Below are positions 1 through 53,945 of a stretch of DNA of 53,945 nucleotides, piece after piece (position 1 is the first letter of the stretch; each line of letters begins with the position of its first letter). The notes beneath the pieces are model-generated. The model was not told the DNA's origin. It saw only the letters and a program-made list of their open reading frames with translations, and searched no databases. A program made the position numbers and the translations under genes. Source of the stretch: Candidatus Altimarinota bacterium (GTDB lineage Bacteria > Patescibacteriota > Gracilibacteria > BD1-5 > UBA2023); assembly GCA_024709505.1 (NCBI GenBank), contig JANJWP010000007.1, positions 1 to 53,945 of the forward strand, written 5' to 3'.

Positions 1-731
1 ACGAAGCTCATTTCGCAGTCGATCTGGTAGAACTCGCAGGAGTGGCGGTCGGCGCGCGGATCTTCGTCGCGGAAGCACGGCGCGATCTGGAAGTATTTGT
101 CCACGCCGCCCACCATGAGAAGCTGCTTGTACTGCTGGGGAGCCTGCGGAAGGGCGTAGAATTTTCCGTGGTGGAGGCGTGAGGGAATCAAATAGTCGCG
201 GGCGCCTTCCGGGGAAGAAACGGTGAAGATGGGAGTTTGGACCTCGAGGAATCCGTCGTTCGAAAACCAATTGCGGGCGAACTGGTTCATCTTGGCACGG
301 AATTCGACGTTGCCCAAGGTTTTTCGACGGCGGAGGTCGAGATAGCGGTGCTTGTAGCGCACTTCTTCGTTGGCCTCGGAATGGTCGTCGATGACGAACG
401 GCGGGGTCTTGGATTCGGAGAGGACTTCGGCTTCGGTAATGATGACCTCGATTTCGCCGGTGGCGAGATTGGGGTTGTTTTGTCCTTCCGGGCGGGCGCG
501 GACGGTTCCATGGAGTTTGACGACGTATTCCGAACGGAAAGAGTCGGCAATCTTCCAAGCCGTTTCGGAATCGGCCGGATCATAGACGGTTTGAGTGAGT
601 CCGTAACGGTCGCGGAGGTCGATGAAGATGACGCCGCCATGATCGCGACGATTGGCTACCCAGCCGGAAAGGACGACTTTTTTGCCGATGTCGGAGGCGG
701 TAAGTTCGCCGCAGGTATGGGTTCGGTGCAT
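1..731 (-). CDS. aspS: Aspartyl-tRNA synthetase, N-terminal part (cut by window edge)
   Basis: This cytoplasmic class II synthetase charges tRNA-Asp. The visible ~243 residues begin [16 protein letters not shown], the usual AspRS start. They contain the OB-fold anticodon-binding domain ([20 protein letters not shown], about residues 20-40) and then the start of the catalytic domain. That part includes class II motif 2 as [15 protein letters not shown] close to the window edge. The rest lies upstream of base 1. The ATG at 731 is chosen because the conserved MRTHxCGEL start is met exactly there; no SD is visible. No TGA codon is used in this part. A T-box-like leader and terminator lie immediately upstream, which suggests control by uncharged tRNA-Asp. 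The family is certain; bacterial versus archaeal-type specificity (Asp only, or Asp/Asn) was not judged. Confidence 0.96.
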
Positions 732-748
732 AGAGAAAACGCGTAAAT

Positions 749-977
749 AAAAAACGCCCGGCAAATGCCAGCGCTTCGGTTCCGCGCGGAAATCGCGGAA
801 AGGTGCCACCGAGGCTTCGGGCGTTCCGCGTTCGGCTACGGAAGCGCGAAGCGGGCACCCTTCTTAATTTCGCCCGGTAACGGGGGCTCCCGGAGGGGTC
901 TACTACGTCCGCGAAGCGGACGGTTCTTCCCTCGGCATCGCGGGTGTTGGCCGCTCGAACGCCGTTCTTCTTCTTGC
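749..977 (-). promoter_or_regulatory. T-box-like tRNA-Asp-sensing leader of aspS
   Basis: The ~245-nt aspS leader carries an antiterminator-like fold at 774-814: helix CCTCGG/CCGAAG, a 7-nt bulge TGGCACC (802-808), then a perfect helix TTCCGCG/CGCGGAA. TGGNACC in a 7-nt bulge between two helices is the T-box signature, and N = C is what pairs with the G discriminator of tRNA-Asp. Further upstream, a hairpin at 893-933 (GAGGG/CCCTC outer, CGTCCG/CGGACG inner) has an internal loop with GAC, an Asp codon, at 898-900. A stem using CGGGCGTT followed by TTTTTT (749-754) gives a terminator just before the start codon; its 5' partner AACGCCCG lies at 818-825. Mutual exclusion of the two folds and a full Stem I were not proven. 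Confidence 0.62.
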
Positions 978-983
978 CCGGAA

Positions 984-1011
984 AGATTATGCGAAAAGGG
1001 ACGGAAGTCAA
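984..1011 (-). promoter_or_regulatory. Predicted aspS promoter
   Basis: TTGACT (1006-1011) and TAATCT (984-989) are separated by 16 nt. The -35 is good and the -10 is weak. Initiation near 977 would give the T-box-like leader. Confidence 0.45.
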
Positions 1012-1021
1012 GAAGGCAAGG

Positions 1022-1048
1022 AAAAAGGCGTCCCGAAGGACGCCTTTG
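1022..1048 (-). terminator. Rho-independent terminator after the membrane-protein gene
   Basis: AAAGGCGTCC-TTCG-GGACGCCTTTTT on the minus strand: a 9-bp stem, tetraloop and T-run. It follows the gene that ends at 1081 and precedes the aspS promoter. Confidence 0.85.
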
Positions 1049-1080
1049 AAGGATCTCCATTCCTCGGAAGAACGACCGGT

Positions 1081-1800
1081 TCAAATCGGACCGAAAAGCC
1101 ACCACGCCGAAACCGATACCGAAAGGAAACCCAACGCCAGCGTATAGCGACGTAAAACATAGGAGTCCTTCAGGAAAAAGGTGAGCACAGTGGATGAAGC
1201 AACGGCAAAGCCTGCCTGCCAGACCGATTCGCCAATCATCGAAAACAAGAAAACCGAGAGAAACGAAACGACGATCGTTACGTTCGTGGTTTGCGGGTAG
1301 TTGTGCCAGTGGATTTCCCCGAAATCGTGGATGAAATACCTTCCCGCACCCGAATTGACGAGCTCGATTGGAACCACCAAATCGGAACTCTTCAACACCG
1401 CCGGCAAAAGCATCCCATAGAATACGGGGTACGCGCAGGCGGCGATGGCGAACGCTGCCTCGGAAGAGATGAAAAACCGGATCGGAACGTACGTCAGGAG
1501 GGTTGTCACGACGAATATCCGACCATGTTCGAAGACCATGTTTTTCGCCGAAATCCTGAGCGGCGAGCCGAGCGCGAGAAGTATCGAGAAAACCGCCGCG
1601 ATGGCATAGGTTCCCAAGAAAGCCCAGAGGAAAGCCAGGAACAAATCGGAAAATCCGACCGAAAATTTCCGGACGGAAACGACGTTCCATAAGAGCCATA
1701 CCGAAAAAGCGACGACGAGAACGGAAAAGAGCACCCCCACGATTTGAATCCGTTTTTCCGACTCCGGAGTGAAGGTTTCGATGGCCGCGTCTTGTTTCAT
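1081..1800 (-). CDS. Polytopic membrane protein of unknown function, ending in TGA
   Basis: The 239-residue protein starts MKQDAAIETF and has about six or seven hydrophobic segments (for example VGVLFSVLVVAFSVWLLWNV and ATSSTVLTF-like stretches near the C-terminus). I do not recognise the family. The ATG at 1800 is preceded by GGGAGGAACAACG, one of the few strong SD sites in the window, so an ATG five codons upstream is not preferred. The only possible stop is TGA at 1081-1083. Read as Gly, the frame stays open through the terminator at 1022-1048 and through the aspS leader. Either TGA stops translation here, the mRNA is nonstop, or there is a sequence error. A promoter and a perfect 5'-UTR hairpin lie upstream. 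Confidence 0.72.
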   Translation of the reverse strand: MKQDAAIETFTPESEKRIQIVGVLFSVLVVAFSVWLLWNVVSVRKFSVGFSDLFLAFLWAFLGTYAIAAVFSILLALGSPLRISAKNMVFEHGRIFVVTTLLTYVPIRFFISSEAAFAIAACAYPVFYGMLLPAVLKSSDLVVPIELVNSGAGRYFIHDFGEIHWHNYPQTTNVTIVVSFLSVFLFSMIGESVWQAGFAVASSTVLTFFLKDSYVLRRYTLALGFLSVSVSAWWLFGPI

Positions 1801-1828
1801 CGTTGTTCCTCCCAAAAGAAATGGAAAA

Positions 1829-1909
1829 CCGCGTTCGAATATTTTGTCCGAACGCGGAAATATGTTAATGATCCGAATTGGAAAATACGGATGGATTTAA
1901 AAAAGTCAA
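1829..1909 (-). promoter_or_regulatory. Promoter plus perfect 5'-UTR hairpin of the membrane-protein gene
   Basis: TTGACT (1904-1909), a 16-nt spacer and TATTTT (1882-1887) form the promoter. The untranslated leader contains CCGCGTTCG / CGAACGCGG, a perfect 9-bp stem with an 11-nt loop at 1829-1857. It lies about 16 nt upstream of the SD. Confidence 0.65.
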
Positions 1910-1977
1910 TCGCCCATTTTGAGAACGGCGCGACCTCCAGCCTTTCAAGGGAAAGGACGGAGAGGCGATTCAAATCG

Positions 1978-2005
1978 TTGCATGCCGAAACGAAAACCGT
2001 AATAT
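1978..2005 (+). promoter_or_regulatory. Predicted promoter of the 2033 gene
   Basis: TTGCAT (1978-1983), a 16-nt spacer and TAATAT (2000-2005). The start codon lies 27 nt past the -10 and there is no SD. Confidence 0.45.
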
Positions 2006-2032
2006 CCCCAGGATTATCCGTCTTTCCGTTCC

Positions 2033-3328
2033 ATGCCCGCGAAAAAATCCGTCGTCCAAAAAACGAAAAAACACGCCGAATCCGAAGTGAAATCCCAAAA
2101 AGAAATCGGGGACAAAAAGCGAGGAGCGCTCAGTTCCGTCGCGACCGCCTTTAAGACCTACGGCGAAGACTTGAAAAAAATAGGGGGTGATTTGGCCCTA
2201 CCCTACCGGCACTTCGTCCATTGGAACGTTTCGAAGACCGTCATTTTCGCCTACGCCCTCATTGCGGGCCTCGTTTTTTCACTCCCCTTCCTCCTCGCTA
2301 TCGGCGGCGTGATTTTTTACGCCCTGAGCTTCCCCGCCGGAGAGGCGACCGCGGCGCTCGTCTCGTCAAAGGAATCGATTTCCACCGGGCTCATAAACGC
2401 GGCGCTCTTCGAAAATTTTGGAAAAGCCGCGCTTTCCATCGTGCTGTTCCTTTTCGTATTGGCGACGTTTTCTATCTTCGCGACCTACGGATACTACCTG
2501 CTCGCCCACGCGTACCGGGGATATTTCGAAGGAATCGAAACGCCTCTCCGTTCAAACCCGTTTTTCGACTGGAAGCGGGTTTGGAAATTCGCGGGCGTCC
2601 TCGGATGGTCGTCGCTCTACGTGCTCGCCCCGATTCTCGTGGGAGCCGCGCTCTTTCTCGTGGCGATATTGCTTTTCGCGACGAATAGCGAAGAGGTTTC
2701 CCAGAATTTCGTTCTATGAATCTCCACCTTCGTCATCGTGGTGGCGGCCCTCATTTCGAGCGCGTACCTCGCCTTTCGGACCGGCTTTGCCACGTTTACG
2801 CTCCTCTCGAGCGAAAATCCCGGAACTGCCAAATCTTTCGTAACGGAGAGCATGGCGATTTCCCGCGGGAAAATTCTCCGCATCGCGCTGGCGTTCCTCC
2901 CCTTCGCGATTGCGGTGGGATCTTTCGAAAGTCTCGCCGAAAAAGCCGACCTTTCGCTCTCGGCGTCGAGAATGTATGAAACCGCGGTCTCGCTCCAATC
3001 CGGAAACGAACGGGCTTCCGACGATGCCGAACTCCTGAAACGCTACGTTGATCCGACGCTTGGAAACGATGACCTATCGGATTTGGTCAAGCGCTTTTCG
3101 AAGCACGATCCCCAATCCGAAGGCATTGGGAAGGCGCTCTTCGACGACGTCGCGCCCTACCTCGACCGAGACCAGCTCGATCCGAATTGGCGGATATTCG
3201 AGACGGCGTTCAGTCTCGTATCGTTCGTGCTGTTGGACGGACTCCTTACCCTCGCGCTCTTTTCGATCTACGTCCGCATTGGCGGGCACCTCCGAAATCC
3301 AAAAGAAGAACCGCTCGTGGCGGCGTAA
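2033..3328 (+). CDS. Multi-pass membrane protein of unknown function
   Basis: The 431-residue protein has one TGA (2717-2719, residue 229), which joins two open halves in the same frame inside a hydrophobic run (NFVL-G-ISTFVIVVAALI). Residues 1-45 are basic and Lys-rich. Some six or more hydrophobic segments follow, in two groups (about 70-230 and 230-300). A soluble stretch rich in Asp and Lys follows (about 310-385), then a last membrane segment. The layout resembles uncharacterised DUF975/glycerophosphodiesterase-membrane-domain-like proteins, but I see no diagnostic motif. It ends in TAA, directly followed by a terminator. It is monocistronic, tail-to-tail with the beta-propeller gene. 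Confidence 0.8.
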
Positions 3329-3358
3329 AAAATCCCCCGGAAATTCCGGGGGATTTTC
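3326..3358. terminator. Bidirectional terminator
   Basis: AAAATCCCCCGG-AAATT-CCGGGGGATTTT serves the convergent genes ending at 3328 and 3373. Confidence 0.88.
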
Positions 3359-3372
3359 ATAACCGTTTCTTT

Positions 3373-5802
3373 TTACTCCCAAATCGTCTCCGATACGGCG
3401 GAATATCCCTTCGTCATGTCGTGTCCGACCATTTTCTGATTGGAAATGGTATAGAGCACGTCGTCGAGATACATGTTTCGGATAACGAAGGATTTATAGT
3501 AGTTCCAGATATGGCTCGCGAAGTATTCGCCGTCGGTCGAAGATTCGTAGCAGTACGGGGGAACGTAGGAAATCGAACTCGGGCAGTATTCGCCACCCCC
3601 GATGACCTTTTCGCACTTTGGCGCGACGGTGGGCTTGGCGTAGCGGGCACATTCCTTTTGGCGCTCGGCCGCGATGTCTCCCTTGACGATGTGCGAGAGG
3701 CGGGCCACTTCGACAATCGCCCCCTCGTTTACGGAGATGACGAGCGTTCCTTGGAAAGCGTCCTTGGAACGGTAAACGTCGTTCGGGTCACCGGCGCTCT
3801 CCATGACGGTCGCCGGAAGCATGAGGAGCTTTTTGGAAGCGTTCCAAGTAAAGAGCTTGGGATTCCAAAGCGCGTCGCTCGACGATCCAACCGAACCGAT
3901 GGTCAACGTCTTCAGCTGCTTGGGATTTTTTACGTCGGAAACATCGTAGAGATCAACCTTCAGCCCGGCGTTTTGAGTGCCGCCCCACTGATTGGTCTTG
4001 GTATCGTATCCGAGTCCGATAAGCTTGCCCGGAGCGTAAGGATGGAGATAGACCGAGTATCCCGGAATCTTCAGTTCGCCTTCGATCTTCGGGTTTTTCG
4101 CGTCAGCCACGTCAATGACAAAGAGCGGGTCGATGCGTTCGAAGGTGACGAGATAGAGTTTGTCTCCGATGAAGCGCGAGGATTGGAAGGTTTCGCCCGG
4201 GGCAATGTTGGCAATGGTTCAGAGGAGCGAGAGTTTCGAATCGAGAATCGAGACGCGGGTGGAAGGCTTTTCGCCCTGTTCGCTCGTAACGATGCGGAAG
4301 GTTCCGTCAGTGCCCTCGTCCATCGAATACTTGTTCAAGGGGGTTCCCGGAATTACCGCGGTTGCGGCGTATTTGACGGAAGTTCCGGAAATCGAAAACT
4401 TATGCGCGAGGGTTTCGAATCCCGCGTTCCAGAACGGCATGATGCACCGAGCGAAATCCGGACACTTCCACGGCGTTGGGGAATAGAGTTGGGAAGTGAC
4501 GAAAAGCGATTTTTCCGTCATCATGATTTCGCCAACGTCACCGAAGAACACCTTCGATTTGGTCTTCGCTTCGGGATTGGCCAAATCGATGACCGAGAGG
4601 GTGGTGAAAGTCGGTTGGAAGGAATATTTCTCAAGGGTTGCCGAATCCGGAAGGACATACTCGACGTCGGTACACGAGGCGGCATCGCCCGATTCGAGAC
4701 GGTAGGGCATGCGTTTTCCGTTCAAAAGGAAATTCGCAGTTCTTCCCGAATCCGAAGACAGTTCGATCTTTTTCGGCATGACCTTCTTAACGTTGAAATC
4801 CTTGTCGATCTTCGCGGAATCGAGTTCCGGAGTCGTGCCGGACTTGAGTCCCGAAACCGAACGGTAGTAGCGCTCGTAAGGAAAAGAGAACTGCGCGTTC
4901 GAAAGAAGGTAGAGATGGTTCCCTACGCGACGACTTTGGCTTACCGCTCCGTCGATTTGCAGGAATCGGTCGATTTTCGGATTGGCCGGGTCGCGGACGT
5001 CGTAGACAACGACGACCGACTTGCTCGCGCGGTCAAACCAGTAGAAATGCGGATTGCGGAGTTCTTGGTACTTGGTCGCAAAAAGCACGAGCTTTCCGTC
5101 GGCAAGGTAGATTTCGGGGTTTCCGTAAGATTCCGGAACCTTGATCTTCTTCACGATGGACACGTTTTTCGGATCGCGGACGTCGGTAACGTAGATGCGG
5201 TGGTCTTCGGAATTGTAGAAATACGAGTGTGATCCGTCGGTTTTTACGATTTCGGATTCATCAACCCCTCCGAACTGGACGTTGGTTTGGGAGAAATCCT
5301 TGGCACCTCCGCCTCCGGCGTTCGGGGCTGGCGACGAAACCGCCGATACGGGGGAAGCGTCCGAGGATTTCGAAATCTCCGATCCGGAATCGCGGGACAT
5401 GACGGCATCCTCCATGAGCACGGGATACCCATAGTGCCCGCGGGGATTCTTTTTATAATAGTCGGCAATGAAGTCCGAGAGAACGTCTTCCATGTTCGAA
5501 CAGCTCGAAAACGACTTCACCGAGAACTCCGGGGCTTTGGCGGCCGTTCCAGTGGCGGTCTTTTCAAGGTCTTCGAGGGAAGTGTCTTCGTCGAGGCACT
5601 TGGGGGTGCCGGGGTTCATGCAGTACATCATGGTGCACGCGGCTTGTCCGTCGGAACCCACCGAACAAGTATTGCAACCGTCGTGGTACGACTTGCACTG
5701 CCCGAGGTTCACGCCGTTGACGACGACGTCTGCGGCGAAAACCGTCGAAACCGTAGCTGCGAGGGCCAAACCGAAGGCCCAGTGGAAAATGGAGCGCTTC
5801 AT
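3373..5802 (-). CDS. Secreted beta-propeller domain protein (COG4880-like)
   Basis: The 809-residue exported protein has a Sec signal peptide: MKRSIFHWAFG, a hydrophobic stretch, then VFA|AD near residue 23. The mature N-terminus is Cys-rich (QCKSYHDGCNTC, ACTMMYC). A Ser/Ala/Gly linker leads to the signature SQTNVQFGGVDESEIVKTDG. That motif matches the bacterial/archaeal 'secreted protein with C-terminal beta-propeller' family, which ends in repeated IYVTDVRDPKN / VYDVRDPANPK blades. The TGA at 4219-4221 (residue 528) reads as Gly and joins the last blades (VIDVADAKNPKIEG). The stop is TAA. The promoter TTGACT-16-TAAAAT gives a ~22-nt leader without SD. It is probably anchored to, or released from, the cell surface; the ligand is unknown. 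Confidence 0.88.
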
Positions 5803-5830
5803 AAATAAAAAGTGAGGGATAAACGAATCA

Positions 5831-5858
5831 ATTTTAGGAGGGTCGGACAAGGAGTCAA
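5831..5858 (-). promoter_or_regulatory. Promoter of the beta-propeller gene
   Basis: TTGACT (5853-5858), a 16-nt spacer and TAAAAT (5831-5836). Confidence 0.6.
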
Positions 5859-5960
5859 GAATTTTGGAAATCCTCGAGCGTCCGGGGCATACGTTCCGAC
5901 CTCCTCCGAAAGGGAAAACGAATCGGGCGGCAGAACGTGACAAAAACGGTTTTTCGTCCT

Positions 5961-6022
5961 TTGACTTTTTCCGAACGTTTCGTATTATCCGCGCTATCCC
6001 TTCGGACGAAACCTCGTCCGAA
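5961..6022 (+). promoter_or_regulatory. Promoter and perfect 5'-UTR hairpin of the tandem-repeat gene
   Basis: TTGACT (5961-5966), a 16-nt spacer and TATTAT (5983-5988). The leader contains TTCGGACGA-AACC-TCGTCCGAA at 6001-6022, a perfect 9-bp hairpin, then a strong SD AAGGAGGG before the ATG at 6068. Confidence 0.68.
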
Positions 6023-6067
6023 GCGGAAGGAATTCCTAAAAACCCAAACCAAAACAAGGAGGGCCCA

Positions 6068-6685
6068 ATGGCCGACAAAGTACGCACCGTTTCCGAACAA
6101 GGGGAAGTTTTCGGACGAAATCAGGCAATCGAACACCTTAAGCGCACCTTGCGTCGCAGGGGAATCCGGGTCGATTTGGGCGAGACGTTCGCCAAAGGAC
6201 GCTCTTACGAACTCCTTTCGCTCTACTTCGACCTCCATTCCGAAGAAGGCAGCCTGAAACACTTCTTCCGCCCCAAGGTCGGATTCGAAAAGCTCGCCGA
6301 CAATCCGGCGACGCTCGAAAAATTCGCGCTGTTGCCTTTGGCGCAAAACGAAACGTTCGGACGCAATCAGGCCATCGCGCATCTCAAGCGCGGTCTGAGG
6401 CACCACGGAATCCGCCTGGATTTGACGGAAGTGTTCCGGAAGCGCCGTTCCTACGAGCTTCTCGAGCTCTACTTCGATCCGGCGGAAGAAGACGGCAGCC
6501 GCAAGCGCCTGTTCCGTCCCAAGGAGGACTATTTCTCGAGAATCCGGAACGAAAGCCTGCTCCATGACTTTCCGACGCTTCTCCCGAAACCTCCGGCAAT
6601 GGTTCACATCGACGTCCGCGAGCTCCATCCGCGCGAAGCCGCCCCGTATTTCGGGCCGTCTTTCGCTCTGACGGCCGCATGCTGA
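6068..6685 (+). CDS. Tandem-repeat cytoplasmic protein, unknown function, ending in TGA
   Basis: The 205-residue soluble protein is built of two copies of a ~50-residue unit: FGRNQAIxHLKRxLRxxGIR, then DLxExFxKxRSYELLxLYFD and FRPK. The copies occupy about residues 16-65 and 97-146, with a linker and an unrelated tail. The basic helices suggest nucleic-acid or protein binding, but I do not recognise the family. The start at 6068 follows a textbook SD (AAGGAGGGCCCA), preferred over the upstream ATG at 5864, which lies before the promoter. The last codon before the terminator at 6700 is TGA (6683-6685). There is no in-frame TAA/TAG before that terminator, so TGA appears to act as a stop here. 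Confidence 0.75.
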   Translation: MADKVRTVSEQGEVFGRNQAIEHLKRTLRRRGIRVDLGETFAKGRSYELLSLYFDLHSEEGSLKHFFRPKVGFEKLADNPATLEKFALLPLAQNETFGRNQAIAHLKRGLRHHGIRLDLTEVFRKRRSYELLELYFDPAEEDGSRKRLFRPKEDYFSRIRNESLLHDFPTLLPKPPAMVHIDVRELHPREAAPYFGPSFALTAAC

Positions 6686-6699
6686 AAATCCGACGTCGA

Positions 6700-6724
6700 A
6701 AAACGCCCGCATCCGCGGGCGTTT
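6700..6724. terminator. Bidirectional terminator
   Basis: AAAACGCCCGC-AT-CCGCGGGCGTTTTT, between the convergent genes ending at 6685 and 6765. Confidence 0.85.
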
Positions 6725-6764
6725 TTCTTATGGGCGCATTCTTTTGGCTTTTGGACGAAAGGGA

Positions 6765-8867
6765 TTATTCGGCGAAAATCTGCACGTAATAGGTCATGCC
6801 GTTCCTTACGACGGCGGCTACGCCGAGTTTCGTCCAATCGCCGAGCATGTTCATCCGATGCCCTCCCGAAAGCGAAAGTCCGGCGAGGAGGAAATCCGAT
6901 CATACGCTGCCTCCGGCGACGTTTTCCCCCAAAGAGCTTCCGATTTCGATTCCCGCACGCTTGGCGGTTCCGTTGATCTTCGCTCCGGCCGAATCGTCGT
7001 GGCCGACGTAATTGTTTTCGGCCATGTCTTCAGCCTTGAAGCGGGCGAGACGCTCAAGATTGGAATCGAGAACGAGCGCCGGTTTGCCGGCCTTTTTCCG
7101 AATCGCGTTGATGAACCGGAGAGCGTTTTGCGGCGCGACGGAAACGTCGGAATCGGTATCCTTCCCCATCGAATCGTATTCGTTGGGCAAAATCGAAGCG
7201 ACGCCGGACTGATGGACGATCGGACCGTTGTATGCCGGAAAACCGTTGGAATACATTACTTCGACCAGGTACTGTCCCGGGTCGGAAAGCGGAATTCGAA
7301 GGGTAGCGGAACGCCCTTTCGCAACGTATCCGTCGGCACCCGTCTCCGAAGAAGGAAAAACGTGGGGCGTCACGTCGCCGTTCGGCGCCATGAGATAGGC
7401 CTCGGTCCGAAGATTTGGGCCGCCCGAAGCGAGATTGGTCCGAACGATTGCCTCGGAGCCGGAAACCGACACCGTAACGGCCTCCTTTTTCTCGACGACG
7501 TATGAGGGTGCGAGCGGCATTTCGGCATCGAACACGGTTTTTTCCGTTGAAAAGGTGTCCATGGAAAACGGGGTCGAAGATTCGGCTGCCGAAATCGAAA
7601 CGCGGACCGGTTTCGACGAATCGAATCGCGCCGCGTCGGATACCTCGAACGCAACGTCGCCCATGGACCTTCTCACGAGGGGTTCAATTCCGGGTTGCGA
7701 TATTTTTACCGTCCAAAGAATGCGGGCACCGGTTTTTGGAAGTTTCAGAACGTTTATCGGCGTGAGGTCGCTCGACTCTTCGCGAACGAATTCGGGCGCC
7801 CCCATCTGAATCGGGGTCGAAAATTCCGATAGGGCCCGTTTTCCGACGACGGCGGATTCTGGGAGAACGTAGATCGGCTGGGTTTTCGTCGTGGAGAATC
7901 CCATTCCGGAAGCGACGACCAAATCGTATTTTCCGGTTTCAAAAAGTGGAACCCGGTAGGAAAACCGACCCGAAGATACGGGAATCGAACGGGAAAATTT
8001 CTTTCCGGACGGCGATTTGAGAAAGAGGACGGTGTCGTCCTTTCCATCGGTAACGGTTCACGAGACCAAGAGCGTCTCTCCCGGAAAATAGGTGTTGGGG
8101 AGATTTTCGTCGAACCGCACGCCCAAATCGGCGAGAACGTTTTGCGCGACGAGTTCCTTTCGATATCCGGCGGGGGTGATTCCAAGCGGTTCGAACGAGC
8201 CCGAAAGCCGTCCCTTCGAAAGAGGTGCGAGGGCTTCGAAAGCGATCTTGGAAAGGTCAACGATATCCGGATGCACGGTGCAATTTGGACGGTCGTTCGC
8301 TTTGACCACCACCGATTTCGAACCCGCCGAAACCTGGATGAGCCGGCCCAGGTCGATGGCGCACCGGGCGGCCGAGTAGGTCGATTGGGAGAATCGGTCG
8401 CCATTTGCGGTTCCCCGCCCTTCGAACATGTCGGCGTAATAGAGGATTTGGGCTTCAGCCGAAAGCGACGGGGAAACGGCGGGGCTCGACGGGGAATCCG
8501 AAGTTTGGGAGGCCGTTTGAGTCGATGGCGAGGCCGGATTCGAAATCCTGATGAGAAGATTGAGATCGGAATACGCCCGAACCAATCGGTTCACGGCTCG
8601 TTGACGCTCGGAATCCGACCTCTTAAACGCCGCGTCAAGCGCGAGGAAGGCATTTTTCAGGTTTTCCCTTGCCGCGACGATTTTTATCCGGTTCTCGGCC
8701 GATATTCCACGGATTTTCGCGATTTTCCGGTCGGTATTGAGCGAAATCTTCGCGTACACCGAGGCGACTTTCGGTTCGCTGAAATTCGCCGCCGAAACCG
8801 CAGGGGTGGCAAACGCAAAGACCGAAACGGCGACGAGAAAAGACGAAAGGGGCTTTAAAAGATTCAT
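6765..8867 (-). CDS. Secreted RlpA-like double-psi barrel / CAP-domain protein
   Basis: The 700-residue exported protein has a signal peptide (residues 1-26, ending AVSA|AN). A helical spacer (30-110) and a Ser/Thr/Pro linker (110-136) follow. Next is an RlpA-like double-psi beta-barrel (139-229; YYADMFEGRGTANGDRF, VKANDRPNC, IVDLSKIAF), then Ig-like beta domains. The C-terminus is a CAP/SCP domain (about 580-700) with LVLDSNLERLARFKAEDMAE, GHDD, LGENVAGG, GGHRMNMLGDWTKLGVA and YYVQIFAE. TGA at 8058-8060 (residue 270) and 6900-6902 (residue 656) are Gly. The second lies inside the CAP core and proves the join. RlpA-like domains act on denuded glycan strands, and CAP domains are common in secreted wall-associated proteins. 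It follows the cyclophilin gene by 9 nt. Confidence 0.9.
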
Positions 8868-8876
8868 GTGGGCAAG

Positions 8877-9389
8877 TTAGGATGCGGCCTCAACCGTGGC
8901 GCGAATGACCTTCGCTTCGGTTCTGGGGCGATCGTTTCGGTCCACCGGAAGTTCGGCGATGGCGTCAACGGCTTCTTGTCCGGAAACGACCTGTCCAAAG
9001 ATGCTGTAGTCGCCGTCGAGGTATTTGGCCGGGCGGCCCTGCACGATGAAAAACTGGCTTCCGTTCGTATCGGGGCCGGCGTTGGCCATCGAAAGGGCAC
9101 CGACGATATGCGAGAGTTTCGGCGAAATTTCGTTTTCGAATTCGTGACCGAAGGCCGATTCGCCACCCCGTCCAGTTCCGGTAGGATCTCCGCACTGGAC
9201 CATGAAATTTTTAATGACTCGGTGGAAGACGATGCCGTCGTAATATCCTTTTTCGGTGAGGGTGAGAAAGTTTTCGACCGCCTTGGGCGCTTCGGAAGGA
9301 AAGAACCGAAGCAAAACGGTTCCGTGGGTAGTTTCGAGCCGGACGAGCTTATCGCCGGAAGCGGGTTTTTGGAGTTGGAATTCTGACAT
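8877..9389 (-). CDS. Cyclophilin-type peptidyl-prolyl cis-trans isomerase
   Basis: The 170-residue, single-domain cyclophilin catalyses proline isomerisation. The active-site motifs are present: FHRVIKNFMVQCGDPTGTG and NGSQFFI (FFxxQ-like), plus a conserved GQVVSGQEAVDAI C-terminal segment. There is no signal peptide, so it is probably cytoplasmic. It starts at ATG 9389 without SD and ends in TAA. It is the first gene of an operon with the RlpA/CAP gene (9-nt gap), and may help fold the export substrate, though that is only inference from position. Confidence 0.96.
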   Translation of the reverse strand: MSEFQLQKPASGDKLVRLETTHGTVLLRFFPSEAPKAVENFLTLTEKGYYDGIVFHRVIKNFMVQCGDPTGTGRGGESAFGHEFENEISPKLSHIVGALSMANAGPDTNGSQFFIVQGRPAKYLDGDYSIFGQVVSGQEAVDAIAELPVDRNDRPRTEAKVIRATVEAAS

Positions 9390-9446
9390 GCAAAAAAAGA
9401 AGGAAGCCGCTCCGATTGGAAAAATTCGAAATCGGAACGCTCAAAC

Positions 9447-9474
9447 AGAATACGGGATTCGGGGTCCGAGGCAA
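9447..9474 (-). promoter_or_regulatory. Promoter of the cyclophilin-RlpA/CAP operon
   Basis: TTGCCT (9469-9474), a 16-nt spacer and TATTCT (9447-9452), directly after the T-run of the preceding terminator. Confidence 0.45.
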
Positions 9475-9500
9475 GAAAAAACGCCCCGGAGAGGGGCGTT
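9475..9500 (-). terminator. Terminator of the 60-residue gene
   Basis: On the minus strand AACGCCCC-TCTCC-GGGGCGTT is followed by TTTTTTC. Confidence 0.82.
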
Positions 9501-9534
9501 TGGGTTTCGGAATTTCCATCGTCACATTCGTCCG

Positions 9535-9717
9535 TTAGCGTTCGGATGAAGGGGACGACGCCGGAGACTCCGAACAGAGGATGTCGCGGCGGTCGGCGGA
9601 AATTCTCGTTTCGGAATCCTTCCCGGGCTTGTCCGCGTTTCCTTGAAGGGACGGAAAATGCCTCGGGGAGGTGATGTCGCCGGTGGGCGGTTTGTTTTGG
9701 CGGTCGTCTTGGGCCAA
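9535..9717 (-). CDS. Small hydrophilic protein, TTG start
   Basis: A predicted 60-residue soluble protein (AQDDRQNKPPTGDITSPRHF..., ending SPASSPSSER), rich in Ser, Pro, Asp and Lys and probably disordered. There is no recognised family. The case for it is its setting. A clean promoter lies at 9785-9812. GGAGG is placed 8 nt before an in-frame TTG (9717), inside AAAGGAGGAATCCGAATTG. A TAA stop at 9535-9537 is followed by its own terminator. The same frame is open further upstream, but that part precedes the promoter. An alternative is a leader transcript or sRNA with a chance ORF. Confidence 0.5.
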   Translation of the reverse strand: MAQDDRQNKPPTGDITSPRHFPSLQGNADKPGKDSETRISADRRDILCSESPASSPSSER

Positions 9718-9784
9718 TTCGGATTCCTCCTTTCGTTTCAAAAACGGTTTTCGCGGATATGCGTTCGAACGGCTTTCGATTTTT

Positions 9785-9812
9785 AAAATACCTTCTCGAA
9801 AAGGATTGTCAA
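9785..9812 (-). promoter_or_regulatory. Promoter of the small 60-residue gene
   Basis: TTGACA (9807-9812), a 16-nt spacer and TATTTT (9785-9790), just after the DedA stop codon. Confidence 0.65.
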
Positions 9813-9818
9813 CCGAAA

Positions 9819-10454
9819 CTATTCCCCCTTCTGCCGGCTCCGTTCCGACAAAAACCGGATGAGCCGGATTTTTGCGTAGATGATGGCGAGCGCCAAGACG
9901 ATGGCCCCCGCAACGAATTGGTACTTGTAGGCGAAAAAGAGTTCCTGGTTTTCTCCGGCCACGTATCAGAAAACCATGAGTATGAGGCACCATATCCCCG
10001 CGCCGAGACCGGTATAGAAAGCGAATTTGGCGACGTTCATCCTAAATACTCCGGCAGGAAGCGAAATGAGTTGCCGCACGGCGGGAATGAAACGCCCGAT
10101 GAGCGTGGCGTTATCGCCGTATTTTTCAAAAAACGATACGCAAATCGCGTCGTTTTTTTTGCCGATGACGAGGCGGACGACCTTCCTTCCGCCGTAATAG
10201 CCGATGACGTAGTTGATAATGGCTCCCACGAGCGAGCCGCCGAGCCCGGCGGCGAACGCGAGAACGAAGTTCACTTTTCCCGTGGCGGCGAAATATCCCG
10301 CCGGAATCATGACGACCTCCGAAGGAAAGGGAACGAAACTGCTCTCGATCGTCATGAAGACGAATATCCAAAAATAGGGCGCCTGTTCGATGAGCGAATG
10401 CGAGTGTAACGCGAGAGCGTGAAGAAAATCGATCGCGGAGCGAAGAACGTCCAT
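9819..10454 (-). CDS. DedA/VTT-family membrane protein
   Basis: The 211-residue integral membrane protein belongs to the SNARE-associated/DedA family, proposed lipid (undecaprenyl phosphate or phosphatidylethanolamine) transporters. Family motifs are visible: FMTIESSFVPFPSEVVMIPA, GSLVGAIINYVIGYYGG, then FFEKYGDNATLIGRFIPAVR with the conserved GRFIPxxR and LPAG. TGA at 9966-9968 (residue 163) is Gly, and it joins a last membrane helix (FAYKYQFVAGAIVLALAI) and a basic tail. The stop is TAG. I use ATG 10454 because it begins the family-like N-terminus. The ATG at 10499 lies near the predicted transcription start and cannot be excluded. Confidence 0.9.
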
Positions 10455-10505
10455 GTTTTGGAAATGGTTCCGGTCAAAAACGAGGCCCGAAGGCCGCATG
10501 GTCGA

Positions 10506-10533
10506 AACCTATCCGGAGAGTGAGAAAAGTCAA
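10506..10533 (-). promoter_or_regulatory. Promoter of the dedA-like gene
   Basis: TTGACT (10528-10533), a 16-nt spacer and TAGGTT (10506-10511). Confidence 0.5.
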
Positions 10534-10583
10534 TCGGGAAGCGTTCGTCGAAATCGGACGATGACGGAGATTTTCGGCATGGG

Positions 10584-10946
10584 CTACGAAACCGTTTTTT
10601 CCACCGTTCCATATATCCGAAGGTCTGCCGCCTTAGGGGCGAAGCCGCGGGGGAGTTTCGAAAAAATCCACTCCTCGGGAATTTCAAGGTCGTAGACCGT
10701 TCCGGTTTTCTCGTCCACAAAGTGGGCGACGTGGCGGTCGATCACCTTTTCGAAGATGGCCTTGGATCCGATTCCGGAAATTTTTTTCAACTGCCCCTTA
10801 AGGGCGAGTTCTTCAACGTTGCGGTAAATGGTCGAATATCCGGCGTTCGGGTGCGTTTTCTTTACGCGCTCGAAAATTTCGTCCACCGTGAGGTGGTTAT
10901 AGGTGCAGGCTTCGAGAATCGAGGCGTGATAAAAGTGCGTTTTCAT
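10584..10946 (-). CDS. Fur/PerR-family metal-dependent repressor
   Basis: A 120-residue, short Fur-family regulator. The winged-helix part is clear: HLTVDEIFERVKKTHPNAGY, then STIYRNVEELALKGQLKKI. It is followed by a short dimerisation/metal part with DRHVAHFVDEKTGTVYDLEI. The CxxC structural zinc pairs of typical Fur are missing, so it is a reduced version. Met at 10946 is preferred over the upstream in-frame start because the alternative would begin inside the promoter. The stop is TAG. A palindrome resembling a Fur/Per box overlaps its promoter, which suggests autoregulation. Whether it senses iron, zinc or peroxide cannot be told. Confidence 0.9.
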   Translation of the reverse strand: MKTHFYHASILEACTYNHLTVDEIFERVKKTHPNAGYSTIYRNVEELALKGQLKKISGIGSKAIFEKVIDRHVAHFVDEKTGTVYDLEIPEEWIFSKLPRGFAPKAADLRIYGTVEKTVS

Positions 10947-10970
10947 GGGATGGGCGGATATTTTCGGATG

Positions 10971-11009
10971 AGTATACCCCTTTCCCCTGAAAAACAAGAA
11001 TAATTCTCA
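10971..11009 (-). promoter_or_regulatory. fur promoter with Fur/Per-box-like palindrome
   Basis: The -10 is TATACT (10971-10976) with a weak TTGTTT -35 (10992-10997). The palindrome TGAGAAT-T-ATTCTTG lies at 10995-11009, with a perfect AGAAT-T-ATTCT core. It matches most positions of the 7-1-7 Fur consensus TGATAATNATTATCA and overlaps the -35. Confidence 0.6.
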
Positions 11010-11040
11010 TAATGAGGAAACCGGCATGAACCGGCCCCGC

Positions 11041-13737
11041 CTATTCCACGACGATGCTTAAAAGCTTATTGGGGACGAATATTTCCCGAATGAGCTTTTT
11101 TCCCTCGATCCATTTACGGATTTCGGGGTTTTCGTTCGCCGCCGAAGAAACCTCTTCCTGCGAAACCCCATTGAGCAACGCGAGCGTTCCGCGGACTTTT
11201 CCGTTCACTTGGACGGCGATGGTCACTTCGTCGTCCACGAGCATGAATTCGTCGTATTCGGGCCAGGCGGCAAAATAGACCGATTCGGCATTTCCAAGCG
11301 ACTGCCAGAGTTCTTCGGCCAAGTGCGGCGCGAACGGATGGAGGAGTACCGCGAACTTTTCGCGCCATTCCTTGCGGAACTCGGCATCCGACGGAACTCC
11401 TTCGTTCATAAGGATGTTCATGGCCGTTATGGCGGTGTTGAACTTGAAGGCGGCAATGTCTTCGCCCACCTTTTTGACGGTCTTATGGAGGAGCTTCATG
11501 GCCTTCATGTCGTCGGCGGCAGGCTTCGCTTCGGGCGAGAACGCGGCGTAGGCCTTGTCGAGAAACCGCCGTGAGCCGATAATGGCGTCGGTGTTCCAAG
11601 GAGCCGGGTCCCGGAAGTCGGACATGCTCATTTCGTAGACGCGGAAAGTATCGACCCCGTGTTCTTCGCAGACCGAATCCGGATTGACGACGTTGCCCTT
11701 GGACTTGCTCATTTTGTTTCCGTCGGAACCGAGAATGAGTCCCGGGCTCGCGAGCTTGGCGAACGGTTCGTCGAACGGAACGACGCCCAAATCGAAGAGG
11801 AACTTGTGCCAAAAACGGGCGTAGAGCAAGTGGAGCACGGCATGTTCGGCACCGCCGACGTATTGATCGACCTGCCCCCAGTATTCGGCCGCTTCTTTCC
11901 CTACGAGCGCGTCCGGATTTTTCGGATCCATGAAGCGGAGGTAGTACCAGCACGAGCCGCCCCATTGCGGCATGGTGTTGGTTTCGCGCTTACCCATGAG
12001 ATTTTCGGCGAGTTTCACGTTGACGAAAGAATCAACCGTCGCGAGCGGCGATTGCCCGTCTCCGGCGGGTTCGTATTTTTCAACCTCCGGAAGTTCGAGC
12101 GGAAGCCGGTAATCGCAGACGATTTTGGAATAGAGTCCGTCGTAGATTTTCGAGAAGACTTTTCCGCCGATGACGAGTTCGCGGACTTTTCCGCTTCCCT
12201 TGCAAAGCGTTCCGTCGCAGTTTTCGCCCGGAAGCGGATCGCGCTTGAGAATGTAGGCGAGACTCGGGTCGGTAGCTTGGGAGAGGTCGGAGATGTGCGG
12301 AGTTTTTTTGAGGTCTTCGATGGCGAGATGAACGAGCGGAATCGGCTCGCCCCAATAGCGCTGGCGCGAAAAAAGCCAGTCGCGGAGCTTGTAGTTGACC
12401 TTGGTTTTTCCAAATCCTTCGGATTCGGCCTTGGCGGCGAGGGCTTTGCGGACTCAAGAGGAAGCCTTCTTCACGGGAGTGAGGACGGCTACCTTATAGT
12501 TCTTGCCTCAAATCAGCATTTCCGATTCATCGAACGGAACGAAAATCTCGTCAAGGCCATTCTTAATGAACGGGACTGTCCCGTCGTTCGCGTATTCGGC
12601 ATTCCATGCCTCATCGGAAAAATCCACGCCAACATCCACGCTCTGGCGAATCGGCAACCCCATCTTCTTCGCGAACGCGAAATCCCGCTCGTCGTGCGCC
12701 GGGACGGCCATGACCGCTCCGGTTCCGTAGGATCCGAGAACGTAATCCCCGATGTAGACCGGAATTTTTTCGCCGTTGAACGGATTGATCACGTAAGAGC
12801 CGGAGAAAACTCCGGTCTTCTCCTTGGATTCGGTACGTTCGACGTCGGACTTCGACTTCGCCGCGGCGACGTAGGCTTCGCAGGCGGCACGTTCGGAATC
12901 GGCGATCCACTCGGAAACGTTTTCGTGGTCGGCGGCGATGACGGCGTAGGTCATGCCGAAAACGGTATCGATGCGGGTGGTGTAGACCGAGAGCGATTTC
13001 GATTCGTCGTCCGCCTTCTTCATCGAAAATTCGACGCCTTCGGATTTTCCAATCCAATTGCGTTGCATTTCCTTAATGCCCTCCGGCCATTCGAGCTTAT
13101 CGACGTCGGAGAGGAGCCGGTCGGCATACGCGGTAATTTTGAGTACCCACTGGCGGAGCTTGCGACGTTCCACGAGGGTTCCGCAGCGGTCGCAGGTATT
13201 ATCGGCGTTCACTTCTTCGTTGGCGAGGCCGGTCTTGCACGACGGACAATAATTGATGGGCAAATCCTGTTCGAAGGCGAGCCCCCGTTCGAAGAGTTTC
13301 AAGAATATCCACTGCGTCCATTTGTAGTATTCGGGGTCGGTGGTGTCGATTTCGCGATCCCAATCGTAGGCGAAACCGAGCATCGAAAGTTGACGCTTGT
13401 AGTTGGCGATGTTGTTCTCGGTCGTTACGCGCGGGTGCGTTCCGGTTTTGATGGCGTAGTTTTCGGCGGGCAGTCCGAAAGCGTCCCACCCCATCGGATG
13501 AAGGACGTTGTACCCCCGGTTTTTAAGGTGCCGCGAAAGCACGTCAGTCGCGATATATCCCTTGGGATGCCCAACGTGGAGCCCTACTCCCGAAGGATAG
13601 GGAAACATGTCGAGTACGTAGGCCTTCTTGGGCGAGCCGTTCGAAAACGGAGGATTGGCGGTCTGGAAGGTCTTTCGTTCGTTCCAATATTTTTGCCACT
13701 TCTTCTCAATTTCGGAAGGCGAATAGGAATGATACAT
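11041..13737 (-). CDS. leuS: Leucyl-tRNA synthetase
   Basis: A complete 898-residue class I synthetase. The HIGH motif appears as [20 protein letters not shown] (about residues 45-65). A zinc-finger-like [13 protein letters not shown] / [16 protein letters not shown] occurs near 170-200. The CP1 editing domain is present ([14 protein letters not shown]..., [22 protein letters not shown]). The tRNA-binding [14 protein letters not shown] and KMSKS as [16 protein letters not shown] (near 670) follow, then the anticodon-binding domain. TGA at 12508-12510 (residue 410) and 12454-12456 (residue 428) read as Gly ([22 protein letters not shown]); under the standard code the gene would look broken in two. 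It ends in TAG. A consensus-like promoter sits in the intergenic gap, so it need not depend on the MFS gene. Confidence 0.98.
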
Positions 13738-13772
13738 GGAAAAACGGATGACGTATAGGTGGGAATGGGCGA

Positions 13773-13800
13773 ATTATAAGGAAAACGTCGCGTTATTCAA
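13773..13800 (-). promoter_or_regulatory. leuS promoter overlapping the MFS stop codon
   Basis: TTGAAT (13795-13800), a 16-nt spacer and TATAAT (13773-13778). The -35 overlaps the TAA of the upstream MFS gene. Confidence 0.6.
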
Positions 13801-15010
13801 CGGGAGGAGGCGTGAAAAAGCCAGGCCGGGAGCCGAGTGCGACCGCAAGAAAAAGGAGAATGAAGGCGGAAATCGCCGAAATTTGGTACGTACGCTCGAG
13901 CCCCACCGTTTCCATTCCCCATCCGGCCAGCATGACGAACGAAGAATATCCGGTCGTCACCAGAAGTGAAAATATCGACAGTAGGGTGGACTTTTGAGTA
14001 TTCGGTGCGTTTTCGAGGACGAACGAATTCCCCACCGTCATTATCAGTCCTCCGGAGAGCGCGCAGAGCGCGATGGGAATTGCGAGGTACGACCCCCCGA
14101 AAAGCACGAAACCTGCCGACGAAAGAAATACCGCGACGGAAATCACCACCAGCGATGTGCCGGCCTTCATTCGTCAGAAATATCCCCAAATCGAACTCGA
14201 AAATGCGGAAACGAGAGAAAGTCAGAAAAACACGAGCCCTATGCGTTCTTTTGAGAACCCCTCGGATTCCAAAAGCGGCTGGTACGTGAAATAATACACG
14301 TTCCCCAAAGACGAAAGCGCCGCAATTAACAGAAGGAACGTGAGGACCCTGGGATTTTTAAGAAGATGGGAAAAGGCCTTTTTCAATTGTCCCAAATCGT
14401 TTCGTTCTTCGGATACGGCCTGTTCGGGTTCGCGAAGCGAAAACGAGAGCAGGACCGCAAGTCCAGCAAAAACCGCCGCGACGGCATACGGAAGCTGCGC
14501 GTGGGTTACATAGAGATACCCGGACAAAAGCGAAAACACCGCTTTTCCAAAAAACAGCCACGCGTAGCCGACCGAATGCAAACGTTCGAACGACGATTCT
14601 TCGCCGCGCTCGGAGAGTTCGTCGTGGATGATGCCCTCAAGCGCGCCCGAGCTAAGCGCCATTCAAAATCAGAGCAATGCGGCGGAGGCCAGAAACGGAA
14701 AAAACCCCTCGAATCAAAACGCGTACGGAAGCCATGCGAGAAATTCGAGCGACGAACCCAACGCGAATATCTTTTTCCTACCGAATCGGTCAGCCCAAGA
14801 TCCGGTTGGCAATTCCAAAGCGGCGCACACCATTCATGGAAAGACGCTGAGGAACATTGCCTCACCAATGCTCAATCCGGCCCTTTCCGTGAGGTAGAAA
14901 AACCAGACGGCGGAAGTGACTCAAAAAGCCGATGCTACGAGAAACTGAAGCGCAACGTAGGTTTTCGAATTTTTCCCGGAGGGAAAACTTGGGAAAATTC
15001 GGAAAAACAT
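13793..15010 (-). CDS. Major facilitator superfamily transporter, seven TGA glycines
   Basis: A 405-residue transporter with about twelve hydrophobic segments. MFS motif A is visible as ELPTGSWADRFGRKKIFALG after helix 2. A central hydrophilic loop (RGEESSFERLHSVG, then LREPEQAVSEERNDLGQLKK) separates the two six-helix bundles. The frame is continuous only with seven TGA codons as Gly, several in helices at places typical for glycine (VFP-G-MVCAALELPTG; ALL-G-F-G-MALSSGALEG; GLVFF-G-LSLVSAFSSSIWGYF-G-RM). It ends in TAA. The substrate is unknown; the N-half loosely recalls multidrug or sugar exporters. No SD is visible at ATG 15010. It belongs to the TGA-rich accessory block. Confidence 0.9.
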
Positions 15011-15068
15011 GGCGATTGGGAGGTGGAATAAAAAGAAGGTGGATCGGATGGCGAATGGGGCGTGCCCA

Positions 15069-15485
15069 TTACCGCATCGCGGTTCCGTCAGCTTCGTACA
15101 AACGTATCCATCCGAACTTCAACCACCGTTCGATTTCTTCGTAAGATTGAACGTTCTTGTCCGGCATCTTCAAAAGCGAGATTTCCAATTTCTTGTCGCC
15201 TCAGAGCAGGTTCCGCGCTACGCCGAACGCCATTTCCGCGAACGTTTGGGCTCATAGGTATCCGGATATCCCATTTTTATCCTCGTTCATCACGAACAAT
15301 GTGTCCGCTTTCGTTATGTCCCGAAAAAAATCGGCGTGAACCTTCGGATATTCGTCTAAAAACGATTCCGGAGAAATTTGAACCGGATAATTGATAACGT
15401 CGTATCCCTGGGATTCCCAAAAACCTTTCCATTCCCCTATTTTTTCCGATAGGGACGCGCTTCCGGCGATGACTATCTTTTTCAT
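15069..15485 (-). CDS. Small Rossmann-like protein (nucleoside 2-deoxyribosyltransferase-like fold)
   Basis: A 138-residue protein starting MKKIVIAGSASLSEKIGEW with a phosphate-loop-like GSAS. A middle segment DITKADTLFVMNEDKNGISG leads to YLGAQTFAEMAFGVARNLL, and then KKLEISLLKMPDKNVQSYEE. This order (GS near the N-terminus, ADxLFVMNxDKxGxxGYxGxxTFxEMxFA, then LLxxMP) is that of small uncharacterised proteins related to nucleoside 2-deoxyribosyltransferases. Two TGA codons (15252-15254 and 15201-15203; residues 78 and 95) are Gly, the first in the conserved GYLG. It ends in TAA. It is third in a cassette with the exonuclease and the 76-residue gene (18-nt gap). Confidence 0.78.
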
Positions 15486-15503
15486 GGGTTTCGCGCCGGG
15501 GAT

Positions 15504-15734
15504 TTAAGGATTCTTCGCGTACCAAACCTTTCGTTTTTGGGCCGCTTCGGCCCGTCACTCCGGCGTATTCGGAAAATAGAATCCCGATTCCCGCGCTCGT
15601 TCGACGAGTTCTGGAGTCAAAAGCCGATCCGCAACATCGCGCGTCGATTCGATCAGTTTTTCGGCGCTCATCGCTTTTGTTCTCGTTTGAAGTTCTTCGC
15701 GAACCGTTTCAAGCGGTATGGTGGTGGTAGCCAT
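15504..15734 (-). CDS. Small helical protein, 76 residues, unknown
   Basis: The protein starts MATTTIPLETVREELQTR and continues with charged helices (AMSAEKLIESTRDVADRLLT, PELVERARESGFYFPNTPE). A TGA Gly at residue 60 (15555-15557) and the tail RAEAAQKRKVWYAKNP precede TAA. The acidic, helical, short nature could fit an antitoxin-like or adaptor protein, but I have no family match. It lies 14 nt after the exonuclease stop and 18 nt before the next start, all on the minus strand, so it is probably co-transcribed. Confidence 0.6.
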
Positions 15735-15748
15735 GGAGTATGGGGTCG

Positions 15749-16486
15749 TTATTTTTTAAAAATCGAATCCTTCAGGTTTTTCACTCACTCCGAGTCCTCG
15801 ATAACTATCCCGGTCTTCAGCTTATGAAGGAGCGGAATCGCGCCGCAAGAATCGCATTTCCCCCAATTGCATCCACCCCGTTCCTTGTGGAGTTCGGAAC
15901 ACATGGCCATTTCGTGGTCGTGGGGGCTTTGAAGCGCGAAAAGGCGTCGAATCGCTTCGGCTTCGAGTCGCGCTCCGTTCAAGGCATTATGCGGTTTCGG
16001 TTCAGGTTCGAGTCCGACCAGCGCGAGAACGCCGTCCATGCTCAAATTGGACAATCCGTTTTTCGTGGGAATTTCCGCGCCCCTCCGAATAAGTTCGGCA
16101 TATCATAGGGTATGGAGATCGATGGTCCGATAATTCCCGTCCGCGAGTCCAAAAGTGCCAAGACCGTGCCGCGTGCAGGCAACCTCGACGAAACGAAGGT
16201 CGAAGTAGCCGACGTTATGGCCTCAGATGGTTTTTTCCGCGACCGTTGCGTACCATGCGATGAATTTCACGAGCAGCTCGCGAACGGTCGGTTTTTCCGG
16301 ATCCGATATTTGTTCTCGGGTGAATCCATTCACCTGGAGCGCCATATCTTGAATTTCCGCCCCATCTTGGAGACGGCATTCCCCATAAAAAGTGTTTTCC
16401 GGTTTTTCGAGCTCGACCGCGCCGATGCTTAAAATGCTTCCCCTATGCGGATCGGCACTGGAAGTTTCGATATCGAGGACGATCAT
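15749..16486 (-). CDS. DEDD-type 3'-5' exonuclease with C-terminal Cys cluster
   Basis: A 245-residue exonuclease of the DnaQ/oligoribonuclease-like fold. Exo I is MIVLDIETSSADPHRGSILS; the middle has LQVNGFTREQISDPEKPT. Exo II is GHNVGYFDLRFVE, preceded by a TGA Gly at residue 88 (16223-16225). Exo III is PHNALNGARLEAEAIRRL. The usual exo III Asp (HxAxxD) is Gly here, as I recall for a related group of exonuclease-like proteins, so activity is not certain. A C-terminal cluster CSELHKERGGCNWGKCDSC looks zinc-binding. Further TGA Gly codons are at residues 128 and 234. After the last one, VKNLKDSIFKK ends in TAA. The ATG at 16486 begins the conserved domain; a TTG at 16567 is an alternative. 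Confidence 0.85.
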
Positions 16487-16518
16487 GGCACGGCGATTTG
16501 GAAAATGGCGGTTGCCGT

Positions 16519-16546
16519 TATTATGGGGAGAATGGGATTTCTTCAA
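16519..16546 (-). promoter_or_regulatory. Possible promoter of the exonuclease cassette
   Basis: TTGAAG (16541-16546), a 16-nt spacer and ATAATA (16519-16524). Weak. Confidence 0.35.
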
Positions 16547-16587
16547 GCTTTCCTGTATTCGAAACAATTCCTTCCGGCGGAATGAAG

Positions 16588-16727
16588 GGGTTCGCCGGGG
16601 CTCTTCCTCGCCGCCGAATGCGGCTTCGGAGCGTTCGTCCTCCGTTCTCGCCCCGGCATCGAAAACCGCAATGAATCACAAAAGCACCCCGTTTTCACGG
16701 GATGCTTTTTGATGATTCATGGTGGGG
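16588..16727. repeat. Direct repeat copy A (tRNA-Lys-flank duplication)
   Basis: This copy shares blocks, in the same order, with copy B at 18839-19020. A 32-bp identical block is at 16599-16630 / 18851-18882. Next is a 28/30 block at 16636-16665 / 18931-18960. Then comes a hairpin terminator of different sequence in each copy, and ATGATTCATGGTGGG at the end. It begins with 16 bp (16588-16603) identical to the 3' part of the tRNA-Lys gene (19020-19035). A 5' flank ending in TGGTGGGG recalls a CCA-tail-like scar. Confidence 0.8.
16679..16711 (-). terminator. Terminator downstream of the 153-residue gene
   Basis: AAAAAGCATCCCGTGAAAACGGGGTGCTTTT lies within repeat copy A. With the exonuclease start at 16486, the 16487-16813 gap holds only this hairpin, copy A and a weak promoter; I see no gene in it. 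Confidence 0.75.
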
Positions 16728-16813
16728 CCTCGTAGAACGCGTTAGAACTGAAGTTGAGAATTATGATGGGCATATTAGTATTGCCTCAGCTTAATTAATC
16801 GACCCCGCTCCCG

Positions 16814-17275
16814 TTACTCTTTTTTTACGAGTCGTTCCACTTTTCACTTCACCCCGAAGGACACCTTGCCTGAATCCGTACGGAGATCGTACGCCATGTT
16901 CCGATAGGTGCCGGGAATCCACTCTTCTTCGGCAGGTGCAAGCTTTTCTTCGCAATCGAGGATCAGGTACTTTACCCCGTCCTTCTCGAATTCCCCGAAG
17001 TAGCGCGGGAAAATCGATCCGTCCTTTCGAATGATGGTATCGTGGGGGAATTCGGTTTTGGCATTTTCGAAACCAGTCGGATCGTCGTAACGGACGAGGA
17101 AAACGCTTTCTCCGACATGGAGCAGCGTTCTTCCGGGATTCTGGACCACTACGGATTTTTCAGGGTCTTGGAGTCGCTCGAGCACGGAATAAATGCCCGA
17201 GTCGAGGAGCCTGACGTTTCGGAATTCCACGTTTCCGAAGCCGTATTCTTGTCAAAATTGAACCTTTGGTCTCAT
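16814..17275 (-). CDS. 153-residue partner protein of the kinase-fold gene (possible immunity protein)
   Basis: A soluble, beta-rich looking protein: MRPKVQF-G-QEYGFGNVEF, SVLERLQDPEKSVVVQNPG, SVFLVRYDDP, SIFPRYFGEFEKDGVKYLIL, and an acidic EEKLAPAEEEW segment. TGA codons at 17252-17254 (residue 8) and 16844-16846 (residue 144) are Gly. It ends KGKVERLVKKE and TAA. No family is recognised. It starts 10 nt after the kinase-fold gene stop and has no SD, so it is almost surely co-expressed. If the upstream protein is an effector, this gene occupies the usual position of an immunity protein; that is inference from order only. Confidence 0.7.
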
Positions 17276-17285
17276 GCAAGCGAAG

Positions 17286-18734
17286 TTATTTGGTTGGCGA
17301 AGGCGTTGAGTGGGGGGAAGGAGGGCCGGAAACCCTTCCGAAGTCGATGAGGTAAGTGTTTCAATCCATTCAGAGCATGATGTTTCCTCCATGGACGTCG
17401 GCATGGCCTATTTTCTCGGCATCGAGATGATCGAGCGCCTTTTTGATCTCCGGATGGGATTCGACGTAAGCTTTTGCGTATTCGGCGGATTTCGGCCCTT
17501 TAATCACCATGTCGAGGTATTCTGCTCAAAACGGATGGTTATCGGCAAGATGGCGATAGACCTCGTTATCGGTCATTTTGGACACGTCGCGGGTTTTCGC
17601 GAGTTTTTCGATAACGGATTTGTATTCCGGAAGCTCCAGTAACATTTTCGTATGGAGACTCTGGCCTTCTACGTACTGCATGGAAAAAACGTTTTTCGTA
17701 TCTGGAATATCAGAAAAAACCCTGGGTATTTTGATATTTTCCGAAACCTTTCCTTCGAAAATTCCCCTCTGGAGAGCGAGGAAAGCCTTTTCATGGCTCC
17801 GTATTTCTTTCGTGACCGAATCGACCTCGCCCGGGTACGGAATTTTTACGACCCGTCATTCGATCTTGGGATGCTTGATGACGATGGCGTTGTTGCCCGC
17901 CCCCATTATGTCGGACGGTTTCAGTTCGCCCAAAAATTCTGCATGGTCGCGGAGGAATCCGTGTCGGCGGTAGACTTCGTTTTTCGTGATGTCGAAAGGA
18001 AGCCTACGTTCCATTTCGGAGAGGTCTCACACGACTCAACGCTGGGCACGGAGGCTGCCGGAAACTGGCGACGGGATCTCCGTTGCGTTTCGGACGGCCT
18101 TTCATGCGGCTTCCAACCCTTTTTTCATGAGTTTCCTGCCTCATGCGACGGCAAGTCCTGCCCCGGAAACCACTAACCCGGTCTCTCAAAGTCACTGCCC
18201 AGCTACGTACCAATCTCAGGAGAAGATTTTTCCGAACGATTCGCCCAGTCATTCGAGCATGGCGATGACGTCGATATTTTTCAAAGCCTCAATGATCTTG
18301 CCGGGATCCCGGATGATTTCCTCAACGAAATCAGCATTCGAAAGGGCCGCACCGTCGATCAGCCCTTTGAGGAATTTCTTTTCCCAGTCGTTCTTTTCGG
18401 TCACCGGATCGATTCCGAGCCCCGCATATATCATGTCTTGTGCTTTCTTCGCGTATTCCTGCTTGTTTTCGAAACGGTAGGCATCCGGAACGTCCCGTTT
18501 TGGAATATCGGAGGAAGCAAGCTTGATGGCCGGAGTTTGAGCTTCCGGAAAATATTCGCCGAAAACGTCGATGTTCCCCAATTCGGCATCACGTTCAGCC
18601 TGTTCCCTAGCGAGATTGCTTTTCCGAAGTTCTGCGGATTTTTCAAAAATGGAAAAATCCACCGTCGCGACTGGTTTTGCCACGGTCTCTTTTCCCATCT
18701 CGGGAAGTGCGGGTATTCACCACGTTTCCCTCAT
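17286..18734 (-). CDS. Kinase-fold protein with pretoxin-like N-terminal half, 13 TGA glycines
   Basis: The 482-residue frame is open only under code 25. The C-terminal half (about 270-482) is a protein-kinase-like domain. It has a Gly-rich GAGNNAIVI, a candidate ATP-binding Lys in RVVKIPYPGE, a catalytic loop GHADVHGGNIML, then LIDFGRVSG (DFG). The HxDxxxxN pattern is nearest to aminoglycoside/LPS-kinase or ABC1-like folds. The N-terminal half has a charged segment and then GDWYVAGQGLGETGLVVSG followed by AGLAVAGGRKLMKKGLEAAG. This recalls pretoxin linkers of polymorphic toxins but could be a membrane-interacting helix. The start at 18734 has AAAGGAG 8 nt upstream, and its sixth codon is TGA. 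No signal peptide is seen. It ends in TAA. Confidence 0.85.
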
Positions 18735-18760
18735 TTTCCAAGCTCCTTTAGTTTTTTCCG

Positions 18761-18810
18761 GATTCTTTAAGAATCAGCATTTAGTATGCCATTTATTACG
18801 GAAAAAGCAA
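18761..18810 (-). promoter_or_regulatory. Promoter and leader hairpin of the kinase-fold operon
   Basis: TTGCTT (18805-18810), a 16-nt spacer and CATACT (18783-18788). The leader palindrome GATTCTT-A-AAGAATC (18761-18775) precedes the SD AAAGGAG. Confidence 0.55.
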
Positions 18811-18838
18811 TTATCCTGTCTGTGTGATTTTCTCAAAA

Positions 18839-19020
18839 GGGTTCGCCCACGGCTCTTCCTCGCCGCCGAATGCGGCTTCGGACGCGGAGGTCGCGAACCA
18901 AATCGTTGGTTCGCTCGAATGCTTCGCATCCGTCCTCCGTTCGAGCCCCGGCATCGAAAATCCCACGGAATCATAAAAATCCCCCTCCTTTCGGAAGGGG
19001 ATTTTCAATGATTCATGGTG
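18839..19020. repeat. Direct repeat copy B, abutting tRNA-Lys
   Basis: The partner of copy A. It carries an extra ~45 bp between the shared blocks, with two hairpins absent from A: GCGAACCAA-ATCG-TTGGTTCGC (18893-18914, perfect 9 bp) and a GAATGC-TTC-GCATCC hairpin. Its first bases GGGTTCGCCCACGGCTC are a degenerate version of the tRNA 3' part present in A. It ends at the tRNA CCA end. Confidence 0.8.
18974..19006 (-). terminator. Terminator of tRNA-Lys
   Basis: AAAATCCCC-TTCC-GAAAGGAGGGGGATTTTT downstream of the tRNA. Confidence 0.75.
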
Positions 19021-19091
19021 GGTTCGCCGGGGCTCGAACCCGGGACCTTCGCCTTAAAAGGGCGCTGCTCTACCGACTGAGCTACGAACCC
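19016..19091 (-). tRNA. tRNA-Lys (UUU), CCA encoded
   Basis: Cloverleaf: acceptor GGGTTCG/CGAACCC, discriminator A, encoded CCA. The D-arm is GCTCAGTCGGTAGAGC, the anticodon loop is CTTTTAA (anticodon TTT) and the T-arm is CCGGG-TTCGAGC-CCCGG. It is the only tRNA near the accessory block. Confidence 0.97.
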
Positions 19092-19156
19092 GCTTTCGCG
19101 GTACGGATTTCGCGGACGTTTTTTCAAACGCTCACAATCCGTATCGGTGCGGGCCG

Positions 19157-19185
19157 ATTGTAAAGAAAAGATTTTCGAAGTCCAA
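19157..19185 (-). promoter_or_regulatory. tRNA-Lys promoter
   Basis: TTGGAC (19180-19185), a 17-nt spacer and TACAAT (19157-19162). Confidence 0.55.
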
Positions 19186-19265
19186 TTTTTTTGTTGAGAA
19201 ACGGAGTCTTTAACAAATCCCCCGGAGAGCGCTTCAGAAAAGCAAAAAAACGCCTCCTTCTTTTT

Positions 19266-19293
19266 TTGCAAACCACCCGCGAAATGATAAACT
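19266..19293 (+). promoter_or_regulatory. Promoter of the giant surface-protein gene
   Basis: TTGCAA (19266-19271), a 16-nt spacer and TAAACT (19288-19293). The leader is about 29 nt and has no SD. Confidence 0.5.
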
Positions 19294-19328
19294 GAGAAGG
19301 ATAGCACGCGTACGCTCAAACATCGGCA

Positions 19329-22300
19329 ATGACACTCAAGAATCCTTCCCTCTCGATCCGCTTTAAAAAATTCGTTTCGAGCTTTCTCATTTTCGCGCTC
19401 CTCTTTGGGCAGACGGTCCATATTCCGTTGCTCCAAACGACCCAAGCGGCCGAAAGCGATTTCCCCAATCTCGTGGCAATTCTCGTCCACGAAGACGTAT
19501 TCTCTTCAGCCCTCAAGCGAAAAATCGAGCGCTACGCCGAAGACGTGCAGACCCATCTTGAGGCAAGCCGGGCTTCCATCGTTTCGATTCCGGCCGACGC
19601 GACGCCCGAAAAAATCGCCGCCCTTCTCGAAAAACTCTACTACGAGGGTGACGGCAAGGGCGTTTCGCGCTTGGTGGGAACCGTTCTCGTCGGAGATCTT
19701 CCGCTTCCGGTCGTCCACCGGGGAGAAAAAACCTTTCTCTCGGTGTTTCCTTACGTTGATTTTGTCGATAAATCGTTCGTCTACGATTCCGAAAAAGGGT
19801 ATTACGAATACACTTCCGTTCCCGCGGCGTCCGACGTTCCCGAAATCTGGCACGGAATCATCCGCCCCCACACCGGCAACGCCGACGAAGACCGGCAAAA
19901 GCTCGAGGCATTTTTCGATAAGACCCGCGAATACTACTCCAAATCTGGACGGTTCGAGGCCTCCAAGTTCCGCATCCAACCCCACGTTTTCTATTTCGAC
20001 TCCTACCGCGACCAATTAAACGCGCGTTCTTCGGAATGGAAGTCGTACCAACTCATGTTGGAATACGCCGAAGACTTGGCCTACAACCGCTTCAGCAAAC
20101 ATTTGGCCAACACGGTCTACCAGGCCTACCAAGGATACCTCGGCTCCGACGTTCCGAACGCCGCCGGAACCGAAATCGGCGACATCCTCGCCGCCTACAC
20201 CGGAAGCACGCTCGACTTCCGAAGCGCTCCAGACATCCAAACCCGCGAGCCCATCGAAAAATCCCTCAAGCGCTTCTTCGAAGTCTTGAGCGAAAAATAT
20301 TTGGGTGACATCCTTCGCTACGTCCACAACGCCGGACGCTACGGTGCTTGAAACGGCGTTCGTGCGGATATTCCGGCCATCATCGTCGGAAAAAGCGACG
20401 AACTCATGAAGCGTTCGCTCAAAGATGCCAATACCGCCTTCGAAGATTCCATCGATGCCCTCGTTCGCGGGGGCCTCGCCCGGCATGTCGCGGTCGGACT
20501 CACCCATTCCATTAACGAAAGTTCCGCGACGGCGGGGACTCCGGGGGCCGAGGGAACTTCCGCAACTCCGGGAACTTCGTCAAGCTCATCCCGGACGTAT
20601 CGAAACTATCTCTACGGAAAACCGGGCGCCGACATCTCCAAAGCCGAAGACTGCTCCATCGTCCGCGGCTCGAGCCTCGCCGTCGAAGCCAACCGCGGAT
20701 ACGACGTCTCCAACTCGCAGTCCGACGTTTCGCTTTTGCAAAATGATCTTCCGAACGGACGTTGCTTCCCTGGCGGAAAGCCTGCGGCGATGTCCTTTTG
20801 GGGCAATAACACCCCCCTTAAGCTCGACGTCTCAAGGAGCAACGAGGGAATCATGACCCTCCAATGAAACGTCTACGACGGCTTTATCAAGCCGATCTTC
20901 GACGTGGGCGGTTCCAAGGAAATCGTAGCGAACGCGACGCTCCCCATCGCGAGTCCGCTCGACTGCACGAGGCAGCGCCTTTGGATTTCCGACCCTTACG
21001 TCGTAGAAGACGCGCTTGGCGGAGGACGAACCGGTTTTCCGGCGGAACGTCCGGGGCAACCCATTACCTGTATTACCGATACGGTCGGCAATTCGCTCGC
21101 GGTCGATTCTTTCGAGAACTATTTTACGAAAGGGTTCCCAAGCGAAAACTGTACCGTCCACCATCTCCTCCTCGACGGGACCGAAGTGCTCCAAAGCGGC
21201 GGTTGGTGCGATTCGGGGGACGGGGCATACACGCACATTGACAAAACCTACGCCTACAAAAAAGTCCTCTCCGTTATCGAACACAAATCCCCTACCGACC
21301 ACGAATATGGGGAACAGTTGAAAAATTTTCTCACGCCGTCGCTCCCCGCCGACAAAGATCGGTACGTCGATTTCATTAGCGCGAAGGGAACCCACGTAAA
21401 ACTTTCGTACCCCAACCTTTTTCGGATTTCGCTCCCCGAAGAAGACGACATCACTCCGGAAAAGGCCCGAGCCGAAATAGAGCGCGTCCTCAATGCCAAA
21501 AGCGCCGAAATCAACGGCCTCATCGCTTCCGAAGCGGGATCCGGACCCCTTTACGAGGCGCTGAAAAACGGACCGTATCCTTCTTCGAAGAAGATCGATC
21601 TCTACGCCGGCCTCGCCGCCAAGCCCGAAATGCTCGAATCGGTCGTTGACGCGGTCGTATGGAATAATCTCGGCAGTGCCACGGCCAAATACGCCTACCT
21701 GCTCGAGCACCACCTCGACATCGACGGAAATGCGTCATATCCACTTGCCGGACATAAGGAAGACTACGAAATCTCCTATCTCGTCGGCAAAGGCGACGCC
21801 CGCAACCTTTACGTCAAGCTCGACCCGGCCGCCAAAGACGGCCCAGGAGAAGAAGTTTCGGAAATCCTCCGGCGTTCGGCCGAACAACTCGCCGCCATGG
21901 ACGCCGCCAACATCGGCGCGGGAGCGGGCGACGAAAAAGCCGAATTCCAATGCGGACCGCCCGACGGAGTCAATCTTCCGCAGTGGCTTCCGGCGATTTT
22001 CTGCTGGCTTTGAACCATCCTTCCGCCGACCATTTCGGCCGGAAGCTGTTCGCCCAATTCGGCCTTTGACATCGCCGAACTCATCGCCAAGCATTTCGGA
22101 AACGATTCCAATAAGAACGGCATGCCCGATTGGCAGGAAGATTCCAATAAGAACGGCATCATCGACGGCGCCGAATACGTCAAGGACGGGAATATCCGGC
22201 TGAACCTCGCCCCCCGGCGCGCCCCCTACCGGGAAAGCGTCGCGATTTCGGCGGTTCTCGAAGACAAGAACGGCATCCAGGTCTACGTCGATTCCCTGAG

Positions 22301-25300
22301 CGAGGTCTCATTCGACGTCTCGCGCGTGGTCGCGTATTCGGGAGGCGTCGCGGTTGAAAAATACCGTCGTGGCGCCGAAGGCGAACTCGGCAATTCGGTC
22401 AATGTCAAGGACTACGTCAACTTTTCCCAGCTGAGCGTCCGCGCCAAGGAAGGAAAGGCCGACTACGTGTTTTCGACCAAAGACCGCGACGCCGACGTCT
22501 ATTTCGACGCGACCGTCTCCCCGCGCGACAAAGACGGAAAAGCCGCGTTCGTAAAGACCTCCGCCGAAGCCAAGCTCGAAATCCGCTCCGAAACCCTGCG
22601 CGTCGGACTCACCTCTTCGGGCGCTTCAATTTCGACCTATGCCAAAGCCGGAGAATACCGGGAAATTTCGTTCCCCGTCGAAAAAATCGGGAAAAACGGG
22701 GCGAGACTCGATTTGGCTTTCCCGCTCGCCGTCCGAATATTCGACGACGACACGTCCAAACAGATTGGCGATACCATGGTCGCGACCAAAACTCCGTGGA
22801 CCTATGCCGGCTCGATCCTGAACCAGTCGGGAAATTACCGGTTCGAATTCACTGACAAAGAAGGCGTTACCGGAAGCGTTTCCTTTACCGTCTCGGCGGG
22901 AAAGGCTGTCAAAATGGAGCTCTCTCCGTCTTCGAGCCTCTTCGTGAAAAACGAAACCGTCACGGTTCTTGCAAAAATCTCCGACCAATTCGGAAACGTC
23001 GTCCGCGGAGACCTCATCGATTTGGCCGCTAAAATTTCTGGCGGAGGATACTTCGTCGAAAATAAGTCCGATACCTTAAACAAGGCCATCGTCGATGGTT
23101 ACACCACCTTCGAAATCAGTTCAAACGACGGTGGCAAGGAACTCACGTTCGAACTTGAAGCAAAAAATCGCGGACTTTCTTCCTCGGTCAAATTCGGCTC
23201 GCTCGACTACGCCAAAGCCGTCGTCAACGTCGAAAACCGCAACGCCCTCGTAGTTGGAACGGGCTCTCACCTCGTTACCATCCGGGTCGTCGATAAATCC
23301 GGGAACGAACTCTCCGGATTCGATTCCGTCGCGACCGTTTCTTTCCCCAAGCTTTCGGGAACGTTCGATACCAATTACGTCGCCCTAAAAAACGCCAAGA
23401 GCTCGACCGGATTCCTCCTGTCTCCGAAATACGTCGCCGGGAAAGACTTGAAAATCGACGTGCGGATTCCGGGAATCCGAGACGTCGAAGGAAATGTCGT
23501 AACCGTCTTGCCCGACGCTGCGATGCGCGTCGCGCTCCAAACCGAAAAACCGGTGATCGAAGCGAAAACCGGCGAAACCGAATCCGTTTTCGCCCGGCTT
23601 TTCGACCGCTACGGAAACCTGGCTTACAACCATTCCGAATGAGCCTATTCGGCGAAATTCTCCATTCCGGAACATTTTAAAAAGAATTTGCGGTTTCCGG
23701 GAAAAACCTTCGAGGCCGAATCGAAATTCTCGGGAGGAATCGCGGAGGTCAAAGTCGAAACGACCCGGCTTCCCGGAACCCCCTACGTCATCGTCGAAGT
23801 CTCCCCGGGGCTCGAATCGAATGCGTTCGCCGTCTCCGATGCCTCCGGCGCTTCGGTGACCGTCTCCGGGTATTCCAAAAACGCAGTTCCGGTGGACAGC
23901 TATTACCTCTGGAACAAGGAAAAGGTGGCGAAGCTCGAATACAACGGGCTCTATACGGTTTTGGGCGGAGCCGATTTCGGCAATCTCACCGAACGCGACT
24001 ACCTCGCCGGAGAAATCCTCTTCAACCCCGATTCGAGATCGATGGCGGTTACCGCCCTCCTGAACGACGCGACCGTTCGGAACCGGGTATTCTCCATTAC
24101 CCCGGGAGGAAAAGTAAACGTTACCGCCGACGATTCCCTCATCACGTCGGAAATCAGTTCGGTGGCGGGACGCACGTCGATAGGTTTTTACGATCCATTC
24201 TATAAGGAATACGTCGCGCGGGCGTACCTCAATTTTTCCGAGGACGCATCGAGGGTCGCCTGTCGAAACGACGGGACCCCCCGAATCGACAACTGCGAAA
24301 TTCCGTCCGGTTCGGCCTTTTTGGCCCTCAAAGGATACGCGAACGCGGCGGCGGTGTCGCAAAACGGACTCGCCCTCGTCGTAAACGGCGCGCGCGTGCT
24401 CGAAATCGACGCGTGGGGCGCGGTTTCCCACCTTCCGAACGTCCGGCTCGAAATCGACTCCGAAAATTCCAAGAACTTTTTCGCGGCCAAAATCTTCGCC
24501 AGCAATCAGGAGGTCGGATATTTCGCCGCGCGGCTCCGCGCGAGCGACCTGGTTTCGACCGGTCCGGCGAACGTCTCGCAAACCCTTGTCCAAAATCCCG
24601 GAAAAATCGTCGTCGAAACGGTTTCCGGACGGTATTCTGCCATTTCCACTTTCCTTGGAAATTCCTCCCGCGGAGCCAAGGGCCTCACGTTCTTTTCCAA
24701 TCGCGATGCCGAATCCGCCTCCGACCGCGAAATGGTCGGAGGACCGGCGAAAATCGGATTCGAACAGTACCGCGAATCCGAGGGAATCGGTTGGGAAGGA
24801 CAAAATAAAACCCTGCTCGAATTCGCGGGAGGAAGCTCCGTCGGAGAAGCCACGAGATTCAACATGAGTTTCTCGACGGTCAATCTTGGAGATCCGGTTT
24901 TCCGCGTAAAAAAACCCGAGAACGAAGGAGCCTACGACCGGACGCTCGGAACCCGGCTTCTCGATGCCGTGGACGACGCCATCGAAAGCTACCGGCGTTT
25001 CGATTTCAACGGCGACGCCTATGATGACTTGGTCGTATTTTTCGAGAGCGGAAAGATCCGCCTCTTCGCCAACATGCGCGGAACCCTTCGCGACATGGGA
25101 TATCTCGCCTATCTCGCCGACGCCGGAAAAAACCGCAAGGCCGTCGGAGATTTCACGGGAGACGGATATTCGGACATCGCCGCCGTAACCAAGCGTGGTG
25201 AACTCATCGTGCTCGACAACGTCGAGGGAAAATTCGTCCGAAAATCCGCCGTCATTCTCGACGCGTCCGACAACCCCGCTCACATCCGCGGAAAAATCGT

Positions 25301-28300
25301 TCAACTCGAGGCCTACGACATGGATTCTGACGGAAAGACCGACTTGGTCATCTCGGACGACTCCGGAGAACTGAACGTTCTCTATGGAAAGGTCTTGGAT
25401 GGAAAAGCCGTCTTTACCAAAAAGGTTCTCGACTCCGATTTGGGACTTCGCCTCGCGATGGCCGATCGGAAAGACGGCGGGGCGGTCTATTTCGAAGGAC
25501 TCAAACAGCTCCAAAATCCCACCGAGCCCGATCAGGCCCGGTACCTCGCCGAATCGGCGGCGCTTTCGGCCGCCGGGGACGAAGGGGGAATTCCTCCGGA
25601 AATGCGGACTGCCCTCATCGATTCGAAGATCTACTACGTCCACGCCTATAAGTTTCCGGTGGAACTTACGGGATCAACCCTCGATTCCGGACTTTCGGAA
25701 CGGCTTTCCGCCGCCATCGGCAACGACCCCGAAAACCCGACTTCGCCGAATACCGCGCTCAAGGAACAGGTGATGGCCGCCATGAACGCCGCGCGGACAA
25801 ACGCGGGAGGCGGATTCTTCAACGTCTCCGGAACCTACGACGAAACCCGGTATAAAACCTTCCTCAAATCCGACTTCGCCGAATATCAGAACGTTCGGGT
25901 AACCAAGACGTTCCGGGATGCGAACGGCGACCTTTTAAAGAGCGAAGATCCCGTGGAAATTACCATCCTTTTGGGCAATTCCGGAAGCACGACGCTCCGG
26001 AACGTCGCATATTTGGATTCGTTCGACAAAGAGCTTTTTTCTCCCGCCGAAACTCCTTCCTATTCGATAGGGTCGCCTTCGTTTTCAAAAACCGGGAGCC
26101 TTTCGGTCATCGAAACTTCCTCTTACGACTACCTTTTCGAAGGCTTCGACCTCCGTCCGGGAGAAACCGTTACCATCAAGTATTCGCTCCTGACCAATCC
26201 GGTAAGTTTCGGAAAGTTCTTCGTAGGGAACATCGAGAACGACGATGCCTACGGCGACGTCGCGATGCGGGCCAACAACATCTGCGGCGAGGCCATGACG
26301 GTATGGAAGAGCGCCAAGCCCCATCCGAGAAGTTTCGAAAAAGTCACCCGAACGTTCTCATCCGATCAAAGTTCGGCCGGAGGGCTCGCCGGAAAGTTCA
26401 TCGACATGAACGCCAATGGCCAACCCGACTACATCGACGTGCTTGCCGCCGAAGTTCCCCCTTCCGATTTGGGAGACATGCGAAAATACTCCTACCACCT
26501 GAACGGCGGCGGAACCCAGTACGACGCGAAATCTTTCGGAATCCTCCTTTTCCGCCAAATAGCCGATTCCACGAACGGGACCGTCAATTCCGGAAACGTC
26601 GAAATCGCCCGATTGGTCGCGAACGAACAAAAAAACCACCTCCAACGCTCGGCGGAACCGGGCTCCGGAGACATGACCGTGACGGTCGCCGCATCGGCGC
26701 TGAACGCAATCTACGAAGAATCGACCAAAACCCTGCGGGCCGGATCGCAGGCGAGCACTGCTTCGGGCGGACTTTCCGAATGCGGAAGCACTGGGTACGT
26801 CACGACCAAAGCCCCAGAAGTTATCGGATGGAAACAGGTCGCAAACGCCCCAACCTCGGCGCTTGAGATATTTTTCTCGGAAGGGCGGCATTCGAAAGAC
26901 GGCGGAAAAACCGACGAAGCGTGCAAGATGACCTTCGCTTCGAACTCGAATCCGGAATGGAACGGGGGACGGGTTATCGGCGAAGGATGGAAAATCCTTA
27001 CCAAACACACCTATAATTCCTACGTTCTCGCGGCAAAAACCGCGGACTACCGGAATTCTTCGAGCAACGTTCCCGACGATTACGACGAACGCGGCACCGA
27101 TCTGTATTCCTTCGATTATCCGGAGGGGGCTTTCTCCGTGGACGGACTTACGAGCGGAAACGTCGCCGAAATCGAAGCCGCCATCGACGAACTCGTTCAG
27201 GGGCTCGGCTGCGGTTTTTGAGGCGGAGCCTGCATCTCGATGCCGATGAACTGGGCCCCGCTCGCTCCGGGTTCGTCCCCGAGCGTACTCGGTTTTCCCG
27301 CCAGTTCGCTCGTTCCGAGTACCGGCTTTCCGATTTTCTCGGCCCTCACGGGCATGCCGGTCGGACCACTCTGCATTCCGTCGGTTTGGCCCGCGACGCC
27401 ATTCGACCTCGCCCGTTGGTGCGGAGGTACCGCTGCGGGAGGATATCTCGGCGACAAAGGCGCGGCGAATTTCTTCCGTTTCTACGTCACCCCCACTCTC
27501 ACCGGCGCCATCGGCGTCGCGGCATGTTTCGGAGTCGTTCCGGCCGTAACGGGGCGGATTCCTCCGCAGGGCGTTTCGCCGGTCGTCCCCGGAGGAAACT
27601 GCGTCGTCGCGGCCAAGCCGCTCTTCGGGTGCAAGGATGACGGTTCCGACGGAGACGTTTCGAGTCAGGGAATCGGAAACGCGGACGGTTTTTACAACGC
27701 AAAATCCTGTAGGCCGAAAAGTGCCGTCCGAACCCTTACGTCCGGAGAGCGGGCACTGATTGGCCAATACGTCAACGGGGTCAAATCGTCCGGCGTAACG
27801 AGCGGAATTACCGCCGCGCTTCCCTACATTTCGGCGGGGCCAAGCGGATTTTGATCTTCCCCCGTGGTGGGAATCGGACTCTCGAGCGGACAAGACCCGA
27901 ACTTCGAAGTGGGCATCGATCCGAACGCCATCAAGAATTTCGATCCCGGAAACATCGTCAAAATCAAGCTCGACCGCGTCAGCGCGTTCCCGGAATTCAT
28001 CATGGATTGGGTCAACCGCCAGACCGAAGAGATTATCAACAAGCTCACGAGTCTCCCGACGCTCTACATCATCCTCCCGGATTTTTCGAAGATCTACGAA
28101 TCCGGATGGAACGGATTTGCCGACAATCTCGTGGCGAAGTTCCGAGACGGAAAAACCTCCTATGGACCCGATAAGAATTTCGCCATTGGCACCAAGTACG
28201 CCGAAGCGGCGTCTAAGCAGGTGAACGGAATCCTTTCGGACAACCAGGGCGCCATAAACAGCGTCGGAAGAAACGTTTCCGGACTCCGGACCGCCTACGA

Positions 28301-31300
28301 ATTCCTTTCGAACCTGCCCATCATCGTTTTCGAAACCGAAACGGTGGTCGTCGATATTCCCATGATTTCCGACGAGGACATCGACAAGGCCATCTTCGAT
28401 TTTGGCAAGACCGCGGCGCAATGGAAAAAGGAAATCGGCGATAAAAAGACCGAGTGGTCCAAAGTGGCGAGCAAGGACGGCGTGAACGAAAAGGTGTTCG
28501 TCGAAGCCGAAGCGACGGTGGCTTCCATCGAAGCGTGGGCGAGATTCCTCGAAGACGCCAAACGCTTCCCCGACAAACTCTACCGCTACCTCACCTGGAA
28601 AGAACGGTACGCCGAACAAATTCTTTGCAACGTCGAATCCATCGAGCAGATGGTCGGCGGATACATCGCCGAAAACGGGAAACGGTTCCGTGCGTGGGTC
28701 GAGCTCTACGTTCTTTTGAAGGCCATCTTAAAGTCGTGGCAGCTCATGGTGGACCTTTTCTACCAGCACATTTCCGACTGCGGAGTCTGCCGCAACGAAC
28801 GCTACGACCTCAAGCACTTCATTTTCAAAGTCATCAGCGCGGTCATTCCAAAGATTCCGATCATCAAGTTTCCTAAGTGGCCGGACATTGTGCTCGACCT
28901 GCACAACATCCGCCTCGGACTCCGCATTCTCATGCCGGAATTCGATTTCCATATTTCGCCCATCGTGTTGCCGCATTTGCCCCGGCTCGCGCTCCCGAAC
29001 GTTCCGGGCCTCGGAATCGGACTTCCGACGGTTCCCGCGCCGCCCAAATTCCCCAATTTGCCGGATTTGCCGGATTTGCCGAGCCTTCCGGTCATCGATT
29101 TGCCCGATCTTCCACCGCCACCGAAAATCCCCAAGATGTTCGCCGCGATTACGGGCGTGCTCGAAATCTTGAAGCTCGTTTCGAAGATTCTCTGCATCCT
29201 GCGAAAAAATCCGTTCGTTCCCGAATGGCGGGCCGGAGACCAAATCGCCCAAATTACCGAACGGCAAGGAAAACTGGGGCTTGACTTCCTGAATATCGAA
29301 TTCCCGAATTTCTCGCTCGCATTCGTTGACGCAATCCGCGTCACGACGTTCGTGAACCTCGAATTCCAGGTCGATTTCATTCTCGAAATGGCGAAATCGA
29401 CCTTCCAGCCGATCAACGAATTCTCCACCGACCTTCGTTCGTCGGTTTCGAGTTCGGTCCGGGACATCGGCGTTCCAAGCGAAATCAACCTCCGGGATAC
29501 GGTGCCGCAGGGCGATGCCCGCATCGATATCGGCGGGCCGCAAGGCATGCGCGGCGTTCCCGACGAAAAAACGGTTGCCGACATTTCCAAAATGACCGAC
29601 GGCGAACGCAAAGCGGTCATGACGAATTTTGCTTGGACGCTCGCGCTCTCCTTTAAGGAGTTCCTCGCCTATCTCGACCGTGAAAAATCGAACGAACTCA
29701 CCCTCTCCGAGTTCAAATCGGCACTCGCGGACGAAGTGGCGAAACTCTCCGGTTCCGACGACAAGATCGTCGCGCAGATTGCCGACGTGCTCGGCCGCGC
29801 GGCGCGCTACCAAGCAACCGATACGTCGCTCGAAGACCGGCTCATGGCCGACAATGCCGAAAAATTCGGCATTGTGAAGGATTCCGTCCGGGCCGAAATC
29901 GAAGAAGTGCGTTCGCTCAAATCGAAGATCGAAGAACTCGAACGCGCCCGCGCGTCCGGTTCGGCGCAAAAATGGCTTTCCGCCCTGGGAAAAACCGGTT
30001 TGCCGGAAACCTTCGCTTCTTGGTCCGTTCAAAACGGAACCGATTTCGCGAAGCGCGGGGAGGCGTTGAAAAAATTTGAGGACCGTGCCGCGGAAAAAAT
30101 GGCTGATCTCTATTTGAACCGGGACGATACCGAAACCGACGAACTCCGGCACATGGGAGAAGCTCTCGAAAAACGCGTTTCGTCGCTTACCGAGGAATCC
30201 GCCAAAAAAGAACGCCGCCTCGCGCAAGGCGGAGGAAATCCCTTCCCGATTTTGGGCGGCATCAATACCGATCCGGACGGAACCGGCGTTCTCGAAAACG
30301 GTGCGGCGTTCCGTTTCGACGCCGACGAAGAAAAGGCCAATCTCGCCGCCGACGCCGCTGCCGAAATGGGCGATGCCGCTTCCTTCCAATTCGTGTACGC
30401 GGGAATCTACGTAACCGACGAAGGCCGCCAAAGCCGATTGTTCGACTACACCGAAGAACTCCTCGGAAACGAAGAGGCCGTGCTCATCGACGTCGCAAAA
30501 ACCGGACATGATGACGTCGTGTATTCGATGGGGTCGAGTCTCTTCCTCAAGCGCAATCTCAAAGCCCCCACGCAAACCGCTTCGTCCGACGACGTGGAAA
30601 TCTACGACCTCTCCGACATTCTCGACCGAAAAACCGACCCGAGCGCTCCGAACTCGTTCGAAGAAAACTTCGTGTCTTCGGGGCAAATCAATTTCGGATT
30701 CGCTCCCGCAAAACCCTCCGACCAAAAATTCCGACTCGAATTCTATGACTACGTCGATCGATTCGACCGGATTGCCCGCAAAGAAGACGCTCCGCCAACG
30801 CCGAAACGCAGCGTTGACCTTTTCGTCGAAAATTCCGAAGGAACCATCATCGATGCGAAAAATCCCGGAACGGTCGTGCGAAAAAACCTCGCCTGGTTCG
30901 AACGGATGGGCGGAGAAGGGGAAGTCTCGTACCCGGACTTCCGAAAACTTTCGGGAGGAACGACGATGGGCGTTGCCGCGGGACGAATCGTCCATACCGC
31001 GGGAACGAGCGCGAAAATCCGGTTCTCGCCTTCCGGAGAAGATCCCGCCTCCGCTTCCACCGTCGAAATTCCCAAAAATGGAAGCGTCGAATTCCTCGCG
31101 ACCGGAGACTTCTTCGTCGAAAGCGGGGAGGTTTACCTCATCGAAGACGCGCCGAAAACCTCCGTTCGCGAACTCTCCAAAATCAAGGGGTTGCCCGTTC
31201 TGCCCGGCGTCCGGATTTCGATGGCGAAAAACGCTTCGAGAATCGAAATCGAATACCACGACGGGGCAAGCTATTCGATGCGGGGACCAGCCGAATATTC

Positions 31301-32474
31301 GGCCTACGACCTGGGGGCGAAGTCTTCCGGTTATTCGGTATCAATAGACCAATCCAACGACTGGTACTATGCCAAATTGCACGCATTCGAAGGAAAAGCG
31401 CTTGGAACGGCTGCTTCCCTCACGCTCCTTTCGCCCCAAATCCAAGCCGACAAGGAAGGACCTCTCGTGGAATTCCCCGTCCATTACCGAATTCCGGTAT
31501 ACGCAAAGGAAACCGTGAACCTCAAAAAGTACGTCCGTGACGTTTCGGGAATTTCCGATTTCTTCGTTGACGTCGATCCCGAAACCGACCGGGACGGAAA
31601 TAAGGTTTCAAACGACGACCGCGATAGCGATTCTCCCGAAACCGGCGGAAAATTCGTGCGCGGAAACGACTGGAGCGAACTCGTTGTCGGTCCGTTCGAC
31701 GCGCCGACAACGCGGAAAATCCGCATGGTGGCAACCGACGGAAACGGCAATGAAACCGCCCGCGACGTCACGGTGACAGCCTTCGTTCCAACGCCTTCGA
31801 TTCAGGCGGCGACGAGCGCACGGGCGAACGGCGTCATCGATGCCAAGGTATCCGGAGAGCCCATCGACCTGTTCCGCTACCGCGGAGGCAAGCTTTCGAG
31901 GCTTTCAGGATCGGGGGAAACCCTTACCGACGCGGGAGGGAATTTCGTGCGCCAGTTCGCCTCCGGAGAAAACGTCGCAGTCACCCAATCGGGCGTGGCC
32001 GTCGTTTCGATAAACGAACGGAGCGGAAAGGTCGAATTAAAATCGCCTTCGTACCGAATCGTCGCCAAGGGGGCGGAAAAATCCGAACCGATGACGGTTT
32101 CAGTCCGTGACGGCAATGGAAAACCCGTTTATTGGCAGTCGTTCGCTCTTCCGGATTCGGCGCGGCTTGAGCGGGTCGAACGGTTTTCCGACGCTTCCGA
32201 AAACGGCGCGTTCATCCGAATCGAATCGGACCTCGAATTCGTCCGGAATGCCGGAGATTCCTCGTCGCTTCCGGGCGGAGCGTTCCTCGTGAACGAAAAC
32301 CGCGACGCCGTCGCGGGAATTGGACGCGACGGAAACGTGTACCTGATCGAAAAAGGATATTCGCTCGGCTATCGCAACGAAGGCGATTGGCCCGTAATAA
32401 CGATCAAGAATTCCTTTGGAATCACCGTTGCCGAAGTGCTCTACCGATTGGACGCCGAATACGTAATCAAATAG
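19329..32474 (+). CDS. Giant secreted FG-GAP/Ig-like surface protein, about 4,381 residues
   Basis: One frame runs 13.1 kb when six TGA codons are read as Gly (20349, 20865, 22011, 23640, 27219, 27852; residues 341, 513, 895, 1438, 2631, 2842). No TAA/TAG occurs before the final TAG. Residues 1-41 are a signal peptide (basic start, LIFALLFG core, TTQAA). Residues 44-330 recall the gingipain-like (C25) layout (LVAILVHEDVF, GTVLVGDLPLPVV, IWHGIIRPH), with no catalytic dyad that I can identify. A calcium-site-like tandem NDSNKNGMPDWQEDSNKNGI is near 926-945. Ig-like domains follow, and FG-GAP/VCBS units near 1888-2010 (FNGDAYDDLVVF, FTGDGYSDIAAV, MDSDGKTDLVI). A Pro-rich LPDLPDLP tract is near 3240-3270, followed by a helical section and C-terminal Ig-like repeats. 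No sortase motif or C-terminal anchor is seen. Likely an adhesin or envelope protein. Confidence 0.9.
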
Positions 32475-32475
32475 C

Positions 32476-33045
32476 ATGTACCTACTCGTAGATACCGTAA
32501 GCCAGCCCGCCGCTTTCGTGTTTTTCGATGCCGACCGGAACGTCGTTTCAATCGAGCGCGAAGATTTATCGGGCAAAGAATTCGAGCGCTTCCTCGCGAA
32601 AATGACCGAAGGGGCCGAAAAACTCGGCCTCAAACCGAAACATCTCGAAGGCATCGCCTGCGTCCGCGGTCCGGCCGGATTCACTGGAATCCGGGTCGTA
32701 ACCCTGACGCTCGGAACCTTGGCGTTCGCCGTGGGAATTCCCCTTTTCGAACTCGACTACGCCGAACTCCACGCTCTTGGAGGCTGGAATGGCGGAGTGC
32801 TCGTGCGCGCTAACCGCGATGAAGTGGCCCATTGCCCGAAGGCGGGAGCGGAATTCGAAATCGTTCGCAAAGATTTGCTCCCCGAAGGAAATTACCGGGG
32901 AAACGTAAGCGAAAGCGATTTTGCGGGAAGGGCGATTTCCGTAGAATCTCAAGTGAATTATGCCCAAGCGGTACGATCGCTCGACCTGTCCAAACCTTTA
33001 AAAAAGATCGAGCCGTTCTACGTGAAGAAGCCCAACGTCACCTAA
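32476..33045 (+). CDS. tsaB: tRNA threonylcarbamoyladenosine biosynthesis protein TsaB
   Basis: The 189-residue TsaB/YeaZ-type protein partners TsaD in making t6A37 on ANN-decoding tRNAs. The N-terminal strand is LLVDTVSQPAAFVFF and the family signature is VRGPAGFTGIRVVTLTLGTL, followed by GIPLFELDYAEL. The C-terminal part is short. The start lies one base after the stop of the giant gene (TAG-C-ATG), so translation is probably coupled. Pairing a housekeeping gene with a giant surface protein suggests read-through of a long operon rather than a functional link. It ends in TAA. Confidence 0.9.
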   Translation: MYLLVDTVSQPAAFVFFDADRNVVSIEREDLSGKEFERFLAKMTEGAEKLGLKPKHLEGIACVRGPAGFTGIRVVTLTLGTLAFAVGIPLFELDYAELHALGGWNGGVLVRANRDEVAHCPKAGAEFEIVRKDLLPEGNYRGNVSESDFAGRAISVESQVNYAQAVRSLDLSKPLKKIEPFYVKKPNVT

Positions 33046-33059
33046 AAACCGGACAAACC

Positions 33060-33617
33060 ATGCCGACTCCCTCCAATTTTCCTTCCCTCGACAACCTCCG
33101 TCCGGGAGAAACCGTGCAAATGGTCATGAAGCGCCATTGGATCGTCTTGGTCCGGACGTTCGTTTACCTCGCGGCGCTCGTTAAAGTTCCGCTCTTCCTT
33201 TTCGTGTTTCGGGATTCGCTCGCGACGATCATGCCGCTTTCCTACGTAACGCTTTTCGCCACGGTATTCCTCGCGATGTTCGCGCTCTTCATTTATGTCG
33301 ATTGGATCGCGAACGAACTCGACTTTTTCGTGTTTACCAATGAGCGGATCATCGGCATTGAGCAAATATCGTTCCTCAATCGGGCAATTTCGGAATGTTC
33401 GATGGACCGGGTGCAAGAGGTCAACGCCTTCTCCAAAGGGCTTCTCGCGAACATTTTCAACTACGGAACCGTTGACATCCGCACCGCTTCCGAAGATTCC
33501 CGATTCGAAATGAGCGTCATTCCGGAACCGGTAGAAAAAGCCCGCATGATCCTCAATATCGTTCAGGAATTCAAAAACCACCATCCTTCCGTCCCGGTGA
33601 AAGAAGGCCAAGGATAA
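33060..33617 (+). CDS. Membrane protein with bacterial PH domain
   Basis: A 185-residue protein. A short N-terminal soluble part (LDNLRPGETVQMVMKRHWIV) is followed by two membrane helices (about 45-90). The bPH_2/YdbT-like domain DFFVFTNERIIGIEQISFLN, then RVQEVNAFSKGLLANIFNYG and TVDIRTASEDSRFEMS, matches the family order. It starts 14 nt after tsaB and is likely the third gene of that operon. No TGA codon. Role unknown; such proteins sit in the membrane with the PH domain in the cytoplasm. Confidence 0.88.
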   Translation: MPTPSNFPSLDNLRPGETVQMVMKRHWIVLVRTFVYLAALVKVPLFLFVFRDSLATIMPLSYVTLFATVFLAMFALFIYVDWIANELDFFVFTNERIIGIEQISFLNRAISECSMDRVQEVNAFSKGLLANIFNYGTVDIRTASEDSRFEMSVIPEPVEKARMILNIVQEFKNHHPSVPVKEGQG

Positions 33618-33637
33618 AACCGGCCGCGCGGCGAGGA

Positions 33638-33665
33638 TTGCTTTTTGAGAAGTTTGCCATACCAT
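33638..33665 (+). promoter_or_regulatory. Possible trxB promoter
   Basis: TTGCTT (33638-33643), a 16-nt spacer and TACCAT (33660-33665). Confidence 0.4.
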
Positions 33666-33718
33666 TCCCGGATTTCCCGCTTTTCGGCGGGGATCGATTG
33701 CCTTTTTCCCTTTTTCAC

Positions 33719-34630
33719 ATGTACGACCTCGTCATTATCGGTGCCGGTTCCGCAGGGCTTCCGGCCGCCATGTACGCCTCGCGCTACGCGCTCAAAAACC
33801 TCGTCATCGGCGAAATGCCGGGCGGAGCCCTTGCTACGAGTCATCGGGTAGAAAATTGGCCCGGGACGCAGGCCGACAGTGGAAAATCGATTATGGACCG
33901 CTTCGCCGAACATGCCAAGGCTTCCGGTTCTGAGATGCTCGTGGACCGCGTCGTTTCGGTCGAAGGGACGAAAGGAGCATTTACCGTTTCGACTGCCGGA
34001 GGAAAGACCGTGGAGGCCAAATACGTCCTTCTCGCCACCGGAAACAAGTATCGGCGGCTCGGAGCCCCGGGGGAAGCCGAATTTCTCGGTTCGGGAGTTT
34101 CGTATTGCGCCACCTGCGACGGAAACTTTTTCAAAGGCCGGGAAATCGTCATCGTCGGATGAGGTGACACCGCCGCCACCGAAGCCCTCTACCTCGCCGA
34201 ACTCTGCTCCAAGGTTACCATTCTCGTTCGCAAAGACGCCTTCAAGGCGGAAGACGTTTGGGTAAAAAAGATCGCGGAACACTCCAACATGGAGGTGCGG
34301 TTCAACAGCGCCGTCGCCGAAATTCGGGGGGACTTCATGGGCGTAAAAGACGTGTTGCTCCAAGACGGTTCGACCGTTCCTTGCGAAGGCGTTTTCGTTG
34401 CCATCGGATCCGATCCGGACGCTTCGCTCATCGCGCCCCTTGGCGTCGCGCTCGACCACGAAGGCTGCGTCATCGTCGATAAGACCCAAGCGACCAACGT
34501 TCCGGGGATTTACGCCGCCGGAGACGTCACGACCAATTCGAACAAGTTCAAACAGACCATCATGAGCGCGGCGGAAGGATGTTTGGCGGCGCATTCCATC
34601 CACGAAGACCTGCTCCGCTCGGAAGCGTAG
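33719..34630 (+). CDS. trxB: Thioredoxin reductase
   Basis: The 303-residue FAD/NADPH flavoenzyme reduces thioredoxin-like proteins. The FAD motif DLVIIGAGSAGLPAAMYASR is at the N-terminus. ATGNKYRRLGAPGE, redox-active CATCDG, the NADPH motif IVIVG-G-GDTAATEALYLA and the C-terminal GIYAAGDVT follow. The TGA at 34160-34162 (residue 148) is the middle Gly of the near-invariant GGGD(S/T)A. This is one of the best single proofs that TGA = Gly. Start ATG 33719 is chosen because the FAD motif follows at once; an in-frame ATG at 33638 overlaps the promoter. It ends in TAG. Confidence 0.97.
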
Positions 34631-34677
34631 AAGCCGTTTTAAAGCATTCGCAACCCGAAAAAAATTTTCAGGAACAG

Positions 34678-34706
34678 TTGATTGCCAGGCAATCCTCCCC
34701 TATAAT
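34678..34706 (+). promoter_or_regulatory. Strong promoter of the tail-fibre-like gene
   Basis: TTGATT (34678-34683), a 17-nt spacer and perfect TATAAT (34701-34706). The leader is about 22 nt and lacks an SD. Confidence 0.8.
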
Positions 34707-34734
34707 CAGGGGGATTATTTTCGTCCTTTAAATT

Positions 34735-35436
34735 ATGGATTCTTCGATTACCGCTTCCATGAAACATGGTGCGGCATGGGCCGTTGGATTCTTTGGGGTT
34801 TTATTTTTCCTCTCCACCGCCTTCGCCGCCTATTCCGCCCTCCAGACGGTGGGGACCGCGTCGTCCGGTTCGCAGATACTCTCGGCCGAATGGAACAAGA
34901 TGGTTTCCAATTTCGCCTCGGTGGATTCGCAGCTTGCCGCGCTCGGATCGCTTTCGCTCAAATCCTCCGTCGCCACGGCCGATATTGCCGACTCGGCGGT
35001 CGCTTCCGCGAAAATCGCCGATTCCGCCGTCACCGACGCGAAAATCGCTTCGGGCATCTCGCCCTCCAAGCTCGCCTCGGGCGGCGCGACCTCCGGACAG
35101 GTGCTTTCGTGGAACGGCAGCGCGTGGGCTCCGGCGGCCGCGGGCGGAGGTGCGGCCGAATACAAGGCCATTATGAACGCCGCCGCCGACCACGTATATT
35201 CGGCCTTTGGTCTTTGGGGACCAATTCAAACCCCCTTTACCCAACACTACACAAATACCGCGAACGGACCTTGTGGCGGCGGTTTTCCGGCATATCCAGC
35301 CTATCCAAACTGTCCGACGGGATGGATTTCCATGGGTACGAGACAAACCCAAACGACCGACTATTGTACGATGTTTGGAGAATCCTACTCATATTGAATT
35401 CGAACCTCCCAACGCTACTGCAAGCTCTCTTGGTAA
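34735..35436 (+). CDS. Secreted tail-fibre-like protein with Cys-rich C-terminus
   Basis: A 233-residue exported protein. The signal peptide (MKHGAAWAVGFFGVLFFL, ending AFA) leads to AEWNKMVSNFASVDSQLAAL. A quasi-repeat follows (VATADIADSAVASAKIADSA, VTDAKIASGISPSKLAS), and then SGQVLSWNGSAWAPAA, a phrase common in phage tail fibres and trimeric adhesins. The C-terminal ~75 residues carry six Cys (GPCGGGFPAYPAYPNCPTGW, TTDYCTMFGESYSY). The TGA at 35395-35397 (residue 221) continues to IRTSQRYCKLSW and TAA. Possibly a homotrimeric, disulphide-stabilised fibre at the cell surface. It is monocistronic with its own strong promoter and terminator. Confidence 0.85.
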
Positions 35437-35437
35437 T

Positions 35438-35471
35438 CAAAACCCTCCCGCGAAAGCGGGAGGGTTTTGAT
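35438..35471. terminator. Bidirectional terminator
   Basis: CAAAACCCTCCCGC-GAAA-GCGGGAGGGTTTTG, between convergent genes. Confidence 0.9.
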
Positions 35472-35482
35472 TCGTATGCGGC

Positions 35483-35722
35483 CTATTTCTTTTTCTTCGT
35501 CCCCGATCAGAGCACGAGTTCGAAAACGTGGTCGAGAAGCTTGAACGGCAACGTTTCCCAATTGGCCAAGGTCGCGCGGACATGGTCGGCATACGCGAGG
35601 ATGCGCTGCGCGTATCCAAGGATTTTTAAAACGCGCCACAGTACGATGGAGAGAAGCGTGCCGACTACGAGGGTAAAAAATATTCCCAAATAGACGAGAA
35701 GGTCAACGTTCGAGAGGGGCAT
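35483..35722 (-). CDS. Small single-helix membrane protein
   Basis: A 79-residue protein with one N-terminal transmembrane helix (DLLVYLGIFFTLVVGTLLSI, continuing VLWRVLKIL). A short amphipathic part and a TGA Gly at residue 72 (35507-35509) precede a basic tail SGTKKKK and TAG. The form resembles small DUF948/YtxH-like or envelope-associated proteins; no firm family. It lies 12 nt after the stop of the thioredoxin-fold gene, so it ends that operon. Confidence 0.7.
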
Positions 35723-35734
35723 GGGAGCATATGG

Positions 35735-36343
35735 TTAAGAAACGGGGGGTTGGGATTTTGAATCCCCGTCCGGAACGGGAATCGCGGGAACGCTTTCCCG
35801 CTTGGATTCCGAGACCGGAGCTTCGGGGATTGAAACGGTTTCGGCAATGACGTCCGTCTTTCCTTCCGGAACCTCCATGGCCTCGGCCTTTGGACGGGAA
35901 AGGTCGATATTCTTTATGAAATCGAGCGCCGCGAGGCCTTGGAAATTTTTTTCGAGTTCGCCCTTTCGATACACGTGGACGGCCGGAAATTCACAAGCCC
36001 CGAGAGCCGAAACGAGTTCGCTCGGGACGTCGTCTGCCAAAATAACCTTCAAGCTCGCGGAATATACCCAAACGTCCTTGAAAATGACGGGCATTCGGGC
36101 CAAGACCGATTTTGAGGCGGCATCTTCCTTTCCAACAACGATTACCACAAGGAGCGGAGCGGATTTAGCTTCGTCGAGCTCATTGCCATTCTTTATGGCG
36201 ACGGGTGTCTTTTTCAGTCCCTCGTAGGTATGCGCGGAGGCTTTTTCCAACGCCGAAAGACCCGCGTCAACGGCCCTGTTTCCCATCGCGAGAGCTTTAT
36301 CGCCCAATGCGGAGGCTTTATTTTTGATGGCGTTCCAATCCAT
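35735..36343 (-). CDS. Cys-less thioredoxin-fold protein
   Basis: A 202-residue protein with helical residues 1-45 (ASALGDKALAMGNRAVDAGL). A thioredoxin-like domain follows: SAPLLVVIVVGKEDAASKSV, VWVYSASLKVILADD, CEFPAVHVYRKGELEKNFQG with the cis-Pro-like FPAVHVY. The CxxC position is EDAAS, so it cannot do thiol-disulphide exchange. An acidic/Pro-rich tail ends in TAA. Its start overlaps the 3' end of the pyruvyl transferase gene by 26 nt; an ATG 15 nt earlier (36358) is also possible. It may be a scaffold or a protein-binding thioredoxin fold. Confidence 0.75.
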   Translation of the reverse strand: MDWNAIKNKASALGDKALAMGNRAVDAGLSALEKASAHTYEGLKKTPVAIKNGNELDEAKSAPLLVVIVVGKEDAASKSVLARMPVIFKDVWVYSASLKVILADDVPSELVSALGACEFPAVHVYRKGELEKNFQGLAALDFIKNIDLSRPKAEAMEVPEGKTDVIAETVSIPEAPVSESKRESVPAIPVPDGDSKSQPPVS

Positions 36344-37454
36344 AAAAGGTTTCTTCATAGGTTGTACGGGCTTCTTCGCGTATCTTATCACACTTCTCGA
36401 CCAGCGCAAAAATCGGCGCGCGCAACGCTTCGGAAGCGAATTCGGAAAACCGCGTTTCAAATTCCCTTCCATCGAATTCGGAAGCTGGGAGAAAGTGCCG
36501 AATGCCTGAACGTGCGATGAAAGCGTCGGTTTTTCGGGAATACGAAAGAACGAAGCACGGGATGCCGTTGACGAACGAAAGCACTCCCGCATGGAGCCGC
36601 ATCGCCACGACGCCGGAAACGTTCCGGTAGGAATCCAGGGATTCGGCAATGGAAGCGGTAAACGGAACGTCCAGCTCCTCCGCGAGCGCCCTAAGATACG
36701 CCCGGTCATCGGTTTCCGGATTGCCGGGATGGAACGAATGGTGGAGAAAAAACGGTTCGAATCCCGATTTCCGGACCGTTCCGACGATCTTTCGAACGCT
36801 CTCGTCCCCGCCTTTGAGATACCCTTTTCGAAGGGAAATGCCCATCTTCGGCACGACGGACTCCCGCGCGCCGACTCATCCGTTCGCATTCGAGCGGACC
36901 CGAGGAACGAGAAATGCCGGATCGGGAACGATTTTGGAAGCGAGACCGATCCGCGAGAGCGTCTCCGCACTTTTTTCGTCGCGCACCATGATGGCCGAAG
37001 CCCCTCTGAAAATGCTCAGGAGGGCCTTGGTATTGGAAAAGGAAACGTCGATGCCCACGCCGAAAAACACGATGGGCTTTTGGAACATCCGGGCGGCTCC
37101 GGTACGCAACCGCCACTCGAAAACCTGTTTGGAAAACGACTGTCCCTCATTGTCGTAAAAAATTCCGCCGCCACCAATGACGACGAGGTCGGCGCGGAAA
37201 ATTTCCCAAGCGGTGCGGAGGAAAAAGAAAACGTTCGAAACGGGTTTCCGCCGGAATCCGTTCGGAAAATATGAAAAATACCGGATTCCCCATTCGCTCG
37301 GAACGAGCGTGCTTGCGGAATCGTAGGTGGAAACCGAAATGCGGGCGTCGGGATAGCGTTCGCGCAGGAACGCCACCTCCGAAAGCACGATGGCTTCGTC
37401 GCCGAGATTATGGGCTCCGGCAGCCGCGAAGATGACGATTCGGCGGAAGGGCAT
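36318..37454 (-). CDS. Polysaccharide pyruvyl transferase family protein
   Basis: A 378-residue enzyme of the CsaB/WcaK-type family, which moves pyruvate from PEP to sugars of cell-surface polysaccharides. The N-terminus has FAAAGAHNLGDEAI (NxGDE), then ADLVVIGGGGIFYDNEG, IVFFGVGIDVSFS, ASAIMVRDEKSAETLSRIGL, IVPDPAFLVP. The C-half has GVVAMRLHAGVLSFVNGIP (RLHA) and a helical end. The TGA at 36876-36878 (residue 193) is Gly in the inter-domain linker. In other bacteria, CsaB pyruvylation anchors S-layer proteins, which would fit with the giant secreted proteins here. It ends in TAA inside the next gene. Confidence 0.9.
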
Positions 37455-37568
37455 GGAAAGAGGTTAGATGGATTGGCGATGCGGCGGACATCCGGATCCG
37501 CGGCGACTTTCACGCACGTGAAGAGCAAGGCCCGGATGCCCGTCGAATCCGACAATCCGAGTTTTTTT

Positions 37569-38177
37569 CTACTTCGAGAGCGCCTTGAGCGTCAAGACGG
37601 TGCGCTCGCCCACCGTAAGCCCTTCGGCGGAAACGGCGTCGAGCGCGGTTTCGACCGTGCGGCGGTCGTATCCCATGGCGGAGAGCGAATTCGCTATCGC
37701 TTCGCGATCTGGATCGACGGGCTTTTTCGCGGCTTTCTTGGAAGAATTCGCATCCTTTTCGAAGATTATGTCGCTTCCGGTCACTTCCCCCTTCAGTTCG
37801 ACGATGACCTTGAGCGCGGTCTTTTTACCGATTCCCGGAACGCTCGAAATCGTTTTTTCATCGCCCGATTCTATGGCGCGTACCAATCCGGGAATTCCGA
37901 GCCCAAGAAGGGAGAGCGCGGTTTTTCCTCCCACTCCGTCAACCTTGAGAAGCTGTTTGAAAAACCGTTTTTCATCAGCGTTCGCAAAAGCGAAGAGCGC
38001 TTCCGAAACGTCGGTGACGTGGTGGTAGAGATGGGCTTCGATTACTTCCCCGAGGCTCGAAGATCCGAAAAGGAGCGGGGTCGGCTGAAGCTCGAGCCCG
38101 AGTCCGGTGTTTTCGACGAGAAGCGAGATCTTTCCGTCTTCGAAAGACAAGACGGTTCAACGGACGAAGGAATACAT
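37569..38177 (-). CDS. ruvA: Holliday junction branch migration protein RuvA
   Basis: The 202-residue RuvA forms the tetramer that binds Holliday junctions and loads RuvB. Domain I is an OB fold (MYSFVR-G-TVLSFEDGKI). Domain II has the helix-hairpin-helix pairs LKVDGVGGKTALSLLG and ISSVPGIGKKTALKVIVEL. Domain III is DPDREAIANSLSAMGYDRRT and following. TGA is codon 7 (38157-38159) and gives the RuvA hallmark (M)xxxxRGT. Without it the start would be misplaced by 9 codons. The stop is TAG. The 37455-37568 gap to the next gene holds no feature I can name. Confidence 0.97.
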
Positions 38178-38217
38178 GTCATGGGAAGTCATAGGGCCTT
38201 GCCCTCTAATGTCCGGC

Positions 38218-38245
38218 AGTATATTCGGAAGGTCCAAAGCATCAA
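38218..38245 (-). promoter_or_regulatory. ruvA promoter
   Basis: TTGATG (38240-38245), a 16-nt spacer and TATACT (38218-38223). Confidence 0.5.
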
Positions 38246-38275
38246 AAAATCCCCGGAAAATCCGGAGATTTTTTA
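38243..38275 (-). terminator. Terminator between pseudopilin and ruvA
   Basis: AAAAAATCTCCGG-ATTTT-CCGGGGATTTTTT. It follows the pseudopilin gene on the same strand and its T-run abuts the ruvA -35. Confidence 0.8.
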
Positions 38276-38312
38276 ATCGTTTCGAAAGCCGGAAGGACGA
38301 ATTCGAGGGGAA

Positions 38313-38966
38313 TTAGTTCACGACGACGAAGGTCGAACACTTCTTATTGGTATTTTCAGGCTCGGACGAAAGCGGGGCGACGGCGTCGTTCGCGGTACCA
38401 ATCCAGTTTTCGTAGGTATCGCGGGCGGTGGAACCAGTATCCCCGCCGTTTCCGGTCGGAGCCGACTTGAGGTTGGCGCTCGAGTTGGTGGAATCCCCGC
38501 AGAAATTGTAGTTTCCGCGCTTGGCGGTTTCGACGTCGGCTACGAGCATGAAGGAAGATCGGGCGATTCCTCCTTTTTGGAGCGGGAAATAGCCGTAAGA
38601 ACCCCTCTGTCCGCACTGTCCGGCGAGGTTTTGGCGCTGGGGATCAAGCGGAGCCTTCGCTCCCTTGAGGAGTTCGGCGAGGTCGGTGGCGGTATTTCCA
38701 TTAACGTCGCTCAAGCAATTCTGGAATCCGGTGTCATCCGTAGCGGTGGCGGTGGCGGTGGCCTTAGGGAAAAATCCCTGATCGGAGTTGAAGGTGGAGA
38801 GAGCCGCGGCAATGTTATTGAGCGACGCGATGCGTCCGCCGTCACGGGCCCGTTCCTGCGCTCCGTTAAGAACCGGGAGGAGGGTTACGGCAAGAACGCC
38901 GATGATCGCGACGACGATCATCAGTTCGACGAGGGTGAAACCTTTGGCGTTTTTCGTTGCGACCAT
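38313..38966 (-). CDS. Type IV pilin / type II secretion pseudopilin
   Basis: A 217-residue protein. The class III signal MVATKNAKG|FTLVELMIVV is followed by AIIGVLAVTLLPVLNGAQ, with the invariant Gly(-1), Phe(+1) and Glu(+5). The globular part begins ARDGGRIASLNNIAAALSTF and contains a GFFPKATATATATDD low-complexity stretch and Cys pairs (GFQNCLSD, LAGQCGQRGSYGY, NYNFCGDS, NKKCSTFVVVN). It would be processed by a PilD peptidase and assembled into a pilus-like fibre; the PilT gene is at 49.8 kb. No TGA. It ends in TAA. Confidence 0.93.
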   Translation of the reverse strand: MVATKNAKGFTLVELMIVVAIIGVLAVTLLPVLNGAQERARDGGRIASLNNIAAALSTFNSDQGFFPKATATATATDDTGFQNCLSDVNGNTATDLAELLKGAKAPLDPQRQNLAGQCGQRGSYGYFPLQKGGIARSSFMLVADVETAKRGNYNFCGDSTNSSANLKSAPTGNGGDTGSTARDTYENWIGTANDAVAPLSSEPENTNKKCSTFVVVN

Positions 38967-39053
38967 GGAGAAAAGGAAAAAAGGTAAAACGTCGGCATTA
39001 TACGCATTTCCCCGAAGCGCTCCAAACGCAAAGGGGAGACGATTCGAAGAAAT

Positions 39054-39081
39054 ATCGTACAATAAAGTCTTCCGACGGAAA
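39054..39081 (-). promoter_or_regulatory. Possible pseudopilin promoter
   Basis: TTTCCG (39076-39081), a 16-nt spacer and TACGAT (39054-39059). Weak -35. Confidence 0.3.
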
Positions 39082-39098
39082 CATCATCCGACATTCCG

Positions 39099-41078
39099 TT
39101 AATTTTGTCAAACTTCGGAAAACGCCGACTCGATATCTTCGCGGATTTCGGCTACAAGAGCCAAATCGCGAAGATCGGCGATCTTCAAATCCGGAAGGCC
39201 GCTTTGACGAACTCCGTAGACTTCTCCGGGTCCGCGGAGTTCGAGGTCGATTTCGGAGAGTTCGAACCCGTCGTTGGTCCGTTCCATCGCCCGCAAACGT
39301 TCGCCGGAGTACTCCTTGGTCGTAAAAAGGTAGCAGTACGATTGGTGTTCGCCCCGGCCTACCCGCCCACGGAACTGATGGAGCTGCGAGAGTCCGAACC
39401 TTTCGGACGCCTCAATCGCGATGACGGTCGCGTTGGGATTATCGACGCCGACTTCCACGACCGAAGTGCTCGAAAGGATTTTAACCTTGCGTTCGTAAAA
39501 ATCCGCCATGGCGGCTTCTTTTTCTTTTGGCTTCATTTTTCCGTGGACCAATCCCACTTCGTGGTCGGGAAAAACGGTCCGAAGGGTTTCGGCAACGTTC
39601 ACGGCGTTCGCGACGTCGAGGGTTTCGGATTCTTCGACCAAGGGCGATATCCAATAGACCTGCCTGCCTGCGGAAAGTTCCGCTTCGACGGCCCGATAGG
39701 CATGTTCCCTTTGATGATCTTTAACGACGGCCGTCACGATGGGTTTGCGTCCCGCAGGATATTCGTCGATAACCGAAAGGTCCTGGTCGCCGCAAAGGGT
39801 GAGGGCGAGCGTCCGGGGAATCGGCGTCGCCGTCATGTTGAGCGAATGCGGATAGATCCCCCCGGAAACCGAAAAATATTTTTCGAGGGCGCCGCGTTGC
39901 TCGACGCCGAACCGATGTTGTTCGTCAACGATGACGAATCAGAGGTTGGCGAATCGGACGTCATCCTCGACGAGCGCGTGCGTTCCGATAACAAGATGGG
40001 TCTGTCCCGTTCTCAGCCGCGCTTTGGCTTCTTCTTTTTGCTTCTTCGAGAGGCTTCCCACGAGCAAATCGGCACGGAGTCCGAAAGCGCCGAACGTTTT
40101 TTCAAAGCTCGCGAAGTGCTGTTTCGAAAGGATTTCCGTCGGTGCCATGAGGGCAACCTGCATTCCCGATTCCAAAATGGCATGGATGGCCGCCACGAAA
40201 GCGACCGCCGTTTTCCCGGTTCAAACGTCGCCTTGCAGAAGGCGAGTCATCGAATGGGGCCTTTCCATGTCTTTGAGAATTTGAAAGAGCGAGATTTTCT
40301 GCTTTCCCGTCATTTCGAAGGGGAGTTTCGCGAGAATTTCCCTGACGCGGTCAGCATTGAGCGCAACGGCTTTCGCCCGGCCTTCCGAAAGCTTCCGGAT
40401 ATCCATTTTTCTCGAGATTCCGGCAAACTGGATGGCGAAAAGTTCTTCGTAGGCGAGTTCGGACCGGGCACGTTCGAAGTCTTCGACCGATGAAGGAAAA
40501 TGGATGGATTCGAGATTTTCGGCTTTTGATCGGAATCCCTTGTTTTTTCGGATTTCCAAAGGAAGCCCGTCACGCACCTGCGAAAGGTGGGGCCGGACGT
40601 ATTTCATTTTTTCACGAAACCAAACCCCGGGAACGTAATTCGCGTCGGAATAAACCGGAACCACCAAGGGGCCGGAGTTCGCCGCGCCCGCGATTTCCGC
40701 CGAAGGAAACGACAGCCTTCCGTATTCGTACTTCGGTTTTCCAAAAATGACGACTTCTTCTCCCGGGCGGAATTTCCGGAGAAAGAAGGGCTGGTTGAAA
40801 TATACCGCTTCCGACAAAAATCCGTGGCGGTCCTTCAATACGGCCTTCGTAAGGGTTTTTCCGCTCCTCGTCCGTTCGGAGGTCACGGCTTCAAGCACGC
40901 AGGAAACCGCATTCTTTTCTTTTAAATTGACGTAGGAAAAGGCGTCGAGCACGTCGGAACGGTTTTCGACGGCGCGGGGATAGTGCGAAAGCAGGTCGGA
41001 AACGGTTCGGATTCCGGCCTCGGCAAGACGCTTTACGTGCGAATCGGTGGTGTGGAGGAGGGATTTGTCGAGGTTCAT
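39099..41078 (-). CDS. recG: ATP-dependent DNA helicase RecG
   Basis: The 659-residue helicase acts on stalled forks and Holliday junctions. The N-terminal wedge/OB domain has TVSDLLSHYPRAVENRSDV, then GKTLTKAVLKDRHG. Motif I is LLQGDV-G-TGKTAVAF, with TGA (40221-40223, residue 286) as the first Gly of Walker A. Motif Ia is LMAPTEILSKQHF. Motif II is FVIVDEQHRFGVEQR, preceded by TGA at residue 380. TATPIPRTLALTLCGD follows. Motif V is ILSSTSVVEVGVDNP and motif VI is QFRGRVGRGEHQSYCYLF. A third TGA (39108-39110, residue 657) gives an end EVGQN-TAA. The ATG at 41078 is within TATGGCGGATG; no clear SD. Confidence 0.97.
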
Positions 41079-41115
41079 CCGCCATAGACTAATCCGGTAT
41101 GCCAGGAATGCAAAA

Positions 41116-41143
41116 TTGACAAATGCGTTCCATTTCGTATTTT
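41116..41143 (+). promoter_or_regulatory. Promoter of the 127-residue gene
   Basis: TTGACA (41116-41121), a 16-nt spacer and TATTTT (41138-41143). Confidence 0.65.
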
Positions 41144-41184
41144 TCATAAATACCCTATTTTTTCGCCATCACCCAAAAGCGAAC

Positions 41185-41568
41185 ATGCACGCACCGTCTC
41201 CTCTTGATTCCCGCTTGTCAAAAAGGCGCTTTCCCGGTTTGTACGAAGCCATATCGCATACGTTCGACGGACGGGAGACGTTCGTTTTTCCCGATGACGC
41301 GGTCATCCGGCGAAAGGGGGAAGAAGTCGCGGAAAGGGTTCTGGGGACGCTCCTTCCCTTTTATCGGGAAAAATTCCGGGCGAAAACCGAATACTACCGA
41401 ATCTCCAAAAACGCGGACGGATCGTTTTCGTGCCAAATAATGCCCGCGGGAAAACTCCTCTTCCGAATCGATTCGGAAGACCAAATGGACGAAGGCGCTT
41501 CCATTCCCATGTCGGTGTATTCGCATTTGGCGAAAAATCAGAAATGCGCGTTGGAAAAATCGGAATAA
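41185..41568 (+). CDS. Conserved-looking small soluble protein, unknown function
   Basis: A 127-residue protein with an alpha/beta look: RRFPGLYEAISHTFDGRETF, FPDDAVIRRKGEEVAERVLG, TLLPFYREKFRAKTEYYRIS, then FSCQIMPAGKLLFRIDSEDQ and ASIPMSVYSHLAKNQK. No family is recognised. The start at 41185 is used because the predicted promoter lies between it and the earlier in-frame ATG at 41047, which is inside the recG gene region. No TGA. It ends in TAA. It is divergent from recG and upstream of tRNA-His. Confidence 0.72.
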   Translation: MHAPSPLDSRLSKRRFPGLYEAISHTFDGRETFVFPDDAVIRRKGEEVAERVLGTLLPFYREKFRAKTEYYRISKNADGSFSCQIMPAGKLLFRIDSEDQMDEGASIPMSVYSHLAKNQKCALEKSE

Positions 41569-41583
41569 AACGGCAAAATCCGA

Positions 41584-41611
41584 TTTGCGTTCGACATGCT
41601 TTCCATATAAT
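41584..41611 (+). promoter_or_regulatory. tRNA-His promoter
   Basis: TTTGCG (41584-41589), a 16-nt spacer and TATAAT (41606-41611). Confidence 0.55.
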
Positions 41612-41665
41612 TGCCTGGCCTTTTTCGGCACTTTTTCGGCGTCGGCGTTCCAAGGCAGATTCCAT

Positions 41666-41743
41666 GGCGATCGTAGCTCAGTTGGTTAGAGCACCGGACT
41701 GTGAATCCGGGGGTCGAGGGTTCAAGCCCCTTCGATCGCCCCA
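41666..41743 (+). tRNA. tRNA-His (GUG), G-1 and CCA encoded
   Basis: Acceptor GCGATCG/CGATCGC with the histidine-specific extra G-1 (41666) facing C73. The D-arm is GCTCAGTTGGTTAGAGC. The anticodon stem-loop is CCGGA-CTGTGAA-TCCGG (anticodon GTG). The T-arm is GAGGG-TTCAAGC-CCCTT, and CCA is at 41741-41743. Confidence 0.97.
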
Positions 41744-41856
41744 TTAAGCCGGCTTTCAAACCGAAAGCCCACCACTCTGGATCCAAAGTTCTCCAAACCC
41801 CTCAAAGGGGACGATAACTTTATTTCCTTACCTTTATCCCCTTAATTTTTTCCGCA

Positions 41857-43044
41857 ATGTCCAACGACTTCGGAACCCTCCTCTCCGAAGCCCCGGCGAT
41901 CAAGTCGCCCGCTCTCGGTGAAATTATTTCCGGCAAGGTCATCCGCTCCGATGCGAAAATGATCTTGGTTGACCTCGGCGAAGGAATGTTCACGGGCGTC
42001 ATCTCCGGAATGCACATGCACTCTTCCACTGACGACGCTTCGGGCCTTAACCCGGGCGACACCGTAGAAGCCATCGTCATCGGCGAAGAACGCAACTCCG
42101 GGCTTTTCATCCTTTCGCTCCGCAAGGCGAGCCAGATGAAGCTCATCAAGAAGCTCCACTCGAACTTCGACACCAAGGAAATCATCACCGTCATCCCCAA
42201 CGAAGCCAACAAGGGCGGACTTCTGATCGACCTCGATGGCATCAAGGGGTTCATTCCGGTTTCCCAGCTCACTCCGGTGCACTACCCGCGCGTCGAGGGC
42301 GCCGATCCGGAAAAGATCCTCGAACACTTGGGGCGCCTCGTCGGCAAGCCGTTCAAGGTCCGCGTCATCAACGTTGACAAAGACGGGAAGAAGATCATCT
42401 TCTCCGAAAAGGCCGCCGTCGAAGAACAGCGCGTCGCCGCGCTCTCGACCCTCAAGGTCGGCGACGTGGTCGAAGGCGTAGTCTCGGGCATCCTCACCTA
42501 CGGACTCTTCATCACCTTCAACGGGGTCGAAGGTCTCGTGCACGTTTCCGAAATCGACTGGGGACACGTTTCCAATCCGTCCAAGTTCGCCAAAATCGGC
42601 GACGAGGTCAAGGTTCAGGTCATCGGCATCGAAGGGGATAAGATCTCCCTCTCCATGAAGCGCCTCCGCCCGAATCCGTGGCAGATCCTCCAGGACAAGT
42701 TCAAGGTCGGCGACGTGGTCGAAGCTCCGGTCATGCGCATTTCCCAATTCGGAGTGTTCATTTCCCTCGACGGCGGAATCTCCGGACTCATCCACCTTTC
42801 CGAAATCTCCTCCTCGATGGTAAAGAACATCGAAGACCACGTGAAGGTCGGCGAAACCATCAAGGCCAAGATCATCACCTTCGATCCGACTGCCAAGCGC
42901 ATCGGACTCTCCATCAAGGCCCTCGAAGAAGGAACCTCTTCCGAAGCTCCGGCTACCGCCGAAGCAGGAGAAGAAGCTCCGAAAAAGAAGGCTCCGGCGA
43001 AGAAAAAGAAAGAAGCCGCCGAAGAAGCTCCGGCCGCCGAATAA
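41857..43044 (+). CDS. rpsA: 30S ribosomal protein S1
   Basis: A 395-residue protein with four S1 RNA-binding OB repeats, roughly at 20-95, 105-180, 195-262 and 280-350. Examples are GEIISGKVIRSDAKMILVDL, GDVVEGVVSGILTYGLFITF with GLVHVSEIDWGHVSNP, and GDVVEAPVMRISQFGVFISL with GLIHLSEIS. A Lys/Ala/Glu-rich tail (KKKAPAKKKKEAAEEAP) follows. Four repeats are the short form of S1, common outside proteobacteria. There is no SD at the start: the leader is TTAATTTTTTCCGCA-ATG, U-rich. S1 likely matters for the many SD-less mRNAs here. No TGA. It ends in TAA with a terminator. Confidence 0.97.
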   Translation: MSNDFGTLLSEAPAIKSPALGEIISGKVIRSDAKMILVDLGEGMFTGVISGMHMHSSTDDASGLNPGDTVEAIVIGEERNSGLFILSLRKASQMKLIKKLHSNFDTKEIITVIPNEANKGGLLIDLDGIKGFIPVSQLTPVHYPRVEGADPEKILEHLGRLVGKPFKVRVINVDKDGKKIIFSEKAAVEEQRVAALSTLKVGDVVEGVVSGILTYGLFITFNGVEGLVHVSEIDWGHVSNPSKFAKIGDEVKVQVIGIEGDKISLSMKRLRPNPWQILQDKFKVGDVVEAPVMRISQFGVFISLDGGISGLIHLSEISSSMVKNIEDHVKVGETIKAKIITFDPTAKRIGLSIKALEEGTSSEAPATAEAGEEAPKKKAPAKKKKEAAEEAPAAE

Positions 43045-43058
43045 ATTTCGGTCCGCTG

Positions 43059-43094
43059 AAAATCCCCGCCTCCACAAAGGCGGGGATTTTCATT
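43059..43094. terminator. Bidirectional terminator
   Basis: GAAAATCCCCGCCT-CCACAA-AGGCGGGGATTTTC, between rpsA and the PBP2 gene. Confidence 0.9.
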
Positions 43095-43106
43095 TCTGAA
43101 AGGGCG

Positions 43107-45413
43107 TTACTTACTCTTCGGAATTCCGTAGTAATTCAAGAGGTACTTGGCAATCTTCGCGAAAAGCGCCGAGGACGTGGTTTCGGAAAATTCCGCCGAG
43201 CGCGGGCGTTCGATTTTGACGATCATGACGAATTTGGGATTCGAAGCCGGCGCGTATCCGCCGTAGGACGTGACCGTATGCCCCGGTCCGCCGGTTTCGT
43301 ATTTCCCCTTCGAAGCGATTTGCGACGTGCCAGTTTTTCCTGCGACGTCATAGCCTTCGACCGATCCTTTCTTCGCAAAACCGATGGTCGCCCCTTCGAC
43401 GAGCATGGCGGTAACCTGCTTGGAGGTGTCTTCTTTTATCACGCGCCGAAGGGGTTTTGGGGCGTTTTTAATAACGGTCCCGTCACCCAAGGTGATCGAA
43501 TCGACGATGTAGGGCTCCATGTACACTCCCCCGTTGGCAAGAACGCTGTATGCTGCGGCCATCTGCAAAACCGTCGCGGTGATACCCTGTCAAAACGACT
43601 GGGTAAACAGCTTTGCCCGCGACCATTTTTCGTACGGTTCGATTTTTCCAAATACCTCGCCCTCAAGGGTGATGCCGGTCTTGGCTCAAAATCCGAAATC
43701 CGAAACGTACTTGGCAAAAAGCGAACGGCCGATTTTTTGGACGATGTCGATCATGCCGACGTTGCAACTCCAGTTGAGCCCGTGCACGTACGTATGGCGG
43801 CCGATACATTCCTTGGCAACGTTCTTAATCTTGAATTCGTCGATTTCGACGTATCCCTTGTCGTAATATGTATCGGTCGGCTTTATGTCGCCGGTATCGA
43901 TGCCGATAGCTACCGTGATCGCCTTGAAGACCGATCCGGGTTCGTAGAGCGAACCGATCGAATCATTGACGTAGGCTCCCGGACCGAAGTCGTTTTTGAA
44001 TTTGTACTTCGGAACGGCGACGTTTCCGGTTTCGAGTTCGGTGGCGGGACGGAGCTTGATCCGCTTTCCGTTGTAGGCGTACTCCGTTCCCTCGGTCGAA
44101 TCTTCGACCATGACCGGCATTCCGAGGAGGTCGAAAAGGGGGTTGGGGTATTTGGCGTAGGAAACCTTCTCGATTTCGTATACCGAACCGAATTCGTTGG
44201 GATCGTAGTCCGGATATCCGGCCATGGCGATGATCGCGCCGGTTTTCGGATCCATGACGACAACGGAGCCGCGATTGGCCCGGAATTCCCTCACGCCTTC
44301 CGATAGGAGCCTCGTGACTTCTTTTTGGACGTTCCGATCGATGGTCAGCTTGATGTCGGCTCCGTTGACGATCTTGCGTTCGGAAAGATCGTATCCTCAA
44401 AGCGATTTTCCGGACGCGTCTTTGCGGGTTTTCCGTTGGCCTTCCTGTCCTTGGAGCTCGTCATGGAAATAGCCTTCGATTCCATAGCGTCCGACGCCTT
44501 CGTTATCGACGAAACCGGTCACTTGTCCTCCGACGTGTTTTTCGGGATAGAAACGGGTTGGATTCGGCTCGAGGATGACGAACGGGGAAATGCCGTCCTT
44601 TTCGTCGAGAAGCCCCTTTTTTATTGCCTCCTTTTCTTCTTTCAGCCGGGCATCGACGAAATCTTTGGTGGAGAGATTCATCCGACGCAAAAGTTTCACG
44701 TAACGGACTTGGCGCTTCGAAAGCAGGAATTCGGCCTGTTTTTCGGACATTCCGAACGTCTCGGCAAGTTTGGCCGCATAAACGGGCTTCCGCTCATCGG
44801 GAACCGCGAGGGGATTGAGGTAGAGATTGTTTGAAAGCAGAGTGAATCCCGAAGCCGAAAACGCTTCCATTTCGCGGATTTCCTCCTTGCTCAAAGCTTC
44901 TTTTACCAATACGAAATCAATGAACTCCTTTTCGATCCGCCGTCCGAGATCCGCGCGGATGAGGGATTTGGCGTTTTCCGCGGTAACGACCCCTTCGGCA
45001 GGAAGCGATGCCCGAGCGAAAGCCGCGACGCTTTCCAGGCACTTGTCGTCCGACCCATGTTGGCAAAGATCAAGAAATACGGTATCGGTAAGAAAAGGGT
45101 ACAGGCGATCCTTCGAGCCGGGAGCCTTCGGATCAACGGCCAAATCCGGAAGGTCGGTCGAGGTTGCAAAAACTCCGACGGGATCGTTGTTGGAATAGAT
45201 GGTTCCTCGGGATACGGGGTTTTTTACCGTGATGGTCTGTTGGCGGTCGGCAAGGGCGCGGTAGTAGTCGTATTCGAGGACGGTGTACTTGAAAGACGTC
45301 CAAACGACAAAAAGCGCGTAGGCGAAAAAGGCGTAGGCGACGAATTCGACGCGGTCGATTCGAGAAACGGCCGTCAAAAGCCGTTCAAGAAGCTGTTTAA
45401 GTTGGGTTTTCAT
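43107..45413 (-). CDS. Class B penicillin-binding protein (FtsI/PBP2 transpeptidase)
   Basis: A 768-residue peptidoglycan transpeptidase. The N-terminal helix is FVAYAFFAYALFVVWTSF and the PBP dimer region starts NPVSRGTIYSNN. The transpeptidase domain has SxxK as EPGSVFKAIT, SxN as WSCNVGM, and KTG as VAGKTGTSQIAS. Three TGA Gly codons are at 44397 (residue 339), 43686 (576) and 43590 (608). The last two fall in conserved SDFGF-G-AKTGITLEGE and TQSF-G-QGITATVLQMAAAY, where family members have Gly. The ATG at 45413 lies inside the end of the PriA-like gene (17-nt overlap), indicating translational coupling. It ends in TAA. Confidence 0.96.
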
Positions 45414-46275
45414 CGGAAGGGACGTTTTCGAGATGCCAGGTGCCTTTCGCTACCGAAGCCATGATCCGGCAAGACGGAACGAACGAAGAAACCGAAAGGG
45501 AAAAACCGAAGCGGTTCACGAATGATTCGAGCAGAAAGAGATGGTCGTAAGAATGGAAAAACTTATGCCTCGCTTCGGAAAACAACGCGTCCTCAAAATA
45601 CGAAAGCCGGGGGTACGCGGAGAGATTATAGGAACAAAGCTTGCGACTTCAAACGAGAAAAGGGCGGTCGCGGACGGCCACTGATAGCCGGAGGCGGAAA
45701 TCGGCGGCTTCGGCAAGGGAATCGGAATGGACGAGAAAATCGTCGGGGTTGAGCGCGGTCGATTTCAAAAATGCCTCCACCGCCGCATCGGACGGCAATA
45801 TGAGAGCCGTTCCAGGTTCGGCGGGAATCGTTTTTCCAAAGATTTTCGCGGCGCCGATTCCGTCGCGGTCATAGAAGACGACGGGGCGAGAAGAAAGGAA
45901 GTCGGATTTCCCTTCTTCCACGACGTCGTACCCCTTCCCCCTTTTTATGAAGCGTCGGAATACCGGGGTGGGAAGAAAGAACGAAACGGCCGTATGGAAA
46001 AATACGAAGTACCGCCGACAAAGGTCGTAGGCGGCCTCGATTTGATAGGAATGCAAAACCGGTCCGGCCACGGCCACCGAAACGATGGACTTCGCCTCGC
46101 CGCGTTCCGGAGGCGGGGAATCAATTTCGGTAACGACGGCGAAATCGAGCGATTCCCCAAAAGGCACCTCGACCACGCACCCACGACAAACGTCCGAGCG
46201 GAGGTGTTCAGGTACGAAATACGTGAATCCCTTGGAGTCGAGGGAGTGATCTTGGAGTACGGCTTCGAGGAACAT
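45397..46275 (-). CDS. PriA-like protein with degenerate, truncated helicase part
   Basis: A 292-residue protein. The start MFLEAVLQDHSLDSKGFTYF and CRGCVVEVPFGESLDFAVVT, followed by HSYQIEAAYDLCRRYFV, match the 3'-end-binding N-terminal domain of PriA. The following ~150 residues align in order with helicase domain 1 but have lost its motifs. Walker A is replaced by YDRDGIGAAKIFG. ALILPSDAAVEAFLKS stands for the LVLVPEI motif. RPFLV-G-SRKLCSYNLSAY stands for VVGTRSA, with TGA at 45649-45651 (residue 209) as its Gly. It stops (TAA) before helicase domain 2. Full PriA is about 700 residues. It may bind DNA without unwinding. The predicted start of transcription falls at or next to the ATG. Confidence 0.78.
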
Positions 46276-46281
46276 GCGAGG

Positions 46282-46309
46282 ATAGTACGGTTCAAAGCCT
46301 TCCAATCAA
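46282..46309 (-). promoter_or_regulatory. Promoter of the PriA-like/PBP2 operon
   Basis: TTGATT (46304-46309), a 16-nt spacer and TACTAT (46282-46287). Transcription would start near 46275, making the mRNA almost leaderless. Confidence 0.5.
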
Positions 46310-46320
46310 GACGGAATGCC

Positions 46321-46354
46321 AAAGAAAATAATCCCCGAAAACGGGGATTATTTT
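46321..46354 (-). terminator. Terminator of the pilT/VirD4-like operon
   Basis: GAAAATAATCCCCG-TTTT-CGGGGATTATTTTC. It overlaps the last two codons and stop of the VirD4-like gene. Confidence 0.85.
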
Positions 46355-48771
46355 CCAGAAAGCTTCGCCGCTTCCGCCTTCTTTTTCTTTTCCTCCTTCA
46401 TTCGCTCCTTGTATTCCTCTTCGGCCTTCTTGAGCTTTCGTTCGTCTTCGACGATTTTCGTATTGAATTCGAGGATCTTTTTTTCGACGAGTTCGACGGG
46501 TTTGGAATATTTTTCGCGGCTTACCTTCAAAATGACGTCGCGCTTTTGTTCGGAAACGTCAACCCGATCGCGTATGGGTGCGAACGTCGTGGCCGAAAAA
46601 ACGGGCGATGGCATTCCGTCCACGAGGAGTTTAGCGTAAATGTCGTACTTTCGGAGGTTTTGGAGGTCATTGGTCGTAACGACTTCTTCGTCCATGATTT
46701 CCGACAACGTCGTCGCGTCGTGGTAGCCGACCTGAAACGACAGCGTGGTTCCCACGTTCCCGAATACGGCGCCACGGACGGTTTCGCTCATTTGGTCGAT
46801 GTACTGGTTCGCCATGACGAGGTTGAGCTTGTATTTTCGGGCCTCCGAAAGGATCGTCGCGAAAGAATCGGTGGCGAAATTCTGAAATTCGTCAACGTAG
46901 AGGTAGAAGTCGGTTCGGTCTTTCTCCGGAACGTCGGCCCGCCCCATCGCGTCGATCTGGAATTTGGTTACCATCATCGCCCCAAGGAGCGCCGAAGAGT
47001 CTTCGCCGATGCGGCCTTTGGAGAGATTCACGATGAAGATCTTCTTATTATCCATCACCCAACGGAGCGAGAACGGATTTTTCGGTTGTCCGAGAATGTT
47101 TCGCAAAAGGGAACTCGAAAGGAATTGCCCGACCTTGTTCAAAATCGGTCCGGCCGCTTCGACCTGTTGTTTTGGTTCCATCGCCTCGAATTCGTTTTGC
47201 CAAAAGCGGGCGAGATTGGGATCTTTGAGCTTTCCGACGATTTTTTGTCGATACGACTTCATGGTGAGCATGAGCGGGATTGACATGAGCGTCACGTCGG
47301 GCATTTCGAGCAAAGTCATCACGGTATTGCGCATGATGTGTTCGAGACGCGGCCCCCAAGAATCGCCGAAAATCTTTTTAAAGATCGACACGAGCCCCGA
47401 AGCGACGATGGGACGCAATTCGGGACGCACCTGTTCCAACATGTTGAACGCGATGGGGAATTTGTAATCCCCCGGATCAAAAAGGATCACGTCGTTAGTG
47501 CGGCTCTTCGGAATGGACGCGAGAATGGTTTCGGCCAAATCCCCGTGCGGATCGATGACCCCGACTCCCCGCCCCTTCATGATGTCGTCGTAGATCATGT
47601 TCTCGAGCAGGGTGGATTTTCCCATGCCCGTCTTACCGATGACGTACACGTGGCGGCGGCGGTCGCCAGGAAGGATTCCAAACGGCATGCTCGTGCCCCG
47701 GAAGTTGGTCGTTCCAATCGGGGTTCCCTCCTGATGGTTCGCGATGAGCGGCAAATTCGCCGGAGGTTCGAATTTTTTCGTCGTGACCCAGTTGATGCCG
47801 GGCGTCTTTACGTAGAGGGTCGGAAGATGGACGAGTCCGGCGAGTTCAGCCGAATTGAGAACGATTTTTTCACCGTTCAAGCGTGAGCGGATGCGATCTT
47901 CAACGTCAAGAAACGGGGCTTCGGCCTTGAACGCATTCGATTCCGGACGCGCAAAAATCGAAAGCGAGGTCGCGGCTTCGCGCAAGGCGGCGCGCGCGAC
48001 GGCTTCGTTTTTGGAATATGAAGCCACTCGGACCGAAACCTTGTATCCAAAGCTCTTGAGCTTCTCTTCGAGCGGGGATTTGTGGTCGTCGTGCTGGGGG
48101 CGTTCTTCGTGTTGGGCTTGCCCGCCACCGACGACGAGCAGCACGAATTTGGAAAGCAGCACGAACGGGAACGCCGCAATCTTAAAAAACGGCGCCGCGG
48201 GCGAAAGAAGCAGTTTTTTGACGAATTTCGGAGATTTTCCCGTCAGTACGGCGATGATTTTCGGCGACTTCCACTCGTCGTCGTGAGCGGAGCGGAAAAC
48301 CGTTTGAAACACCGTGACGTCGGAATTGCCGGACTTCGCGAGCGATCCGGTAATCGAAGACAAGGGATCGACGGTTTCCTTTTCGCTGCGCTCTTTGAAA
48401 TCCGAATAGATCTTCACCGGCTTGACGTAGTCGGTTTTCAGTCCGGCTTCGGCCACGAACGGCACCCCTTCGGGAAGGTAATCTTCGATTCGCACGATTT
48501 CCACCTGCGGGTAGTGGGCGTAGATTTGGTTTTCCAAAAGATCCGCGTGCGATTCGGGCGCAGTGAAAAAGAAACGGATGACCCCCCGAAAATGCACGAC
48601 CTCAAAGGAAAATTTCGGCGCCGAATGCGATTTGGAAAACCATCCCTTCTGGGTTTCGACGGTATCGTGGAGGATGTTGAGTATTTGCTCCGCGACGAAA
48701 ACCCCCTTCTCGTTGAGACGGTCTACCCGTACCTCGAGTACGGCGGTTTTCGGCGTAGCGGAATTTTCCAT
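46348..48771 (-). CDS. VirD4/TraG-like (HerA-FtsK superfamily) ATPase
   Basis: An 807-residue protein. The N-terminal ~370 residues are mixed alpha/beta with a short hydrophobic stretch (FFKIAAFPFVLLSKFVLLVV, near 200). The motor domain has Walker A VYVIGKTGMGKSTLLENMIY and GVGVIDPHGDLAETIL. It continues with FGDSWGPRLEHIMRNTVMTL and Walker B FYLYVDEFQNFATDSF, then ARKYKLNLVMANQYIDQM, a pattern of type IV coupling proteins and TraM-recognition domains. The tail is a Lys/Glu coiled coil (KKAEEEYKERMKEEKKKK). Homologues are widespread in CPR genomes, often near pilus genes, and may pump DNA or protein. No TGA in 807 codons. It ends in TAA within its terminator. Confidence 0.92.
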   Translation of the reverse strand: MENSATPKTAVLEVRVDRLNEKGVFVAEQILNILHDTVETQKGWFSKSHSAPKFSFEVVHFRGVIRFFFTAPESHADLLENQIYAHYPQVEIVRIEDYLPEGVPFVAEAGLKTDYVKPVKIYSDFKERSEKETVDPLSSITGSLAKSGNSDVTVFQTVFRSAHDDEWKSPKIIAVLTGKSPKFVKKLLLSPAAPFFKIAAFPFVLLSKFVLLVVGGGQAQHEERPQHDDHKSPLEEKLKSFGYKVSVRVASYSKNEAVARAALREAATSLSIFARPESNAFKAEAPFLDVEDRIRSRLNGEKIVLNSAELAGLVHLPTLYVKTPGINWVTTKKFEPPANLPLIANHQEGTPIGTTNFRGTSMPFGILPGDRRRHVYVIGKTGMGKSTLLENMIYDDIMKGRGVGVIDPHGDLAETILASIPKSRTNDVILFDPGDYKFPIAFNMLEQVRPELRPIVASGLVSIFKKIFGDSWGPRLEHIMRNTVMTLLEMPDVTLMSIPLMLTMKSYRQKIVGKLKDPNLARFWQNEFEAMEPKQQVEAAGPILNKVGQFLSSSLLRNILGQPKNPFSLRWVMDNKKIFIVNLSKGRIGEDSSALLGAMMVTKFQIDAMGRADVPEKDRTDFYLYVDEFQNFATDSFATILSEARKYKLNLVMANQYIDQMSETVRGAVFGNVGTTLSFQVGYHDATTLSEIMDEEVVTTNDLQNLRKYDIYAKLLVDGMPSPVFSATTFAPIRDRVDVSEQKRDVILKVSREKYSKPVELVEKKILEFNTKIVEDERKLKKAEEEYKERMKEEKKKKAEAAKLSGK

Positions 48772-48819
48772 CGATCGGTTCGGAAAACGCGATTATAACG
48801 AAGAAGTCAGGGCGGGCAA

Positions 48820-49785
48820 CTAATACGGATTCAACATCGCGCGGGCTTTGTTTTCGGCAAGGCGCTGATTGTTTTCGATCATCGAGGCGAACAGTGGGGC
48901 GAGATTTTCGGCGATGCGGATTTCGTAGTCGGAAAATTTCGTTTCGGCGCCCTTTTTTCCTAAAACGAGAAATCCCCGGAGTTCGCCCCCGCTCGAAAGA
49001 CGCAGAAGGTGCACGCGGTCGTTTTCTGACGTTCCCAAAATGGTCCCGGCGGAAGCGGTTGCCGGATCGTCGGGCGAAATTTCGCTTCCGACTTTTTGAT
49101 TGATCGGCCAAATCGAGGGAAACCGGGTATTGAACTTGTAAATGAGAAGTCCCGGGACCGCGGCATGCTGTTCGATGGCGACGATGTAATCGAGCGAAAG
49201 GGATTTTTTTAAAAGGTTGATCGCATCAAGAAGCCCACGCTCCCCCCGTTCCTTGTACGAGTTGATTTTTTCGGTCGTTTCGTAGAGGAGCGCCAATTCT
49301 TTTCCGGTATCCGCGAGACGGAGGCTCGTCGCGTCGTTGAGGTGTTTGTAGAAGGTCATGAGCGTTTCCGGAGAGAGTGATTCGAGATACTCGAAATCTT
49401 CCTTCGTGAGGGTTACGACGGAACTTGCCACGCAAGCTTCGGCCAAAACGTCTTTGCGGAAACGTCCCGAAAGGACGCCTTCGCCGATGAACGAACCGGC
49501 ATATGCCTTGCCGATTTCTTTCTTCTCTCCCGTCGGGTTGATGCGGAAAATTTTAAGCGCCCCGGAAGAAACGATATAGAAGTAAGGACTTTCCCCGGGT
49601 TCGAAAAGCACCTCCCCTTCGACTAGGGCCTTCTTCTTCTTTTTCGCGAATTCGTCGAATTTTTCCAAAAACGCGAAAACGGGGGCGACGGCCAATCCGG
49701 CCTTCAATCCCTCAAGGCCTTTGTGGGTTTCGGCGGCTGGGGTTTCGTTCCGGATTTCCGGGTTTTGCTCTTTGCGTTCTTTCAT
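48820..49785 (-). CDS. Cyclic-nucleotide-binding / GAF domain protein
   Basis: A 321-residue cytoplasmic protein. A cNMP-binding (CAP_ED-like) domain spans about residues 40-150: LVEGEVLFEPGESPYFYIVS, GALKIFRINPTGEKKEIGKA, YAGSFIGEGVLSGRFRKDVL. A helical linker (LYETTEKINSYKERGERGLL) precedes a GAF-like domain (about 190-310; SLDYIVAIEQHAAVPGLLIY, LRGFLVLGKKGAETKFSDYE). There is no DNA-binding domain, so it is not a CRP-type regulator. Lying 11 nt after pilT and before the VirD4-like ATPase, it may couple a nucleotide signal to pilus retraction or secretion. No TGA. It ends in TAG. Confidence 0.88.
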   Translation of the reverse strand: MKERKEQNPEIRNETPAAETHKGLEGLKAGLAVAPVFAFLEKFDEFAKKKKKALVEGEVLFEPGESPYFYIVSSGALKIFRINPTGEKKEIGKAYAGSFIGEGVLSGRFRKDVLAEACVASSVVTLTKEDFEYLESLSPETLMTFYKHLNDATSLRLADTGKELALLYETTEKINSYKERGERGLLDAINLLKKSLSLDYIVAIEQHAAVPGLLIYKFNTRFPSIWPINQKVGSEISPDDPATASAGTILGTSENDRVHLLRLSSGGELRGFLVLGKKGAETKFSDYEIRIAENLAPLFASMIENNQRLAENKARAMLNPY

Positions 49786-49796
49786 GTTCGAAAAAT

Positions 49797-50855
49797 TTAC
49801 CGGTGTTGCGCGACCAAATCCTTATCGCGAACGAAGCTCGCGAAGGTTTCGCGCGTAATGAACCCCTTCATGAAGAGGTTTTCGAGATAGCGATCCATGA
49901 GCACCATCCCTTCTTGGGATCCGAGTTCGATAATCGAGTACAATTGATGGGTGAGCCCCCGCAAAACGACCGATCGGACGGCGTCGTTATTGACGAGCAC
50001 TTCACGACAAACGACGCGGCCCTTTCCATCCTTTCTCGGAAGGAGTGCCTGGGAAACCACAGCGGTAAGGGCCATGGCAAGCTGGACGCGAACCTGTCCC
50101 TGTTGATTCGGAGGAAACGAATCAACGATGCGGTCGATGGACTGGACGGTATCGTTGGTATGCAAGGTTGAGAGGACGAGATGTCCGGTTTCGGCAAGGG
50201 TAAGGGCCGCTTGCATCGTTTCGGGATCGCGCATTTCGCCCACGAGAATGACGTCGGGATCTTCGCGCAGCGACGATTTTATCGCCCGAAGGAACGACTG
50301 CGTATGCGTTCCGACTTCACGCTGATGGATGAGGCAGTTTTTCGACGCGAAGTTGAATTCGATGGGATCTTCAATGGTAATGACGTGCTTCTTGAAGTTT
50401 TCGTTGATGTATTCGACCATCGAAGCGAGCGTGGTGGATTTTCCCGATCCGGTCGGGCCCGTTACGAGAATGAGCCCCTTTTCCTTGTGGAGAAGCTCCA
50501 TGACCGACTTGGGAATGGAAAGTTCCTCCGGCGTTGGGATTTTGGTGGAAATGTAGCGCATGGCAAGCCCTGGCCCCTTGACGTCATGATACGCGTTGAC
50601 GCGGAAGCGGTGTTCTTGCAGGGCATAGGAAAAATCGATTTCCTTTTGTTCGATGAACGCGGCATACCCGGTGCTTCAAAGCATGACGCGGGCGAACGAA
50701 TAGATATTTTCCGGGGTCGTTTCACCAAACGCTTCGACGACTTCAAGCTCTCCGTTATGCTTTCGGACGGTCGGACAAGCCCCGCTCGTAACATGGAGGT
50801 CGGGGAGCCTGTTTTCGATGACGTCGCGGAGGAGTTCGTGGAATTTTTCGATCAT
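49797..50855 (-). CDS. pilT: Type IV pilus retraction ATPase PilT
   Basis: A 352-residue hexameric motor for pilus retraction. The N-terminal domain has DLHVTSGACPTVRKHNGELE and IDFSYALQEHRFRVNAYHDV. Walker A is LILVTGPTGSGKSTTLASMV and the Asp box is HVITIEDPIEF. The His box and Walker B are IKSSLREDPDVILVGEMRDP, then GHLVLSTLHTND. The PilT-specific end is present, though the AIRNLIRE motif of classical PilT appears as GSQEGMVLMDRYLENLFMKG. TGA at 50676-50678 (residue 60) is Gly in RVML-G-STGYAAFIEQ. Under the standard code this gene would lose its first 98 residues. It ends in TAA. Confidence 0.96.
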
Positions 50856-50897
50856 GGGAATGCCGATAATTCGTCCGGTTTTCCGGACTTTGGAAAC

Positions 50898-50926
50898 ATG
50901 CTACCACGTTCCTTCGAATGAGGCAA
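50898..50926 (-). promoter_or_regulatory. Promoter of the pilT operon
   Basis: TTGCCT (50921-50926), a 17-nt spacer and TAGCAT (50898-50903). Confidence 0.45.
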
Positions 50927-50936
50927 AAAAGACCCC

Positions 50937-50964
50937 TTGCGAAGCGTTCCGTTTCGCGTATTAT
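50937..50964 (+). promoter_or_regulatory. Promoter of the YtxH-like gene
   Basis: TTGCGA (50937-50942), a 16-nt spacer and TATTAT (50959-50964), divergent from the pilT promoter. Confidence 0.5.
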
Positions 50965-50991
50965 TCGGGCGTACGGATAACCCAAACCCCT

Positions 50992-51519
50992 ATGAAAATC
51001 GGAAAAGTGCTCGCGCTCGCCGCCGGATACGCCGCCGGAATGGTCGTCGCGCTCCGTTTCGGAAAGAACGGAAAGAACAAGAATCTTGACGCCATAAAGA
51101 AGGACATCGAAGACATCCATAAAAATCTTTGGACCGAAGCCGAAGCGGCCATTTTCTCGGAAGAGAACAAAGAAAAGGTCGCCCAGCTCCGAAAACAGGC
51201 CGAAGCCGAAATCGCCGAATTCAAGAAAGAAGCCCAGGCCAAACTCCGCAATTGGAAAAAGCTCGGCGAAGAAAAGCGCAAAGAAGTAATGGTCGAGGTC
51301 GAATCGCTCTACGAACGTCGCGCGGAAATCCTCGAAGAAGCGAAAAAAACCGCTCTCGAAACCCTCGATGCCGGAAAGGAAACCTCCGAAAAAACCCTCG
51401 CGAAACTCCAGAAAAAAACCGAAAAGGTTGCGGCCGGGCTAAAAAAAGACCTCGAAAAAACCTTTAAAGACCTTAAGAAAAAGGCGAAATCCAAGGTTTC
51501 GAAGGTTACGAAGAAATAG
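50992..51519 (+). CDS. YtxH-like membrane-anchored coiled-coil protein
   Basis: A 175-residue protein. A short N-terminal membrane helix with small-residue motifs (IGKVLALAAGYAAGMVVALR) is followed by about 140 residues of nearly uninterrupted charged helix (KEKVAQLRKQAEAEIAEFKK, KEVMVEVESLYERRAEILEE). The end is very basic (KKDLEKTFKDLKKKAKSKVS). This is the YtxH/DUF883-like layout, often linked to general stress. The short leader (~21 nt) has no SD. No TGA. It ends in TAG and a terminator. It is directly upstream of grpE, consistent with a stress context. Confidence 0.85.
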   Translation: MKIGKVLALAAGYAAGMVVALRFGKNGKNKNLDAIKKDIEDIHKNLWTEAEAAIFSEENKEKVAQLRKQAEAEIAEFKKEAQAKLRNWKKLGEEKRKEVMVEVESLYERRAEILEEAKKTALETLDAGKETSEKTLAKLQKKTEKVAAGLKKDLEKTFKDLKKKAKSKVSKVTKK

Positions 51520-51535
51520 ATTCGCACACTCCCGG

Positions 51536-51562
51536 GACGTTCCTTCGGGGACGTCCTTTTCT
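51536..51562 (+). terminator. Terminator after the YtxH-like gene
   Basis: GGACGT-TCCTTCGGGG-ACGTCC-TTTTCTTT. Confidence 0.7.
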
Positions 51563-51591
51563 TTCCCTATCGCATCCGTAACTCCACGAAC

Positions 51592-52173
51592 ATGTCCGAC
51601 GCACAGGAACTCGAAAACGAACTCGCCTCCGGCGAAGGGGCTCAGAATCCGAATCCCGCTCAGCCTTACGCGAAATCGCAGGATCCGGATTCTTCCGTCC
51701 CTTCGCCCGAAGACTCCGCCCTCACTCAGGACTTCGACAACTTCGCCATCGAAATCGCCAAGCTCAAGGAAACCCTCGCGCGCTCGCAGGCCGACTACAA
51801 GAACCTCATGGTTCGAACGGAGCGCGAGCGGGTCGAAATGGGCGATTACGTCACCGAAAAGCTCGTCACGAAGCTTTTGCCAAGCGTTGACAATCTCGAA
51901 CGCCTCCTTTCCGGAACCCCCGAGAACGAACGCGCAAGCGTCTTATACCAAGGCGTGCAATCGACCTTTTCGGGGATCGTTCGCGTTCTCGAATCGCTCT
52001 CCGTTGCCTCCTTCGAATCGGCGGGTTCGCCGCTCAATCCTGACTTTCACGAAGCGGTCGCGCAAGTTCCGGGGACCGAAGGGATCGTAATATCGGAGCT
52101 CGAAAAAGGGTACAAACTCCGCGATAAAGTCATCCGCCACGCGAAAGTTACCGTAGGGAATGGTTCGCCTTAG
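51592..52173 (+). CDS. grpE: Nucleotide exchange factor GrpE
   Basis: A 193-residue cochaperone that releases ADP from DnaK. The disordered acidic/Pro-rich N-terminus (1-50) leads to the dimer coiled coil (IEIAKLKETLARSQADYKNL), then MVRTERERVEMGDYVTEKLV. The conserved LLPSVDNLERLLSG and the beta domain LNPDFHEAVAQVPGTEGIVI with GYKLRDKVIRHAKVTV complete the family pattern. No dnaK or hrcA is beside it and no CIRCE element is seen upstream. No TGA. It ends in TAG. Confidence 0.95.
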   Translation: MSDAQELENELASGEGAQNPNPAQPYAKSQDPDSSVPSPEDSALTQDFDNFAIEIAKLKETLARSQADYKNLMVRTERERVEMGDYVTEKLVTKLLPSVDNLERLLSGTPENERASVLYQGVQSTFSGIVRVLESLSVASFESAGSPLNPDFHEAVAQVPGTEGIVISELEKGYKLRDKVIRHAKVTVGNGSP

Positions 52174-52206
52174 AAAATTCCCCGGATAAATCCGGGGAAT
52201 TTTCAA
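52174..52206. terminator. Bidirectional terminator
   Basis: AAAATTCCCCGGA-TAAA-TCCGGGGAATTTTC between grpE and the vanX-like gene. Confidence 0.9.
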
Positions 52207-52221
52207 GGAACGAAAGGCGGT

Positions 52222-52965
52222 TTATCCGATTTTTCCATACCTTGCGACCGAATCCGGCGGGAGAAATCCCCGTCGGATTTTTTCAAACACGGCGTGTTGA
52301 TCGCCAAGAGAAAAATGCCACCATTCATGGGGCAACCGGGTAAATCCGGAGGACTCCATGAACGCCCGTAAAGTTTGGCGGTTTTCGTGGAATTTATCGG
52401 CATGCGGATGGTCGCTCTCGAAAAACGAATCCGGGTGGGCGTTTTCCGGATCGTCAATGGAAGACCCCATGTCCAACTCACGTCCGAAAGCGTCAACGAT
52501 GGTAACGTCCACGGCCCCTCCGGTCGAATGCGGAGGCGGGGCGGAAGGATCGTCAATTGCTGGGGCCCAGATTCCGTGAGCATGGGCATACGCGCGTTCG
52601 CGGATTTCGTCTTCGGCTTCGAAAAGGAGAATTCCCGAAACCTTTCGGCAGTATTCGTCAGCAACGTGATCGACCATGTAGGATTGTACCGCCACGGGAC
52701 GAAAGGCATCGTAAATTTTCAGCCGGTATCCGGGATGGAACTCGTCAAGAAGCCCGGCCGCTTTCTGCAACCCCGCCAACACCGAAAGCCGGACCGAGTA
52801 CGGATCCGCGCTGCCATATGGCGCGCCTAAAGCCGAATACGGATGCGGCTCGGAAAAAACGAAGCGCCCGTCGCGGGAAATGGGAACGAGCGGCTCGCCG
52901 CATTCGACGATGCGGATTTCGTGGCGGGATTTCGGAAATTCGAAGGCGGAGGGCGAAGACTCCAT
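52222..52965 (-). CDS. D-alanyl-D-alanine dipeptidase (VanX/DdpX-type, M15D)
   Basis: A 247-residue zinc peptidase that splits D-Ala-D-Ala. Family motifs include LKIYDAFRPVAVQ, the zinc site HSTGGAVDVTIVDAFGRELD (HxxxxxxD), the catalytic region and the second metal His in RLPHEWWHFSLG. There is no signal peptide, so it is cytoplasmic as for VanX, and may recycle wall D-Ala-D-Ala as nutrient rather than give vancomycin resistance. The start is 2 nt after the upstream unknown gene stop, so the two are co-translated. No TGA. It ends in TAA. Confidence 0.93.
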   Translation of the reverse strand: MESSPSAFEFPKSRHEIRIVECGEPLVPISRDGRFVFSEPHPYSALGAPYGSADPYSVRLSVLAGLQKAAGLLDEFHPGYRLKIYDAFRPVAVQSYMVDHVADEYCRKVSGILLFEAEDEIRERAYAHAHGIWAPAIDDPSAPPPHSTGGAVDVTIVDAFGRELDMGSSIDDPENAHPDSFFESDHPHADKFHENRQTLRAFMESSGFTRLPHEWWHFSLGDQHAVFEKIRRGFLPPDSVARYGKIG

Positions 52966-52967
52966 GT

Positions 52968-53855
52968 TTAGAGGACGTTATTCGGAGATGGGACAAGGGC
53001 ACGGGAAACCGATTCGGTCGTATGGTCCAATACTTTTTCAGAGCGCTTCCCATACAACGCTTCTTCAACTTCCGGAAGCCCGAAACGATCAAGAATGGAA
53101 AACGCCCCCACTACGGCCCCTCCCAACAATACCGTAATGTCCGATTTAGACATCACCACCTCATACGGAACCTTCCCGGCTGCGATGGAATCTTCCGATT
53201 CAATGTCCTTCGGCTCTTTAAAAACGGTTTCCAAAGAGTTTTTGCGTTCTAAAATCGAGATGCGTCCAGAACCCGGAAAATGCAGCACCGGATCGCCCTT
53301 CCAACCATCGCCCTTGCACACCCCATCCGCATCGAATCCATAGCCCAAAAACGAGTTCGCGGATTCGTGAAACCTTTCTCCGATAAGCGTTTCGGTATGC
53401 ACGTGGAGCTCGGCAATGGCGTTCGGCGCATATTCGCGGAGGCTTTGCGGCGTTCCGTTCGGGCCGAATACCTGACGAAGCGCCAGTTGTGCTATCAGGC
53501 TCCGATCGTTTGGACCCGGGCGGAGCTTGCATCCGAAGCTGCGATTCGCGTGCATGGTCTTCCGAATGAAATCAACCTCGCCGGAAGGATTGAAGAACAC
53601 TTCCGTGAGAATGGGGGCAAATGAGGCGCCAGGATCCATCCAGGAAAGTTCGTTCAGAAAACCGTTTGAAATCTTCAGGCTCCCGCGCACGTTGGTGGGC
53701 GTATCGAAATGGTAAAGCTCGCCCCCTTCGATTTGCCTGGAGAACGAAGACTGGAAGAGTTTTTTAAGAAATCTTCCCCAAGGCTTCGTTTCATCCAGAA
53801 TTTCGGGGGACGAAAAACAATTCGACTCAAAAAAGCTTGGTTCAATGAGTTGCAT
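52968..53855 (-). CDS. Unknown 295-residue soluble protein upstream of vanX
   Basis: The start MQLIEPSFFESNCFSSPEIL is chosen at the first ATG; an in-frame TTG at 53900 overlaps the promoter. Notable stretches are GELYHFDTPTNVRGSLKISN, ASFAPILTEVFFNPSGEVDF, NAIAELHVHTETLIGERFHE and ISILERKNSLETVFKEPKDI. There is no membrane segment or motif I can assign. It is joined to vanX by a 2-nt gap (TAAAC-ATG), so the two likely act together, perhaps in peptidoglycan or dipeptide metabolism. No TGA. It ends in TAA. Confidence 0.75.
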   Translation of the reverse strand: MQLIEPSFFESNCFSSPEILDETKPWGRFLKKLFQSSFSRQIEGGELYHFDTPTNVRGSLKISNGFLNELSWMDPGASFAPILTEVFFNPSGEVDFIRKTMHANRSFGCKLRPGPNDRSLIAQLALRQVFGPNGTPQSLREYAPNAIAELHVHTETLIGERFHESANSFLGYGFDADGVCKGDGWKGDPVLHFPGSGRISILERKNSLETVFKEPKDIESEDSIAAGKVPYEVVMSKSDITVLLGGAVVGAFSILDRFGLPEVEEALYGKRSEKVLDHTTESVSRALVPSPNNVL

Positions 53856-53886
53856 GGGAATGCCAAGATGAAGAATATTCAAATGA

Positions 53887-53914
53887 AAAATAACCACCAA
53901 AAAGAATATGTCAA
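53887..53914 (-). promoter_or_regulatory. Promoter of the unknown/vanX operon
   Basis: TTGACA (53909-53914), a 16-nt spacer and TATTTT (53887-53892). Confidence 0.65.
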
Positions 53915-53945
53915 TACTGGAAAACCAACGAAAAAACCGCCCTCT

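Follow-up and report, generated by a model that had tools for sequence, protein, structure and literature searches.

The locus analysed here raises two questions: whether a CPR bacterium that reads UGA as glycine controls its AspRS gene, aspS, through a T-box and, if so, which tRNA such a switch would monitor. The window, by which we mean the whole stretch of 53,945 nucleotides analysed, is one contig (C23) of a 1.17 Mb genome, here called G000, which is assembled in 33 contigs and 98% complete, and whose relatives by AspRS similarity mostly bear the name Candidatus Gracilibacteria. The reading of UGA as glycine is supported by TGA codons that lie in frame within aspS and gatB in genomes of the same family and order, and a tRNA with a UCA anticodon is encoded in G000. 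The window also carries genes for tRNA-Lys(UUU) (19019-19091, minus strand) and tRNA-His(GUG) (41667-41740, plus strand). The aspS gene is on the minus strand with its ATG at 731, and only its 5' part (1-731) is present, because the end of the contig cuts the gene and the rest lies on another contig; the start of contig C27 (2-139) overlaps the aspS sequence of the window at 100% identity. The first 243 residues of the product match the NCBIfam models TIGR00459 (328 bits) and PRK00476 (390 bits), as a bacterial-type AspRS.

Architecture and conservation of the aspS leader

The leader spans positions 964-749 of the minus strand, and its 3' end is located 17 nt before the aspS ATG. Directly 5' of it is a promoter-like element (1011-984, minus strand), with TTGACT at 1011-1006, a 16-nt spacer, and TAATCT at 989-984. 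A TTGA-N15-19-TA...T match is found at most 70 nt upstream of 39 of 102 leaders, and the identical 16-nt spacing is seen in several relatives. A strong hairpin directly upstream of this promoter, AAAGGCGUCC UUCG GGACGCCUUUUU (1047-1020), is likely to be the terminator of the preceding gene.

In the MFE fold, the leader opens about 20 nt after the -10 box with an ultrashort Stem I of about 32 nt (964-933, minus strand), made of helices P1 (964-960/937-933) and P2 (954-951/943-940), both of which (helices 1 and 2 of our alignment) covary, with a K-turn formed by UUC at 959-957 and by GA at 956-955 facing GA at 939-938. Its 7-nt apical loop, CCAACAC (950-944, minus strand), holds the putative specifier AAC (948-946), followed by A945. 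The long Stem I with an elbow-binding double T-loop tip, which marks class I T-boxes, is absent from the window leader. G933 is at once the last base of P1 and the first of Stem II (933-893, minus strand), whose helix 933-929/897-893 (helix 3) covaries at 5/5 pairs, and in which AAGAA (928-924) faces AGUAGA (904-899) as an S-turn; the pattern AAGAA/AxUAGA is kept in leaders of both the aspS and the ileS type. A pseudoknot-like Stem IIA/B element follows (892-872, minus strand), in which CGG (892-890) pairs with CCG (883-881), an F-box-like CCGUUA occupies 883-878, and a GCCC loop can meet GGGC; helix 5, which belongs to this element, covaries, while the pseudoknot pairs were judged by eye. Relatives carry CCGUYA after Stem II, and two of them (L003 and L005) have exactly CCGUCA, which is the F-box consensus (PMC7583486). 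Within the linker and Stem III region (870-816, minus strand), the linker AAAUUAAGAA (870-861) is kept in relatives, and Stem III is variable, also in length.

The antiterminator (815-773, minus strand) rests on folds and on covariation of helices 6-8, and consists of A1 (815-809/779-773) and A2 (800-794/786-780), in the order GCCUCGG-UGGCACC-UUUCCGCG...CGCGGAA-CCGAAGC. The bulge UGGCACC (808-802, minus strand) is the 7-nt stretch between A1 and A2, is kept in relatives, and holds C805, which would face the discriminator base G73. The intrinsic terminator (776-749, minus strand; -13.0 kcal/mol) reads AAGCGCUGGC AUUU GCCGGGCG UUUUUU, and its 5' arm includes the 3' strand of A1, so that antiterminator and terminator are mutually exclusive in the window. 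The first-pass annotation had described a 7-nt TGGCACC bulge between two helices, a terminator before the start, and a short Stem I, and all three are borne out, the last as the hairpin directly upstream of the stem that carries a GAC triplet. Without constraints, the leader folds into Stem I, Stem II and the terminator; the MFE structure pairs the 5' strand of A1 with the upstream Stem III region and does not contain the antiterminator, as would be expected when no tRNA is bound. When forced, the antiterminator reaches -16.9 kcal/mol, versus -28.6 for the fold that competes with it over this region.

Several other genomes have a leader of like plan in front of aspS. From eight leaders, in three of which some variable loops had been shortened by pure deletion, we built a covariance model that matches 66 of the 77 genomes of the order, and many of these carry two leaders. 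Some genomes of the order, for example G002, G004 and G012, have no match to this model. Two of them (G002 and G012) bear an extra archaeal-type aspartate--tRNA(Asn) ligase, and the loss of leaders is patchy. With 73 leaders aligned, both bases have changed in 26 of 31 pairs, covariation of the kind that the first-pass annotation had proposed to look for in related aspS leaders, and 94.7% of cells are paired, as opposed to 30-51% with slid partners. This alignment was fitted to the model and is thus biased towards its structure; however, given the slid controls and how varied the pair types are, such a bias is insufficient to explain the covariation. Because the leader is kept upstream of aspS in other genomes, is matched by the model, and has accumulated compensatory changes, it is not a chance arrangement. 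Judged by comparative sequence analysis, the element is a real and conserved T-box with strong covariation, and the proposal that a CPR bacterium with UGA as glycine has a T-box in front of aspS is upheld by this conservation and by the terminator overlap.

Specifier, discriminator base and the candidate ligand

Which tRNA the leader would sense can be approached through the apical loop of Stem I. In a first alignment, this loop reads AAC in 32 of 33 aspS leaders and GAC in the other one, and AUC in all 40 ileS leaders; the remaining leaders add 11 with AAC and 20 with AUC. Among the 104 leaders of the order, those of the aspS type therefore have AAC (43) or GAC (one, L059, the sole aspS relative in the order with GAC in the true specifier loop) and a UGGC bulge, with one UGGU on an AAC leader, and AUC leaders, which belong to ileS operons, have UGGU. 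The apical triplet thus co-varies with the base of the bulge that would pair with the discriminator, C before aspS and U before ileS. In G000, tRNA-Asn and tRNA-Asp carry G73 and tRNA-Ile(GAU) carries A73, and the bulge base complements the discriminator of the specifier-matched tRNA, save for the AAC-UGGU exception. An ileS-like ORF is found downstream in 20/20 extended AUC loci, and G000 itself has an ileS-type leader (G000:C15:23777-23944) whose downstream gene matches TIGR00392 at 929 bits. Elsewhere in the phylum, valS leaders have GUC in the same Stem I loop. The specifier therefore fits the regulated gene (AUC with ileS, GUC with valS, AAC or GAC with aspS, AAC by way of an indirect Asn pathway), and its position is fixed by the fact that loop triplet and bulge switch together with the gene.

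These data bear on the first-pass reading of the element as a tRNA-Asp sensor, which took GAC at 900-898 as the specifier and C805 as the match to G73 of tRNA-Asp. The triplet is indeed there, in an internal loop, it is an Asp codon, and the bulge base does fit; however, tRNA-Asn also has G73, so that the bulge C cannot tell one tRNA from the other, and it is the apical loop, not 900-898, that switches with the gene. The triplet is part of the S-turn AGUAGA, as AGA plus a variable base, and is followed by C rather than by a purine. At this position, aspS leaders have GAA (24), GAC (7), GAU (1) or GAG (1), and ileS leaders have GAA (27), GAC (11), GAU (1) or AAU (1), a similar distribution in both types, and we rejected GAC 900-898 as the specifier. 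We thus hold it very improbable that tRNA-Asp is read through this triplet. A sensor of two tRNAs, in which AAC would serve tRNA-Asn and GAC would serve tRNA-Asp, in the manner of a known two-codon T-box, has in its favor that AspRS serves both tRNAs where AsnRS is absent and that the window leader contains both codons, but relatives do not keep the second codon, ileS leaders have it just as often, and each leader has one codon only in its specifier loop, which leaves this alternative with as slim a chance as the previous one. The most likely ligand of the aspS leader, rather than tRNA-Asp, is uncharged tRNA-Asn.

An AAC specifier in front of aspS would make sense if AspRS had a role in the supply of Asn-tRNA. 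No asnS match over the cut-off was obtained in any of the 77 genomes of the order, and gatB was found over the cut-off in 72 of them, G000 included. Weak asnS matches were considered as possible AsnRS genes and set aside, as the three strongest, when scanned, are archaeal-type aspartate--tRNA(Asn) ligases. The tRNA-Asn of G000 carries U1-A72, a pair that is required for the two-step Asn-tRNA pathway (PMC4206432). Since asnS is missing over the cut-off and gatB is present, AspRS presumably also charges tRNA-Asn, and Asn-tRNA is probably made by AspRS charging tRNA-Asn, followed by GatCAB; we infer that the AspRS of G000 is non-discriminating. By this route, uncharged tRNA-Asn would report that AspRS is insufficient. 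The leader would be expected to bind this tRNA, to be sensitive to its charging, and to bring about antitermination: with tRNA-Asn aminoacylated, by Asp from AspRS or by Asn after GatCAB, the antiterminator would fail, the overlapping terminator would form, and aspS would be shut off. With the structure, the covariation, the agreement of specifier, bulge and gene, the terminator overlap, and gatB without asnS all visible in the genomes, we are highly confident that this T-box, with its ultrashort Stem I, works by terminating transcription and regulates aspS according to the state of tRNA-Asn.

Output of the switch and its distribution in Patescibacteria

A terminator hairpin with a U-run that takes in the 3' strand of A1 is predicted in 94 of the 104 leaders (median -15.1 kcal/mol; 4% in shuffles), and a count based on the nearest U-run gave 53/104, an undercount, because the AT-rich hairpins hold internal U-runs. 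Such an overlap argues for transcription antitermination. The same T-box could act instead on translation, by hiding the start region in the way of actinobacterial T-boxes, and a short Stem I with an apical specifier is in fact found mostly in translational, actinobacterial T-boxes (PMC7583486). Against this stand, besides the shared A1 strand and U-tract, the lack of any Shine-Dalgarno-like motif from the terminator to the ATG in the window, and the other genes that in several relatives lie between the leader and aspS. The terminator overlap thus sets the leader apart from the translational output that characterises class II, and we give a translational switch very little credence. Transcription antitermination remains the output we favor.

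The first-pass annotation had suggested RF00230 as a check, and this model did not score the leader: an Rfam scan of window and leader returned no T-box and chance matches only, RF00230 found none in the G000 genome at E <= 0.001, and in none of the 353 class genomes did it exceed its gathering cut-off, with weak matches in 36. That the element is no T-box at all, but a common terminator or attenuator that happens to contain TGGCACC, is in keeping with this lack of an RF00230 match and with an unremarkable single-sequence folding energy (z = -1.39), but is next to impossible to reconcile with covariation and with specifier, bulge and gene agreement across 104 leaders.

Our second covariance model (R2), in turn, matches 106 of the 353 class genomes and 111 of 380 genomes drawn evenly from the phylum Patescibacteria, counts that are probably lower bounds, as stricter filters were used in these searches, and in which the weakest matches (E near 1e-4) need care. 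For gene context, we retrieved loci outside the order, 40 from the class and 21 from the phylum, and those listed precede ileS, valS, or an aspS/asnS-like gene (at least three). Three loci (L193, L196, and L202 at 3804-3973; families f30 and f16) have the loops GAC, GAC and AAC, respectively; the aspS/asnS-like gene that they precede is a different, short one, so that a synthetase that is not orthologous seems to be under the same logic.

G000 has a third T-box-like leader, before glyS (G000:C15:57644-57824, plus strand; L307), with relatives in L308-L316 and L321-L323. The bulge of the glyS leaders, UGGAACC, fits U73 of all three tRNA-Gly-like tRNAs of G000, the UCA one included, and in most of these leaders a GGC or GGA with an A after it, placed in a hairpin loop, is the candidate specifier; no Stem II was seen in them. 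Such a leader before glyS, in an organism where UGA means glycine, merits its own study. T-box-like leaders that RF00230 matches weakly were also noted in other families of the class, upstream of thrS-like (L317 and L325), trpS-like (L202, 174-379), argB-like (L318), argF-like (L319) and thrC-like (L324) genes, whose products, judged from N-terminal sequences alone, resemble ThrRS, TrpRS, acetylglutamate kinase, ornithine carbamoyltransferase and threonine synthase. At the ileS locus of G000, IleRS (L139:1522-5250; 1243 aa) contains a histidine-phosphatase/phosphoglycerate-mutase-like stretch at residues 698-874, and between the leader and ileS there is a small ORF (L139:976-1506) that carries the motif EIERKFL, looks CYTH/triphosphatase-like to the eye, and has no NCBIfam match; ORFs resembling it occur in several relatives.

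On the whole, there is a good chance that transcriptional T-boxes with an ultrashort Stem I are a common, perhaps ancestral, way of controlling synthetases throughout Patescibacteria, which escaped notice because long-Stem-I leaders underlie the reference model, and that Gracilibacteria use a tRNA-Asn-sensing aspS switch, as a readout of the indirect Asn pathway, together with ileS and glyS switches.

Relation to known T-boxes

The literature presents T-boxes as chiefly Gram-positive elements (PMC2494555, PMC7778990), and the survey table of phyla in PMC2494555 lists no CPR or Patescibacteria phylum. Our literature search, which covered open-access papers, found none that connects T-boxes with CPR, Patescibacteria, Gracilibacteria or Saccharibacteria, and no experiment on any CPR leader, and with this coverage priority is not certain. 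The T-boxes at ileS, gly and trp genes of Deinococcus and Chloroflexi (PMC2494555) resemble the present ones in lying outside Firmicutes, in being few per genome, and in their association with ileS and gly synthetase genes.

In Clostridium acetobutylicum, aspS/gatCAB are preceded by a two-codon T-box. That system shares with ours a T-box tied to tRNA-dependent Asn synthesis and to an AspRS gene; unlike it, the Gracilibacteria leader has a single specifier, and its second codon is not conserved. With the Firmicutes transcriptional T-box (RF00230, class I), the leader shares the UGGNACC bulge, the competing intrinsic terminator, the Stem II S-turn, and Stem IIA/B, but it lacks the long elbow-binding Stem I and stays below the RF00230 cut-off in all 353 class genomes. 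In its apical specifier, K-turn, S-turn, F-box and third-position C, the leader agrees with the short-Stem-I T-boxes of PMC7583486. In detail, it resembles the class II leaders of actinobacterial ileS (Nocardia farcinica, Mycobacterium tuberculosis), with which it has in common the apical specifier, the short Stem I with K-turn, the purine 3' of the specifier, the Stem II S-turn, Stem IIA/B with F-box, and the bulge between A1 and A2 (PMC7583486). Those leaders, however, are translational and sense tRNA-Ile, whereas the Gracilibacteria leader has a terminator overlap and AAC before aspS.

We therefore regard the leader as what appears to be a new T-box variant: transcriptional, with an ultrashort Stem I, sensing tRNA-Asn before aspS, and widespread in CPR. 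If T-boxes are present in such a large part of the sampled Patescibacteria, the picture of their distribution and age would change, CPR bacteria would gain a protein-free amino-acid response, and the AAC specifier before aspS would link regulation to Asn synthesis on the tRNA. For annotation, the covariance model obtained from these leaders can be used in cases that RF00230 misses. Transcriptional T-boxes generally need a long Stem I with an elbow-binding tip (PMC7583486), and an ultrashort Stem I joined to transcriptional switching, set against this need in the co-transcriptional race (PMC7583486), could make these leaders a minimal model system.
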